Assembly: GCA_001512965.1 (NCBI GenBank)
Contig: LFRW01000024.1
Location: forward strand, 1 to 64,000
Direction of reading: 5' to 3'
DNA: 64,000 nucleotides
Source of the DNA: Methanomicrobia archaeon DTU008
GTDB taxonomy: Archaea > Thermoplasmatota > Thermoplasmata > Methanomassiliicoccales > Methanomassiliicoccaceae
A program made the translations under genes and the position numbers. The notes under the pieces were generated by a model. That model did not search any database, was not told the DNA's origin, and saw only the letters and a program-made list of their open reading frames with translations. Of this stretch, positions 1 through 64,000 are shown piece by piece; position 1 is the stretch's first letter, and each line of letters begins with the position of its first letter.

Positions 1-1
1 G

Positions 2-160
2 GCCCTCGGCCACCTGACGCCTGTCCAGCCAGAGAGGCTGCTGCACCTCGCCAGGGAGCACAAGAGGATCCTTCAGGAGCACGGGCTGGACACCCACACG
101 GTAAGGACCATGTGTCCAGAATGCCGCTGCTGCGACATAGTCCCGTTCCGGGACATCTGA
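2..160 (+). CDS. 3' end of an unidentified protein, truncated by window start (ends ...MCPECRCCDIVPFRDI*)
   Basis: Open frame from base 2 to TGA at 158-160; Cys-rich C-terminus. Not in ORF track because the start is outside the window. Confidence 0.6.
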   Translation, partial: ALGHLTPVQPERLLHLAREHKRILQEHGLDTHTVRTMCPECRCCDIVPFRDI

Positions 161-209
161 TTTTTAGGAGAACCAAATCTATTTTATATCACATTCACAT
201 CATCGAACC

Positions 210-866
210 GTGAAGATCAGCGAGAACGCCGAGGACTACCTGGCATGCATCTACGATCTCTCTCGCAAGGGAACTCCGGTGAAGACCTCCGAGATATCCA
301 GCCGGCTAAACCTGTCCCCCGCGAGCGTGACGGAGATGACCCAGAGGCTTGCTTCGGAAGGATATCTCAACTATGAGCGTTACAAGGGCGTGACGCTCAC
401 CCCGGCAGGCACAAGGGTGGCGGAGAGGATCAAGCGCCGCCACCGCCTGTTGGAACGCTTCCTGGTAGACGTTCTCGGCCGATCCACCGAGGACAGCCAT
501 GAGGAGGCCATGCGCCTGGAGCACAATTTCTCCGACGAATCCGTGGAGATACTGTCCAAGATCATGAACAATCCAACGGTTTGCCCCGACGGCGACCCTA
601 TACCCGCTCCCCAGATAGAGATGGAGGATGAGCCTCCCTCTTTCCCCATCACGGAACTGCTTGAAGGTGAGGAGGCTGTGATCTCCCACCTCATATGTGA
701 CGACCCCACGAAGATACGCCGCCTCATAGGCATGGGCTTCGTTCCCGGCAGAAAGGTGATGGTAGAGGAGCATGCTCCCATGGGAGGCCCCCTCCTCATC
801 CGGCTGAACGAGATGAGGGTGGCGTTGGGGAGAGACTTCGCGGCCTTGATACAAGTGGAGAAGTGA
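210..866 (+). CDS. DtxR/MntR-family metal-dependent transcriptional regulator with C-terminal FeoA/SH3-like domain
   Basis: N-terminal wHTH (AEDYLACIYDLSRKG...VKTSEISSRLNLSPASVTEMTQRLASEGYL) typical of DtxR; C-terminal GMGFVPGRKVMVEEHAPMGGPLLIRL is FeoA-like; directly upstream of feoB. Confidence 0.92.
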   Translation: MKISENAEDYLACIYDLSRKGTPVKTSEISSRLNLSPASVTEMTQRLASEGYLNYERYKGVTLTPAGTRVAERIKRRHRLLERFLVDVLGRSTEDSHEEAMRLEHNFSDESVEILSKIMNNPTVCPDGDPIPAPQIEMEDEPPSFPITELLEGEEAVISHLICDDPTKIRRLIGMGFVPGRKVMVEEHAPMGGPLLIRLNEMRVALGRDFAALIQVEK

Positions 867-870
867 TCCC

Positions 871-2796
871 TTGAGACTTGTCCTGGCAGGGAATCCTAAC
901 GTCGGGAAGTCAGTACTGTTCAATCGTATCACCGGCATAGGCGTCATATCGGCGAACTATCCGGGAACGACGGTGTCCTTCGAGGAGGGCGTAGTGACGT
1001 ATGAGGGAAAGCGCATCTCCGTGTTCGATCTCCCCGGGACGTACTCGCTCGCGGGCACCACCGAGGACGAGAAGGTCGCCACGGACCTTCTGTTCGAGAA
1101 GAGGCCCGACTGCGTCATAGCCGTGGTCGACGCCACCCGCCTGGAGCAGAACCTGGTGCTGGTCCTCCAGCTGATAGAGCTGGGGTACAAGGTCGTGGTG
1201 GCGCTGAACTTCATGGACCAGGCGCGGAAGCGGTTCTCCCTGAACGTCGACCTCCTTTCGGACATCCTCGGCGTGCCGATCGTACCGACCGTGGCGACCA
1301 CCGGAGAGGGCGTCGACCGGCTGATGAAGACCGTCATCGCCAGCAGGGTGCAGCGCTCCCCGTACGTCACGAGATATGACAGCCATATCGAGGCGTTCCT
1401 GGAGGACATGGCCGAGGACAGGATCGCGACCGAGGCGGGATTCCCGATACGCGGCGCCCTGATCAAGCTTCTGGAGGGAAACGACCGTTTCGTCGAACAG
1501 TTCTCGCCGACCATACGGGCCACCGCTGACAGCTATCGCGAACAGTTCCGAGAGGAGCACGGGGAAGATGTGGAGGTTCACATCTCCCGCGACCGGTACG
1601 GCGAAGCGGGAAGGATCGCATCCCAGGTCATAAGCAAGCTGGAAGGGCAGCTGACGCTGCGCGACAGGATCTCCGAACTGACCCTCCGCCCTGCTACCGG
1701 CATCCCTATTCTACTGACAGTGCTGTCAGGCATATTCCTGGCCGTGGTGGTGTTGGGAGGCCAGCTGGAGGAATTGCTGCTGGACGGCTATTCGCTCTTG
1801 GTGGGAGACCTCTTCGAGCGGTTGGCTTCGTTCATCGGCGGCACGCCGGGAGGGATCATCGCCACCGGCGTGGACATATCGATACAGGCGATCCTTGCCA
1901 TAGTGGTGCCGTACATCCTGGTCTTCTACCTATTGCTCGGCCTGCTGGAGGATTCCGGCTACCTCCCCAGGGTGGTGATGCTGCTGGACGGCATCATGGT
2001 GAAGCTCGGCCTTCACGGGCGCACGATAATCCCCATGATAGTGGGAACAGGCTGCAATGTGCCGGCGATTCTCGCCACCAGGACATTGGAGTCAAGGAGG
2101 CAGCGCATCATCCTGGCGACCATGATCGTCATGGTGGTCCCCTGTTCCGCCCAGACGGTCATCATCATAGGGACGGTGGGACAATACTCGGGCATAGCGT
2201 GGGCCGCGCTCATATACATCATACTCCTCCTCCTCATCCTGCTTCTCGGCAGGGTGCTCCACAGGGTGCTCAGGGCAGAGCCCCCCAGCCTTGCCATCGA
2301 GATCCCCGATCTGAGCATGCCTTCCCCGCGCAACGTGCTGGTGAAGACGTGGATGAGGGTCAAGGACTTCTTCGTGATAGCCTTCCCTCTGCTGCTGGTG
2401 GGGAGCCTGGCCCTCGAGGCCCTGATGACCTACGATGTACTGGACGCCCTGGTGGACCCGTTGACGCCTCTCACCCAGGGCCTGCTGGGCCTCCCGCCCG
2501 TCATCATCGTGGCATTGTTGTTCGGGGTGCTGCGTAAGGAGATGGCCCTCCAGATCCTCTTCGTGATCTTCGCCCTGGGGGCCGGAGGGGACCTGAGCAC
2601 CGTCCTTACACCTCAGCAGATGTTCGTGTTCGCCCTTGTCATGGCGACCTACATGCCCTGCCTGGGCGTCATGGCGGCACTGATCAAGGAGTTCGACATC
2701 CGTTCCACCCTCTTGATAACGATATCGTCCGTCGCCTTGGCAATAGTCCTCGGGACCATCGCAAACTACACCTTCCAGCTGATCGCCCTGTTGTGA
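871..2796 (+). CDS. feoB: Ferrous iron transport protein B
   Basis: G1 GNPNVGKS, NYPGTTVS, DLPGTYSL, then multi-TM domain with GTGCNVPAI; 4 nt downstream of the DtxR gene. Confidence 0.96.
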   Translation: MRLVLAGNPNVGKSVLFNRITGIGVISANYPGTTVSFEEGVVTYEGKRISVFDLPGTYSLAGTTEDEKVATDLLFEKRPDCVIAVVDATRLEQNLVLVLQLIELGYKVVVALNFMDQARKRFSLNVDLLSDILGVPIVPTVATTGEGVDRLMKTVIASRVQRSPYVTRYDSHIEAFLEDMAEDRIATEAGFPIRGALIKLLEGNDRFVEQFSPTIRATADSYREQFREEHGEDVEVHISRDRYGEAGRIASQVISKLEGQLTLRDRISELTLRPATGIPILLTVLSGIFLAVVVLGGQLEELLLDGYSLLVGDLFERLASFIGGTPGGIIATGVDISIQAILAIVVPYILVFYLLLGLLEDSGYLPRVVMLLDGIMVKLGLHGRTIIPMIVGTGCNVPAILATRTLESRRQRIILATMIVMVVPCSAQTVIIIGTVGQYSGIAWAALIYIILLLLILLLGRVLHRVLRAEPPSLAIEIPDLSMPSPRNVLVKTWMRVKDFFVIAFPLLLVGSLALEALMTYDVLDALVDPLTPLTQGLLGLPPVIIVALLFGVLRKEMALQILFVIFALGAGGDLSTVLTPQQMFVFALVMATYMPCLGVMAALIKEFDIRSTLLITISSVALAIVLGTIANYTFQLIALL

Positions 2797-2848
2797 CGAG
2801 AGCAATAGAGATATACCCGTCGCTCCGAGAACTCAACCGAGGCGTCAC

Positions 2849-3301
2849 ATGGACATCGTAGAGAGATTGAAGGAGGATCATGAGGAGCTTCAAACGGCAT
2901 TCAGCAATATCCTGAACGCGGACATCGACGACCCGGAAACCTATGGTAGGCAGTTCATAGACCTCATGACCGCCATAGAGAGCCACGAGAGGGCGGAGGA
3001 GCAGACAGTGTATGCTCAACTGGGGGCCGACCTTGACATCCGGCCTATCGCCCTGCAGTCGCTCGAGGAGCATAGGATAATCCGCTCGCTGATGAAGGAC
3101 CTGGCAGATGTGGAGATAACCGAGGAGATCTGGTTGCCCAGGCTGGTGGTGGCCAATAACGTGTTCTCTCTGCATGTCCAGGTGGAGGAAGGCAACGTCC
3201 TCTCCTTGATCGAACAAATATTCGACAAGGACGCGCGGGAGAAGCTGGACCGGGACTTCGAGATGGTGCACCGGAGCACGTTGCAACAACTTCGCTCGTA
3301 G
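2849..3301 (+). CDS. Hemerythrin HHE-domain protein
   Basis: Spaced His/Glu motifs (KEDHEELQ, ESHERAEEQTVY, EEHRIIRSL, HVQVEEGNVL) as in HHE cation-binding proteins. Confidence 0.8.
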   Translation: MDIVERLKEDHEELQTAFSNILNADIDDPETYGRQFIDLMTAIESHERAEEQTVYAQLGADLDIRPIALQSLEEHRIIRSLMKDLADVEITEEIWLPRLVVANNVFSLHVQVEEGNVLSLIEQIFDKDAREKLDRDFEMVHRSTLQQLRS

Positions 3302-3551
3302 GAAGGCAACGTCGTCTTCCTGCCGGAACGTGCACCGACGCTGCGGAGCGCCAGCGAGCGGCGGTCAGGTGCAAGGTCCGCGACTTGAAGGCGATCGGTT
3401 CGTGGCCACACATCGTCGCTCATGCCGTCGACTCGCCGGGAACGTCAACCGCCGCCTCACCGGCCAGTCAGGCCCATGCACCCATGCGGCCCACGTCACA
3501 GCATGAAACCTCGTACGACCGGGTTCCAGGGATCGAACCTCTAGGGAAGGC

Positions 3552-5237
3552 TCAGGTGTGTGCGAAATATGCGCGGACCTTGGGAGCCAGCGATTCAACC
3601 CGGGCGAAGCCGAAGCGTTCGAACTGAACGACCTTTCCCTCCTCCTTCTCCGGCAGCGGTTCGGCCACTCCCTTCCGCACCGTTCCGTCCGGAAGGTACA
3701 CCTCTGCCGGAACCGCCGACGGCGGCGCCCAGTGGGCGATCTTCCACCCCTCCTTCAGGACCCCGATGTCGTCCCCGGCGTATACGGCCTTGCCGTCCTC
3801 CCAGCGGAGGTTGCATAGGTCCTTCAACCTGACCGTGCCGCGCCGCTTGAACCCTTCCAGGTCCTCGGCGGTCATATGAACGCTCAGGGGCGGTGTCAAT
3901 GTATGGTCCCTGCACCCGAGGTCCTTATGGTCTGGATGGATGGGGCAATGTGCCTCTATGCGGTCGACGCCCACGATGTCCACGATCTTGGGGTCCCATA
4001 CGAAGAAGTACCTGGACGCGGTCCTGTCGACTATCTGCTTGTTGAACGAATACAGGTTGTCCCAGGAGAACTCGATGTCGACCTCCTTCATGCCGACATC
4101 TATCCAGTAGTTGCGTATCGCCTCTGGCTGTATGCCCCTCCGGGCCATGGCCCTCACCGTCCCCAGCCGCACATCGTCCCACCCCGAGTATTCTCCGGAG
4201 CGTATCCCCTCGCCGATGGTGGAGGTCTTGAGCATCGTGTCGGGGATCGAGACCAGGCCATAATGGAAATAGTAGGGCTTGTCCCAACCGAGGTAGTCGA
4301 AGATGTACTCCTGGCGAAGGGTGTTGTTCAGGTGATCCTTTCCCCGGATGACGTGGGTCATCCCCAGCTCATGGTCGTCCACGGCCACCGAGAGGTTCAT
4401 CATCGGATACACGGTGTATCTGGTGCCCGTCCGCGGATGCGGGACCGAATCCACTATTCGCAGGCCGACGAAGTCCCTGACGGCCGGGTTGGGGTGGTGC
4501 AGATCGGTCTTTATGACCAGAACGGCCTCGCCGCCTCCAAGGCTGTGGGAGAGCATGCGGTCCAGCAGCTCGTTGGCCTCCTCTGGCGACTGGTCGCGAT
4601 GAGGGCATGCGACGCTCTGCTCCTTGTACCGGCGCATGTCTTCAGCCTCGCAAAGGCACACATATGCCTTGCCCATGTCGATCAGCCGGCGCGCCACATC
4701 ATAGTACAGTTCGAAGCGGTCGCTCTGGATGACCGTATCGTGGACCTCCACTCCCAGCCACTCAAGGTCCTCGGGTATCATCCTGTACGCATCTGGATCG
4801 ACCTTCTCGGGGTTGGTGTCCTCCATGCGGTTGATGTACCTTCCCTTGTATCGCCTGACGTACTCGTCGTTGAGCAAGGCCACGCGGGTGTGTCCGAGAT
4901 GCAGCGGTCCCGATGGACCGGGGGCCACCCGCATCACCATCTTTCCCTCGACCGCATTGGGAAGGTCTGGCAGCGTATGCTTGCGCTCGCACTTGGTCTT
5001 CCTCAATAATTCTGGATCCATGTCCTCGGCCATCCTGCAGATGTCATCGAACGGCAGGCTTGCCAGTTCACGGCAGACCTCTTCAGAGGCGGCAGCCACC
5101 TCTCGGGCGCGGGATCGCAGCTCCGGCCTCTCGGCCATCACCTTCCCTATGACCGCCTTGGGGTTGGCCTTTCCCCCGTAGAGGGCGGCGTTCTGCAGCG
5201 CGTACTTTCTGACGACATCCTTCAGCTCTGCGGACAT
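3552..5237 (-). CDS. gltX: Glutamyl-tRNA synthetase, archaeal type
   Basis: RVAPGPSGPLHLGHTRVALLNDEY (HIGH region) and KTSTIGEGIRSGEYSGWDD; start MSAELKDVV at 5237. The 1059-aa track ORF extends upstream only because the frame stays open antisense to ubiD. Confidence 0.93.
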   Translation of the reverse strand: MSAELKDVVRKYALQNAALYGGKANPKAVIGKVMAERPELRSRAREVAAASEEVCRELASLPFDDICRMAEDMDPELLRKTKCERKHTLPDLPNAVEGKMVMRVAPGPSGPLHLGHTRVALLNDEYVRRYKGRYINRMEDTNPEKVDPDAYRMIPEDLEWLGVEVHDTVIQSDRFELYYDVARRLIDMGKAYVCLCEAEDMRRYKEQSVACPHRDQSPEEANELLDRMLSHSLGGGEAVLVIKTDLHHPNPAVRDFVGLRIVDSVPHPRTGTRYTVYPMMNLSVAVDDHELGMTHVIRGKDHLNNTLRQEYIFDYLGWDKPYYFHYGLVSIPDTMLKTSTIGEGIRSGEYSGWDDVRLGTVRAMARRGIQPEAIRNYWIDVGMKEVDIEFSWDNLYSFNKQIVDRTASRYFFVWDPKIVDIVGVDRIEAHCPIHPDHKDLGCRDHTLTPPLSVHMTAEDLEGFKRRGTVRLKDLCNLRWEDGKAVYAGDDIGVLKEGWKIAHWAPPSAVPAEVYLPDGTVRKGVAEPLPEKEEGKVVQFERFGFARVESLAPKVRAYFAHT

Positions 5238-5339
5238 ATGGCGCCCCATCCTCCCTCTTGCTTTTGTATCTTTCGAATGGCGGCCGATACCGTCCCGGCC
5301 AGGGTAATGGATTAATACGCCCCTCCTTATTAAGCAGGC

Positions 5340-6602
5340 ATGGCCCTCAGGGACCGCCTCGCCGAGATGAAGGATGCCATCGTCATAGACCGCCCGGTCA
5401 GCGTAGACCTGGAGGCCTCTCGACTGCTGGCAGAGAACAATGCCACCCCTGTCATTTTCAATGATATCAACGGCATGCGCGCGGCCGGCAACGTATGGTC
5501 GACCAGAGAACGTATCTGCTCCGCGCTCAAGATCGACAAGAACGATCTGATGAGGAAGATGCTGGAGGCCGTTTCCTCGCCGACGCCCCCGAGACTCGTC
5601 GATTCCGCACCGTTCATGGAGGACGTCAGGGAGGAGTTCGATCTCACCTCCATACCCATCGTGAAGTATTACCCGGAGGACGCCGGGAGGTACATCACAT
5701 CCGCCGTCGCGGTGGCCGAGCAGGACGGCAAGGCCAACCTGTCCTTCCACCGCATGCTGCTGCTCGACGGAAGGAGCTTCGCCCTCCGGCTGGTGCCCCG
5801 CCACCTGTACACCATGTGGAAGAAGGCCCAGGCAAGGGGAGAGGACCTTCCGGTGGCGTTCTGCATGGGCCTCTGCCCTCCGGTACTGCTCGCCGCGGCC
5901 ACTTCCACCAACTATGACGTCGATGAGATGCACATAGCATCCTCGCTCAAGGAGAGGACCATCGGCGGGCCCTTGGATGTATACCAGCTGCCGTCGGGCA
6001 TCCGCGTCCCGGCGCAGTCTGAGGTCGTCCTGGAGGGAAGGATAACGTCGCGCATGGTCGACGAGGGACCGTTCGTGGACATCACCGGCACGTATGACTC
6101 CGTGCGCCCCGGTCCCGTGTTCGAGGTGGACCGCCTGTACATGCGCAAGGACCCGATATTCCAACTGCTCTTCCCCGGCGGACTTGAGCATTACCTGTTG
6201 ATGGGGCTCCCACGCGAGCCGATGATCTATCGCACGGTGAACCAGGTGGTTCCCAGGGTGCACGGGGTCAGACTGACCGAGGGAGGATGTTGCTGGCTGC
6301 ACGGTGTGGTGTCCATCACCAAGAACAAGGAGGGGGACGGGATGAACGCAGCCCTGGCGGCCCTCACCGGACACCCGTCCATGAAGCAGGTCATCGTGGT
6401 GGACGAGGACATCGACATCTATGACGATCATCAGGTCGAGTGGGCGGTGGCCACCAGGTTCCAGGCGTCCCGTTCGTTGACCGTGATCAACAACGCCGCT
6501 GGCTCGTCGCTCGATCCCAGCGCGGAGGGGACGACGTCCAAGGTCGCCATCGATGCCACGGTGCCGATGGGAATGAAGGGGTTCCAGAGAGCTACACTGT
6601 GA
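5340..6602 (+). CDS. UbiD-family decarboxylase (archaeal clade; possible anhydromevalonate phosphate decarboxylase)
   Basis: UbiD-like body (FHRMLLLDGRSFALRLVPRHLYTMWKKA..., EGPFVDITGTYD, GGCCWLHGVVSITKNKEGDGMNAALAAL). Confidence 0.85.
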   Translation: MALRDRLAEMKDAIVIDRPVSVDLEASRLLAENNATPVIFNDINGMRAAGNVWSTRERICSALKIDKNDLMRKMLEAVSSPTPPRLVDSAPFMEDVREEFDLTSIPIVKYYPEDAGRYITSAVAVAEQDGKANLSFHRMLLLDGRSFALRLVPRHLYTMWKKAQARGEDLPVAFCMGLCPPVLLAAATSTNYDVDEMHIASSLKERTIGGPLDVYQLPSGIRVPAQSEVVLEGRITSRMVDEGPFVDITGTYDSVRPGPVFEVDRLYMRKDPIFQLLFPGGLEHYLLMGLPREPMIYRTVNQVVPRVHGVRLTEGGCCWLHGVVSITKNKEGDGMNAALAALTGHPSMKQVIVVDEDIDIYDDHQVEWAVATRFQASRSLTVINNAAGSSLDPSAEGTTSKVAIDATVPMGMKGFQRATL

Positions 6603-6674
6603 TGGCGATATTCGACATCCATGCGATATCGATTTGTAATCCCTAATGTTTAGAGGGCATGGGAGACGAAACTC

Positions 6675-8543
6675 ATGTCCCTCCAGGCAACGGTCGGTAA
6701 TGAGAGCGCATCGAGCGGCCTGGAGAAACAAAGGGATGGGACGCGAGGGACACCCATCTACAGGCGCAGGTGGTTCCCGTACGCGGTTTTCCTTGCGTTC
6801 CTGCTACTTCTCTCCTCCACCTCGTTCTTCAACTTCCTTCTGTTCCATAGTCTGGCCGAGACCTTCGGGGCGGCGGCATCGTTCACCATCGCCGCCGTGG
6901 TCCTGACCAGCAGGGGCAGCATCGAGAACAATTACCTCCGCATCCTCGGCGTGTCATACCTGTTCACCGCGGTCATCGAGATGCTTCACATGCTTGCCTA
7001 TCAAGGCATGGGCGTGTTCCCCGACGGGGCCAACCTCCCGACGCAGTTGTGGCTGGCGCTCCGCTATGTCCAGGCTTTCACCCTGCTCATCGCGCCCCTG
7101 GCCATCGGAAGAGGTCTGTCCTGGCGGTGGATGATCCTGGGCTACACCATGATCACGTCCGTGATCCTATCGACCATCTTCCTTGGGGTCTTCCCCTCCG
7201 CGTACGTCCCGCCGACCGGCCTCACACCTTTCAAGATCGTCAGCGAGTATGCGATCATCGTTCTCGCCGTCTCGGGCGGCGTCCTCCTGTATCTCAGGCG
7301 TTCATGGTTCGACCGCAATGTACATCAGAACCTGCTCCTGGCGGTGCTCATGTTCATACTTGCCGAGCTGGTGTTCACGCTATACATAGGCGTCTATTCG
7401 GCCGTCAACATGCTGGGCCACCTCTTCATGCTCGCCGAGTTCTTCCTGGTCTTCATGGCCATCGTCCACACTGGCATCGTCGAGCCGACCAGGCTGCTAT
7501 ACCGGGAGCTGGCCGACAGGGAAAGGTCGTTCAGGGGGATCGTGGAGAACGTTCGAGACGTCCTGTTCCAGTATCAACTGTATCCAGAGATGAGGTTGAC
7601 CTACATCAGCCCGGTTGTGGAGGAGATCACGGGGTACCCCCCTGAGGACTATTACAGGGGCCGGAACGGTGCGAGGGGCGTACATCCGTTGGGCGGCTGG
7701 GTCCCAGAGGACTCGATAGATACCGAGCATGATCGGAGCATGCGCACGTTCCATGCATCCCGTAGGGACGGTGAGGCGATCTGGCTCCAGGTCAGTACGG
7801 CCACGGTGCGGGACGATGAAGGGCGCGCCGTGATGATGATCGGCATCGCCAGGGACGTCACCGAGATCGTCAGGAACGTAGAACGGCTGGAACTCGCCCA
7901 GAACAAGCTGAAGCTTCTTGGAAGCCTTTCCTATCATGACATGCAGAACCATATCACCTCGGCGGTGGGGTACATGGAACTGGCGAGAAGGACCAAGGAC
8001 GAGGTGAAGAAGGCCGAGTACCTGGATAAGAGCAAGGCCGCCATCGAGGAGATAAACATCCTCCTTGGCTCCACTCACAGATATTACGAGCTCGGGAAGG
8101 TCCCACCGGTATGGCTGGACCTCAGGGAGACGATCGTCATGGCGCTCTCCTCCCTTGACCTTCACGGCCTGAACGTCGTGATGGACGTCCCGGAGTTGGA
8201 ACTGTACGCGGATGAGACGATGGTGCATGTTTTCCATAACCTGGCACACAACACCTTGAAGCATGGAACGGGCGCGACCGAGGTGCGTATCCATGTCATG
8301 AGGGATGACGGGGAACTGTCGATAGTATTCGAGGACGATGGCCCAGGCATTCCCATGGAGGACAAGGAGGCGATATTCGAATGGGGATATCGATCCCGCC
8401 GGGGGCATGGCCTTCATTACGTGGCGGAGGTCCTTGCGGCCACCGGCATGAGGATCAGGGAGACCGGGGAGCCTGGCAAAGGCGTACGATTCGAGATCCT
8501 GGTGCCCCGGGGAAGATGGCGTTTCAAAAGCGACACCGCATGA
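6675..8543 (+). CDS. Membrane sensor histidine kinase (MASE3-like sensor, PAS, HisKA/HATPase-like)
   Basis: N-terminal multi-TM block, PAS (RGIVENVRDVLFQYQL...), SYHDMQNHITSAVGYMELA and HATPase boxes (FHNLAHNTLKHG, FEDDGPGIP, HGLHYV). Confidence 0.87.
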   Translation: MSLQATVGNESASSGLEKQRDGTRGTPIYRRRWFPYAVFLAFLLLLSSTSFFNFLLFHSLAETFGAAASFTIAAVVLTSRGSIENNYLRILGVSYLFTAVIEMLHMLAYQGMGVFPDGANLPTQLWLALRYVQAFTLLIAPLAIGRGLSWRWMILGYTMITSVILSTIFLGVFPSAYVPPTGLTPFKIVSEYAIIVLAVSGGVLLYLRRSWFDRNVHQNLLLAVLMFILAELVFTLYIGVYSAVNMLGHLFMLAEFFLVFMAIVHTGIVEPTRLLYRELADRERSFRGIVENVRDVLFQYQLYPEMRLTYISPVVEEITGYPPEDYYRGRNGARGVHPLGGWVPEDSIDTEHDRSMRTFHASRRDGEAIWLQVSTATVRDDEGRAVMMIGIARDVTEIVRNVERLELAQNKLKLLGSLSYHDMQNHITSAVGYMELARRTKDEVKKAEYLDKSKAAIEEINILLGSTHRYYELGKVPPVWLDLRETIVMALSSLDLHGLNVVMDVPELELYADETMVHVFHNLAHNTLKHGTGATEVRIHVMRDDGELSIVFEDDGPGIPMEDKEAIFEWGYRSRRGHGLHYVAEVLAATGMRIRETGEPGKGVRFEILVPRGRWRFKSDTA

Positions 8544-8616
8544 TAGGCCCGCCGGACATGATCGAGGGCTGCCATGATGGCACCCTTTTTGTACGAGGCG
8601 AACGGAACATCATGCG

Positions 8617-9162
8617 ATGAGGACCAGAGCTACACATTCGGTCCAGGTGGGTGACAGGGAGTCGATGCCGACCGGAGACGATAGGCTCAGCATCGAAACG
8701 TTCCTTGATGACCTCATAGGGCGCATGTCGGTGGAAGGGCGCAACGAGGTCAGGTTCATAGATGATGCCAAGGCGAGCACGGTGGCCTGGTACGACCGGA
8801 TACACCGGGCCGAGCATGGAGTGCCTCTCAGCAGGGCACAGGTCGACCAGCTGAAAGGCCATCTCGATGCCGTTGCGCCCTCATCGATCAGGAAATGGAA
8901 CGCCAGACAGCTTGCTTCCGAACTGATCGTCCTTGACGACGACATAGGGAGGTCCGACCTGTCAGATGATGACATGGTCCGGCTCAGGGCCCGGATCGGG
9001 GATCTGCGTGATGACCTGGAGCGCTCCGGAGGCTATCGCGCGGAACACGATCGGACGCTGGAGGAGATCGCATCCATCATCAGGAATGCGCCGATAGCAT
9101 TGGCCGAGAGGTGGCTGCTTCGGCTTGACCGGTTCCGGGGCCGCCACCGGTGGTGGCTCTAG
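8617..9162 (+). CDS. Hypothetical protein
   Basis: ORF with haloarchaea/Thermoplasmata-like codon usage, no recognised motif; convergent with purA (4-nt overlap). Confidence 0.5.
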   Translation: MRTRATHSVQVGDRESMPTGDDRLSIETFLDDLIGRMSVEGRNEVRFIDDAKASTVAWYDRIHRAEHGVPLSRAQVDQLKGHLDAVAPSSIRKWNARQLASELIVLDDDIGRSDLSDDDMVRLRARIGDLRDDLERSGGYRAEHDRTLEEIASIIRNAPIALAERWLLRLDRFRGRHRWWL

Positions 9163-10511
9163 GCGATGGACCAGCGGTCTGGACGGAGGTCGATGGTCTC
9201 ATCCCGTCTCTTGCCGAGCGAAAGGATCTCGGCCTTGACGCCCACGCTCCTCTCGATGTACGATATGTAGTCGCGCATCGCCTCCGGCAACGCTTCGACC
9301 CCGCGCCGGCAGAGGGACGCGGTCTCCTCGGACCATGAGCTCCAGCCCTGCAACTCCTCGTAGATCGGCCTTGCACGCTCCAGCCTGGATGCGTTTCCCG
9401 GAAAGTTCTCGACCCTCTCGCCGTCTATCTCGTAGGCGACGCAGACCTTGATGGGATCGATGTCGTTCAGAACGTCCAGTTTGGTGATGGCCAGCGAGGT
9501 CAGCCCGCTCAGGCGTACAGCGAGGCGGAGCACGACGAGATCGAGCCATCCGCATCTCCGCTCACGTCCCGTGGTGGTGCCGAACTCCTCTCCCTGATGC
9601 AGCAACTTCCTTCCCGTCTCGTCCTTGAGCTCGGTGGGGAAGGGGCCTGCGCCTACACGAGTGGTGTATGCCTTGACCACGCCGATGACCTGCTCCACCA
9701 TGGAAGGCGGTATCCCAGCGCCGGTGCAGATGGCGGCGGAGGTGCAGTTGGACGACGTGACATAGGGGTACGTCCCATGATCGATGTCCAGCATGGTCCC
9801 CTGGGCGCCCTCGAACATGACCCTCTTCCCGGCCTTTATGGCATCATAGATAAGCACGGAGGAGTCGACGATCTTGTCGCGATAGGTCCTTCCATACTCG
9901 AGCAGCTTCCTGACCAGTTCATCTCGGTCGATGTTCAGAGGTTCGCCGAGCGAATCGGCGAGGCGCTCCTTGATGGGCAGCACGGTATCGAGGCGCTCCC
10001 TCAGGTATTCCTCGTCCAGAAGGTCGCCCATCCGGATCCCCGATCGGGCCATCTTGTCCGAATAGCAGGGGCCTATCCCTCGACCGGTGGTCCCTACTCC
10101 CTTGTTCCCTCGAGCGCGTTCCTCCGCCCCATCGAGGGCCCGGTGATATGGCAGTACGATGTTCGCACGATCGGAGATCCTTAGGCCATCGGCAGAGCGA
10201 CCGGAGCGAACCAGCCCTTCGATCTCCTTGCCCATGGCCTCGCAGTCGACCACCACTCCGTTTCCGATGACGGATATGACCCCGGGACGGACCATTCCTG
10301 ACGGCAAGAGGTGGAGCGCGATGACCTCGTCTCCCACCTTGATGGTATGACCGGCATTCGCCCCGCCCTGGTAGCGGACGACCATGTCGGCGCCCTCCGC
10401 TAGATAATCGGTTATTTTTCCCTTACCCTCATCGCCCCATTGCGTGCCAATGATCGCTAACGTCGGCAAGAAGACACCATCGTGGGTCAGCAGGTACTGA
10501 TATTTTAACAC
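9159..10511 (-). CDS. purA: Adenylosuccinate synthetase
   Basis: IIGTQWGDEGKGKITDYL, RYQGGANAGHTI, GTTGRGIGPCYSDK, MFEGAQGTMLDIDHGTYPYVTSSN. True start probably at VFLPTLAIIG, a little inside the ORF. Confidence 0.96.
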   Translation of the reverse strand: MLKYQYLLTHDGVFLPTLAIIGTQWGDEGKGKITDYLAEGADMVVRYQGGANAGHTIKVGDEVIALHLLPSGMVRPGVISVIGNGVVVDCEAMGKEIEGLVRSGRSADGLRISDRANIVLPYHRALDGAEERARGNKGVGTTGRGIGPCYSDKMARSGIRMGDLLDEEYLRERLDTVLPIKERLADSLGEPLNIDRDELVRKLLEYGRTYRDKIVDSSVLIYDAIKAGKRVMFEGAQGTMLDIDHGTYPYVTSSNCTSAAICTGAGIPPSMVEQVIGVVKAYTTRVGAGPFPTELKDETGRKLLHQGEEFGTTTGRERRCGWLDLVVLRLAVRLSGLTSLAITKLDVLNDIDPIKVCVAYEIDGERVENFPGNASRLERARPIYEELQGWSSWSEETASLCRRGVEALPEAMRDYISYIERSVGVKAEILSLGKRRDETIDLRPDRWSIA

Positions 10512-10621
10512 TACCTCTCATGTAGCCCCGCCCTGGACCTTCTTCCTGCGAGGGCGGGGATGCGATACCGCGAAGAACACACTGGTAAAAGGTGATCGGC
10601 GGGTCGATCGGAATGGTTCCC

Positions 10622-11734
10622 TCATACCTTCATACCACGGCCCGAGACCTCCCTGTATGCCGCAAGCACCTCTTCCAGCGGCAGGTCGGTCTTGATCGCG
10701 GTCGGGGAGAAATGGGTCCTGGACGCGCGTCCAACCTCGTTGAGCCTTTCCAGCAGCGGCCCCATGCGAGGCGGTGAGATCCCCAGGATGGACGACAGCT
10801 CATCGTTCTCATAGAAGAACGGGGTATCGATCTCCGACCTCCAGAGGTCGAGGTACTTGCGGCATCGCGCTGCTTCGGCAAGATCGTCGGAGGCGACCAT
10901 GGCCTCGAGCGTTCCAGCGTCGTGCAGGGGGCCCAACCACAGCGGCCCCGCCGATCGAGACGTCCTTTCCGTACCGTATGATATGCGGCATGTGATGGGA
11001 TCGTACTCCACATGACCCATCTGCGAGAGGCAGCGGTCCGCGGCTGCCCCTCCTTCCTCCATCTGGAGATATATGCGGAAATAGTGGTCGGCGTAGAAGG
11101 ATAGCAGGCATCTCGCGCCCCGGTCCTCCTTTGCGGCCTCCCTCATTATGTGTCCGATGAGGATCCGCAGTCCCGTCTCATGGCCGAAGGGGGACCGCAC
11201 CGACAGGGCGCCATACCTCCGAAGGCATTTCTTGGGATATGTGCCGGCAAGGGGAGCCGTGTCGGTGGCGGTGACCACCAGTATCCCGCGGCGCTTCACC
11301 GCCTGAACCGCGGCGGGAAGGAAATGGACAGGACTGCCGAAGGGATCGAGGTCGATGAGATCGAAAGCCTTGCGTGCCAGCATGCACCTGAGATCCTCAT
11401 TGGAGCTGCGGCACCGCGCCTCCACGCCGTTCAGCTCGATGTTGTCTCTGATGAACTCCGCCGCTTCAGGGTCGCGGTCGTTGGCCGTGACGTCGACACC
11501 GTCCACCTCGACCGCCCACCTCACCGCCCTGGCCCCCGTGCCGGCCATGGCATCCAGTGCCGAGCGCACCGGGTGAGCCCTCAGGAACATGACCGATATG
11601 TCGCGGTTGAACGCCATTTGAGAATTGAAGAAGACGTGGCCGATGCGTTTCCCGGGCCCGCCAGATGAAAATGTGTCGGGGACCCTCAGGCGGGTCCTCC
11701 CCTCAACCACGTCCACGGTACCGGGACGGCTCAA
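10622..11734 (-). CDS. trm1: tRNA (guanine(26)-N(2))-dimethyltransferase
   Basis: N-terminal VFFNSQMAFNRDISVMFLRA, DAMAGTGARAVRWA, IDLDPFGSPVHFLPAAVQAVKRRGILVVTATDTAPLAG. Confidence 0.93.
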   Translation of the reverse strand: MSRPGTVDVVEGRTRLRVPDTFSSGGPGKRIGHVFFNSQMAFNRDISVMFLRAHPVRSALDAMAGTGARAVRWAVEVDGVDVTANDRDPEAAEFIRDNIELNGVEARCRSSNEDLRCMLARKAFDLIDLDPFGSPVHFLPAAVQAVKRRGILVVTATDTAPLAGTYPKKCLRRYGALSVRSPFGHETGLRILIGHIMREAAKEDRGARCLLSFYADHYFRIYLQMEEGGAAADRCLSQMGHVEYDPITCRISYGTERTSRSAGPLWLGPLHDAGTLEAMVASDDLAEAARCRKYLDLWRSEIDTPFFYENDELSSILGISPPRMGPLLERLNEVGRASRTHFSPTAIKTDLPLEEVLAAYREVSGRGMKV

Positions 11735-12276
11735 AGGAGCTCTCCCTTCATGAGCTTCATTATCTTGTATGGAAGCAGGTTTCTGTTGATGGGGGTCACT
11801 TCCAGGATGCGTACATCATCCCTCCGCCTGATATCCTGCAGCAGGGGATTGCGTGATTTCTTATGAAGGGTCAGTATGAGCGGTTTCTCGATGTCCAGGG
11901 CGTATTTGACGGTCTCGATGAAGGTCTGGGACTCCACCTCCATGCGGCCCACCTCATCGATGACTATGACATCGGAGTCCTCGGTCGCCTTGAGCAATGC
12001 CTTCACGCCAACGGTCTCCAGGACGTTCAGGTCCACGCCGAACTTGCCAACGTTGAATTTTGAATTGATGTCAACGTGGGCGAACACGCCCTTCTCCTTA
12101 TTTTGCCAGTCAACGATGGCGAACCCCGTTCGCTTCCCTCCCTCGATGATGGGCTCGGTGACCATTCCTCCCACCTTGCAGCCTTCGGCCTCCAACATTT
12201 CAATGACCTTCAACAAGGCGTGGGTTTTGCCAGCTCCGGGCAAGCCTGTAATGCCGATCTTAATCCCAGTATTCAT
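11731..12276 (-). CDS. Nucleoside-triphosphatase THEP1-type NTPase
   Basis: Walker A GLPGAGKTHALLKVIEMLE; VIDEVGRMEVESQTFIETV; overlaps trm1 by 4 nt. Confidence 0.9.
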   Translation of the reverse strand: MNTGIKIGITGLPGAGKTHALLKVIEMLEAEGCKVGGMVTEPIIEGGKRTGFAIVDWQNKEKGVFAHVDINSKFNVGKFGVDLNVLETVGVKALLKATEDSDVIVIDEVGRMEVESQTFIETVKYALDIEKPLILTLHKKSRNPLLQDIRRRDDVRILEVTPINRNLLPYKIMKLMKGELL

Positions 12277-12382
12277 TCTATGTCACCGTAACAAACACGT
12301 TGCCCTGGGCCAACCCCGGGGAAACGGGTGCCAGCCCGTATGGGCGTCCGTTCTTAATTTACTTTTCCAACAGCCGTAACGC

Positions 12383-12715
12383 TCACCTACCATCGTTCAG
12401 AGTAGTTCGGGGTTTGGCGTCTGCACATCGAAACCGGAACAATATCAGCGCGGCGTCCGTGTCGGACAATCGCTCCATCTCGCCGAGCGTCAGGACCCCT
12501 GCCAACTCGTTCGCGTGCAGGTCCTCGATGCTCTTGTAGCCAGACACTTGCAGCCCCTTCCTCAGGTAGAACACCGTCCTGAAAGCATCCATGTACCTAT
12601 TGAAGCGGGAGGTGTCGAAGTCCCTGCCCCAGCCGATCTCGTCTTGGTACTGGTCGTCCATCCCGGCCAGGGCGCTGGTCGCATGCTTGGCGGCGGTGCA
12701 GCGGCAGGTGGTCAT
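12383..12715 (-). CDS. Hypothetical protein
   Basis: Intact ORF between THEP1 and MptD-like genes; no recognised family. Confidence 0.45.
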   Translation of the reverse strand: MTTCRCTAAKHATSALAGMDDQYQDEIGWGRDFDTSRFNRYMDAFRTVFYLRKGLQVSGYKSIEDLHANELAGVLTLGEMERLSDTDAALILFRFRCADAKPRTTLNDGR

Positions 12716-12783
12716 GCCGATCCCATCTGCGTTCGCGGGATAAGCCCTTTCGCCCTGACCATCGGGTCCGGACGAAGGCCGGG

Positions 12784-13170
12784 TCAGAGGGCTTCTATCG
12801 CCTCGACATACATCAGAGGATATTTGATCTCTTCAATGTACCTCAGCCGCCCCCGTACCCGAACATCCTCTATCTTGATGGTCACGACGACATCCAGCAT
12901 CTCGCCTGTCAGCGACTGATAGTCGTATTCGTTCCTCTTGCGACGGAGACTCTCGCGGCGGATCCTGACGGTCACCGACTCCACGAACGGCTGAACCATG
13001 ACGCCTTGCTCGATGGCCTTCTCCAGGCTCTCCGCGTTGGATGCGCTGACGGGCGCCCCGATGAACTGATGGTATACTGCGGCAAGCTTGATCCCTGCCT
13101 CGAACACCGCCCTCTCTCGGACGGTGCATTGGAAGTACGAGGCCGCCTTCTCTTCTCGCGAACGGTCCAT
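12784..13170 (-). CDS. Archaeal dihydroneopterin aldolase-like protein (MptD family)
   Basis: RERAVFEAGIKLAAVYHQFIGAPVS...SLEKAIEQGVMVQPFVESVTVRI matches the MptD pattern as I remember it. Confidence 0.7.
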   Translation of the reverse strand: MDRSREEKAASYFQCTVRERAVFEAGIKLAAVYHQFIGAPVSASNAESLEKAIEQGVMVQPFVESVTVRIRRESLRRKRNEYDYQSLTGEMLDVVVTIKIEDVRVRGRLRYIEEIKYPLMYVEAIEAL

Positions 13171-13474
13171 GCAAGTCCCTTACGCAGGAATGGAGCGGTG
13201 CTATTAAAGCGTGCTCCAGATGGCCCCTGTCAAGTGCTGGCCACGAATGGCCATCGGACGGTCGATCGCACTACCAGGGGCGCTGGTGAGGTCGTTCAGC
13301 GGAGAATGAACGCATCGGTCATCAGATCCCTATGGGACCGTCCGACCGCATACGGGGGGAACGAAGCTGAGACGCACCTTACCTGAAGGCATGTGGATGA
13401 TAACGCTCGCTCCCTTGTCCAGATGCAAAGACTTATAGAACCTATTTATACGGATTGTCATATTTCTGGCCTCG

Positions 13475-14380
13475 ATGCAGCCTCAGGAGAGGATAGCAGA
13501 GCTGAAGAAGGAGAGGAACGCTGTAATCCTCGCCCATAACTATCAGCAGCCCGAGATCCAGGAGATCGCCGACTTCGTAGGGGATTCCCTAGGGTTGGCA
13601 GTGCAGGCTTCCAAGGCAGATGCGGACATAATCGTGTTCTGTGGCGTCGACTTCATGGCCGAAAGCGCGAAGATACTCAATCCCGATAAGATCGTCCTGC
13701 ATCCCGAGACCAAGGCATGTTGCCCCATGGCGGCCATGTGCGAACCGTCCGGAGTAAGGATGTTGAAGAAGGACTTCCCTCGCGCGTCCGTGGTCGCCTA
13801 CGTGAACACCTCCGCAGAATGCAAGGCCGAGGCTGACATATGCTGCACCTCCTCCAATGCCGTCAAGGTCGTGAACTCCCTGGACTCCGACCTCATCATC
13901 TTCATACCGGATGAGAACCTGGCCAATTACGTCCAGAGGTTCACGGACAAGGATATCATTCCCTGGCCGGGTTACTGCCCGACCCATGAGTCCATCAGCT
14001 TGAAGAAGATCGAGAAGCTCAAGGAAGAACATCCGAAAGCCGTCGTGCTCGTGCATCCCGAATGCCGCCCTGAGGTGATAGATGCCGCGGACGCCGCGCG
14101 GTCCACCGAAGGTATGCTCAACTACATCCGGGAATCCGACAAGGACGAGTTCATCATCGGGACCGAGCAGGACATGATATATCGCCTGTCCAAGGAGTTC
14201 CCCGACAAGCGCTTCATCGAGGTGCCCGGTGCCGTGTGCCCGACCATGAAGCTCATCACCCTGGACAATGTGCTCGCCGCCCTTGAATCGTTGTCTCCCG
14301 AGGTGAACCTGCCTCCCGAGCTCATGGAAAAGGCACAGGCACCACTGGAGAGGATGATAGCCCTGGGCCGCGGGGACTGA
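13475..14380 (+). CDS. nadA: Quinolinate synthase A
   Basis: ILAHNYQQPEIQEIADFVGDSLGLA, CGVDFMAESAKILNPDK, CCPMAAMC, YVNTSAECKAEADICCTSSNAVKVV, HPECRPEV. Confidence 0.97.
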   Translation: MQPQERIAELKKERNAVILAHNYQQPEIQEIADFVGDSLGLAVQASKADADIIVFCGVDFMAESAKILNPDKIVLHPETKACCPMAAMCEPSGVRMLKKDFPRASVVAYVNTSAECKAEADICCTSSNAVKVVNSLDSDLIIFIPDENLANYVQRFTDKDIIPWPGYCPTHESISLKKIEKLKEEHPKAVVLVHPECRPEVIDAADAARSTEGMLNYIRESDKDEFIIGTEQDMIYRLSKEFPDKRFIEVPGAVCPTMKLITLDNVLAALESLSPEVNLPPELMEKAQAPLERMIALGRGD

Positions 14381-14401
14381 ACCTTCCTTCCCTTATTCTC
14401 A

Positions 14402-15034
14402 TCATCTCAGGGTAAGGAACGTATCGAGCGAACCGTACAGGAAATACATCGCGAACAGTATGAGGAATATTCCGCATGCCACATAGATGACGCGGAGCCA
14501 TCTTCCCTGGAGCAGGGACCTCCCCTTGCTGACCGAGTAGGACACCAGGCCTAGGTAGGCGAAGTCGCAGGACAGGTGGACCACGATGAATATGAGCATC
14601 ATCCACCATCCGAAGCCAGCGGCCAGGCCTATCAGCGCGGCGCCTGCGGTGGCCCACCACATCAGGAAGTAGGGGTTCGCCGCCGTGAGCACTATGCCGG
14701 ACATTAGGGAGCCGTGACGGGTATCTCCCTCGATGTCCTCCGGCTTGGGCCGCAACATGGATACGCCGGTGTAGAACAGGAAGGCACCTCCCACCAGCCC
14801 GATGCCTGCCAGGATGTTCTCGTCCTGCAGGAAGGCCATCAGGCCCAGGAAGATGGTCAATATGAGAGGCATCTCGACGATGGCATGCCCGAGGGATATC
14901 TTCAACCCCGCTCTGGGATCATCGATCCCTCTGGCCACCGCGGTGGCGAACAGAGGGCCAGGGGCGATCACGCCCGAGGCCGATATCAAGACCACCCATC
15001 CTAGGAACATCAGGGGGTCCGTCGGGCCTTCCAT
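14402..15034 (-). CDS. LysE/RhtB-family transporter
   Basis: Multi-TM protein with GVIAPGPLFATAVARG and internal TANPYFLMWW, typical of LysE exporters. Confidence 0.8.
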   Translation of the reverse strand: MEGPTDPLMFLGWVVLISASGVIAPGPLFATAVARGIDDPRAGLKISLGHAIVEMPLILTIFLGLMAFLQDENILAGIGLVGGAFLFYTGVSMLRPKPEDIEGDTRHGSLMSGIVLTAANPYFLMWWATAGAALIGLAAGFGWWMMLIFIVVHLSCDFAYLGLVSYSVSKGRSLLQGRWLRVIYVACGIFLILFAMYFLYGSLDTFLTLR

Positions 15035-15337
15035 ATCGGCCCCCCATGAGACGTGCGGTATTTATCAATTGAGCGAAGAAACACCAGGTCATCGGCGTGA
15101 TCAGAAATGATCCCGGGTGAGAAAGAAGCGTGACCGTCGATTCACCCGCCAGTCGGATCGAAGCTCGACGGGGTAATGATGTTCAGATGATGATGACGCC
15201 CCCCCTGCATGTTTAAACGGACAACCATGAGGACTTGAAAAATTCTCAAACCCGAGACCGATGTTGCGTTCTTTCTCCCAGATCTCATTTTCTAGGTTAA
15301 ATATATTAAATGAGCATCCTTCTCCCAGCCCCCATAT

Positions 15338-16399
15338 ATGGTGGAGATGAGGTCTAAGTTCAGGTCATTGAAGCTCCTTGGCTGTATGGCCTTGATTGTA
15401 TTGGCAATCCTTGCGGCAGATCCCCGCTCAATGTGGGATGCCATCACTTCTGTCGACCTAGGCATTCTGTCATTGGTCGTTGCCCTCTACATCTTGAACC
15501 TCATAATGAAAAGCTACAGGTGGGGCATCCTTATGAACGGTAACGGCCCCGTCGGCAGACCTCCCTTCCGTTCGATCTTCGCCAACTTCGCCTTCGCTCA
15601 GGCGATCAATAACGTCACCCCTGGAAGAGTATTCGGGGAGGCGACCAGGATCTATGGTGCCAGCTCCAGGCTGGGAGTAAGGGCCGGGGTAGGAACAGCT
15701 CTCGTTGTCACGGAGAAGATGATGGATCTCATCATTGCCACGACCGCCGCCGTCTTCGGCATGATGCTTCTCGCACCTGTGATACTTGGCACCGTCCGGA
15801 ATGAGATCAATGGCGCCATCTTGTTCGCCGTTCTCTTCAATCTTCTCCTGATAGGCCTTCTTGCAAGGCCGAGATCCCTACTAACTGCTGGAAACATCTT
15901 GATCAATATCATTGACCGAACGTTCCCCGGAAAACTGGGCAATAGGTTGACCGGTAAATTGTCCTGCTTCCTCGACTCCTTCGTCGCGTCAGTCGCAGCC
16001 GGCTCGGACCGAACGAAGCGAAGGACCATGGCAGGTGCTGCTACCCTGACCGTTATCATATGGGCCAATGAGGCTTTAAGGACATGCCTGATATTGCTCG
16101 CGCTGGGGGCACCCCTCAATGTCCCGGCGGCTCTTGTGGTGACCGGGGTCTCCGCGCTGAGCGCAGTGCTTCTGGTCGCTGGCAGCAGCCACATAGTGAT
16201 ATCATCGGCGGTGTTCTCCGCCGTAGGTATCGAGGCCAGGGTCGCTGCCGGGGCAGGCCTCCTGAGCGCTATGACCTCCATATGGCTATCCGTTCCCATA
16301 GGTCTTCTAGCGACGTTCTTCGAAGATCGCCACATAAAAGCTGGAGTCGTGAATGAGGCCCCACAATCAGCATCTCCGATCGGAAAAGGTGATAATTGA
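15338..16399 (+). CDS. Lysylphosphatidylglycerol synthase TM-region (UPF0104/AglD-like) membrane protein
   Basis: Multi-TM; SYRWGILMNGNG...FANFAFAQAINNVTPGRVFGEATRIY resembles the LPG_synthase_TM signature. Confidence 0.8.
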   Translation: MVEMRSKFRSLKLLGCMALIVLAILAADPRSMWDAITSVDLGILSLVVALYILNLIMKSYRWGILMNGNGPVGRPPFRSIFANFAFAQAINNVTPGRVFGEATRIYGASSRLGVRAGVGTALVVTEKMMDLIIATTAAVFGMMLLAPVILGTVRNEINGAILFAVLFNLLLIGLLARPRSLLTAGNILINIIDRTFPGKLGNRLTGKLSCFLDSFVASVAAGSDRTKRRTMAGAATLTVIIWANEALRTCLILLALGAPLNVPAALVVTGVSALSAVLLVAGSSHIVISSAVFSAVGIEARVAAGAGLLSAMTSIWLSVPIGLLATFFEDRHIKAGVVNEAPQSASPIGKGDN

Positions 16400-16400
16400 T

Positions 16401-17156
16401 ATGGAATGTACAACCGTTCTACTCATCCGCAACGAGAAAGAGAACATCGAGCCGCTAACCAGGGACGTGCTTGATGTCTATTCTGAGAACAATATCGATG
16501 GAGAGGTCCTCCTACTCGATGATGGAAGCACCGACGGATCCAGTGAGATCTGTGACCGTCTCTCGGAATCGGATGAGAGGGTACGTACGTTCCACCACGG
16601 CGTGAACAGGGGTCGATCCCATGCCATCCGAACAGGCTTCCATGAGGCCAAGGGGGACATTGTCATCATAATGGACGGCGATCGGCAGTATGAACCGAAG
16701 GAGATTCCACTTTTCCTGGCCAAGATCAGGGAAGGGAACGATGTGGTCACTGGATGGAGGCATCAGCGCAGCGATCCGTTCATCCGGAAGTTCATCTCAC
16801 GGGTTTATAATCGATACATCATACGGAGAAAGTTCGGACTCAATATCAAGGACCAGAACAGCGGCTTCAAGGCATTCGTGAGGGACAAGGCGTTGACGAT
16901 GGGATTCGAACCTGATGGCTACATCGGTCTGCATCGCTACATCTTGCCGCTAGCGGCCTTGAATGGGATGAAGATTGAGGAGATACCCATCGTCCACTAT
17001 ACTCGTCCCAGCGGAAGGTCATATATCAAGTTCTATACGGTCCCTTTCATAGCATTGAAGGATCTCAGGCGATTCAATAGGGAACACACCGATCTCATCC
17101 GATCTCATCGGTCAGGTAAGGCCTCCCGCTCCTCGGCAGGGAAATCTGGAAGGTGA
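16401..17156 (+). CDS. Family 2 glycosyltransferase (dolichyl-phosphate-sugar synthase-like)
   Basis: VLLIRNEKENIEPLTRDV, EVLLLDDGSTDGSSEIC, GDIVIIMDGDRQYEPKEI, DQNSGFKAF; ATG at 16401 immediately after the previous stop. Confidence 0.88.
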   Translation: MECTTVLLIRNEKENIEPLTRDVLDVYSENNIDGEVLLLDDGSTDGSSEICDRLSESDERVRTFHHGVNRGRSHAIRTGFHEAKGDIVIIMDGDRQYEPKEIPLFLAKIREGNDVVTGWRHQRSDPFIRKFISRVYNRYIIRRKFGLNIKDQNSGFKAFVRDKALTMGFEPDGYIGLHRYILPLAALNGMKIEEIPIVHYTRPSGRSYIKFYTVPFIALKDLRRFNREHTDLIRSHRSGKASRSSAGKSGR

Positions 17157-18214
17157 GGCATGTGCGGGTGATCATTACGGGTGCGGCCGGATTCATCGGC
17201 AGCAATCTGACCGAACATTTGTTGCAGGAAGGTCACGAAGTCGTCGGGATCGATAACCTCGATGATTACTATTCAGGCAAGACGATGTTCCTAGAAAGGA
17301 GCATAGAAGACTCAAACTTCTCGATGGTCAGAGGCGACATTCTCGACCTCGAGCTCATGAAGAAGACCATGAAGGGGGCGGACGCAGTGGTCCATTTAGC
17401 TGCTCAGGCAGGGGTCCGCTTCTCCGTTAGAGATCCGCTCAAGTCCCATATGGTGAACGTGGTCGGGACGCTGAACGTACTGATAGCCGCGGCGGAAGGT
17501 GGGGTGAAGCGTGTGGTCAACTCATCCTCATCGTCGGTGTACGGTAATATAGATCAGCGACCCGTGACCGAGACGGACGAACCAAGGCCTGTGTCGCCGT
17601 ACGCTACTAGCAAACTAGCCGCCGAGATATATTGCCGGCAGTTCCATGAGCTGTATGGCCTCGATACAGTATCTCTCAGGTATTTCACCGTCTACGGCCC
17701 ACGTCAAAGGCCTGATATGGCCATCCGCATTTTCACCGAGCGTATCCTCAATGGTCTGCCTCCGCAGATATTCGGCGACGGGGAGCAGACCAGGGACTTC
17801 ACATATATCGACGATGTGGTGGCAGCCATCCGCTCTGCCATGATCGCACCGGACCTCAAGGGGGCAGCCCTCAACATCTCGGGGGGAAGACCCATCACCA
17901 TCAACCGCCTGGTGCAAGAATTGAAGGAGGTCTGTGGACGGAGGGAGCTTGAACCGATATATCTGCCTCCTCAAGCCGGAGATGTCAACCATACGTGGGG
18001 CGACCCTTCGCTGGCCATGAAGCTTCTCGGTTGGAAGCCGAGGATTGGCATCAAAGAAGGTCTGCGAAGATATGTGGAATGGTACAGGACAAGCGAGGAA
18101 CGGCGGACCTACCTAGGTGCCCAGACGATGCCTGGAACCTCCTTGGCCAGGCTCGCCATCTCCGAACCGTTGATACATAATCAGATGGACGGATTATTTT
18201 CAAACATGAAGTGA
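17153..18214 (+). CDS. NAD-dependent epimerase (UDP-sugar 4-epimerase type)
   Basis: ITGAAGFIGSNLTEHLL, VVHLAAQAGVRFSV, SSSSVYG, SPYATSKLAAE, YFTVYGPRQRPDMAI. Confidence 0.93.
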   Translation: MRHVRVIITGAAGFIGSNLTEHLLQEGHEVVGIDNLDDYYSGKTMFLERSIEDSNFSMVRGDILDLELMKKTMKGADAVVHLAAQAGVRFSVRDPLKSHMVNVVGTLNVLIAAAEGGVKRVVNSSSSSVYGNIDQRPVTETDEPRPVSPYATSKLAAEIYCRQFHELYGLDTVSLRYFTVYGPRQRPDMAIRIFTERILNGLPPQIFGDGEQTRDFTYIDDVVAAIRSAMIAPDLKGAALNISGGRPITINRLVQELKEVCGRRELEPIYLPPQAGDVNHTWGDPSLAMKLLGWKPRIGIKEGLRRYVEWYRTSEERRTYLGAQTMPGTSLARLAISEPLIHNQMDGLFSNMK

Positions 18215-18224
18215 GAGGGTCGAC

Positions 18225-19511
18225 ATGTCCAAACGTAGCTCCAGACGGTTCATGGAGATCACAGCTTCCTGGAGTCCCATGAAGAAGAGCCTATTCCTGG
18301 TGCTCGTTGCGATCATTGTCTATGGAACGGTCATCGCCCTAGACGAGCCGGTGATCTCCAAAGTGTTCGAGAACGGGGTGATGCATTCAGACATCAAGCT
18401 CTATCGGGAACGGACGTCCACGATACTGGAAGGTGGATTGCTCTACACCGACGTGCACACCGAGACACCGCCGCTCATCAACTATCTCCTCATCCCAGCT
18501 CAGCTGTTGGGCGGTGGAGACCATGTATGGGTCTATTCCGCGTACTTCGCGCTATTCGGCCTGCTGAGTGCGCTGCTGATGTACCATGTACTACGAAGAT
18601 ACGATGATCGCCTGGCATTCCTGATGGGCATCATGTTCATCCTCTCTCCGTTCGGATTCATAGAAGCGGGTCTAGGGGAGGACGAAACGATAGTGGCGTT
18701 CACGGTCATCGCTCCGGCATTGCTCATGGTCCTGGAACGGAACCGGCTGGCCTCGCTGGCCATTGGACTTGGCATCTGGACCAAGATGTGGGCCATACTC
18801 CTCGCCCCGGCACATTTCCTGCAGCAGCGCTCTTGGAAGGAACGGTGGATGGTGATCGGAATAATCGCCGGTGTGAACATCCTGGTAGCGGCGCCCTTCC
18901 TGATACTATGCGGCGACGAGTTCACATGGTTCCTGCAGTATTATTTCATCGGAAATCCCGAGAGGAAGGCCGAAGGCTTCAGTGTGTTCCAATTCCTGCA
19001 GAGGGGCGGCTTCGATGTTCCAACGCAGATCTCGCTGGCAATCGTGCTCATCGGTCTCTTGTTCGCCTACCTCTATTCATACAGGAAGAACCTTGGCAAA
19101 TGGGAGTCCATGACCCTCGTGGTAACGGTGTTCTTCATACTTTACCCTAAAATGCACACCGGCTACTATCTCATTCCGTTAGCATTCCTTCTCGCATGGG
19201 CGGTCGAGAACCGAAGGATCGCCGCCAGATGTTTCCTATTGTTCTTGCCGGTCATATTTGCCACGGCGTTCACTCCTACCGTCGCGCCTGGAGGCGGAGG
19301 TACGGCCTTTATCGAGTTCGAAGGCTCGTGGGCCATAGGCCTCGCGCTCTCGCTCGCATCGAGCATCATGCTTCTGGAAACGACATACGTCGCGATGAAG
19401 AGCAAGTCGTTCATAACGAGGGCCATCGAGAAGGATAGTAAACACACGATTACTAGTGGGACTGCCGGACCTTCCAATGTTGAGGGCCCGGGGGTCGATG
19501 GGCTGCTCTGA
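18225..19511 (+). CDS. Polytopic membrane protein, putative GT-C-type glycosyltransferase
   Basis: About 10 hydrophobic segments; early loop HSDIKLYRERTSTILEGGLLYTDVHTETPPLINYLLIPAQ; paralogue of 19842..21182. Confidence 0.65.
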   Translation: MSKRSSRRFMEITASWSPMKKSLFLVLVAIIVYGTVIALDEPVISKVFENGVMHSDIKLYRERTSTILEGGLLYTDVHTETPPLINYLLIPAQLLGGGDHVWVYSAYFALFGLLSALLMYHVLRRYDDRLAFLMGIMFILSPFGFIEAGLGEDETIVAFTVIAPALLMVLERNRLASLAIGLGIWTKMWAILLAPAHFLQQRSWKERWMVIGIIAGVNILVAAPFLILCGDEFTWFLQYYFIGNPERKAEGFSVFQFLQRGGFDVPTQISLAIVLIGLLFAYLYSYRKNLGKWESMTLVVTVFFILYPKMHTGYYLIPLAFLLAWAVENRRIAARCFLLFLPVIFATAFTPTVAPGGGGTAFIEFEGSWAIGLALSLASSIMLLETTYVAMKSKSFITRAIEKDSKHTITSGTAGPSNVEGPGVDGLL

Positions 19512-19557
19512 GCAGGAGGACTGGGCGTTCGCATTCGATGCACATCGTCGCCGTGGA

Positions 19558-19800
19558 TCAGATGGCGCATTCCCTCGACACCATGAGCGTCACCGTAGCC
19601 CGTATGCCAGATAGCGTCCGGAGCTTCTTGATGATCAGACCTTCAAGACCTTCCAGCGTCTCGGCGGAGAGCTTCACGACGAGATCGTAGACGCCATAAA
19701 CTATGGCGACGCTCTCCACCCCCTGCATCTGGCATAGCTCATCGGCCACGCTGTCCTCCTTCCCGACCTCGCAGCTGACCAGCACGATGGCGGCAGGCAT
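19558..19800 (-). CDS. Stand-alone Lrp/AsnC ligand-binding (RAM) domain protein
   Basis: VLVSCEVGKEDSVADELCQMQGVESVAIVYGVYDLVVKL is RAM-like; no HTH. Confidence 0.85.
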   Translation of the reverse strand: MPAAIVLVSCEVGKEDSVADELCQMQGVESVAIVYGVYDLVVKLSAETLEGLEGLIIKKLRTLSGIRATVTLMVSRECAI

Positions 19801-19841
19801 GATGTATCATTGGAGGTCGGATTAGATAAGGTGAGCGGGGC

Positions 19842-21182
19842 TCATTTCGCATCATGCGCCGCGGTGCCCTTCGACACCGTCGATGGCGACAACTTCAGAA
19901 GCGGTGCGGCTCCGGTCTGGGCGCGGTCAAGGAAGCATTCCTTCCTCAGGGCGATGCGTGTCGCATCGACCAATATGATGAGCCCGATCAGGAGCGAGAC
20001 CAGGGCGATCCATGCGTATGAGGCGGATACGGTTCCGTCGTTGATGGTGAACTCGAGCGCCTGTGCCACCATCAGGGGGACGAACATGCCGAGTATGCGT
20101 AGCAGCACCCTCCGGTCATCGGCCGCCCATACCGTCAGGAAGGCGAACGGGATGACGAAGTAGCTAAGCCTGATCATCGGATAGATGCATAGGAACACAA
20201 CGGTCACGAGCAGGCAGGACCGCCATATGTCCAGGTTGCGCTTCCAGCAATACCAGTATGATCCCAAGAGGGCCGCGATGGTGATGAGGGCGCCGACGTT
20301 CCCCGGGACGATTATGCCCATGATGCTCATCAGGCCCACCGCGGACATGCCCGCCCCGCCGTCATTGCTGCCTAACATGTAGTATGTCGGGAATTGCAGG
20401 AACTCGATGGGACAGATCGCCAGGAAGGGAAGCGCGATGAGGAGCGAGATTAGGGCGGCGAGCCCGATATGGCGGGCGCGACGCTTCCACGTGGGGATCC
20501 GGATAAGCATGGCGGGGAACAGGATGACGGAAAGGAACTTCGTCCAGAACCCTATCGTGACCCCTACCGTCGCCCCCTTGAGATTGTTCCTAAGGAACAG
20601 AAGAGGCGGAACGATGAACAAGAATGCAACGATGGGCTCATCCTGCAGGCCCATGGTGGCATCGATGACCAGGGACGGGCAGAGGAGGATGAGCATGGAC
20701 GATATGAATCCGAGATGTTCGTCCCATGCCCTCAGTATCAGATAGGCGCTCAGGGAGGATAGGAGCGCGAATAGGGAGAACCATATCTCGTAGGCCCACC
20801 ACTCCCCTCCCGCCAGCTGGGGAGGGATGAACAGATAGTTGATGAGCGGAGGGGACTCAACCGGGAACGAGCCGTACGGAACGTCGCGATATATCATGCC
20901 GCCATTGAGAAGCAGCTTGGCCCTCTCTTGGAAAATGGACAGGTCGGATGAGTTGGCGAAGCTCTGGTCTATGAACGGACGGAAGAGCAGACCATCCATC
21001 GCGATGAAGCTGCCGTAGACCGCGACGAAGATCGATAGGATGATGAGGACCCGGCGGCGGGGGGAGAGCGACCTCAGCCTGGCATCCAGGCGCGACCAGC
21101 GACCGCCTTCTCCCTGAGCCTCCATACTCGCCTCCACGCCGCCATCCCTGCCTCGCGTGCCGATACGGCCATATGGAGGCAT
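19842..21182 (-). CDS. Polytopic membrane protein, putative GT-C-type glycosyltransferase (paralogue of 18225..19511)
   Basis: Shares DLSIFQERAKLLLNGGMIYRDV...ESPPLINYLFIPPQLAGG with the other protein, in same order. Confidence 0.65.
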   Translation of the reverse strand: MPPYGRIGTRGRDGGVEASMEAQGEGGRWSRLDARLRSLSPRRRVLIILSIFVAVYGSFIAMDGLLFRPFIDQSFANSSDLSIFQERAKLLLNGGMIYRDVPYGSFPVESPPLINYLFIPPQLAGGEWWAYEIWFSLFALLSSLSAYLILRAWDEHLGFISSMLILLCPSLVIDATMGLQDEPIVAFLFIVPPLLFLRNNLKGATVGVTIGFWTKFLSVILFPAMLIRIPTWKRRARHIGLAALISLLIALPFLAICPIEFLQFPTYYMLGSNDGGAGMSAVGLMSIMGIIVPGNVGALITIAALLGSYWYCWKRNLDIWRSCLLVTVVFLCIYPMIRLSYFVIPFAFLTVWAADDRRVLLRILGMFVPLMVAQALEFTINDGTVSASYAWIALVSLLIGLIILVDATRIALRKECFLDRAQTGAAPLLKLSPSTVSKGTAAHDAK

Positions 21183-21206
21183 TGATTTATCGTTTTCTCC
21201 CCCTGT

Positions 21207-21560
21207 TTATTTCAACATTACCTCCCTGACGGTCAGTCCTGCCTCTTCCATGGAAGAGAGCTGTATGTCGGGGTGAGCGAACATGGCCAGATGCTCGTCC
21301 ATCGAGCTCAGGACGACCTCTGGCACGATTACGATGACCTCAACGCCCTGGTCTATGAGGTCGTTGTAATCCTGAACGGCATCGCGGTTCTTCCATGAAC
21401 GCTCCGTCTCCAGGAACTCGCATCTGACCAGGTTTCCGGAATTGTCATGATATTGGATGACGCACCAGTCATCCATCATCTCTGGACTTGCCACAAGCTC
21501 GCTCTCATCCTCCATGATGCTTGCGATCCTTTCCTCTAGAGCATGTTGCAGGTCTATCAT
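21207..21560 (-). CDS. Hypothetical protein
   Basis: Intact acidic ORF; no recognised family. Confidence 0.45.
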   Translation of the reverse strand: MIDLQHALEERIASIMEDESELVASPEMMDDWCVIQYHDNSGNLVRCEFLETERSWKNRDAVQDYNDLIDQGVEVIVIVPEVVLSSMDEHLAMFAHPDIQLSSMEEAGLTVREVMLK

Positions 21561-21704
21561 GGGGCGTCAGGTGTTGAGCATTCCATATAACAATATTTCG
21601 CTTGATAACACTACTGCGCTCGCAAATTTCGGGTGCAGTTTCGGCCTGGCCGGGGACGTACTTTTATAGTGGTCAACGACAATGGGGCGCCGTCCGCCTA
21701 GCGG

Positions 21705-22256
21705 ATGATGAGGATGGGAATGATCGGGATCGAATATGGCGAACCTCAAGAGACGATATCGTTCATCGTGCTGGGAGAACCATCTCCGGAGGGCAGCACC
21801 CGCGCTTTCTACATCCCCAAGCTGAAAAGGACCGTCACGACGCATCAGAACCAGTCACAGCTCGATGCATGGAGGAACAGGGTGGCCACCGAGGCACAGA
21901 ACGTTCTCCTTGGTCGGGAGTGGACCTCCGACAGGGCCTCGGCATACACGGTGGATGTGGACTTCGTGCTTCCACGGCCTCCTTCCGTGCCTGAGCACCG
22001 GCGCCTCCGCCCTACCGTTAAGCCGGACATAGACAAGTTGATCAGGGCCGTCAACGACGCCCTCACGGGGATCCTGTTCCCGGACGATTGTCAGGTCGTC
22101 TCGATCCGGGTGACGAAGGGCTATGAGGGAGAACAGCGCCCTGGCGCTTATATCAGGGTATGTCGGTACGTCAACGTGCGCGAGAAGGCCAGAAGAAAGG
22201 CGAGAAAGAAGGTGGCCGAGGAGGAGGACATCCCCTTCGACCCCAGGGACGATTGA
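21705..22256 (+). CDS. RusA-like Holliday junction endonuclease
   Basis: KPDIDKLIRAVNDALTGILFPDDCQVVSIRVTKGY matches the RusA acidic motif pattern (KPDxDKL...DaL...DD.qV). Confidence 0.88.
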   Translation: MMRMGMIGIEYGEPQETISFIVLGEPSPEGSTRAFYIPKLKRTVTTHQNQSQLDAWRNRVATEAQNVLLGREWTSDRASAYTVDVDFVLPRPPSVPEHRRLRPTVKPDIDKLIRAVNDALTGILFPDDCQVVSIRVTKGYEGEQRPGAYIRVCRYVNVREKARRKARKKVAEEEDIPFDPRDD

Positions 22257-22258
22257 GA

Positions 22259-22705
22259 TCACCCCCTGGTCGTAAGCCTTTGTCTGATGTACGCACCTAT
22301 GAGAAGCGAGGCGGGATACAACACCTCCTCCTCCATCTGAGCATGCAGCAGCAACATGTCGGCGAACCTGACATGATCGCCCTTTCCCGCCGATTCCGCC
22401 GCGGCTCGCAGCGATTCTAGAGCGATGGCGATCTGTACATGTTCTTCCAGCATTATCGGCAACTCTTCCTTCAGGCGCTCGCTCAACTCCACTACCCTCT
22501 CCGGGTTCTCCACCCTCCCCTCCCCGGACAACGTCAGGCACCCGAGCTGCGGAAGTGCCAGCTCCTCTTCCTTGTGGAAATGGGGCATCAGCTTCTCCGA
22601 TACCGCCTTGGCCGCCTCGCCAACCTCTCCGGGCTCCGCCATCGCTCTCTCAAGCATGGACAGCAGTTCTTCATGCTCCTTCCGCAATGAACTCGGTACC
22701 TCCAT
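22259..22705 (-). CDS. Hemerythrin HHE-domain protein
   Basis: RKEHEELLSML, HFHKEEELALPQL, EEHVQIAIALE, LLLHAQMEEEVLYPAS. Confidence 0.85.
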   Translation of the reverse strand: MEVPSSLRKEHEELLSMLERAMAEPGEVGEAAKAVSEKLMPHFHKEEELALPQLGCLTLSGEGRVENPERVVELSERLKEELPIMLEEHVQIAIALESLRAAAESAGKGDHVRFADMLLLHAQMEEEVLYPASLLIGAYIRQRLTTRG

Positions 22706-22786
22706 GGAATCTCCTCATGGAGCTATTGGACCAGGAAGATGATAATAGATGGGCCGTTACGGGACGAAAATGGAATGTAAGGGGTT

Positions 22787-24103
22787 TCAGGGGATCAGCC
22801 TGATGCGGTCCCGCGGGAAGAGGATGGCCTCTCGTATGTTCGGAAGGTCCAACATCTTCTGGATGAAACGCTCGACCCCGAGTCCCCATCCACCGTGAGG
22901 CGGCATGCCGAACTTGAACGCTTCAAGATAGAAGGTGAAGGAGTCTGGGTCAAGCCCCTTCTTCTCCATCCTTGCGACCAGACGGTCGTATCTGTGCTCC
23001 CTCTGTCCGCCCGAGGATATCTCCTGTCCCTTATAGTCGAGGTCGAAGGAATATGAATACGGGGTGCCGTCCTTCTCCATGATGTAGAAGGGCTTCGCCT
23101 CTTCTGGATACTCCTCTATCCAGTACATGTCGTTTCCCTGCCTGGACATGATCTCGCCGAGCAGCTTCTCGCCCTCGGTCCCAAGGTCATCCCCCAGTGC
23201 GATCTTCATGCCCTCGGCCTTCACCATCTCGACCGCTTCCTCGTAAGGGATGATCGGGTATGGCGCCTTCGGCAGTTCGACATCTGCTCCCAGAACCTTC
23301 AATTGGTGATCGCATTGCTCGATCACTCCCTTGATGACCGATTGAGTGCAGCCCTCTATCATCTTCTGGACGTCCCTCTGCGATTCGATGAACGCCATCT
23401 CGCCATCGAAGGATATGAACTCCGATACATGCCGGACGGTGTCCGACGGTTCGGCACGGAACGCTGGTCCGATCTCGAAGACACGGTCCATGCCTGTGGA
23501 CATCAGCATCTGCTTGTACAATTGTGGGGACTGCGCGAGATAGGCGCACTTGTCGAAATAGCGAAGCTCGAAGAGAGTGGCCCCTCCCTCCGCACCGGAC
23601 GCCACCAGCTTGGGCGTGAAGACCTCCACGAAGCCATTGTCGACCAGATACATGTCGATGAGATTGAGGACGGTCGACTTTATCTCGAACACCGCCCGGA
23701 GCTCCGGTTTGCGAAGGTCCATGAAGCGGTGGTTGAACCGGGTGTCCGGCTCCACGTTCACCTTGTCGATGACGCCCATGGGCAGCGGCGCGGCCGCGGC
23801 AGAGATCACCTCCATGCGGGTCGGCAGCACCTCCACCCCGCTTTTTGCCTGGGCGGATGCCTTGGCGGTGCCGATCACTCGTACGACCGATTCACGGGGG
23901 AGCGAGGCCATTACCTCCATTATCTCCGGCGCCGTCTTCTTCCTTGGAGCTGTGATCTGAATAATCCCGTATCGGTCGCGAAGCTGTAGAAATGATATGC
24001 CTCCCAGGTTCCTCACGTCCTGGGCCCAGCCCTGGACCACCACCTCGGCATCGGCATCGGCGGGGGTGAGGGTCTTTGAGGTCCGGATTGCTACCTCGCT
24101 CAT
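22787..24103 (-). CDS. aspS: Aspartyl-tRNA(Asp/Asn) synthetase, archaeal type
   Basis: N-terminal OB domain; MDLRKPELRAVFEIKS, FTPKLVASGAEGGATLFELRYF, FRAEPSDTVRHVSEF, GLGVERFIQKMLDLPNIREAILFPRDRIRLIP. Confidence 0.95.
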   Translation of the reverse strand: MSEVAIRTSKTLTPADADAEVVVQGWAQDVRNLGGISFLQLRDRYGIIQITAPRKKTAPEIMEVMASLPRESVVRVIGTAKASAQAKSGVEVLPTRMEVISAAAAPLPMGVIDKVNVEPDTRFNHRFMDLRKPELRAVFEIKSTVLNLIDMYLVDNGFVEVFTPKLVASGAEGGATLFELRYFDKCAYLAQSPQLYKQMLMSTGMDRVFEIGPAFRAEPSDTVRHVSEFISFDGEMAFIESQRDVQKMIEGCTQSVIKGVIEQCDHQLKVLGADVELPKAPYPIIPYEEAVEMVKAEGMKIALGDDLGTEGEKLLGEIMSRQGNDMYWIEEYPEEAKPFYIMEKDGTPYSYSFDLDYKGQEISSGGQREHRYDRLVARMEKKGLDPDSFTFYLEAFKFGMPPHGGWGLGVERFIQKMLDLPNIREAILFPRDRIRLIP

Positions 24104-24444
24104 CTGAACACCGGGGCTGGGATGGCTGGTAGGGTATTTAATTTAGGCGAGCGGCGCGGCCGCCACCGATCGTTGTGAAACGCTCATAGAGGAACGTCCT
24201 ATCTTTGCATGAACGGCATCGTGACGGCACCTCTCAGGTATGGACATGATATGGCGACATGCCCGATCCGTCGATGTCCTCGGGGAGCGGATGGATCGGA
24301 AGGGCGAGAGCATTTGTCAGCGACGGCGGCGATGTGGCGGATGTCCATGGTCCCTGGCTCGCATCATGCCAGGCCAGCATGTCGATCCAGCTCCGGAGGC
24401 CTTCCTTTACCGATGTCGAAAAGGATATTATATCGTCCCTTGCA

Positions 24445-24684
24445 ATGAGCACTTTCATGGTCAAGATCGAGATCGACCGCGAAGGCTGCATACAGTGCGG
24501 CGTGTGCTACAACGATGAGTGCCCGGAGATATTCGGCGAGAGTGACGACGGCACATCGGAGATAGTCGAGCAGTATCGCGTGGGCGGTGACCTTGCAAAG
24601 GGCGAGGCTCCCGACAGCATGTCCGACTGCGCCAACAGGGCGGCCGATGCCTGTCCGGTAACGGTCATCACGGTCATCACCTGA
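24445..24684 (+). CDS. 4Fe-4S ferredoxin
   Basis: MSTFMVKIEIDREGCIQCGVCYNDECPEIF...CANRAADACPVTVI; start chosen inside the longer track ORF. Confidence 0.85.
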   Translation: MSTFMVKIEIDREGCIQCGVCYNDECPEIFGESDDGTSEIVEQYRVGGDLAKGEAPDSMSDCANRAADACPVTVITVIT

Positions 24685-25028
24685 GGCCGCGGGTCCCTAG
24701 GCTGTCCGATGCAGCGATCGCGCGCTCCTCGACCGATGGGGAGCGCACAGGTCCTCTTACGCATCCTCGCCACCCTGACCTGGTAGGCCGCCCCGCGCGC
24801 TCCCGAGGTCACCTTGGGACGAGAGGATGTGGGGAAGGACACCTGATGGCAGGCCGGAACCTCATGCGAACCGTTGCCACGAAGATGAACGTCTCGACCA
24901 AATCCATTATATCCTAGATCGCGTCATTGGCCTTCGCGACAGCTATAAAGGCCAATACTGGCCATGCATGTTGCTAACTATTTATATGCCAAGCATTATT
25001 TCCACAATATAGTTCAGGGGAAAATGGA

Positions 25029-26171
25029 ATGTCTGACAGGGTTACTGTTTCGGTTATAAAGGCAGATGTTGGATCGGTCGGCGGACACGCAAGACCCCAT
25101 CCGCTCATGATGAGAAAATGCGAGGAGCGCCTCGCCGACGGCCTATCTGCCGGTATAATCAACGACTATTACGTCACTCGAGTTGGCGACGACATCAACC
25201 TCATTCTGACCCATAACCGCGGAGAGAACAACAAGGATGTCCACGGCCTTGCATGGGAATCGTTCATGGAAGCGACCAAGGTCGCAAAGTCCATGAAGCT
25301 CTATGCAGCCGGGCAGGACCTCTTGACCGATGCCTTCTCAGGTAACGTCCGCGGAGCCGGCCCAGGGGCGGCCGAGATGGAGTTCAAGGAGCGCGGCGCG
25401 GAACCCATGGTCTTCTTCATGGCCGACAAGACCGAGCCATCCTCCTATTCCCTGCCTTTGTGCAGGACGTTCATGGACCCGTTCACAACGACAGGTCTGG
25501 TCATCGACCCTCGCGCCCATGAGGGCTTCAAGTTCGAGATAGTGGATGTGTGCGACTCCAAGAAGGTCGTCATGTCCACTCCCGAGGAAACGTATGACAT
25601 CCTGACCCTTTTGGGCGACACCACCCGCTATGCCATCAAGCGCATCTGGAGCAAGAGCGACGATATCGGCATCGCGGCCGTCGTGTCGACGGAGAAGCTG
25701 AACATCACCGCGGGCAAGTACGTGGGCAAGGACGACCCCGTATGCGTATGCCGGTGCCAGAGCGGCCTACCTGCCGTCGGCGAGGTGCTCCAGCCATACA
25801 TGTTCCCGTCCCTCGTGGCAGGCTGGATGCGCGGCTCCCACTATGGTGGATGGTATCCTTGTTCGGTCGAGGAGTCCGATCCCGTGTTCTTCGACGGTCC
25901 GCCCCGCATCGTAGCGCTGGGCATGATGGTCTCCAACGGCAAGCTGCAAGGCCTGGAGGACCCCGACTCCAAGCCTGGCGAGCACATCCCGGTGGACTAC
26001 TTCAAGGGAAGCTGCTGGGACGAGGCCCGCAGGGGAGCGGTCAAGGCATCCATCTACATGCGCCGGCATGGCCCGTTCATGCCCGCCGTGCTCGGTCCGG
26101 AGGAGATGGAGTACACAACCCGGCCGGCCGTTCTCAAGAAGCTAAAAGAGAGGATGGAGAAACTTGACTGA
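25029..26171 (+). CDS. fbp: Bifunctional fructose-1,6-bisphosphate aldolase/phosphatase (archaeal)
   Basis: VTVSVIKADVGSVGGHARPHPLMM, DINLILTHNRGENNKDVHGLAW, SFMEATKVAK, GSHYGGWYPCS. Confidence 0.95.
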   Translation: MSDRVTVSVIKADVGSVGGHARPHPLMMRKCEERLADGLSAGIINDYYVTRVGDDINLILTHNRGENNKDVHGLAWESFMEATKVAKSMKLYAAGQDLLTDAFSGNVRGAGPGAAEMEFKERGAEPMVFFMADKTEPSSYSLPLCRTFMDPFTTTGLVIDPRAHEGFKFEIVDVCDSKKVVMSTPEETYDILTLLGDTTRYAIKRIWSKSDDIGIAAVVSTEKLNITAGKYVGKDDPVCVCRCQSGLPAVGEVLQPYMFPSLVAGWMRGSHYGGWYPCSVEESDPVFFDGPPRIVALGMMVSNGKLQGLEDPDSKPGEHIPVDYFKGSCWDEARRGAVKASIYMRRHGPFMPAVLGPEEMEYTTRPAVLKKLKERMEKLD

Positions 26172-26841
26172 TCTCCGCACTCCTGCGGTCATCATAAACT
26201 TCAAGGCCTACTCCGAGGTGGAGGGCGACAAAGCCCTTCGTCTCGCCCAGGCGTGCCAGGACGTCGCGGGAAGGACCGGCGTGAGCATCGTCGTCTGCCC
26301 GCCGGCCACCTCCATCGCGCAGATAGCCGGTTCGGTCGACATACCAGTGTTCGCGCAGCATGTCGACCCTTTCAAACCGGGTGCCGCCACAGGTCGATTG
26401 ACCGCGCAGCTGATCCGGGGAGCGGGAGCCACGGGGACCCTGGTAAACCACTCGGAGCGTCGGCTGAAGCTCGCCGACATAGGGGCGGCCGTTGACATGT
26501 GCCGCGCCAACCAGCTTGTGACGGTGGTCTGCACGGACACCTCTGCCACCTCCGCCGCCGCGGCATCGTTGAAGCCCGATCTCATAGCCGTGGAGCCGCC
26601 AGAGCTCATCGGCGGAGATGTATCGGTGACGGATGCCCAGCCCGAGGTGATCGAGAGGACCGTTGCCGCTGTCAAGCGCGTCGACGATGGCATAAAGGTG
26701 CTATGCGGTGCGGGGATCAAGACGGGACGGGACGTCAAGAGGGCTATCGAGCTGGGTGCCGCCGGGGTGCTCCTCGCCTCTGGCGTCGTGAAGGCCTCCG
26801 ACCCCGCCTCCGTGCTCGAAGACCTGGTACAATTCCTTTGA
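26164..26841 (+). CDS. tpiA: Triosephosphate isomerase, archaeal type
   Basis: VIINFKAYSE, VNHSERRLKLADI, AVEPPELIGG, VLCGAGIKTGRDVKRAIELGAAGVLLASGVVKA; 8-nt overlap with fbp. Confidence 0.95.
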   Translation: MTDLRTPAVIINFKAYSEVEGDKALRLAQACQDVAGRTGVSIVVCPPATSIAQIAGSVDIPVFAQHVDPFKPGAATGRLTAQLIRGAGATGTLVNHSERRLKLADIGAAVDMCRANQLVTVVCTDTSATSAAAASLKPDLIAVEPPELIGGDVSVTDAQPEVIERTVAAVKRVDDGIKVLCGAGIKTGRDVKRAIELGAAGVLLASGVVKASDPASVLEDLVQFL

Positions 26842-27097
26842 CCGCACCCAGGCAAACCTTCTTCCTGCCGAGGCCACATGGTCTTGGCAACCTTGTTCTT
26901 TCATTCGACTTCACGACGGCCGTCAGGTAGGACGCCATGGTAATGATCGAGACCAGCTGCTTAGCCCCTTCATTACCAAACGATGTCGATGACCGTTCAA
27001 GCGCCAAGGCCAAATCAGGACGTTGTGAGGACCTATGCGCCGATCGTCGATCGCTTTATTGCCTGATAGAAAAGAGTTATGCTAAAGCGGATCAATA

Positions 27098-27541
27098 GTG
27101 GTCTTGGTGTATCTAAGGGGGTTCTCTGAATCGGATCTAGGCTCGGTGTACGAGCTTGCCTGCAAGACGTTGAGCGAGAGGTATGACCCCAACATGTTCA
27201 CCTCGATCTCGTCGTCATGGCCGGAAGGCTCCCTGGTAGTGGACTCCTCGCATGGCATCAAGGCCTTCTTGCTCGGATCGCTATCTTCCTCGGTCCAATC
27301 CCGCGTTCTGATGCTCGCGGTGAGCGAGGATATCCGGAGGAGAGGGTTGGGCACCATGCTCATGAGGCGCTTCCTGGAGGAGAGCTACAAGAAGGGAACC
27401 CGCGTGGTCAGCCTGGAGGTGCGGAGGAACAATAGGGCCGCCCTGAACCTCTACAATAAACTGGGCTTCCGCATCGTTGAGGTCATCCCTCATTACTACA
27501 ACGATGGCGAGGATGCCTACAGGATGCAGCGGTGGCTCTGA
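27098..27541 (+). CDS. GNAT N-acetyltransferase (RimI-like)
   Basis: MLAVSEDIRRRGLGTMLMRRFLEESYKKGTRVVSLEVRRNNRAALNLYNKLGFRIVEVIPHYYNDGEDAYRM. Confidence 0.92.
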   Translation: MVLVYLRGFSESDLGSVYELACKTLSERYDPNMFTSISSSWPEGSLVVDSSHGIKAFLLGSLSSSVQSRVLMLAVSEDIRRRGLGTMLMRRFLEESYKKGTRVVSLEVRRNNRAALNLYNKLGFRIVEVIPHYYNDGEDAYRMQRWL

Positions 27542-27543
27542 CC

Positions 27544-29073
27544 TCAATGGTATGCCTGATCTTCCCGAAGATGCTCGTTCCAGAAGTAATAGGGGGACTT
27601 CTCCTTCTGCGCCGAGGATATATCGGTGCCAAGGCCCCGCATGTAGGAGCCATACCGTTCCTTGATCTGTTCCTCCACGGTCCGGCTTCGCCGTATGGCC
27701 GCGGTGACATGCTTCTCCTCGATGACGGGATCGGACATGGCTACCGCCAGGTCTCCGGCGGAACGAACAAGCCCTCCCAGTTCGCGAAGGCGTAGCGTGA
27801 GGGCCCCGTCTCGACCATCCAGGATCTTTGCGCGCCGCTTCGCCTCCTTGATGATGGCCTCGACCGCGCCTAGGTTCGCATGAGGTATGCGGCCGTCGGT
27901 GGCGATCTCCTGCGCCACGAACTGGGCCAGAAGGGCGCGGTTGGCCTGCGAATCCTCCATGGTCGTCTCGACCAATATCTCGTATCCGTCCCCGCTTATC
28001 CTTGAGCGGAGAGGGGACAGGACCTGTTCCAGGTCCTGAATGTTACAGGCCGCCACAAGTATGAAGTCGGCAGGCACGCCGTCGACGCGGACAGAGGCTC
28101 CAGCCGACTGCGGGTTCCTTCCGGCTATGGGGAACTGGCGTTCCTGCATCGCGGTGAGGATGAAGCGCTGTGTTGCGCCCAGATGGGAGATCTCGTCAAG
28201 GAACAGGACTCCCTGATGGGCCTCGTGGATGGCTCCAGGAACGACCCGCTCGAACGGTTGCGTCCCCAGCTGGCCATGCCCACCATAGGGATCGTGCCTT
28301 ACGTCACCGAGCAGTTCCGTCTCCGATGCTCCGGTCGCTAGTACGAAGGGGTTGCGTTCCAGGGGAACGATGACCTTGCGAGGGTTCAGCTTATCCAGCT
28401 CCCTCTTGCGTTCAAGGGACTTCTCGTCGAGGACGCGGATCATGTCCCCGGCACGCTCGAACACCACGACCTCCTCCTTGCCGAAGCGGCTGCGGGTGGT
28501 AGTGACCCTTTCCTTGCCGGTGGGGAAGGGTGCGGCCCCTGCCATGGACTCCATCAGCCCGCTGAATATGTCACCGAACGGGTTGCCGGCCTGCGGTCCA
28601 AGGTCTATCTTTGCCTTCTCGCAACTTGGGCAGAACCTTTCTGAAGGCGATGAATACGTGCCGCAATTGCGGCAACGGTATCCGAGCCGCTCCGCAACCT
28701 TGGGAGGGGCCGCCTCCGGATGGATGAGGTCTCCTTCGGCCGACCCTTTCGACTCCCTTTCCTGCAGGACCTCCGACTCGCTCCTCACCTCCACCAGCGG
28801 CCGCTCCGGGCTTTCCGGGTTGTGTACCACCCGGATCTCCTCGTTCGGCCGGGGAAGGTGAAGGGCGAGGGCCTGCGCTATCATCGACTTGCCCGTGCCC
28901 GGGGGACCCACCAGCAAGAGATGCCTTCTTTGCTTGGCGGCTATCCTGGACAGCTCCACAGCCTCGTCCTGGCCTATGACCCGCTTGAGCGGGTCTGCCG
29001 GGATCAGGATGTCGGCGGTCGTGGTGAGACCGCGCAGGTCGGTCTCCTTGGACAGGTCGATCTTCTCGTTCAT
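27544..29073 (-). CDS. Lon-like AAA ATPase with inserted zinc ribbon, lacking a protease domain
   Basis: IGQDEAVELSRIAAKQRRHLLLVGPPGTGKSMIAQALA; CRNCGTYSSPSERFCPSCE; GVLFLDEISHLGATQRFILTAMQE; no downstream Ser/Lys protease module. Confidence 0.85.
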   Translation of the reverse strand: MNEKIDLSKETDLRGLTTTADILIPADPLKRVIGQDEAVELSRIAAKQRRHLLLVGPPGTGKSMIAQALALHLPRPNEEIRVVHNPESPERPLVEVRSESEVLQERESKGSAEGDLIHPEAAPPKVAERLGYRCRNCGTYSSPSERFCPSCEKAKIDLGPQAGNPFGDIFSGLMESMAGAAPFPTGKERVTTTRSRFGKEEVVVFERAGDMIRVLDEKSLERKRELDKLNPRKVIVPLERNPFVLATGASETELLGDVRHDPYGGHGQLGTQPFERVVPGAIHEAHQGVLFLDEISHLGATQRFILTAMQERQFPIAGRNPQSAGASVRVDGVPADFILVAACNIQDLEQVLSPLRSRISGDGYEILVETTMEDSQANRALLAQFVAQEIATDGRIPHANLGAVEAIIKEAKRRAKILDGRDGALTLRLRELGGLVRSAGDLAVAMSDPVIEEKHVTAAIRRSRTVEEQIKERYGSYMRGLGTDISSAQKEKSPYYFWNEHLREDQAYH

Positions 29074-29080
29074 ACCTCGT

Positions 29081-30472
29081 TCACTCGTTCAGGTCGTCCT
29101 TCGACCAGACATCCACCGACGTGGGCTGCTTGGTAATGTTGCCCATCTTGGTGCCCACGATGGTAGAGATCTTCTTGTCGGAGGCTATGTCAAGGATGCG
29201 CTGGGTGATGATGCCGTCGAACACCACGGCGACGACGCCGGTGGCATCGGCCTTGAGGGTGTTGACGAGCTCGCGCACCGGGACCTCCTTGAGGAGCTCC
29301 ATGTCAGCGCCCAGGATCTTGGCCTTGGAGGTGGAGCCCAGTTCGTTGATCATGTCCCTGAACTTGATCTGCGTCTCGGAGAGATGCTTGGTCGGCTCCT
29401 CCTCGAACGGCTCGGGCTCGGCGGCGGGTTCGGCCTCTGCGACTGCCGGGACGGGCTCGCGCTCCTTGATCTCGCGAGGCTCCCTCTCGTGCCTGCGGGG
29501 CTCCCTCTTCTCGCGAGGCTCGCGGTGGGGCTTCTCGGCCTTCTCATAATGGCGTTCCGCCCTCTCCGGCTCCTGCTCGACCTTCTCCTTGGGCTCCAAC
29601 GACAGACCGTACATCTCCATGTACTGCTCGCCGGGGATCTTGTTGCGCAGGCTCTTCATGATCTGCTTCTGGGTGAGCTCTTCGACCTCCATGCCGCGCG
29701 GGGCCCTGGCCACGAAGTCGACCTCAGCCACCTGGAACAGCTCGCGCAGGATGAGCTCCCCGCCGCGGTCGCCGTCCACGAAGGCCGTTATGACCCTTTC
29801 CTTGGACAGGTCGGAGATGGTGCGAGGGATGTTGGTGCCCTCCACGGCGATGGCGTTCTTGATGCCTGACTTGAGGAGGTTGAGGACGTCGGAGCGACCC
29901 TCGACCACTATGATGGCATCGCTGTCCTGGACGTTGGGGCCGGCGGGAAGGTGGTCCTTGCCGAAATGGACTATCTCCTCCACCTGAACCGACTGCCTCA
30001 CGCTCTCGGTCAGGTCGACCCCGGAGCTCTTGGACTGCTTGATGAGCTCAGTGAGCAGGTCCTTCGCCCTGTCGATGATCTTCTGCCTCTTGGAGATGCG
30101 GACGTCCTCGATGCTCAGGATGTTTATCTTGGCCTTGCACGGACCCACGCGATCGATGGTCTCCAGCGCGGACGCGAGGATGACGGTCTCCACCTGGTCC
30201 AGGCTTGACGGTATCAGGATCTCCCCGTCCGACTTCCCTTGCTTGGAAGAGACCTCGACCTCTATGCGACCGATGCGGCCGCTCTTCTGAAGGTCCCGGA
30301 GGTCAAGCTCATCGCCCAGGAGCCCTTCAGTTTGACCGAATATTGCACCAACCACGTCGGGCTTCTCGACGATTCCATCGGCTTGAAGCCTCGCTTTTAT
30401 CATGTACTTGGTGGTGCTAGGATCGATGTTCATATTGTGTACCTCTTTATAGTCGTCAAGAAACGGCCACAT
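29081..30472 (-). CDS. dnaG: DNA primase DnaG, archaeal
   Basis: TKYMIKARLQADGIVEKPDVVGAIFGQTEGLLGDELDLRDLQ; Toprim IIVVEGRSDVLNLLKSGIKNAIAVEGT, ITAFVDGDRGGELI. Confidence 0.95.
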   Translation of the reverse strand: MWPFLDDYKEVHNMNIDPSTTKYMIKARLQADGIVEKPDVVGAIFGQTEGLLGDELDLRDLQKSGRIGRIEVEVSSKQGKSDGEILIPSSLDQVETVILASALETIDRVGPCKAKINILSIEDVRISKRQKIIDRAKDLLTELIKQSKSSGVDLTESVRQSVQVEEIVHFGKDHLPAGPNVQDSDAIIVVEGRSDVLNLLKSGIKNAIAVEGTNIPRTISDLSKERVITAFVDGDRGGELILRELFQVAEVDFVARAPRGMEVEELTQKQIMKSLRNKIPGEQYMEMYGLSLEPKEKVEQEPERAERHYEKAEKPHREPREKREPRRHEREPREIKEREPVPAVAEAEPAAEPEPFEEEPTKHLSETQIKFRDMINELGSTSKAKILGADMELLKEVPVRELVNTLKADATGVVAVVFDGIITQRILDIASDKKISTIVGTKMGNITKQPTSVDVWSKDDLNE

Positions 30473-30736
30473 CCTAGGACCGAGGTAACTATGGCACTAT
30501 CACTTTCGATCGTCGAAGCCCAGCCGCCTGCTGTGCTCGACCCATGACCGTTGTCGGGTTAAACCTCCCGGCAGTGAACGGGATGAAATGGTGAGAGTGA
30601 ACATGAAATCAGTCTAGGAATGAACCGTTTCGGCCCAATAGGGGGGAAGGGAAGCTATATACCTTTCGTTAGGGTCGATGCTGTTGGCCAATCCTCTCCA
30701 TCGATATCGTAAAGAACGATATCGGTACCGAAAACC

Positions 30737-30928
30737 TCAACCTCCCGATGCGACGCGAATCGCCTTGATGACGTCCCCGTCGTTCAGGGGCTCATCGATC
30801 GGGATGGGCACGTTGTCTCGCAGGATGAGGTGAGAATCGGGCCTCAGATGCAAGGCCTGCATCGCTTCCATGGGGGAGGACGCCTCGACCTTCTTGCTCT
30901 CCCCGCCGATCAAGACCGTGATGATCAT
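30737..30928 (-). CDS. Ubiquitin-fold MoaD/ThiS-like small protein
   Basis: 63 aa ending ...NDGDVIKAIRVASGG with C-terminal Gly-Gly. Confidence 0.8.
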   Translation of the reverse strand: MIITVLIGGESKKVEASSPMEAMQALHLRPDSHLILRDNVPIPIDEPLNDGDVIKAIRVASGG

Positions 30929-31089
30929 CTTACCTCTTGGGGCCGTCCGGCCATGCCGATGTACCGGCGGCGGCCGAGGAGACGTCGACGGGGTAGATGA
31001 AGGTTGCCGTGTAGGGCGCGTCGGACGGTGAGGCGTAGGGCATGGGCCAGAACAATCCTTTTATACGGGTGCGCCTCTGCCATCTTCGG

Positions 31090-31197
31090 GCCGAGGTAGT
31101 CTAGTCCGGTAAGGCGGTGGTCTCGAATGGATCGAGATCCCCGAGCTAACCACTGGCGGTTCACGCCACGGGAGTTCAAATCTCTCCCTCGGCGCCA
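31090..31197 (+). tRNA. tRNA-Ser(CGA) with a 20-nt intron at 37/38 (31128..31147); CCA encoded (31195-31197)
   Basis: Acceptor GCCGAGG/CCTCGGC, D stem GTCT/AGGC, anticodon stem GTGGT/ACCAC with loop CTCGAA|A, long variable arm, T arm GGGAG-TTCAAAT-CTCTC, discriminator G, CCA. Confidence 0.93.
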
Positions 31198-31220
31198 TTC
31201 TTCCCTTGCCGCCCATACCT

Positions 31221-31781
31221 CTATGGTCCGTACTTAATGACGCCTTTTCCCATCACCCTGTCCTGAAGCTTGTTCGCGAACGCTTCCATGTCTGCCTGAA
31301 ATGAAGCGCCGAAGTTCTCCTCCATGAATCTTTGGCTCTGCTCGTGTATCGACATGTCGACCTCGGGGTCCATAACCCCATCGAACGCCGGGAACACCAT
31401 GTCCTCCTCCTCCAGGATGTGGTGCTGCATGTGCGCGACCAATCTCCCCGTGTTGTCCCTCAGTACGTCCAGGTCCCACCTGGCGACCCCTTCCTCGATG
31501 GCATCCGCATAGTCCTTGGCCTGCCTGTGCTCCCTGACCAGGTCGTCGATCTGCTCCTTGAGGTCCGCTTCGCCCGGAGGAGCGGTAGGGAACAGATATC
31601 TCTCCTCCTTGCCGTGGTGGTACTGGTCCATGAACCTCTGCAGGAAATCGACCACCTCCGGCAGGACGTCCCTATGCTGCTCCCACGAGTTCCTCTCGAC
31701 CATCTCACCAAGGACGTCCAGAACCTGGCGGAGGATGCCATGGTCGTACGACAACAGGGTCGTGAAGATGCGCATGAACAT
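31221..31781 (-). CDS. Hemerythrin HHE-domain protein
   Basis: LLSYDHGILRQVLD, QYHHGKEERYLFPTA, VREHRQAKDY, HMQHHILEEEDMVFPAFD; start MFMRIF chosen inside the longer ORF. Confidence 0.88.
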   Translation of the reverse strand: MFMRIFTTLLSYDHGILRQVLDVLGEMVERNSWEQHRDVLPEVVDFLQRFMDQYHHGKEERYLFPTAPPGEADLKEQIDDLVREHRQAKDYADAIEEGVARWDLDVLRDNTGRLVAHMQHHILEEEDMVFPAFDGVMDPEVDMSIHEQSQRFMEENFGASFQADMEAFANKLQDRVMGKGVIKYGP

Positions 31782-31941
31782 AAACTCGTTCACAGGATAC
31801 TTATAGGGTCCCTTGCAGAAGACCCCGTCCCGTACGCCTCGATCGTCAGGTCGGAGGTGAATGCATATGGATGAACATCCGGGACCTTTACCTCTTCCTT
31901 GAGTTGGAACGATCCTACGATCGAGATGCGATCCGAACGCG

Positions 31942-32775
31942 TCACTCTGGCGGCATCGGTCGGTCCGTTCCGGTCCGACGGCCGAGCGTCTCCGACATGC
32001 TGCCCGAACGAAAACCTCCCAGGTCCATGGTGACATATGCGAAGCCAAGCTGGTTCAGCCTCTCCACCACCAGCTGCCTCTTGCCAACCAATGCGGGGAT
32101 GTCCTCCACGGGCACCTCTATTCGAGCCACCGCTCCGTGGTGCCTAACCCTGACGGTCCTGAACCCCAGGCCTATGAGGAAGTGCTCCGCATCCCCGACC
32201 GTTCGCAACGCCTCCATATCGATGGCCCGGCCGAACGGGATCCTCGTGGCCAGACACGGCCCGGAAGGCTTGTCGGCGCAAGGCAACGAGAACCGTGCGG
32301 CCAGCCTCCTCACGTCCTCCTTCCCCATCCCCGCCTCCTTCAGGGGGGAGCGGACCCCCAGCTCCGCCAGGGCCCGGAGGCCGGGCCGGTCCTCGCTCAG
32401 GTCGTCGACATGGCTGCCGTCGATAACGAGGTCGATGCCCCTGTCCCGAGCGGCAGAAGCGATCGCGGTGAAGATGACCCTCTTGCAGACGTAGCAGCGG
32501 TCCGGCGCATTTCGGCGGAAGTCTGGAACGGCCAACGGGTCGGAACGGATGATGATCGGCTCCACTCCCATCGACCGGGCGGTCTGGACCGCCCCCTCCT
32601 CATCTCCAGGAGGGACGAGCGGGGTCACGTTCATGATGGCAACGGCGTCATCGGCCAGGACCTCCCTGGCCATCCTCAGCAGCAGGGCGCTGTCCACGCC
32701 GCCCGAATAGGCGACCGCCACCCTGCCCATGGAGAGCAGCGTTGCCTTCAGACGTTCCAGCTTCTCATCGCACAC
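31942..32775 (-). CDS. larE: ATP-dependent sacrificial sulfur transferase LarE
   Basis: VAVAYSGGVDSALLLRMA, RCYVCKRVIF, LVIDGSHVDDLSEDRPGLRALAELGVRSPLKEAGM, KPSGPCLATRIPFG. Confidence 0.93.
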   Translation of the reverse strand: MCDEKLERLKATLLSMGRVAVAYSGGVDSALLLRMAREVLADDAVAIMNVTPLVPPGDEEGAVQTARSMGVEPIIIRSDPLAVPDFRRNAPDRCYVCKRVIFTAIASAARDRGIDLVIDGSHVDDLSEDRPGLRALAELGVRSPLKEAGMGKEDVRRLAARFSLPCADKPSGPCLATRIPFGRAIDMEALRTVGDAEHFLIGLGFRTVRVRHHGAVARIEVPVEDIPALVGKRQLVVERLNQLGFAYVTMDLGGFRSGSMSETLGRRTGTDRPMPPE

Positions 32776-32855
32776 GCCCTCCCATATGATGAAGGGCTAA
32801 TATCCTTTGCCCGCCGGCCACAACCGAAAAATAACCCCATCGCCTACGCCACGCC

Positions 32856-33620
32856 ATGAACATCCGGGACGTCCTCGAGAAGCACCGCAAAGGGGAGATC
32901 GACGCCTCCGAGGCGGAGAAGCTGCTACGCCTGGACTACATCGAGAGGATCGCAGGACACACCCTCTTCGACGTTCGCAGGGCCGAGCGCAAGGGCGTTC
33001 CTGAGATAATCTACGGGGAGAGCAAGTCTCCCGATGCCATCGCCGATATAATCGAAGGGGTGATGGCCCAACGCGACATCCTGCTGGTCTCACGCGCATC
33101 GATCGACCAGTTCGAGGCGGTGCGGGCCCGCGTCCCCGAGGCGCGATACGAGGAGAAGGCAAGGATGATCGTCCTGGACCGGAGAAAGGTCCACGAGGGA
33201 ACGGGCCTCATCGGGGTTCTTACCGCGGGCAGTTCGGACATATCCGTGGCGGAGGAGGCAAGGGTCGTGGCGGAAGCGATGGGCTGCCGGGTGCTGACCG
33301 CCTACGATGTCGGCATCGCCACCTTCCATCGCTTCATGGAACCTCTTCATCTCATGCTCAAGGAGGGCGCGGACGCCCTGATAGTTGTCGCCGGGATGGA
33401 AGGCGCCCTTGCATCGGTGGTCTCCTCCCTTGCCGACGTACCGGTCATCGGCGTCCCCACGTCGGTCGGATATGGCGTGGGGGAGGGTGGGAGGGCGGCC
33501 CTCGCCTCCATGCTTCAGTCTTGCTCCCCGGGCCTGGTGACGGTCAACATCGACAATGGGGTCGGCGCGGGGATCACGGCCGCTCTCATAAGTTTAAGAT
33601 GCAGGCGCTCCAAACAATAG
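32856..33620 (+). CDS. larB: Nickel-pincer cofactor biosynthesis protein LarB (PurE-like)
   Basis: RRKVHEGTGLIGVLTAGSSDISVAEEARVVAEAMG, YDVGIATFHRFMEPL, VVAGMEGALASVVSSLADVPVIGVPTSVGYGVGEGG. Confidence 0.93.
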   Translation: MNIRDVLEKHRKGEIDASEAEKLLRLDYIERIAGHTLFDVRRAERKGVPEIIYGESKSPDAIADIIEGVMAQRDILLVSRASIDQFEAVRARVPEARYEEKARMIVLDRRKVHEGTGLIGVLTAGSSDISVAEEARVVAEAMGCRVLTAYDVGIATFHRFMEPLHLMLKEGADALIVVAGMEGALASVVSSLADVPVIGVPTSVGYGVGEGGRAALASMLQSCSPGLVTVNIDNGVGAGITAALISLRCRRSKQ

Positions 33621-33629
33621 GACGGTCCT

Positions 33630-35294
33630 ATGGCGGTGACGATAGGGAGGGCGGACAACAGAAAGGCGGCCAACCTGTTCTACGACCTGGCATTGGCCAT
33701 GGAGATCCAGGGAGAGCGATGGAGGGCCAATAGCTACCTGCGGGCCGCAAGGAGCATAGAGGAGCTCACGGAGAACCTTCGTTCGGTCAGCGAGAGGGGG
33801 GACCTGCGCCAGATAGAGGGCGTAGGGGAGAGCATCGAGGCAAAGGTGGAGGAATACCTCCGCACGGGCCGTATCGAGGCCCTGGAGAAGGTGCGCGACC
33901 TGCTTCCCGAGGACCTCGAACTGCTCAGGACCATCCCGTCCCTGGGGATAAGGCGCCTGGCCGACCTGGACGTTCTCCTTGGCATCCGGTCCGTCGATGA
34001 CCTTCTACGTACCATATACGAGGGCCGTCTGGCGGAACTTCCCGATTTCGGGGAGGAGGTGGAGCGCAGGACGCTGGAACATCTGGTCTGGAGGAGGGAG
34101 GAGGCCGCCGAGGTGCCCGCCCCCTTCGCATTGCGTTCGGCACAGAGGATAATCGAACACCTCCGCTCCGCTCCCGGGCTGGAGCGCCTGGAGCTGACCG
34201 GCCCCCTGCGCCGCAAGGTCCCGGCGGTGGCAAACATCATGCTGCTCTTCTCGGCGAAGGCTCCGGACGATGTGATCGCCCGCTTCGGCATATGCCCCGA
34301 GGTCACGGAGCTTCTCATGGTGGACAGGCAGCAGGCGCTGGGAAAGACCACATCGGGAGCGGTGTGCATGCTGCGGGCTTCCGCTCCCGAGACGTTCGGG
34401 TTCGAACTGATCAGGACCACCGGGCCGGACGCTTTCGTGAGGGAGGTCGAAGGAAGGATCCGCGCCAAGGGCATACGCTTCGGCCCCCACCACGGGCATC
34501 AGGCATCCACCGAGGACGATGTGTTCGCCGTCGCGGAGATGACGCCCATCCTGCCGGAGGCGAGGGGCCTGCCTCACTGTGAGCGCGTTGCGAGCCATGA
34601 CCTGAAGGGCGACCTGCACGTTCGCTCCGCTTCATATGACAGCGGCATGAGGGTCCTCGAGATGGCCGCCGCCGCCAGGGACCTCGGCCACGAGCACATA
34701 TGTTTCTGCGACCGTCTGGGAGGGCGGAGGATGGACGCCGAGATGCTGGAACAGCGCAACATCCTCATCGATGAATCGGCCGATCTCCTGGGCATCGACA
34801 TACTGAAGGGCGGGGAGGTCGATATCACTCCCGAAGGGAGGCTGGACTTCCCCTCCGCACCGCTCGAGGAGCTTGACATCGTGATCGCATCGGTGAACAC
34901 CTCCCTGACCATGGACCGCGAGCAGATGACTGCTAGGATACTGAGGGCGATGGAAGACCCCTTGATGGACGTCCTGGGTCACCCCACTAGCAGGGTGATC
35001 GGGCTGCGGGAGCGAATACAGGTGGACATCGATAAGGTCGCCATGGCCGCCACCGATGAAAGGATCGCGATTGAGATGAACGTATATCCGGACAGGATGG
35101 ACCTCGATGCGGACACGGTCCGCTCCCTGGGGACCTCACCATACATCCTGCTGGGCACCGAAGCGGCATTCCCCAACGAGCTCGCCTACTGGAACTGGGC
35201 GGTGGTCTCGGCGCAGCAGGCATGTCTGCCGCCGGAGCGCGTTCTGAACGCCATGCCTGCGGAAAGGCTCAGGGGCCGGCAGTGGAGGAGATGA
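33630..35294 (+). CDS. DNA polymerase X/PHP family homologue with degenerate catalytic motifs
   Basis: PolX-like HhH region (IEGVGESIEAKVEEYLRTG), GPLRRKVPAVANIMLLF at the palm position, PHP-like GDLHVRS...DVLGHPTSRVIGLR...IEMNVYPDRMDL. Confidence 0.85.
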   Translation: MAVTIGRADNRKAANLFYDLALAMEIQGERWRANSYLRAARSIEELTENLRSVSERGDLRQIEGVGESIEAKVEEYLRTGRIEALEKVRDLLPEDLELLRTIPSLGIRRLADLDVLLGIRSVDDLLRTIYEGRLAELPDFGEEVERRTLEHLVWRREEAAEVPAPFALRSAQRIIEHLRSAPGLERLELTGPLRRKVPAVANIMLLFSAKAPDDVIARFGICPEVTELLMVDRQQALGKTTSGAVCMLRASAPETFGFELIRTTGPDAFVREVEGRIRAKGIRFGPHHGHQASTEDDVFAVAEMTPILPEARGLPHCERVASHDLKGDLHVRSASYDSGMRVLEMAAAARDLGHEHICFCDRLGGRRMDAEMLEQRNILIDESADLLGIDILKGGEVDITPEGRLDFPSAPLEELDIVIASVNTSLTMDREQMTARILRAMEDPLMDVLGHPTSRVIGLRERIQVDIDKVAMAATDERIAIEMNVYPDRMDLDADTVRSLGTSPYILLGTEAAFPNELAYWNWAVVSAQQACLPPERVLNAMPAERLRGRQWRR

Positions 35295-35304
35295 GGTAGT
35301 ATCA

Positions 35305-36270
35305 ATGGGCATAATCGATCGTTTGAAGGATAGGGAGATGACCATCCGCCCCATGAGGCCGGAGGATGTGGAGAACGTACGGGAGGTCGGACAGATCGCC
35401 TGGTCCGACCTGGCCATGCAGGACATCGGGCGGCGGTTCAGATATCCGAAGCGGTCGGAGAAGCTGATCCACTCCTACATGACGACGGAGCCGGAGGGCT
35501 GCCTGGTCGCCGAGCTTGACGGGAAGATAGTCGGCTCGGCGTTCTGCCACGTGTGGGGAGGCGTGGGATGGATCGGCCCCCTGGAGGTCCACCCGAACCA
35601 TCAGAACGCCGGTGTGGGACGCGCGCTGCTATCGGCATGCGAACGGTACCTTGAGGGCCGCGGCTGCCAGGTGATCGGCCTGGAGACCATGGCCCATATG
35701 CCCAAGCATGTGCACTTCTACCTCTCGTCCGGTTATACGCCGACCACGGTCGTGCTCATCCTGGAGAAGGTGGTGCGAGGCTCCGAGGTGCCAACGCACT
35801 TCGTCGAGGAGGTCCCCGCCTCCAAGCTGCCCTCGGTTCTGGGGACCATCGCCGATCTGAGCAGGAGGCTGTCCCCGTCGCTCGATCTCACCGTGGAGGC
35901 CAGGAAGGCGGTGGAGGGCAGATTGGGTTCCCTTTTCGTGGCCAAGAGGGAAGGGGCGGTCATCGGTTTTGCGGTCCTGCACACCTACCAGAAGGATGAG
36001 GAGGCAAGGTTCTCCTCGATCAAGGCGCTCGTCACCGACCCCGAGCTGGACGACAAGGATGTGTTCGACGCGCTGTTGGAGAGATGCGAGCAGGCGTCGC
36101 TGTCAGCAGGAAAGGACCACGTCCTGCTTAGGCTCTCGGCCGGCTCCCCTCAGCTGTACCTGCATCTGCTCGGTCGAGGATACTCCCTCAGGGCGGTCAA
36201 CGTCAGGATGGTCAAGAAAGGGGTGTACGAGGAGAGGGGAACACACCACATGACATCCTGGGCAGGATGA
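35305..36270 (+). CDS. GNAT acetyltransferase, probably two GNAT-fold domains
   Basis: GWIGPLEVHPNHQNAGVGRALLSACERYLEGRGCQVIGLETM; second GNAT-like half VAKREGAVIGFAVLHTYQ. Confidence 0.8.
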   Translation: MGIIDRLKDREMTIRPMRPEDVENVREVGQIAWSDLAMQDIGRRFRYPKRSEKLIHSYMTTEPEGCLVAELDGKIVGSAFCHVWGGVGWIGPLEVHPNHQNAGVGRALLSACERYLEGRGCQVIGLETMAHMPKHVHFYLSSGYTPTTVVLILEKVVRGSEVPTHFVEEVPASKLPSVLGTIADLSRRLSPSLDLTVEARKAVEGRLGSLFVAKREGAVIGFAVLHTYQKDEEARFSSIKALVTDPELDDKDVFDALLERCEQASLSAGKDHVLLRLSAGSPQLYLHLLGRGYSLRAVNVRMVKKGVYEERGTHHMTSWAG

Positions 36271-36649
36271 TGAGGGGCCGTCTGGTGAGGCCGAGGCGGG
36301 CGGTCCTCGAACTAATGGGGATCGCAGGATACGGCATGCTCATGCCCGTCCGGCCATGAGGGGCGAGGGTGCACGCCGATGTGCATGATGCCGGGACGAA
36401 GACATGATGAGGCATCCATGCACCTGAGGCACATCTCCTGCCTCCGGGTCGAGGAGCCGCTTCTTTCCCCCATGCCCTGTTCTTCCAGGGCCGTCCATCC
36501 TCTCCGCCCATATGGATCGGCATCCCACGTCCAGAGGCGCTCGCCCATGGAACTCGACATCGGAACGCATCGGGAATGGAGGACGTCGCGGCCGTTTCCT
36601 GAATGAGAGAATAATTATATTTAAATAAGAGGATTCCCCCGAAGATATC

Positions 36650-37942
36650 ATGTGGGCTAAAGCTCGTTACGCGCTCGTCACGATTGTGATCATGTTGATG
36701 ATCTCTTAATTGATGTCCACGGCGACAGAAGCGATATCGCCTGAGGATTTCGAGTATGAGGTCAAAGATGATGGAACGGTGGAGATCACGGGATACAATG
36801 GTGAGGAAGTGGATCTCATCATTCCCGAAGAGATCGATGGAAAGCTTGTCACCTCGATCGCCGAATATGCCTTTTACCAACTGCCCTTGGAATCCGTCAC
36901 CATTCCTGACGGTGTCGAATCCATCGGCGACTATGCCTTTTACTGGTGCGAGGAACTGACATCCGTCATCATTGGCAACGGTGTGACCAGCATCGGAGAA
37001 GAGGCCTTCTCTTACTGCTATTCCCTAACATCCGTCGACATCCCCGATGGCGTCTCATACATTGGCGACTACGCCTTCAGCGACTGCCATTCCCTCCCAT
37101 CGATCGACATACCGGCAAGCGTCACGTACATCGGTAATGGCACCTTCGGCTGGTGCCCATCCCTTGAAACGATCGATGTGGACGAGGAAAACCCTAATTA
37201 CGCAAGCATCGACGGCGTTCTATACACCAAGGACCTTACGACATTGGTCCAATGTCCTGGAGGAAAGAGCGGCGAATTCACCATCCCCGACAGTGTCACC
37301 TCCATTGCAATGGATGCCTTCGCCGCCTGTGAATTCCTGACCTCGATCATCATCCCGGAAAGCGTGAACTCCATAGGGGACTGGGCCTTCACCGAATGCT
37401 ACAACCTCACGTCCATCATCATTCCTGACGGCGTCACCCTGATCGGTGAAGCGACCTTCTCATGGTGTTACTCCCTTGGATCCGTGACCCTGCCCAACAG
37501 CGTCACATCCATCGGTGAAGCTGCATTCTATGAGTGCCACTCCCTGACCAACATGACGATCCCAGACAGTGTGACCAACATCGACGGCTGGGCCTTCTCC
37601 AAATGCTACAACCTCACATCCGTCACCGTCGGCAAAGGTGTCACGAGCATAGGCGAATATGCATTCGGCTCGTGCGAGTCCCTGAGCTCCACCATATTCG
37701 AGGGCGACGCACCTGAGGTTGGATCCGGTTGGATCGAAGGCGTCAGCAGCGAACTGGCGATATACTATTACGAGGGGGCTACTGGGTTCGACGGTCCTGA
37801 TTGGGAGGGGCTGCCTCTCCAGGTGATATCCTCTCCGAAGGGAGGCTTCGACGACACTTCTCTTGCCATCGTGATAGCTGCGATCACCATCGCCGCCGTG
37901 CTTGTGCTAGTACTGTTCGTACTTCGGTCGGGGAGGCAGTGA
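36650..37942 (+). pseudogene. BspA-like leucine-rich-repeat (LRR_5) surface protein; signal-peptide codons separated from ectodomain by an in-frame TAA (track ORF 36710..37942)
   Basis: MWAKARYALVTIVIMLMIS-TAA-LMSTATEA... then repeats (SVTIPDGVESIGDYAF, SITLPNSVTSIGEAAF type) and C-terminal TM VIAAITIAAVLVLVLFVL. Confidence 0.7.
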
Positions 37943-38317
37943 AGCAGCGCAAAGAAACATGCAGAAGGCCGATCGGCGGTGTCGTCGCCGACACCGCCCA
38001 AACATCTCTTGGACGATCGAACGGATCATCGACCGATGGGTCCAGAGGAGGTCGATGATCACGAGACATCACTTCCCTGGAGATCGATCCAGGGCGAAAT
38101 ACCGAATCGGATGAGGAGAAGGGGCAGGGACCCAGCCGATAGTTCTCGGGGAGCAGTCCTCTTCCGGCGGGATCGGGATTGCTTGAACATCACGCCCGCA
38201 TGGCCGGCCGCGACATCGGCCTCAGGCAGGCCACGCTCGCATATCGATCGATGCACGAGGTCTCATTTGCAGTAAGATACTTGACCGACCTGTTCGAAAA
38301 AGGTCAAGCGATACGGC

Positions 38318-39271
38318 GTGGACGCATCATCGCTCATCGATTTCGCCAGGTTCAAGCCCCTTGCCGCATGGAGCCTCAGCTCGACCGCCCTCGGTGCATC
38401 GATGGCCGTCTTCCTCTCCGGGGGAAGGATCGATGACCCATGGCTCATGGCCGCGGCAGTGGTCTGCGTCGTGCTGATGCAATACGTAGCACATCCCCTT
38501 AACGACATCACCGACCTGGAGGCGGACCGGAGGGCGGCCATCGCCGCCACCGGAAGACGGAAGCCCCTGGTGGACGGCCCAGTCACCGTGGGGGAGGCGA
38601 AGGCATTGAGCGGGGCCCTGGTGGGCACCATCCTTCTCCTAATGGCAGGCCTCATATTGGTGCGTCCCGCACTGATAGTGCCAGCCTCCTACGGCATGTT
38701 CGCCCTGATGGGCTACAACCATTCCGCCATGCGGCTGTCGTACCGACCATACACCGAGCTCTACCTGGCCGCGCCGGTGAACGCGATCGCGGTACTGGTG
38801 ATCGCGTACATCGGTTCCGACGCCATCACGCCCCTCTCCATCCTGGTTGCCACTGCCTTCGGAATCGCGGCCAGCTCCCTCTTCGTGAGCATGATGAGCA
38901 TGGACTACCGCACGGACAAGGAGGCTGGAAAGAGGACGACCGTGGTCAAGCATCCTCGATGGCGGTGGTGTGAGGCGTTCCCGGCCCTTGGCCTCATCCC
39001 ATTCCTCGCATCCATCCCTCTCGCGTACTCGTCGATGAGCTACTGGGGGTTGGTGGCCTATGCCGCGCTGTCGACCGCGACCTTCCTGGCCCTGGCATCC
39101 CTCGGCCGAAGGGCGGACCGGGTCAGGATGGAACACATCGACCGCCCGGGTGGCCGGATGGAGGAGCGCAGCAACGACGTGCGGCTCAAGCAGCTGTACA
39201 TCTCCATACTGTACGCGGTGGGCCTGAGCGCCATTTTCCTTCAGCAGGGAGTGTGGAGCCATGGACCTTGA
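38318..39271 (+). CDS. UbiA-family prenyltransferase
   Basis: Multi-TM; VAHPLNDITDLEADRRAA and MMSMDYRTDKEAGKRT (two Asp-rich motifs). Confidence 0.85.
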   Translation: MDASSLIDFARFKPLAAWSLSSTALGASMAVFLSGGRIDDPWLMAAAVVCVVLMQYVAHPLNDITDLEADRRAAIAATGRRKPLVDGPVTVGEAKALSGALVGTILLLMAGLILVRPALIVPASYGMFALMGYNHSAMRLSYRPYTELYLAAPVNAIAVLVIAYIGSDAITPLSILVATAFGIAASSLFVSMMSMDYRTDKEAGKRTTVVKHPRWRWCEAFPALGLIPFLASIPLAYSSMSYWGLVAYAALSTATFLALASLGRRADRVRMEHIDRPGGRMEERSNDVRLKQLYISILYAVGLSAIFLQQGVWSHGP

Positions 39272-40178
39272 GACCTCATGTGTGAACCCTGCCATCGATG
39301 AAGGGCCGTTCGGGATGTTCCTATCCGCCGTCAGGGAGGGGATCGATTCCTCCATGAGACAGGCGCTGGAAGGGGTGGCGTCAAGAGATATCGAAGAGCA
39401 CCTCATGTGCGGCAAGCGATTGAGGGGCGGCTTGACGGTTCTCTTGCATGACGCGTTGGGCGGGACATCCCGATCGGCCGCGTTCGACCTGGCGGCCGCA
39501 GTGGAGATATCGCATGCCGTATGTCTGATAATCGACGATATGCTGGACAGGGACATCACCAGGAGGGACCTCCCAGCGGTCCACGTACATCTTGGCCTCA
39601 TGGGGGCGATCATGGAGGTATTTGGCCTGTTGTCCGTCCCGTATGGCATCGCTTCACGATACGGCGGACGGGCGGCCGGGAGGTTGGCCCATGCTCATCT
39701 CTTGATAGTGAAAGGGGCGAAGATGGAGATGGGCGACCTGGGCGATTCTTGGACGCATTACAGGGAGCTGACATCCCTCAAGACGGGGGAGCTTTTCGCC
39801 CTTGCGGCAGCATACGGCGCCTTGTCGGCAGGAGCGGAAGAAGAGGTCCTTGACGCCGCCTCGGAGTTCGGCAGAAGATGCGGGATCGCGCTCCAGATCG
39901 CAGACGACATGATGGACATGGACCGCGGTGCCGAGCCTCCCGGTTGCTCAGGCCCGATGCTGGCCCGTCTGCTCAGGATGGACGAGGAAGGGGTCAGGAC
40001 CGGCCATCGCATGCTAGATGCGTCCGTGAAGGAGGCGCGGGAGGCCGCCGCCACCTTGATATCCCTCTCGCCTGGAACAGATGCGGCGCTCCACGGGTGC
40101 GTTCTCGGAGCGCCGGAGGAGATGGTCCGCATGATGCTCGGTGAACGGCACCTTCTGCCAGCCAGGGACAAGGGATAA
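39261..40178 (+). CDS. Polyprenyl synthetase (trans-isoprenyl diphosphate synthase)
   Basis: GKRLRGGLTVLLHDALG, IIDDMLDRDITRRD, LKTGELFALA, LQIADDMMDMD. Confidence 0.9.
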   Translation: MDLETSCVNPAIDEGPFGMFLSAVREGIDSSMRQALEGVASRDIEEHLMCGKRLRGGLTVLLHDALGGTSRSAAFDLAAAVEISHAVCLIIDDMLDRDITRRDLPAVHVHLGLMGAIMEVFGLLSVPYGIASRYGGRAAGRLAHAHLLIVKGAKMEMGDLGDSWTHYRELTSLKTGELFALAAAYGALSAGAEEEVLDAASEFGRRCGIALQIADDMMDMDRGAEPPGCSGPMLARLLRMDEEGVRTGHRMLDASVKEAREAAATLISLSPGTDAALHGCVLGAPEEMVRMMLGERHLLPARDKG

Positions 40179-40204
40179 ATACATACGACAAACTGGGAAA
40201 ACAG

Positions 40205-41500
40205 ATGTTCGGCTCGACGCAGGGGAGCTTCGAAAGACACTTGAACGCAATGGGCTCGGCAGGCGTTCTGGAAGTGCCCAAGGGTTCCCTCTGCATCATA
40301 TGCAAGGGCTCCCGCAACCTGTGCGGCAAAGAGCGCTGCCCCCTCATGGTCAAGTTCTATTCTCGCTCCAAGACCCGAAGGATGATCGACACGCTGGACC
40401 TTGCCGGCATGTCCCCGCCGGGCATATTCGTGGGACGTTACGGCTACCCCAAGGTCGAGGTGGGCCCGCTGGTCCCGCCGTTCATGGGCGACACTGCGAT
40501 GATGGACACGCCCGAGCTATGGGTGGGCAAGAGCATAGACGAGATAGTGGACTTCCGCTTCTCCCTGGTGAGGGGAAAGCATCGCATCGATGCCTGCAAC
40601 TTCGACAAGGGGGGAAGGATCGTCGACCTGACGAGGGACCTCGCCCTTTCCTCCGATCCACTTGAAGTGGAAGCGAGGTTCCACAAGCGGCCCAGCGGAC
40701 GCCTGGTCTTGGACGACGAGGTTCAACCGTTCGGGCCATCGGCTTGGCTCAAGGACCTATCGGTGGGCAACCCCAGGTACGACCACCGGGTGGAGAAGGC
40801 GTTCTATGACACCGACCTCAAGGCGACGGAGGCCGTCCGGGACCTGTACCAGAGGGGCGTCATGATATCCAAGATCCAGAAGGCGTTCTCGGTCGGCGCA
40901 TTGGGCGTAGGGAAGAATCGCAGGTTCGTCCCCACCAGGTGGACCATCACCGCGGTGGACGACATCCTGGGCAAGGGCCTTCTCCAGGACACCCGGCACA
41001 ACCCGATACTGGATGAATGGAGGGTGTACGACTGGTATCAGCTCGACAATCGCTGGAGCATCCTCCTCATGCCCACATCGTGGCGATACGAGCTCATAGA
41101 GGCCTGGTATCCCAACACCGCCTGGAACCCGACGGGGAGGGAGGTGGAGATCATCAGCGACCACGAGTTCTTCAACGGACGGAAGGAATATGCGCACATC
41201 GGCGGCTGCTATTATGCGGCCCGCCTTGCCGTGAACGAGCTGCTTACCAGGGAAAGGAAGCAGGCGGGCGCGGTCATATTCCGGGAGGCACATCCAGGAT
41301 ACATCATGCCGGTGGGCGTATGGAACGTGAGGGAGAACGTCAGGGCAGCCCTGACGACCACGCCGAGCAGGTTCGAGACGCTCCAGCAGGCCCTGGCACA
41401 CATCTCTGGCCGGATGGAGATACCGATGGAGACCTGGATCGCCAACAGCGGCATCCTCCGGGACCTTCTGACGCAGAGAAGGATCGACGACTATGTCTAG
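40205..41500 (+). CDS. Nre-family DNA repair protein
   Basis: CIICKGSRNLCGKERCPLM, PPGIFVGRYGYPKVEVGPL, FGPSAWLKDLSVGNPRYD; C-terminal QRRIDDYV resembles a PIP box. Confidence 0.88.
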   Translation: MFGSTQGSFERHLNAMGSAGVLEVPKGSLCIICKGSRNLCGKERCPLMVKFYSRSKTRRMIDTLDLAGMSPPGIFVGRYGYPKVEVGPLVPPFMGDTAMMDTPELWVGKSIDEIVDFRFSLVRGKHRIDACNFDKGGRIVDLTRDLALSSDPLEVEARFHKRPSGRLVLDDEVQPFGPSAWLKDLSVGNPRYDHRVEKAFYDTDLKATEAVRDLYQRGVMISKIQKAFSVGALGVGKNRRFVPTRWTITAVDDILGKGLLQDTRHNPILDEWRVYDWYQLDNRWSILLMPTSWRYELIEAWYPNTAWNPTGREVEIISDHEFFNGRKEYAHIGGCYYAARLAVNELLTRERKQAGAVIFREAHPGYIMPVGVWNVRENVRAALTTTPSRFETLQQALAHISGRMEIPMETWIANSGILRDLLTQRRIDDYV

Positions 41501-42326
41501 CCTTGACTCCTTCCTCTCCGATGAGCGTTGTCCGCAGAACGTCAGCATGGTCAAGGCCACTGTGGCCCTGTCGCCGTCCCGCCTTCCAGGCCTCGACCTG
41601 GCCCTGAATCCCTATACCGGGTGTGGCCACGGATGCGTCTATTGCTACGCACCATATATCATGAGGAGGGACGTGGAGGGATGGAGCCGCAACATCTCGG
41701 CGAAGATGAACCTGCCCCTGCTGCTCGACCGGGAGCTGATACGCAAGAAGGGCATGATCGGACTGGGAACGGTCACCGACCCATACCAGCCGGTCGAGGA
41801 AGGGCTGCTGCTGACCCGCCGATGCCTTGAGATGCTGGTGAAGCATCATGCCAGGGTGAGCGTGCTCACAAAATCGTCCCTGGTGGCCAGGGACGCCGAT
41901 CTGCTCTCGCGCCTCTCCGATTCCGAGGTCGGGATAACCATCACCACGATCGATGATGACCTTGCAGCGATGCTCGAGCCCTGCGCGTCGCCGCCATCGA
42001 AGAGGTTGGATGCGATGCGTTCTCTGCACGATGAGGGTGTGAACGTCTATGCCTTCATCGGACCCATCGTTCCCGCGTTCGCCGATAGCGACCTTGACCT
42101 TCTATTGAGGTCGGTGCGCGATGCAGGGGCCTCGATGGTGATGATAGACCGCCTCAATCTGCGTCCAGGGATGAAGGCCAGAATGCTGGCGAGAGCGAAG
42201 GCCGATCCCTCCCTCGAGCAGATTCTGGAATTGCACATCGAGGATGAAGGATATTATCGCTCGATGATCGCCCGGGTCAAGGACATATGCAGCGGGCTAG
42301 GCCTGGAATGCCGTGATGCGTTCTGA
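41493..42326 (+). CDS. Radical SAM protein, SPL (spore photoproduct lyase)-like
   Basis: LNPYTGCGHGCVYCYAPYIMRRD; LGTVTDPYQPVEEGLLLTRRCLEML; 8-nt overlap with nre. Confidence 0.85.
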   Translation: MSSLDSFLSDERCPQNVSMVKATVALSPSRLPGLDLALNPYTGCGHGCVYCYAPYIMRRDVEGWSRNISAKMNLPLLLDRELIRKKGMIGLGTVTDPYQPVEEGLLLTRRCLEMLVKHHARVSVLTKSSLVARDADLLSRLSDSEVGITITTIDDDLAAMLEPCASPPSKRLDAMRSLHDEGVNVYAFIGPIVPAFADSDLDLLLRSVRDAGASMVMIDRLNLRPGMKARMLARAKADPSLEQILELHIEDEGYYRSMIARVKDICSGLGLECRDAF

Positions 42327-42427
42327 TCCCCATGGCGATCGCGGCGGCCCTAGCGGGCCAAGGCAAGTCCCCGTCCGAGGAAACGGTCATCCACATGATT
42401 TCTTGCCAGGGGAAACTGGAGTAATAG

Positions 42428-42468
42428 TTATATAGAAGCGATAAAATATCGTGGGCTCGAAAGGAGGT
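42428..42468 (+). promoter_or_regulatory. TATA box (TTATATA 42428-42434) and RBS (AAGGAGGT 42461-42468) of thermosome gene
   Basis: 40 nt and 5 nt upstream of ATG 42474. Confidence 0.6.
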
Positions 42469-42473
42469 TCAGA

Positions 42474-44120
42474 ATGGCATATTCACTAGGACAAAGCCAA
42501 CCGATCATTGTGCTCAAAGAGGGCACTGAGAGGACCAAGAACCGCGAGGCTCAGTCGAACAACATCGCTGCCGCCCGCGCCATTGCCGACGCTGTACGTT
42601 CGACATTGGGGCCCAAGGGCATGGACAAGATGCTGGTCGACTCCCTCGGCGACGTCGTCATCACCAACGATGGCGTGACCATCCTGAAGGAGATCGATGT
42701 CCAGCACCCTGCGGCTAAGATGATCGTAGAGGTCGCCAAGACCCAGGACACCGAGTGTGGTGACGGCACCACCACTTCTGTCGTGCTAGCCGGTGAGCTG
42801 CTCAAGAAGGCCGAACAGCTCATCGACTCCAACGTCCACCCGACCGTCATCGCCAACGGGTACAAGCTCGCCGCTGCAGAGGCCGTGAGGATCCTCGAGA
42901 ACATCGCCGTCCCCATCGAGGACGATGAGGGCCTGATCAAGGTGGCTATGACCGCCATGACCGGAAAGTCGGTGGGCGGAGAGGGAAGGGCCCTTTCCGA
43001 GCTTTCCGTAAAGGCGGCGAAGGCGGTCGCTGAAGAGCGCAACGGAAAGCTCATCGTAGACGTCGACAACATCAAGGTGGAGAAGAAGACCGGTGGCGCC
43101 ATCTCCGACACCGAGCTGATCAACGGTCTGATCATCGACAAGGAGAAGGTCCACCCCAGGATGCCTCGCTTTGTCAGCAAGGCCAAGATAGCCATCCTAT
43201 CCTCTGCTCTCGAGATCAAGAAGACCGAGGTCGAGGCCAAGATCCAGATTCGTGACCCTGCCTCTATGCAGCGCTTCCTCGACGAGGAGGAGAAGACCCT
43301 GAAGGGCATGGTGGACAAGATCAAGTCCGTTGGCGCCAACGTGGTCTTCTGCCAGAAGGGAATGGACGACCTCGTTCAGCACTATCTTGCCAAGGCTGGC
43401 ATCTACGCCTGCCGCCGCCTGAAGGAATCTGATATCGAGAAGATCGCCAAGGCCACCGGCGGTAACATCATCGGCAACCTGGATTCTATCACCGAGGCCG
43501 ACCTTGGATACGCTGAACTGGTCGAGGAGCGCAAGGTCGGAGAGGAATGGATGACCTTCATCACTGGCTGCCAGAGCCCCAAGGCCATCAGCATCCTCGT
43601 CCGTGGCGGTACCGAGCACGTGATCGATGAGGTCGAGAGGGCCTTGCACGACGCTCTAAGGGTCGTCGGCGTCGCCATGGAGGATGGCAAGGTCGTTGCC
43701 GGTGGAGGAGCACCAGAGATCGAGATGTCCTTGAAGCTGAGCGACTACGCCTCTGCTGTTGGCGGTCGTGAACAGCTCGCCGTTCGAGCCTTCGCCGAGG
43801 CCTTGGAGATCATCCCCTGGGCCCTCGCTGAGAACGCTGGTCTTGACCCCATCGACATTGTCATCGAGCTCAAGAAGGCCCACAGCCAGGAGAATGGCGC
43901 CCATATGGGTCTGGACCTTACCACCGGCGAGCCCGCCAACATGCTGGACCTGGATGTCATCGAGCCTCTAAGGGTGAAGACCCAGGCCATCGACTCCGCG
44001 ACCGAGGTCGCTTCTATGATCCTCAGGATCGATGATATCATCGCCGCTCGTCGCGCTCCTCCAGCGGGAGATGGCGGCAGGAAGATGCCGCAAGACATGG
44101 GCATGGACGGAATGATGTAA
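42474..44120 (+). CDS. thsA: Thermosome subunit (group II chaperonin)
   Basis: [68 protein letters not shown]-terminal GMDGMM. Confidence 0.97.
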
Positions 44121-44137
44121 GCGCCGATCGACGGCGC
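44121..44137 (+). terminator. GC hairpin GCGCCG-atcga-CGGCGC followed by T-rich tract
   Basis: Immediately after thermosome stop, followed by ctttctcttttacttttt. Confidence 0.55.
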
Positions 44138-44263
44138 TAAAACGCTTTCAATCCCCTTTCTCTTTTACTTTTTTACTTCAAAAATAAAGATTCAAAAAAT
44201 AACCAACATAAGAATTTTGTTTTTTTATATTGTACCCCTCATCAAACACATAAGGTGGATTCG

Positions 44264-45793
44264 ATGAGGAAAAACGGTACCGCCATCGCAGTGGTATTGC
44301 TCGTAGCGATGTTCATGATGAGTATCATGGTCGTGCCACAGCCACTGCGGGAGAGGTAACTCCATCCGATGTCGTGAAAAAGGCCGTCGGAAAGAAGGTC
44401 TTTTGAGAGAGGACCTAAAGCCCTTAATGGAGAGACCGTGGGGAAGCTTCTCTCCCCATTCAACTGTAAAGTGAACGACTTCTGCGCTTCTTTGGACTCG
44501 AGATCATTCGCTCTTATACATAAAGGAGACGGGACGGAGGAATCCCGCATCCATTTCAAGTTAGCGGATAAGTATCGTGCATCCTTCTTTGTCAATGTGA
44601 CCATGGACCTGTCCGAGGCCGGTCAGTATGTCATCACCGGTAAGGACCTGGACGATCTTGGAAAGGCGGTCAACGAGACCGTGCACAAAAACGGTACGGA
44701 TGAGATCGATTGGGAGTTCATCCGCGGCATCGGCTATTGCGGCTGGGAGTTCGTCCGTGAAAAGTTGGGATTCAGCGTCTGGGACATCTTCCAGATGGAT
44801 TCAGAGCTTAAAACGATCCTGCTGAATTACAACCTTGACTACGCATTGATCATCGACGGTATCATCATATATGATACGGAGACCGAGGTGATCAAGTGTC
44901 TAGACCTGGAGGTGCACGCCGCGCTCTTATTGCACATCAAGGTACGGAACATCCCAAAAGTAATGGTGATCGAATTCACCACGCCTGAAGATGTTACCCA
45001 TACTATCGACCTGTCCTACCTGGACTTCGAACTGGAGATGAAGAGCCTCTTCGATGCGGAGATACATGCTGCCTTCCCACAACTGGAGGGTCTATCGCAT
45101 GCAATACCTTATGAGCCCTCACATCTCGAGAGGCTGTTCGCTGGTTCCAGCTTGCTTGACGGTGATATGATCGACACGGTAATGGCGATCTACACACCTC
45201 TACTGAAATCATCTCAAGATAACGGTCTGCTCCAGGACATTATTATTGTCACGGGCACCATGGAAGGATTCTTCAATGCCACTGGAAGCCCCCAATCGCT
45301 GGAACAGAGGATACTGGAGGAAGGGTTCCCGTTCATCCTTGATAATATCTATATTGGAACCTACCAGGTGACGAATGGCCAGATCTATGGTATCATCCCG
45401 GTCTCAGGCCCCTTGAACCTGGATGGGATTTACACTCTCTTTCTCCCATCCGAGATAGTCGATCACCTTGAGGACAACTCCGTGCTAGATAGAGTGGTTC
45501 CGAGGCTCAAGAACATAGTTCCGGTGATTGATGACGTGGACGAGGCGATGAATGAATTCATGTCCATATCGGAATACAGGGACGAGGTGGTCAAGCAGAT
45601 CAAGGGAGCGACCGATGATCCATCCGATCCCGGTTCCCCGGATGTGCCTTCCAACGATTCCGGTGACGGAGGAAAGAATGGCAAGGTCGATAATCAAGGA
45701 GCCATCGTCCTGGTCATAGGGATCGTGGCCATCGCTGCGATAGCCGCCATCATGACCGTGGTGCTATACCGGGAAGAAGGCCGCAAGGAATGA
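44264..45793 (+). pseudogene. Secreted, C-terminally membrane-anchored protein of unknown function with N-terminal frame disruption (track ORF 44438..45793)
   Basis: Signal peptide MRKNGTAIAVVLLVAMFMMSIMVV at 44264, TAA at 44357; ectodomain resumes in the same frame; C-terminal TM GAIVLVIGIVAIAAIAAIMTVVLYREEGRK. Confidence 0.6.
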
Positions 45794-45797
45794 TGAA

Positions 45798-45812
45798 GAG
45801 GGCAAAGCCCTC
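45798..45812 (+). terminator. Hairpin GAGGGC-aaa-GCCCTC followed by TCTCTCTTTTTC
   Basis: Directly downstream of the secreted-protein gene. Confidence 0.55.
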
Positions 45813-45905
45813 TCTCTCTTTTTCATCTTTTCAATTATGCTCTTGATGATGGAACGGATGATCAATAGATAAAAATAAAGTTTGTAAAGTGATTAGCTTT
45901 ATAAT

Positions 45906-46340
45906 TTACAATAGCTCAATCTTTCCTCTCTTCCCCTTCGCGATATCAAGGCCGAACTCGGTCTGCTTGGTATAACAGTCAGTCAGCTTCAGCTGGGTGC
46001 CGATCTCTATCTTCATCTCCTCAGGTAGGTCCACATCCTCATCCCAAAGGGTCAGGCGGCATGTTCCGGTCTCGTCCTCGATATTTATGTTCCTGACCTT
46101 ACCCTCACCGCCACTCCTCTTCTGGAAGGTCTTGGTCTCATTTATCCGAGTGACCTTGACCACGACAGACACTTCTTCCTTGTCACCGATATCGGCTATC
46201 TTCTTGATGGATGCCATATTGCTCTCCTCTTCCAACTTGGCCATTCGGCGAAGGACCTCGTCATTGAGCAGACCGCCGAACTCTCGGCGAAGCTCCGCCA
46301 CCTTTGCCTCAAGGTCCCCGTTCATGCTTCTCTCGATCAT
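45906..46340 (-). CDS. OB-fold nucleic-acid-binding protein (RPA/SSB-like, single OB fold)
   Basis: IGDKEEVSVVVKVTRINETKTFQKRSGGEGKVRNINIEDETGTCRLTLWDEDVDL. Confidence 0.82.
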   Translation of the reverse strand: MIERSMNGDLEAKVAELRREFGGLLNDEVLRRMAKLEEESNMASIKKIADIGDKEEVSVVVKVTRINETKTFQKRSGGEGKVRNINIEDETGTCRLTLWDEDVDLPEEMKIEIGTQLKLTDCYTKQTEFGLDIAKGKRGKIELL

Positions 46341-46510
46341 GGCGGGATTCTAATTAACACTACTGGTAGCTGGGCTGTATATATTTTATGCAATTATTGA
46401 TACAAGTGGATGAATTAACGCTCGACGCTTGATTGCATTTCGGACAATGCTCTTATTGATACAGAACGATACCCCCGGCGGGATGCATTCGAACCATCTT
46501 CACCTATCGT

Positions 46511-47365
46511 TTGAGTTCATGGTCACGGAGGGATGTATTGCGCGCTGCCATCTATGCTAGGGTGTCCACCGAAGATCAGGCGCGTGAAGGGTACAGCATC
46601 CCCTCCCAGCTAAAGAGGCTGCATGCTTATTGCAAGGCCAAAGGCTGGACCGTTGCCGGGGAGTTCGTGGACGAGGGGTACTCGGGAAGAACCACCGACC
46701 GCCCTGCCTACAAACGGATGATGGAGAGCAAGGACGATTGGGATGTTCTCCTCGTCCTGAAGATGGACCGCATCCACCGCGATTCCCAGAACTTCGCGGC
46801 CATGATGGACAACCTCAACGCATGGGGCAAGCAGTTCAACTCCATGCAGGAGAAGTTCGACACCACCACCGCAATGGGCCGGTTCGTCATGGACATCATT
46901 CAGCGAATTGCTCAGCTAGAGAGCGAGCAGATAGGCGAGCGGGTCAAGGTGGGGATGCTTCAGAAGGCCAAATCTGCCTCTGGCTATCTTGGTTCGGGCG
47001 TCCCGTTCGGGTATGATATCGTGGACGGGCGATTGATCCTCAGGGAAGATGAGGCCGAGATCGTTCGATTCATCTATCGCTCGTACTTGTACGGTCGCTC
47101 CCTGTCGGAAATTGCTGATTCCTTGAACGAAAGAGGCATACCCACCAAGAAGGGCAAGGTATGGAAGAAGCAGACGGTGAGCAACATCCTACGCAATCCT
47201 CTATACGCTGGATATGTGGTCTGGGATGACATCGTCTTCTCGCTCGGGCATGAGGCCGTTATCACTCCGGAACGATTCAACGTCGTGCAGGGCATGATGG
47301 AAGGGCGTCGTAGAAGTCCGAACTGCGCGCCGTCCCATCGGCGCCTGGAGGTCGTGAATGCTTAG
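46511..47365 (+). CDS. Serine recombinase (resolvase + Recombinase domain), first of a pair
   Basis: AAIYARVSTEDQAREGYSIPSQ, LVLKMDRIHRDSQNFAAMM, SLSEIADSLNERGIPTKKGKVWKKQTVSNILRNPLYAGYVVW. Confidence 0.95.
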   Translation: MSSWSRRDVLRAAIYARVSTEDQAREGYSIPSQLKRLHAYCKAKGWTVAGEFVDEGYSGRTTDRPAYKRMMESKDDWDVLLVLKMDRIHRDSQNFAAMMDNLNAWGKQFNSMQEKFDTTTAMGRFVMDIIQRIAQLESEQIGERVKVGMLQKAKSASGYLGSGVPFGYDIVDGRLILREDEAEIVRFIYRSYLYGRSLSEIADSLNERGIPTKKGKVWKKQTVSNILRNPLYAGYVVWDDIVFSLGHEAVITPERFNVVQGMMEGRRRSPNCAPSHRRLEVVNA

Positions 47366-48173
47366 AGTGGCTATCTATACCCGTGTCTCCACCGATGACC
47401 AGGCCGAGGAGGGTTACTCTCTGGAGGCCCAGATGGAGCGCCTGGAGGCGTACTGCGAAGCCCAGGGCTGGGAGGTGGCGGAGAAATACGTGGACGACGG
47501 CTTCAGCGGAAGATCGGTGAAACGGCCAGCATACCAGCGCATGATGGATGAGAGGGACAGATGGGACGCCATCCTGGTCATGAAGATGGATAGGATCCAT
47601 CGCAACTCCAAGAACTTCATGGTGATGATGGAGAACCTGGAGAGATGGGGAAAGCAGTTCATGTCCATGCAGGAGGAGCTGGATACATCGTCGGCCATGG
47701 GTCGCTTCGTCGTGGACATCATTCAGCGATTGGCCCAGCTGGAGAGCGAGCAGATAGGTGAGAGGACATACTCTGGCATGGCGCAGAAGGCGGAGTCGGG
47801 AGGAATGCTTGGCCTCTTCCCACCGTTCGGCTACAGGGTCAAGGACAAGGAACTGGTCGTGGTGGAGGAGGAGGCCGAGGTTGTCAGGGACCTCTATCGT
47901 CGATACTGCGCCGGCGAGACGATGGCCGATCTGGCCGAATCCCTAAACAAACATGGGATCAGGACCAGGAAGGGCAACCGCTGGACGCTGTACTCCGTCC
48001 GGCACATCCTTCATAACCCCATCTATGCAGGATTCCGCCGATGGGATGGGATACTGGTAAGGAGCAAGCATCCCTCGATAATCGACGTAAAGTTGTTCAA
48101 CGACGCCCAGTTGGTCGCCGCCGATAGGACGAAGGATCCGAGATTCAAGAGCGCTTCCACGTTACCTCTCTGA
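47358..48173 (+). CDS. Serine recombinase (resolvase + Recombinase domain), second of a pair
   Basis: VAIYTRVSTDDQAEEGYSLEAQ, LVMKMDRIHRNSKNF, LAESLNKHGIRTRKGNRWTLYSVRHILHNPIYAGFRRW; 8-nt overlap with the upstream paralogue. Confidence 0.95.
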   Translation: MLRVAIYTRVSTDDQAEEGYSLEAQMERLEAYCEAQGWEVAEKYVDDGFSGRSVKRPAYQRMMDERDRWDAILVMKMDRIHRNSKNFMVMMENLERWGKQFMSMQEELDTSSAMGRFVVDIIQRLAQLESEQIGERTYSGMAQKAESGGMLGLFPPFGYRVKDKELVVVEEEAEVVRDLYRRYCAGETMADLAESLNKHGIRTRKGNRWTLYSVRHILHNPIYAGFRRWDGILVRSKHPSIIDVKLFNDAQLVAADRTKDPRFKSASTLPL

Positions 48174-48212
48174 CCTTCATCTATTTGAATCTCCGATGGG
48201 ATTAGGTGTTCA

Positions 48213-49010
48213 ATGCCAGATAGATGGGTGCTTCCAGATAGACGCGCTGCTCTTGAATGGTGTAGAGATCGTAACGAGCAAGGAATGACATGCATCCTTG
48301 ACATCCTTGGTAGATATTCTCGCCAGGAATCGGATGCAAGGAATGTGCATGACAGCTACGTTTCCCTGATCGGGGACATTTCCAAGAACGGTCTTAGGGC
48401 GTCCATCACGGTCAAGCCGTCAACTCTCGGAGGCACCCTGCACAGAGAGAATACGATGAGGCTCGCCAGGAGCATCTGCGAGAAAGCCGCAAGCAAGAAG
48501 GTCCCATTCGAACTGTATATGGAAGGCCAGCGTATGGTCGACCTCACTCTGGGCATAGCCGTCGACTGCCTTCAATCAGGCCTTCCGGTGACGGTCACAT
48601 TACAAGCATATCTCCGCCGAACCGGTCAGGACATCGACGCCATGCTGGACGCTGGGGCTAGGATACGCCTGGTAAAGGGAGCGTATACAGGGGACATATC
48701 CGACTTCAACATGATACAGGAGGCGTTCAAGGACGCCGCAGAGCAGATCATTGAGCAGGATATTCCCTTCTGCATCGCCACACATGATCCAGACCTGCTA
48801 AGGTGGGCAATGAATCGTATCCCTGACCGAGATTTCATTGAATATTCTTTCTTGAAGGGATTGGCGAACGAGACCAAGGAAATGATGGCCTTCGAGGGGT
48901 GGAAGGTATCGGAGTATGTTCCCTACGGCAATGCGAAGGAAGGGTATGAGACGAGGCGCAGGACCTACCTTGCAAAATTGGAGGAGCTAGGACGTTCCCC
49001 TCTTCCATGA
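48213..49010 (+). CDS. Proline dehydrogenase family protein
   Basis: TVKPSTLG, VTLQAYLRRTGQDIDAML, RIRLVKGAYTGDI, CIATHDPDLL, FIEYSFLKG, EYVPYGNAKEGYETRRR. Confidence 0.85.
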   Translation: MPDRWVLPDRRAALEWCRDRNEQGMTCILDILGRYSRQESDARNVHDSYVSLIGDISKNGLRASITVKPSTLGGTLHRENTMRLARSICEKAASKKVPFELYMEGQRMVDLTLGIAVDCLQSGLPVTVTLQAYLRRTGQDIDAMLDAGARIRLVKGAYTGDISDFNMIQEAFKDAAEQIIEQDIPFCIATHDPDLLRWAMNRIPDRDFIEYSFLKGLANETKEMMAFEGWKVSEYVPYGNAKEGYETRRRTYLAKLEELGRSPLP

Positions 49011-49351
49011 TCGGACCTTTCGATGATACCTTGTACGAAAGCTAAAAAGAATCTAATTTTACCATATTATTAATTATTTTTTAGAATAAATTATCTATCC
49101 TTTCTATTCTTTTTGGAATTTTTTTTCCTACCAAATAGTGATTTACTACATATCAATTGTCATTTTGATTATAATTCGTTGCAAAGTTATATCTTATTGA
49201 AAAGTTGATGAGACTTTTTGATTGCTATATTAATCGTAGCAATCAAAGGAGAGGAGAGCCCGTGCCATCGTTGAAGTCCCTCTCGGGGCTTCGTCGATAA
49301 AATCGATCTTGATGACTTGGGTCTCAATATCGAAACAGGAGGAAGTAAACA

Positions 49352-49927
49352 ATGGCGGAAGAATCGAACGTACACATAAAAGTGGCAATGGCCGACGTGA
49401 TGGCGCTATTCGCGATAGCGTTCTTCACATTCCTTGTTGGCGGCCTAGGCCTACAAGTATTTGACTCTGTGGACTTGATCGCTAGCATCGCAGGTCCTGT
49501 GGGTCTTTTGGTCCTTGTTGCGACCATCGTAGCATACTTGAACGAGAACCTTTTGGGAACCGCGATCTTCGGACCACTGGCCATATTCTTCTTGGTGTTC
49601 CCCTTCATCCCAGCTGACGCCGCTGGAATGCTTGGGCTGGTTTACATCGGACTTGTGATCCTGATCGATGCCGTGCTGTCCCTGGCGCAGCCAGTCAAGC
49701 TGTTGCCTATAGTGCTGTTCATCGCTGCGATCGCGTTCTTCGTCACTGCAGCCTGGTATAACGGCGGAGCCATTGACGAAGGTCTGAGGACCGCTGTAGG
49801 TGCCTTGTGGATGATCTTCTCCCTGCTTGGCCTGTACCTTGGAGCGGGCATCACCCTCCTGGTCATGAAGGGAAAGCAGGTCGTTCCGATCGGCATCGCT
49901 TCAGCGCCTGCTTCATCAAAGGCCTAA
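49352..49927 (+). CDS. Six-TM protein resembling GPR1/FUN34/YaaH (acetate transporter-like) family
   Basis: Six hydrophobic segments; AYLNENLLGTAIFGPLAIFFLVF resembles YaaH GNTFGATAFGSYGAFWLSF; canonical NPAPLGL not seen. Confidence 0.5.
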   Translation: MAEESNVHIKVAMADVMALFAIAFFTFLVGGLGLQVFDSVDLIASIAGPVGLLVLVATIVAYLNENLLGTAIFGPLAIFFLVFPFIPADAAGMLGLVYIGLVILIDAVLSLAQPVKLLPIVLFIAAIAFFVTAAWYNGGAIDEGLRTAVGALWMIFSLLGLYLGAGITLLVMKGKQVVPIGIASAPASSKA

Positions 49928-49949
49928 AACCCTTAAGGGTCATTTCAAA

Positions 49950-49965
49950 GGGGCCGATCGGCCCC
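49950..49965 (+). terminator. Palindrome GGGGCCGATCGGCCCC followed by ACTTTATCCTCTTTCTTTC
   Basis: Perfect hairpin about 25 nt after the six-TM gene. Confidence 0.6.
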
Positions 49966-50311
49966 ACTTTATCCTCTTTCTTTCTCGATCATCCAGATAT
50001 GAACATACAGCATTGCAGGATCGCTTCGTTCGACACAATCCAATCTCGCATAGTTGCTCCTTTCCGTCTTTTAAGCCGTCCTTTTCGCCTTAATAGTCAT
50101 TTTATAGCCATTGAAGGCTCTGTATTTCAATCTTTCGATTAGCATCGGGAAAGGAGAACGTGCAACACTTCATGACGAATCCTCTCCATAGCTAGGGTTG
50201 AACATGATGATCGATCTATATCGAAAAGCGATATCATTCTCGAGCTCTGTAATTTTATTATTTACAGGAAATGATTATATCGAGATCTGAAAATGCAACC
50301 CTCTCGATATA

Positions 50312-51648
50312 ATGTTGAACAGATCCCGTTGTGTCATCCTAACATTGCTCGTTCTATTAGCGACAGTACAGATGCTGCCCTATGTGGCAGAGGCTTCATC
50401 GGACGCAGACGTTCAAATGAGCGAATTGGATTATTAGTACACGATTATCGATTATGACCCTGTGCTTTGAGGCAAGGTACAGATCGATAGGTACGTCGGT
50501 GATGGGGGTGACATCGCCATTCCAGAGACGTTATCTGGAATGCCGGTCGTATCCATTGGCGACTCCGATTTCCGCGATTGCACCGTTCTCACTTCAGTCG
50601 TCATCCCTGACAGCGTGAAGAGCATAGGCGATTGGGCGTTCTTACGCTGCACCTCTCTAACATCCGTTACCTTTGGAGATGGAGTAACTCACATCGGCGA
50701 GGGGGCCTTCTATAGCTACTCCTCGCTCGTCTCGGTGGTCATCGGGAAAGGTGTCGAATCGATCGATGAAGAGGCTTTTGGCTTCTGTACCTCCCTTGAG
50801 TCCATCACCATCCCTGGCAACGTCAGATCTATCGGCGAATACGTCTTCACCAACTGCCATTCTCTCACCTCGGTCTTACCTCGGTGATCATCGAGGAAGG
50901 TGTCACCTCTATTGGCAACGATGCCTTCCATTACTGCACGTCGCTGACCTCGATGGTCCTTCCTGACAACATGACAACCTTGGGAGATTACGCGTTCGCG
51001 TTCTGCTCTTCCCTGGAGACCGTCAACATCGGCAAGAACTTGGCGGGAACGATCGATGTGTACACCTTCGATCACTGCATCTCTTTGACCTCTATCCATG
51101 TCGCCGATGGCAATGAGAGGTATGCAAGCGTTGACGGTCTGCTATATAACAAAGATCTCACCACACTGATATGATGCCCTGAAGGCAGGAGCGGTTCCGT
51201 TACCGTCCACGACAGTGTGACAAGGATCGCCACATATGCATTCTATCGCTGTCCCTCATTGACAACTATAACGCTTCCTAGCGGTCTGAACAGCATTGGA
51301 GACTATGCCTTCCAGGAATGTGCCAACTTGACATCCATAACCATCGGGACAGGCGTCACCACCATAGGCGATTTCGCATTCGAAAATTGCAGATCCCTGA
51401 ACTCGATAACGTTCAAAGATGACGCGCCTTCGGTGGGATACCGCTGGCTCGACCAGGTCAGCGACGACCTGACGATATACTGTTACGAGGGATCGATAGG
51501 GTTCGACGGTCCCGACTGGGAGGGTCTGAAACTCAAGGTGATATCGGCCTCGGAACGTTCCTCAGGCGATACTCTGATCGCCATGGGCATTGTGATCATC
51601 GTCTTCGTGGCAATAGTGGCATCGATGCAATATATTCGGAAACGTTAA
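50312..51648 (+). pseudogene. BspA-like LRR surface protein pseudogene (track fragments 50540..50887, 50884..51174, 51217..51648)
   Basis: Signal peptide from 50312; in-frame TAG (50435), TGA (50468), 11-nt duplication frameshift (50875-50885), in-frame TGA (51172); repeats continue across all; C-terminal TM. Confidence 0.88.
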
Positions 51649-51662
51649 GGGAGAAGCTTAGA

Positions 51663-51692
51663 GGCGGCCCCGCACGAACCCGCAGGGCCGCC
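51663..51692 (+). terminator. Hairpin GGCGGCCC-N14-GGGCCGCC followed by CTTTCTATTC
   Basis: Directly after the BspA-like pseudogene. Confidence 0.55.
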
Positions 51693-52715
51693 CTTTCTAT
51701 TCATTTGACGTTTTTTACGTTAAATAGGTCTGATGAACTCCAATCCTCCTAATCGTATGCTGAAATGGCGAATCCAAAAACAATCTGCCATTCACTTCAT
51801 CTGGAGTCCTGTCATCATTTATCAATATCCTGTATCACACGATATCTGTGCACATTGGTTGTCGATCGGCATCATGCGTTTCATCATCTGATCATGCTTA
51901 TACACATTGGTGTTTTCACCATATGGGAACCACCGGGAGCTTTGCTGTCTCCCCCTCATAAGAAGATCATGCGTGCGAAGACAATAGAAAAGGCAAGAAT
52001 GAAGGGGAGGTTCTGTATTATTATACCAAGATCATCAGACTCCTCATTTTCCGTATGATTTAAAGGATGAGTGCAACCTGTTTCTCAGATGAAAACGTTC
52101 TTTCTCATATTACGCCCCTCACTCATTCACCTAGCAAAAAATATTAACGCTGTTTATGCATAGTTTCTGGCTGATTGTAGCTAATTAGATTATTAGTTAT
52201 GCTATTAGCTTTATTGACTTTATAATTTTTGCTATAGGCATTATGAACATTTTTTCCATGGTTAACCGGAGCATTGTCATCTTTATTGCCTATCAATGAG
52301 GCCTGAAATTGACTCTTTACACATCCTATCATTCCCGTCTTCATTGTACAATATTTTATACAGAGATTGTATACTCGTATAATAGGTCTCAAAATAGGAG
52401 ATCAAATCCGCTACTCCTTTCATAAGCGACGCAAATTGCATCGATATACTCTCTCATAATAGGGAAATTACCGTGCTATATCGTGTATCGATGCAAAAAT
52501 GAGCCGGGAGAGCGGTTTTCGACTCCTATCCGGGGCATCTTCAATTTGATATTCGGGAGACCGTCGTTGACCATAATGTACTATTATGTGCATTGTACTA
52601 TCGTTGCGCATAAAATCATTTGATGTATATGATTCTATGATATCTATGATATGCTTGATAACAATTAATTACATAGAATCTATAGCGCTCTCAAAGGAAA
52701 AAGGATGGGAATGTT

Positions 52716-52880
52716 ATGAGCGAAGATAACGGATCGAGGATGACGAGCATACAGATAACGGCTCAAACGCGCGACCGCCTCTATCGGCTAAAGTTTCGCC
52801 GAACCTATGATCAATTCCTAAACGAGCTCTGCGATCTTTATGAAGAAACCGTCTCCGGGGAGGGCAAATCATCCCCCTAA
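52716..52880 (+). CDS. Small ribbon-helix-helix-like (antitoxin/DUF7557-like) protein, 54 aa
   Basis: MSEDNGSRMTSIQITAQTRDRLYRLKFRRTYDQFLNELCDLYEETVSGEGKSSP*; below the track length cut-off; T-S-I-Q-I-T...R-D-R-L..LK...YD.FL..L pattern. Confidence 0.65.
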   Translation: MSEDNGSRMTSIQITAQTRDRLYRLKFRRTYDQFLNELCDLYEETVSGEGKSSP

Positions 52881-53237
52881 CTCCCCCATCAATCACATAA
52901 ATTCCCTAGATATCTCATGAACATTAAAGAAGTAAGGTAGTAACTATACTACCAAATTATGTATCGCATCATGCGTTATGCACCCTGAGGGGTATCAATT
53001 CACGCTATATGATTAGATAATAGTAAGTGTTGGTACCGTTCTTCAATGGTCAAACGCGAACGAATGATGAAGCGCACCTTTCGGTCATGTCGATGGGCCC
53101 GTGGGTCGAACATGAAAAACTCCATGGCATGATGTCATCTCTCAGTTAGAAGGGAGCATGGACATCCTCCCCATGCCTAATGATGCATGATCGATGATGA
53201 ACTATAAGGGAAAGGACCGGGGTTCGTAATAATGATC

Positions 53238-53618
53238 TCATATAAGCGAAAGGGCAAGCCATCTTCCGACCAGTCCTCCGAACACGCACAGGCCTCCGTT
53301 CAGGAATATGTTGAACAGTGCGGCGTTGAAGCGCTCGGCAATGATCAGGCCGACGGTGTCAAGACTGAACGTCGACATGGTGGTGAACCCTCCAAAGATC
53401 CCTACGAAGAGGAATGCCTTGACGGATGGGTCCAGTTCCGCACCGAGACTGGAGAAGAATATCATCGACAGCAGCAGGCTGCCAAGGAAGTTCACGACGA
53501 AGGTGCCCCAGGGAAAATCGTGGTCGCCAATGTATCCATGGATGAGGTAACGGGCGATGCTTCCGAGGGCGCCGCCCAATCCGACAAGGGCGATGATCTT
53601 GATCTCTTCCGAAATCAC
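53238..53618 (-). CDS. crcB: Fluoride channel CrcB/FluC
   Basis: GLGGALGSIARYLIHGYI, WGTFVVNFLGSLLLSM, VGIFGGFTTMSTFSLDTV. Confidence 0.94.
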   Translation of the reverse strand: MISEEIKIIALVGLGGALGSIARYLIHGYIGDHDFPWGTFVVNFLGSLLLSMIFFSSLGAELDPSVKAFLFVGIFGGFTTMSTFSLDTVGLIIAERFNAALFNIFLNGGLCVFGGLVGRWLALSLI

Positions 53619-53927
53619 GATCGCTAGATGACATTCTTGTTGATATTCTTCCCCGCCGACTCCTTAAATGATGATGGTTGAAATAATAAGCAAGAAGCAA
53701 AACTAACATAATTAATCAATGTAATCACTAAAATTGGGGTTTCGACCATGTTCATCCAGGGTTCTTCACGATACATGGTCATGACTCTGTGACATCGCGA
53801 GGGAGTCGATGATCTCAAGATATGAATGTAAAAGGCATCCGATAAAAAGGCGCGGAGAGAGGTTCGACGATCTATTACACCTACCGTAAGCTTTACGGCA
53901 TCATAACGATTCGCAGTTCTTGGGCAT

Positions 53928-55451
53928 ATGATCACCTTCTCCTTCATCGCAAGAATGCCCGACGATCCGGGTGCTCTGCACAGGGCCGCCGCCATCATCA
54001 AGAGCCATGGCGGCAACATACGCCGTGTCAATTACGACCGCAGGATCGACCCCCATACAGTGTTCTTCGAGGGCGATGCGCCGGAGGGTGCTCCGGAGGC
54101 GATCCGCGTCGACCTGCAGAGGGTTGGTTATCTTCAAGAGAACCTGAACCCCCTTCGGTTCCTCAAGTTCCGGGTATACCTCCCGGATGAGCCCGGTCAA
54201 TTGTTCTCGTTTCTTGGCCATACCACGGCCGTGGGGGTGAACATCGCGTACCTCGATTTCGATGGCGAAGGCAATCATCCTGAGCGGCTCACCGTGTCGT
54301 TAACCCTGGAGAACGATCAGATCGCCGACCGCCTGCTGGAGGACCTCAAGCAACACTACCGCCTGGATATCCTGGAGTACGACTCCACCGGCAAGAGGCT
54401 GGATGACACCGTCTTCTACATCCGGTTCGCCCAGGAGCTCAGGGGGATCATCGGCGAGACGGAGGAGGACTTCCTGATGCGGCTGCTGCAGGACAGCAAC
54501 CACATCGCCCAGGAACTGACGTCCCGGGACATGGACCCGCGCGTGGTGTTCGACAGCATCCTGCAGACGGGACGGACATTGAGGCAGACCACGGAGGGCA
54601 ACTTCTACGCGGACGTGCAACGGGTCACGCTGGGCGGAAACGCGGAACTCTTCTGCTTCCAGCTTCCCTGCGGCGGGTCCGTGTACGTGCTGCAGGACGA
54701 GAACGAGAGGGTGATGTTCGACACGGGCTTCGGCATATACCACTGGGAGATCGTCGACATGCTCACCCATTATGGGGTGGACTGCACCCGGCTGTCACGG
54801 ATATACATCACTCACGCCGACGCGGACCATTGCGGCGGGGCGGGCATGTTCGATGCACCATCGGTCCTGCACCCTGGAAGCGTGGACATCATAAGGAACG
54901 CCAATCGCGCGTACAACTCCAAGATGCAGTCCTCCATCCTTGGAGAGGTCTATACCAAGCTGATCAACCTCTTCTCGCACTTCCAGCCGCCGACCGAGAT
55001 GGAGGTGCTGCCCACCGCTCCCCTCCGCATGAGAGGGTCGTTGCCGGTGATCGCCGAGTTCGAGGCGGCGGGACGGCGCTTCGAGGTCCTTGAATCGCTG
55101 GGAGGCCATCTGCATGGCCAGATATTCTTCCTGGCTGCGGACGACGGCCTGCTGTTCACGGGGGACACCCTGATCAACTTCGAATCGTTCACCCCGGAGC
55201 GGGAGGAGTTCTCCTCGCTGGCCGCCACGCTCATGACGACGGTCAACGTGGACAGCGAGCTGGCCAGGACGGAGAGGAAGGCTCTCCTCGATATAGTGTC
55301 GGAGATCGATGAAGACCTCAAGACGAAGGGCCGGCGCCTGCTGCTATGCTGCGGCCATGGGGCGATATCCACCCTGGAGGGGAAGAAGCTGGTCGCCCAT
55401 GGCAAGGTCGAGAGATACCGCAGCGACCCGATGCATTATCCGATGAAGTAA
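53928..55451 (+). CDS. Tandem ACT domains fused to a metallo-beta-lactamase-fold hydrolase
   Basis: Two ACT-like segments (RMPDDPGALHRAAAIIKSHGGNI; YLPDEPGQLFSFLGHTTAVGVNI), then MBL motifs THADADHCGG, GGHLHGQIFF, LFTGDTLI, CCGHG. Confidence 0.85.
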   Translation: MITFSFIARMPDDPGALHRAAAIIKSHGGNIRRVNYDRRIDPHTVFFEGDAPEGAPEAIRVDLQRVGYLQENLNPLRFLKFRVYLPDEPGQLFSFLGHTTAVGVNIAYLDFDGEGNHPERLTVSLTLENDQIADRLLEDLKQHYRLDILEYDSTGKRLDDTVFYIRFAQELRGIIGETEEDFLMRLLQDSNHIAQELTSRDMDPRVVFDSILQTGRTLRQTTEGNFYADVQRVTLGGNAELFCFQLPCGGSVYVLQDENERVMFDTGFGIYHWEIVDMLTHYGVDCTRLSRIYITHADADHCGGAGMFDAPSVLHPGSVDIIRNANRAYNSKMQSSILGEVYTKLINLFSHFQPPTEMEVLPTAPLRMRGSLPVIAEFEAAGRRFEVLESLGGHLHGQIFFLAADDGLLFTGDTLINFESFTPEREEFSSLAATLMTTVNVDSELARTERKALLDIVSEIDEDLKTKGRRLLLCCGHGAISTLEGKKLVAHGKVERYRSDPMHYPMK

Positions 55452-55454
55452 GCC

Positions 55455-57821
55455 TCATGCATCGTCCGGGCCCTGCGGTTCGGCAGGCGGGACGAGGACC
55501 ACGAACCTTGCGCCCTTGGTATGGTCGCCGGGAACGCGGTCCTCCGCCCATATGCACCCTCCGATCATCTCCAACACCGTTCTTGCGAGATAGAGGCCGA
55601 GGCCATGGCCCCTGGCGGTGGTGTGACCCCTCTCCATCCTCTCGAACAACTTCTCCTTGATATCGTCCGGAATGCCCGGTCCGGTGTCCGTGATGTCCAC
55701 CCGCACGAACTCCTTCCCCTCCGAGATGTATCGACCGACGTCTATCTCTATGTCGACATCCCCTCCGGAATGTTTGACCGCGTTCCCGACCAGATTGTCG
55801 AACACGTCCCTCAGAAGCGGGTTGCCCATCACCATCAGACGTTCGCCGGGCTGGAACGATATGCGGGCCCTGCTTGAAGGGATATCCCCGTATGACGCGA
55901 CCACACCGTCGATCAAGGACCTTAGATCGATGGGAGATCGATCCATGGCCTCGGCCTCCGCCTTCTGCAGCTTTCGGACGTTCTCGACCAGTCTGGCGAC
56001 GTCATCGAGCAGGGCGGAGCTGGACCGGGTGAGATGCAGGGCCCTCTCATCCAGCCCTCCCTTCCACATCAACAGTTCAAGGTATCCCTTTGCGCTGGTG
56101 TTCAGGTTGTTGATGTCATGGGAGAGAAGGTCCAGATACAGCTCCATCTTGCTCCGAGAGATCATGGCATCCAGCTCCGCCGCCCGGCGCTCGGTGACAT
56201 CGTAGAACGCGATGACGGCGCCGTTGATCTCGCCCTCCGCCATGATGGGGCTCGCCGAGCCGATGATCGTCCTGACCTTGCCGTCCTTGGCCCTCACTTC
56301 CGACATCAATCCACTGATGCGCTCTCCGCGCAGCGCCCGGAGGATCGGCCATTCCTCCTCCCCTATCGTCTCACCGGTCTCGGTCCAGCGGCCTTCCAGC
56401 TGGGGAAGGTCCACAAGTATGTTCACGTCCGTCGGATCGATGAACGACCTCAGGGTATCATTGGCCATGAGGATGTTGCCGCCCTTGTCGACGACCATTA
56501 TGGCGACGGGCAAGGTCTCCAGCACGGTCTGCAGGCGGACCCTCTCCAGGTCGGCGTATCTGACCAGGTCCTCGACCCTCTTGCGACCCTCCACCTGGTC
56601 CGTTATATCGTTCATCATGACCAGGATGCGATCGCCCGACGAGGTCGGGTAAGGCACTATGTGCGCGTCCCAGTACAACGTCTCCCCGCTTCGGGTATGT
56701 ACGGGCATCTCCCGCTCCTTGTATGGCTCCCCCGTACGATGCACCTTTTCGAGTACGCCGATCACCCTCTCTCGCAGGTCCTCTTGCTTCATGGAAAGAA
56801 GCTCGTTAAGGCTCTTGACGTCCCCAATGTACTTCCGGAACCCTTCATTGACCAGGGTCAGCTCCATCCCTGGATAGTGAACAAGTGCGATGTTGGCGGG
56901 CAGGCTGTCGACGATGTACTGCAGCAGCCCGTCATCGCTCCTCTCGCCCGCCTGTGCCTGGGAACCCTTCAATGCGAGGCTGGCGAGCGCTCCGGCGATC
57001 TGGACGTAATCGATGTGGGACGGGGAGAAGCGCATGGAATGGCCGAACGTACATATGATCGCCCCTCCTATCCCATCCTGAAGCCTCAGCGGGGCCACGA
57101 TCGCCGCCTTGATGTTCCGCGGTATGGGCTCGGGAAGATCTTCGCATGCATCATCGCTCAGGTCCTCCAACACCCTTGTCTCGCCATCGAGCAGCGAGGG
57201 GAACAGCCTCCTCGCCTCCTCATCATCGAACGAGCGACCCCTCTCCAGCAGACCTGAGGCGAACGTCACCGACCATCTTCCGCCTTCCCTTGACAATATG
57301 CCTGCACCTTCCGCACCAAGGTCCTTGCAGACCCTCTCCACGATCCGATCCAGCATGGTTGCCGTGTCAGGCAGGGGATCGATCGCCGCTTGCAGGCGTC
57401 GAACGGCCTCGTGCAGGTAACGCTCCTCCACGTCCTCCATCCTATCGAACACTATCGCCACGGCATACTTTTCCCTGGTCCCGCCTGGCAGAGGAAACAT
57501 CTCGAAAGACAGCATGGAACGCTCATCGGTCGTGCGGACGGGGCCGCTCTCCGATGTCCTGCCGCTGAGCACGTCCTCGAGACATTCCCTCAACACCTCC
57601 GCCGCTTGAGGCTGAAGACCCGCCATCCACGCGCTGCGGTCCCAACGGCTCTCATCGGTCAGGCCGAGCAGCTCGACGGCCGCAGGGTTGGCAATGATCG
57701 GGGCGCCATCTCGGTCCAGGACCAGCAGCGGGTGGGCGGTCCGGACGAACACATCGTTCAGGACCCTTGCCTTCCGGCTATTTCCAGTCCCTTTCATCCT
57801 GAGATGGTCCGTCGTCTCCAC
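55455..57821 (-). CDS. Multi-sensor histidine kinase (PAS/GAF/PAS/PAS + HisKA-like + HATPase)
   Basis: Repeated PAS-like segments, GAF-like AIVAPLRLQDGIGGAIICTFG, LLSHDINNLNTSAKGYLELL, DNLVGNAVKHSGG, ITDTGPGIPDDIKEKLFERMERG, GHGLGLYLARTV. Confidence 0.92.
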   Translation of the reverse strand: METTDHLRMKGTGNSRKARVLNDVFVRTAHPLLVLDRDGAPIIANPAAVELLGLTDESRWDRSAWMAGLQPQAAEVLRECLEDVLSGRTSESGPVRTTDERSMLSFEMFPLPGGTREKYAVAIVFDRMEDVEERYLHEAVRRLQAAIDPLPDTATMLDRIVERVCKDLGAEGAGILSREGGRWSVTFASGLLERGRSFDDEEARRLFPSLLDGETRVLEDLSDDACEDLPEPIPRNIKAAIVAPLRLQDGIGGAIICTFGHSMRFSPSHIDYVQIAGALASLALKGSQAQAGERSDDGLLQYIVDSLPANIALVHYPGMELTLVNEGFRKYIGDVKSLNELLSMKQEDLRERVIGVLEKVHRTGEPYKEREMPVHTRSGETLYWDAHIVPYPTSSGDRILVMMNDITDQVEGRKRVEDLVRYADLERVRLQTVLETLPVAIMVVDKGGNILMANDTLRSFIDPTDVNILVDLPQLEGRWTETGETIGEEEWPILRALRGERISGLMSEVRAKDGKVRTIIGSASPIMAEGEINGAVIAFYDVTERRAAELDAMISRSKMELYLDLLSHDINNLNTSAKGYLELLMWKGGLDERALHLTRSSSALLDDVARLVENVRKLQKAEAEAMDRSPIDLRSLIDGVVASYGDIPSSRARISFQPGERLMVMGNPLLRDVFDNLVGNAVKHSGGDVDIEIDVGRYISEGKEFVRVDITDTGPGIPDDIKEKLFERMERGHTTARGHGLGLYLARTVLEMIGGCIWAEDRVPGDHTKGARFVVLVPPAEPQGPDDA

Positions 57822-57913
57822 TGCATTATCCCCCGGAAATATGCCTTCTAGCCTTTAACGTGATTTGGAGTGCATCGACTTATCATTATGGTACGAACGT
57901 GAACGGACCTAGG

Positions 57914-58219
57914 TCAATCCTTCAACCTTCCTATCGCAGGAAACCTCTCGAACACCTCCGCTCCATGAGGGGCCACGTCCATCTCTTCGGTCAGGTCATC
58001 GCCTGCTGCGTGGGCGAACTGGTGCTCCCCTCCTGCCCACAAGGGGCTGGAGGTGACATCGTATACGATCCCTCCATATGCCACATACATGGGATGACCA
58101 TCGCGGCCATTGTATGTGGCGAGCTCCCTTCGTGTCACCATCCTGTCTGGAACGCCGGTCTTGTCAGCCATGAGGTTGATAGGGGAGGCCCCGGCACCTA
58201 TTGTGAGCCAGACCTCCAT
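57914..58219 (-). CDS. Cytochrome b5-like heme/steroid-binding domain protein
   Basis: RRELATYNGRDGHPMYVAYGGIVYDVTSSPLWAGGEHQFAHAAGDDLTEEM; start may be at an internal Met. Confidence 0.82.
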   Translation of the reverse strand: MEVWLTIGAGASPINLMADKTGVPDRMVTRRELATYNGRDGHPMYVAYGGIVYDVTSSPLWAGGEHQFAHAAGDDLTEEMDVAPHGAEVFERFPAIGRLKD

Positions 58220-58234
58220 AATCTGAATTCAATC

Positions 58235-58258
58235 AAAGGGTTTTCGCATAAACCCTTT
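58235..58258. repeat. Perfect inverted repeat AAAGGGTTT-tcgcat-AAACCCTTT
   Basis: 9-bp stem between divergent cytochrome b5-like and rep-like genes. Confidence 0.9.
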
Positions 58259-58357
58259 CCAACTTTTTCTTTCCTCTCACATAGCCCCGAGGCCCTTCAA
58301 GGCACGCAGCGGGGTCTCAGGATCGAACAGGCGGCTAGAGTCTGGAGGTGCACTTAG

Positions 58358-59479
58358 ATGCGCCTCGCCCCCGCCCCGGGTAAGGCAGGAAATCCTTTCC
58401 AAACCTCTTCCCGGAGTCTATCCTCTCGAAACTCGCGTCTAGCGGCCTTACCCCACCGCGACTCGTCCGAACCTGCTAAGTGGGTTTACGACAACCCCGC
58501 TTTCAGACAGGCGTTCAACTCAGGACAGTTCAGTGTCAACATGGATAGAGCAGTGGCTGGGTTCTTCAATTGGCTATCGACAGACTACCTTCTTACCTTC
58601 GAGAACAAGGTAACGGGCGAAACGTTCAAGACGATCGGCCCCAAGAGGGGCAACAAACCGTATGCCAGGAGGAAATGGCAGAAGGTGAACGGCATCAATG
58701 AAGGCATGGACAAGCTACGGTTCGACTTCGACATAGCAGGCCATCGCCCCATCGTAAAGAACTGCCATATGCTCCTTATTACGACAACATTCGACCAAAA
58801 GGTTTCGATGGATGAGGCCTGGTTCAGTATCTCATCTCATGGGGGCGAGTTGAACAAGTTCAGAGCAAATCTTACCAAGATCTTCGGCTCCAAGGCCACC
58901 ATATGCGTTAAGGAGGCTCAATCCAACGGATACCCTGCCCCACATATCCTAGTCCTTCTCGACAGGCCCATCAGGGTAAGAAGGCACGCAGGACGAAAGA
59001 AGACCTCATGGAGACTAGAGTCAAAGGACACGCTCAAAAGAGTCAAAGGGGCGTGGAAATGGGGCTTCGTCGATGTCGAGGCCGTGGTCATGGCATCGAG
59101 TGGCAAGTATCGAGGTTACAGGACTCCTGTGAACTATCTCTCCAAGTATCTCACCAAGCACATGGACCTGACCAAGTATCCTGAGCTCCAAACGGTCAGG
59201 GGGATCGAGGACGTGCCCAAGGAACTAAGGACGCCAGTCTATACGCATGTCTGGAACAAGATACTTCGGTCCAGGGACTTCTTCGTTAGCAAGGCGTTCA
59301 AGCAGCGCCTCAACAACCCGGAGTTCAGGCCAGCACCGATTGCGGATGAAGCGACAGAAAGCGATTGGTTCCTGGAAAGCATCGAGATGGGCAACGGCCT
59401 GGAGCGAGCGCTTGCGGCGCAGCGAGCGAGGGGCGGAGGAGCTGCTACTGACAGCTCGTTAAAGTTGCCAGCAGGGTAA
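58358..59479 (+). CDS. Rolling-circle replication initiator (Rep)-like protein
   Basis: NGYPAPHILVLLDRP at the motif-2 position and PVNYLSKYLTKHM matching motif-3 YxxKYxxK; start may be at an internal Met. Confidence 0.72.
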   Translation: MRLAPAPGKAGNPFQTSSRSLSSRNSRLAALPHRDSSEPAKWVYDNPAFRQAFNSGQFSVNMDRAVAGFFNWLSTDYLLTFENKVTGETFKTIGPKRGNKPYARRKWQKVNGINEGMDKLRFDFDIAGHRPIVKNCHMLLITTTFDQKVSMDEAWFSISSHGGELNKFRANLTKIFGSKATICVKEAQSNGYPAPHILVLLDRPIRVRRHAGRKKTSWRLESKDTLKRVKGAWKWGFVDVEAVVMASSGKYRGYRTPVNYLSKYLTKHMDLTKYPELQTVRGIEDVPKELRTPVYTHVWNKILRSRDFFVSKAFKQRLNNPEFRPAPIADEATESDWFLESIEMGNGLERALAAQRARGGGAATDSSLKLPAG

Positions 59480-59582
59480 CTGGCCCGGGTCAAAGAGTCC
59501 CTTCCATAGAGCTGATGAGTTAGGAGTCAGGATTCAGATAAACAACCATTATTATCGTGAGATTCATCCACCCCCGATAAAA

Positions 59583-59984
59583 ATGAGCTCTAGGAGAAAG
59601 GCCAAAGTAGCAAAGAAGGAGGCGGCGTCAAAACCGGCGACAGGAGCGAGACGATGGAGAGAGCCCAAGTTCAAGATTGACCATGCTGAAGATATAGATA
59701 CTAAAGAAACTGGAGAGCTAGTGACCCGTATCGTCAACAGCAACCACATGAAATATAGATGCCCTAAGTGCGGAGGTCAGGAACATAGAACGGATATTGA
59801 CGAGTTCGAAGCAACGGTCTTCACATGTTCATCTTGTGGTGATAAACTGAATGTTGTCAATCCACTTTTCTTTGGTGAGGGGCACGACTGCATTATGGGC
59901 TATGCAGTTATCGAGGTGACGGATAACCCGAAACAGCCGTTCCAAATGCACTATTTCGGCTATGATCCTGGCTTTATGGCATAG
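59583..59984 (+). CDS. Zinc-ribbon protein of unknown function
   Basis: CPKCGG...CSSCGDK pair of CxxC motifs after a Lys/Ala-rich N-terminus. Confidence 0.65.
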   Translation: MSSRRKAKVAKKEAASKPATGARRWREPKFKIDHAEDIDTKETGELVTRIVNSNHMKYRCPKCGGQEHRTDIDEFEATVFTCSSCGDKLNVVNPLFFGEGHDCIMGYAVIEVTDNPKQPFQMHYFGYDPGFMA

Positions 59985-60114
59985 TCACTAGGCTACACAT
60001 TAGCTCGACTTGATAGATATTGTCCAAATTAAAACTCTACGAATATTACTTAATTTCAATTTATTGTTGAGAGTAAATCATATACGTTTAGAATCGGTTA
60101 TGCAGCACGATTGA

Positions 60115-60600
60115 ATGGCCCTATTGAACGAAGTAAAAGCATTGTTCGGAAACACTTATGCAAAGGGAGACCTCTTTGAGGATTACGTTAGGAATCTATT
60201 CCCAGATGAGGAATATGGCCTGGTTCATGCCACGCCAAGAGCTAACGATCATGATGGGAGAAAGATAGAATCTCGATTAATGCCAGATTTTCAATTTCGA
60301 CACAGAAGGACCAATCATCTGTTTTGGGTGGAATGCAAATATCGCGCTGATCTTTTCCGAGGAAAGTTACAATGGTGTGAACCATGGCAGCTTGAAAGAT
60401 TCAAAAAATTTCAGGAATCGTCTAGGCCAGCAAAGGTATTCATTGTCATAGGCCTAGGTGGAAAATCCTCGAAGCCGCACCAGATGTATTGCATCCCTCT
60501 CGATGAGATTCAATATCCGGGCCTATACCCGAATACGATAGCTCAGTATCTTAGACCACCAAACAATATATTTCGATACTCGGCAGGCCGCTTGTACTGA
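60115..60600 (+). CDS. PD-(D/E)XK-type nuclease-like protein
   Basis: GDLFEDYVRNLF, MPDFQFRHRRTNHLFWVECKYRADLF (PD...ExK), then QLERFKKFQ. Confidence 0.72.
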   Translation: MALLNEVKALFGNTYAKGDLFEDYVRNLFPDEEYGLVHATPRANDHDGRKIESRLMPDFQFRHRRTNHLFWVECKYRADLFRGKLQWCEPWQLERFKKFQESSRPAKVFIVIGLGGKSSKPHQMYCIPLDEIQYPGLYPNTIAQYLRPPNNIFRYSAGRLY

Positions 60601-61161
60601 AAGGTTTCAACGAGTTGCTTCCGGTAGTTTCTCAAAGAAAGATGCCTAATCATCTAAGGCGTTCTTCCATTAGTAATGATCAGGTCCACTTTGATACCTC
60701 AATTTCGACTAACTCTAAGTTAAGCAATAACCTTTATAATTATCATATGACATCTTCCCTTGCTCAAACGCCTTACCAATGTAAACACACATCCACACAT
60801 TGAAAAATACCACATTGAAAGTTGAAAGATTGTTGTAATCTGAAGAAAAAGATAGACCTGAAAAAGCTACACTGTTGATGCTTGGATAGATGGTCCAGCT
60901 CCTACCCAAGCGATTGTTGAAGATTTGAGGCATGGCCGTGCGCCCGGCTAACTCGATGATGGTCTGGATGCCATCGGGTAGGAGCAGGATCATGAAGTGG
61001 TCTATCAAGAAACACAGAGTCAATGTTCACCGGAGTTCACAAACATATTAGCGTGCGAACTGCCTTCTAGCTCTGAGGGTTCAAATGCTAGGCAAGGGCC
61101 TAGCGGCGGTAAGCCCTCTGTGGTCAAACGCAAGGCTGGCAGGAAAAGGAGGGGTCGAAGC

Positions 61162-62172
61162 ATGGGCCGATACCCCTTCCTGACCTGTGCTAAGAGGTTT
61201 CTCTCGGCAAGAGGACAGACCTACGCCGAGGCTACGGCCAAAGAGCTGCAAAGGAGATACAGGCGCATGGAGAAGGATCTGAAGATGCTTGTCGAGAACG
61301 GTAAGGCCACTTCGGCCAATCCGGAGAAGATGAGCGCGGAGGATGTCCTGGCCTACATCAACCTGTTGAAGTCAAGAGGGCTGAAGGAGAAGGCTATCGG
61401 CCACAATCTGACAGCACTAAAGAACCTCTTGGACTACATGGGCAATCCATCTGTCCAGAGATTCAAGGCAAAGTATACCTTCGCAGTTCCCAAGAGCAGG
61501 AGCCCCAGGCTCCCGGCGATGGATGATAGGGACTTCCAGACAATACTCAGAAAGGCGAGTTCGATAGATAGCCTGGACTGGAAGCGGCTAAGAGCCTATA
61601 CCCTGGTCGTCATGGCCCTTTGCACAGGCATGCGCAACAAGGAGCTTCGTCTTTGTCAGGTGTGCGACCTGCACATAGATGAGATGAAGGTTCGGGCGGA
61701 GCATGTCAAAGGTGAGGGAACTTACGGTCAGGCGAGAGAGATCGCCATCAGGCCGGAAGCGAGAGAAACGCTTGTCAAATATCTTAGAGCAAGGAACAAG
61801 TTGGTAGCGGAGCAGTCTCCCGGCAACCTAGCCCTATTCCCAGCCTTACGGGGCAAGGGTGACGGATACCTCTCTTCCAACGGTCTAGAGAACATGAAAC
61901 GACTTGTGGAGTCGGAGACGGGAATCAAATTCGACCTGAGGATGTGCCGCAGGACCTACGGTCAGAGAGCCATCGATGAGGGCGTTAGCACAGAGGCGGT
62001 TTCTCAGCTCCTAGGGCACTCCACGACCAAGACCACAGAGAACTACTACTGCCGCATGAGGCAAGACACGGCGATAAGGGAAGCTCACAACGTCTGGCAA
62101 GTGCCAAAGAGCTACCCAGATGCAAAAACCCCCAAAATTGAATCCGGAAGGTGGGAGCCTGGCTATGCATGA
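61162..62172 (+). CDS. Tyrosine recombinase/integrase
   Basis: N-terminal SAM-like core-binding domain; ALCTGMRNKELRLCQV, LRMCRRTYGQRAI, LLGHSTTKTTENYYCRM. Track ORF begins at 60997; Met at 61162 looks more likely. Confidence 0.9.
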   Translation: MGRYPFLTCAKRFLSARGQTYAEATAKELQRRYRRMEKDLKMLVENGKATSANPEKMSAEDVLAYINLLKSRGLKEKAIGHNLTALKNLLDYMGNPSVQRFKAKYTFAVPKSRSPRLPAMDDRDFQTILRKASSIDSLDWKRLRAYTLVVMALCTGMRNKELRLCQVCDLHIDEMKVRAEHVKGEGTYGQAREIAIRPEARETLVKYLRARNKLVAEQSPGNLALFPALRGKGDGYLSSNGLENMKRLVESETGIKFDLRMCRRTYGQRAIDEGVSTEAVSQLLGHSTTKTTENYYCRMRQDTAIREAHNVWQVPKSYPDAKTPKIESGRWEPGYA

Positions 62173-62483
62173 GAGTGCGGGGGGAGGAATGGCGCAGTAA
62201 GCCTTGCGGTCCTTCCCGCTCCATGAAATGACGACCTCCCCCTATGGCCGAATCACGATCCTACCGGTGCCTCGCCCAAGGCAAGCTCCCCTGGCATGCA
62301 GTTTCTCCAATTGCCGGGCGAATGGTGCATTGGATCGGTCATCCTAGCGCCTGATGGGCGCCAGTGCCGAAAGGTAGGCACGGCTCCACATGCACCACCA
62401 TCGCCCGGAACGGCCGCCGACGCTCAGGGCGCCTCTTCCGGCCGATGGCCCCCGGTATGCCTTGATGGGCGATGGGGAAGGTA

Positions 62484-62948
62484 TCAGGCGTCCTCGTTCG
62501 TCAGCAGGTCGTCGGGTTCCGCGGGCACCAGATCCAGCTGGTGGAATAGGCTCGCGATGTCCACCATGTCCCAATGTTCCACGATCTTGCCGTCCTTCAG
62601 CCGGTAGGCGTCGAGCTGCCATATCTCGAACCTCCTCCCGGTCGGCGCCTTTCCGCGGAACGTCCCCGTGTGGGTGCCCCTGACTATGGAGCGGACCCAA
62701 ACCATGTCCTTCTCGGCTACGGAGTCCTGGACATCGAAGTGAAGGTCTGGAAAGGCCGAGTACCAGGATGCCATGGCCAGCTGGAAGCCGGGCCAGCCGT
62801 CCGGCAGGTCTAGCATGCTGTGCTGCTTCACATCGTAGGCGAGCAATTCGTCGGCGTGGTCCAGGTCACCTGTGTTGAGGAACTCATCGTAGAATCGCAG
62901 GACCAGCAATCTGTTCTCCTCTGGATGCCATGTGATCGTTCCGGCCAT
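62484..62948 (-). CDS. SnoaL-like ester cyclase/polyketide cyclase-fold protein
   Basis: RFYDEFLNTGDLDHADELLAYDVKQHSML...AMASWYSAFPDLHFDVQDSVAEKDMVWVRSIVRGTHTGTFRGKAPTGRRFE. Confidence 0.9.
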   Translation of the reverse strand: MAGTITWHPEENRLLVLRFYDEFLNTGDLDHADELLAYDVKQHSMLDLPDGWPGFQLAMASWYSAFPDLHFDVQDSVAEKDMVWVRSIVRGTHTGTFRGKAPTGRRFEIWQLDAYRLKDGKIVEHWDMVDIASLFHQLDLVPAEPDDLLTNEDA

Positions 62949-63060
62949 GAGGATGAAGTCGGAGCGGCCGCTAGATAAACATCATGTCGTGCACTGAAAC
63001 GCAGAACGGACAAATCCTATTATAGTGACCGTGTTATTCCTTAGCACTCCAAGTGATCAT

Positions 63061-64000
63061 ATGACATGCTGGGACCCCCGAATCGAGGAGATGTCCAAGG
63101 ACGACCTTCAGGCCTTGCAATATAAACACCTCAAGACGCTGGTGTACAAGCTCTACTCGTTCTCACCATTCTACCATGGGCGCATGAAGGCCGCCAACGT
63201 GCACCCCGACGACATCCGTTCCCTTCAGGACATCGTCAAGCTGCCGTTCATGTACAAGAAGGACCTCCGTGACAATTATCCGGACAAGATGTTCCTTGGC
63301 GGTCAGGACGAACTGGTGCGCTATCACGTATCCTCCGGAACCACTGGAAAACCTACCGTGGTAGGATACACGCAGAACGACCTGAACAACTGGTCGGAAT
63401 CGGTGGCCAGGGCGCTCACCTCGATCGGACTTGGCAGGAAGGACATAATCCAGATCAGTTATGGCTATGGCCTGTTCACGGGGGGTCTCGGCCTTCACTA
63501 CGGTGCCGAGAGGATCGGCGCCACCGTCGTTCCAGCCTCTGTGGGGAACACCGAGCGACAGATAGAGCTCATCCAGGACCTCAACGTCACCGCCATATGC
63601 TGCACACCATCATACATGGTGCATCTGGCCGAGACCTCCAAGAAGATGGGGGTCGACATCGCCAAGGACACCAGGCTTAGGACCGCGGTGCTAGGTGCTG
63701 AACCCTGGTCGGAGAAGATGAGGCGCCGCATCAAGGAGCTCACCGGCGTGAAGGCGTACGACATCTACGGCACCTCCGAGCTCTCCGGACCGCTGTTCAC
63801 CGAATGCACCGAGCAGAACGGCATACATGTGTGGGGGGACCTTGCATATGTGGAGGTGCTCGACCCGGAGACCGGGGAGCAGCTCGGTCCCGGAGAGAAG
63901 GGTGAGCTGGTCGTAACCATGCTTCAGAAGGAGGCCCTCCCCATGATCCGTTACCGCATAGGCGACATAACCTCCTATGACGACTCCGTATGCCCCTGCG
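63061..64000 (+). CDS. Phenylacetate-CoA ligase (PaaK) family protein, truncated by window end
   Basis: MTCWDPRIEEMSKDDLQALQYKHLK..., YHVSSGTTGKPTVVGYTQNDL, AYDIYGTSELSGP, RYRIGDIT; not in track because it runs off the window. Confidence 0.93.
   Translation, partial: MTCWDPRIEEMSKDDLQALQYKHLKTLVYKLYSFSPFYHGRMKAANVHPDDIRSLQDIVKLPFMYKKDLRDNYPDKMFLGGQDELVRYHVSSGTTGKPTVVGYTQNDLNNWSESVARALTSIGLGRKDIIQISYGYGLFTGGLGLHYGAERIGATVVPASVGNTERQIELIQDLNVTAICCTPSYMVHLAETSKKMGVDIAKDTRLRTAVLGAEPWSEKMRRRIKELTGVKAYDIYGTSELSGPLFTECTEQNGIHVWGDLAYVEVLDPETGEQLGPGEKGELVVTMLQKEALPMIRYRIGDITSYDDSVCPC

Follow-up and report, generated by a model that had tools for sequence, protein, structure and literature searches.

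What is the compact group of four co-directional open reading frames (ORFs; 58358-59479, 59583-59984, 60115-60600, and 60997-62172) that lies between a cytochrome-b5-like gene and a SnoaL-like gene in this archaeal genome, where does it begin and end, and how did it come to lie there? The locus is in the window, the 64,000-nucleotide stretch of DNA that we analyzed, which is part of contig 8 (65,434 bp) in a Methanomassiliicoccales draft genome of 1.76 Mb and 59 contigs (hereafter G000); the genomes with which it was compared are drafts throughout, and the evidence consists of assemblies. A preliminary description had read the four ORFs, between chromosomal-type genes, as a small integrated plasmid or virus encoding a Rep-like protein, a Zn-ribbon protein, a PD-(D/E)XK nuclease, and a tyrosine integrase. 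The ORFs and their chromosomal flanks are as described, and we consider it quite probable that the locus as a whole, including its ends, target, secondary site, transfer, family, cargo, and mechanism, is best explained by a 3,999-bp integrative rolling-circle plasmid. Its features, and those of the host gene that it entered, are as follows (strand in brackets where one applies).

57914..58171 (−): host cytochrome-b5-like gene, the insertion target; start Met at 58171, at which its homologues begin; placed by the empty-site alignment
58182..58188: attL core GGGGAGG, the left end of the element; start of the segment common to genomes G005 and G002, with host DNA to its left matching the empty sites
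58235..58258: inverted repeat AAAGGGTTT-TCGCAT-AAACCCTTT, candidate origin or rep operator, ~100 bp 5' of rep
58358..59479 (+): rep, replication initiator of the HUH type; motif 2 has one His, KEAQSNGYPAPHILV, and motif 3 is YLSKYLTK; from Pfam, an AlphaFold2 model, and a family alignment
59583..59984 (+): Zn-ribbon protein, CPKCGG...CSSCGD, cargo or accessory; CpXC E 8e-9 (zinc-ribbon families), with a homologue in the G002 element
60115..60600 (+): small PD-(D/E)XK nuclease, cargo; from conserved motifs and predicted fold
60890..60993: conserved non-coding hairpin directly 5' of int, which may be an origin, a regulatory RNA, or a site of int control
60997..62172 (+): tyrosine integrase, GMR...RMCRR...LLGH...TENYY; Phage_integrase E 4e-13, catalytic motifs located
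62181..62187: attR core GGGGAGG, the right end of the element; end of the shared segment, with host DNA to its right aligning with the empty sites
62198..62210 (−): upstream motif of the cytochrome-b5-like gene, TAAGCCTTGCGGT as read on the + strand; conserved in the empty sites, now 4 kb off

Alignment of the locus with two further insertions and with four empty sites delimits a complete integrated element at window positions 58182-62187, with a unit of 3,999 bp. In blastn searches the segment 58182-62190 is common to G005, a second species (98-99.6% identity over two contigs, at 98.5 and 99.6%), and to G002, with about 80-100% identity in the two outer thirds; the host flanks match G001-G004 as empty sites, the cytochrome-b5-like and SnoaL-like genes being adjacent, without the element, in these four congeners. 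When the outer flanks are joined in silico they align with the uninterrupted cytochrome-b5/SnoaL neighbors of G001-G004, and the insertion is therefore at a secondary site. GGGGAGG is the sole sequence that the two window junctions have in common. Empty sites and flanking direct repeats, both proposed as checks in the preliminary description, were thus found, and the span first given for the element, 58235-62172, was essentially right, although the real left end is at 58182 and the right att core ends at 62187. The possibility that these are core genes of the lineage fails, as Rep is present in just three of the six genomes of the genus. On excision, the predicted attP junction would read GAGTGCGG-GGGGAGG-CCCCGG and the predicted restored host site GATA-GGGGAGG-AATGG. 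The attP junction of an excised circle was not found in the assemblies or viral contigs, where the two near matches are the attL sites of G002 and G005.

The insertion also bears on the host gene. The element sits between the start codon of the cytochrome-b5-like gene and the TAAGCCTTGCGGT motif, which lies about 25-40 bp from that codon in the empty sites of G001-G004. This motif is the putative promoter of the gene, from which the insertion has probably separated it. The ORF now reaches 58219 through 16 element-derived codons, so that the homologue start corresponds to Met17 here.

The usual target is indicated by the relatives. The near-identical element of G005 is inserted at the 3' end of tRNA-Leu(UAA), the right end of the element passes into an intact tRNA-Leu(UAA) in both G002 and G005, and GTGCGGGGGGAGG is found at both element ends in G002. 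These alignments indicate that the usual target is the 3' end of tRNA-Leu(UAA), where the shared core measures 13 bp. The G000 and G005 chromosomes are 76.7% identical over the region of neighboring genes; an element 98-99.6% identical across species whose chromosomes are ~77% identical must therefore have moved recently, and the sequence comparison accordingly marks a recent transfer between the species. No tRNA gene was found in the window, so that a tRNA at its insertion site is ruled out, and the window copy, as aligned, is at a secondary site that shares just GGGGAGG with the element end.

The tRNA-Leu(UAA) of the host itself is located elsewhere, on contig 47, and differs within the 13-bp core: it has GTGCGGGGGATGG in place of the GTGCGGGGGGAGG carried by the tRNA-Leu(UAA) of G001, G002, G003, and G005, the core being altered from GGGGGGAGG to GGGGGATGG. 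Tyrosine integrases exchange strands inside an overlap of 6-8 bp, in which identity is required. The integrase of the element would cut and join inside the 7-bp core, where identity would be required, and loss of identity at the tRNA would steer the element to a secondary site. It is a reasonable inference, with this single insertion as its case, that the element was steered to the secondary site because the tRNA-Leu(UAA) core of the host is no longer identical. The pairing of an altered tRNA core with a secondary insertion constitutes a natural test of the core-identity rule for tyrosine integrases.

The first ORF had been proposed to encode a divergent, or perhaps inactivated, HUH Rep protein. 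Its product contains YLSKYLTK and PHILVLLD and matches the Pfam family REP_ORF2-G2P (PF23343) with E 5.4e-6 and 27.0 bits, missing the curated cut-off of 27.8 by 0.8 bit. No convincing sequence-level match was found in the PDB. An AlphaFold2 model (pLDDT 78) matches predicted microvirus initiators in BFVD (E 2e-6), and its best PDB matches are to Reps of the geminivirus/circovirus (CRESS) type, all weak (E 7e-3 and up); the family profile matches the Helitron Helraiser, also weakly (E 0.009). The structural comparison suggested for this ORF therefore does point to HUH Reps, and by fold and motif 3 it is a HUH-type Rep. Motif counts were made on the 41 readable members of the family. In all 41, motif 3 is YxxKYxxK, with Y260, K263, Y264, and K267 invariant, and motif 2 is KE(A/S)...GYPxxH, after which come hydrophobic residues and not a second His (H196-U-I/L). 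The strict HUH motif has two His residues around a bulky residue (PMC6668415), and by that definition motif 2 of this Rep, as read in the alignment, is not HUH. The missing second His that had been remarked upon is thus real, but a trait shared throughout the family, across many genomes and copies, does not reflect the decay of one copy, and inactivation of this Rep is excluded. We propose that Rep would nick the origin of the element via one of its two motif-3 tyrosines, with Glu186 and His196 substituting for the classical HUH pair. A single-His Rep family allows the dispensability of the second His of HUH to be tested.

Two non-coding sites may be involved in replication or control. The AAAGGGTTT inverted repeat is confined to the close lineage and G030, and ~50 bp around it are 88% identical in G030, although the Reps are just ~59% identical; it is a candidate origin or rep operator. 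A search for an origin motif common to all Rep upstream regions found none, only att repeats and tRNA sequences recurring there. The hairpin 5' of int has 18-nt arms and an RNA fold z of -3.35, matches no known RNA family in Rfam, and is 97-100% identical to its counterpart in G002, compared with about 85% for int. The integrase, recognized as such in the preliminary description, is 99% identical to the G005 copy and 82% identical to the G002 copy, both at tRNA-Leu(UAA); its real start codon may lie further inside the ORF.

A Rep profile search found matches in 36 of the 147 genomes of the order Methanomassiliicoccales, with up to seven per genome. Twenty-four elements are bracketed by direct repeats of 12-33 bp (13 bp in L037), most of them at tRNA 3' ends (Leu, Lys, Ser, Tyr, Gly, Arg, and Met). 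The family has the gene order att-rep-cargo-int-att, with rep and int in the same direction: rep comes first, usually <300 bp from one repeat, and int is normally last, near the other (L039 has no recognizable terminal integrase). Given this fixed order, circularization would always set int just upstream of rep. In the window element, excision would yield a circle in which int immediately precedes rep, the int stop and the rep start being ~185 bp apart, and rep might be read through from int only in the free circle. In the haloarchaeal virus SNJ2 the circle junction creates an int-rep replication operon (PMC13107129), and the gene order, by analogy, suggests a SNJ2-like int-rep switch in this family.

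Restriction-modification (R-M) genes or PADLOC-listed defence genes, identified with Pfam or PADLOC, lie between rep and int in 13 of the 24 delimited elements (L034-L038, L138, L139, L141, L144-L146, L149, and L154). They comprise HpaII, CfrBI, and MutH-type systems, MmeI and other type IIG enzymes, another type II pair, a GmrSD-type enzyme, and the candidate pair PDC-M46; flanking host proteins, a small control (n = 10) for cargo genes that had been picked by size, gave no strong defence match. In the remaining elements the cargo consists of transport, radical-SAM, LRR, or unknown genes. A Fic gene beside the L032 Rep was dropped as cargo because it lies outside the direct repeats. As judged from the open-access papers searched, the element family is absent from the literature.

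Between rep and int, the window element encodes the Zn-ribbon protein, for which the CpXC match bears out the initial assignment, and the nuclease. The latter ORF has no convincing match in profile libraries including Pfam, none among PADLOC defence models, and no convincing sequence-level match in the PDB. That it encodes a PD-(D/E)XK nuclease, as proposed, is supported by PDF...ECK, by 13 homologues in which FE and PD are invariant and ExK near-invariant, and by a model (pLDDT 85) in which P57 D58 and E73-C-K75 lie in strands and the fold is close to Hjc/RecU (best E 6e-4, archaeal Hjc). The family occurs in 26 of the 147 genomes. At their two ends the elements of G000 and G002 are alike, but identity falls from ~90% to ~50% between 59440 and 60700, where G002 has an HNH protein in place of the nuclease; likeness at the ends with a different middle part therefore shows cargo exchange. 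The nuclease, possibly with the Zn-ribbon protein, would most likely act against foreign DNA, and a role in defence is suggested because its slot often holds restriction genes.

The modeled fold also allows that the nuclease may act as a resolvase. It would then be a replication helper, a plasmid Holliday-junction or branch resolvase for the element's own intermediates, rather than a defence enzyme, and in keeping with this not only are its top structural matches archaeal Hjc and RecU, but it adjoins rep in three separate lineages (G000/G005, G006, and G049). Most relatives of the element, however, lack the nuclease and have R-M or other genes in that slot, and most nuclease homologues are away from any Rep, several solitary ones being near a tRNA or integrase and some bearing N-terminal membrane-like or zinc segments. 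We regard the helper role as possible, though somewhat improbable, and favor defence cargo. It is rather unlikely, in our estimation, that every part of a bolder combination holds, namely that a Rep lineage with a single His and a conserved Glu drives defence plasmids across the order, that the Zn-ribbon and PD-(D/E)XK proteins of the window form an undescribed defence module, and that the element escaped a changed tRNA core.

The nature of the element itself can be read in other ways. Since the HUH fold is common to relaxases, and motif 2 of Rep is atypical, the protein might be a mobilization relaxase and the element a small mobilizable island without replication of its own; yet the sequence and fold matches are to replication initiators (PF23343, microvirus initiators, CRESS Reps, and Helitron), motif 3 is YxxKY, and no conjugation genes were recognized in the elements, which makes this reading quite unlikely. 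The reading as a provirus in reduced form, or as a satellite, of a pleomorphic or ssDNA virus has in its favor that the Rep fold is nearest to microvirus initiators and that integrated pleolipovirus-like elements are frequently at tRNA sites; moreover, VP4-type proviruses have been reported in Methanomassiliicoccales in work cited in PMC10919331. None of the four genes in the window element is a structural or packaging gene, however, capsid, spike, and packaging genes were not recognized in the cargo scanned in relatives (genes picked by size), and searches of phage, plasmid, and viral-contig collections found no relatives, the window Rep having no viral-contig match. We judge viral descent very unlikely. 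Of the two natures first offered, integration is supported, and a plasmid is better supported than a virus because no capsid or spike gene was recognized in the four-gene element or in the relatives' scanned cargo. That the non-tRNA insertion is an assembly artifact of a metagenome bin might be argued from the draft state of the assembly and from the presence of the same element at a tRNA site in a relative. But a single 65-kb contig spans both junctions, the flanks show synteny with the empty sites of four congeners, and the joins are exactly at the 7-bp core, which is too short for assembler joining; an artifact is extremely unlikely. We therefore infer that the element is an integrative, self-excising rolling-circle plasmid.

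Genetic tools are scarce for the Methanomassiliicoccales, archaea that produce methane in guts and digesters. A vector could naturally be developed from a native replicon of 4 kb that has an integrase, ends that are mapped, and sites known both with and without the element, and the element family illustrates the traffic of restriction and defence genes among these archaea.

In comparison with known systems, the Rep resembles the REP_ORF2-G2P/microvirus-type HUH initiators (PF23343) in fold, motif positions, and the two-tyrosine YxxKY motif 3, but its second His is replaced by Ile/Leu in all of the readable Reps of the family. The pleolipovirus SNJ2, a Rep-Arvir replicon (PMC13107129), is similar in its tyrosine-integrase, tRNA-type integration and in that circularization joins int to the rep end. 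In contrast to the window element, which has no virion gene, SNJ2 carries structural genes, and its Rep is Rep_trans-like with KHYYM as the motif; for the window Rep, Pfam gives only PF23343, not DUF7845 (PF25227), and the motif is YLSKYLTK rather than KHYYM. Archaeal integrated plasmids and cryptic integrated elements (CIEs), such as those of thaumarchaea, are likewise small, with short direct repeats at tRNA 3' ends, a tyrosine integrase, a replication protein, and in some cases R-M cargo, and a rolling-circle Rep is present in one thaumarchaeal CIE (PMC6563490; review, PMC8371274). The present elements differ from these in that a single Rep family, a single fixed gene order, and a cargo slot rich in defence genes recur across an order, and the window Rep is without a match in the plasmid or phage records searched. 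Finally, SSV1 and lambda integrate at secondary sites, a deviating site being used when the proper attB is missing, as described for SSV1 (PMC8371274). The insertion in the window is similar, but its secondary site retains no more than the 7-bp core, and the tRNA from which the core was lost is itself observed in the host.

Directly upstream of int, the integrase gene of the window element, lies a non-coding hairpin-forming stretch (60890-60993). This stretch is 97-100% identical between the window element and the related element of the congener G002; the integrase genes of the two elements share ~85% identity. An Rfam search of the 60890-60993 hairpin returned no match.

In the source genome, the tRNA-Leu(UAA) gene (L099:1998-2083, contig 47) has a completely paired T-stem (ATGGG/CCCAT), whereas the tRNA-Leu(UAA) of the congeners carries a T-T mismatch in this stem. 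These changes also destroy the attachment core, the sequence common to the element end and the tRNA 3' end. In the congener G005, the ends of the two element-bearing contigs, L028 and L078, overlap, yet differ right after rep: at 59480-59538, one is 78% and the other 99% identical to the window. This disagreement suggests that the G005 sample holds two element variants with different cargo.

The element at tRNA-Gly in G030 has its integrase split over three frames (L030:4686-5749), and this copy is therefore probably stuck. On contig 15 of G009 (L189, ~73815), an attP-like sequence, resembling the junction of an excised circle, adjoins integrase fragments; the two are probably the remnant of a related element. 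Elsewhere, elements stand in tandem at one tRNA gene with att repeats in common (L034, L037, L137, and L141), and the tRNA-Lys elements L033, L039, L137, L139, and L142 carry a second tyrosine recombinase gene that overlaps or abuts the rep 3' end.

A homologue of the window nuclease (L176:4787-5503) has a zinc-binding region at its N-terminus. This arrangement echoes that in the window, where a separate Zn-ribbon gene adjoins the nuclease gene.
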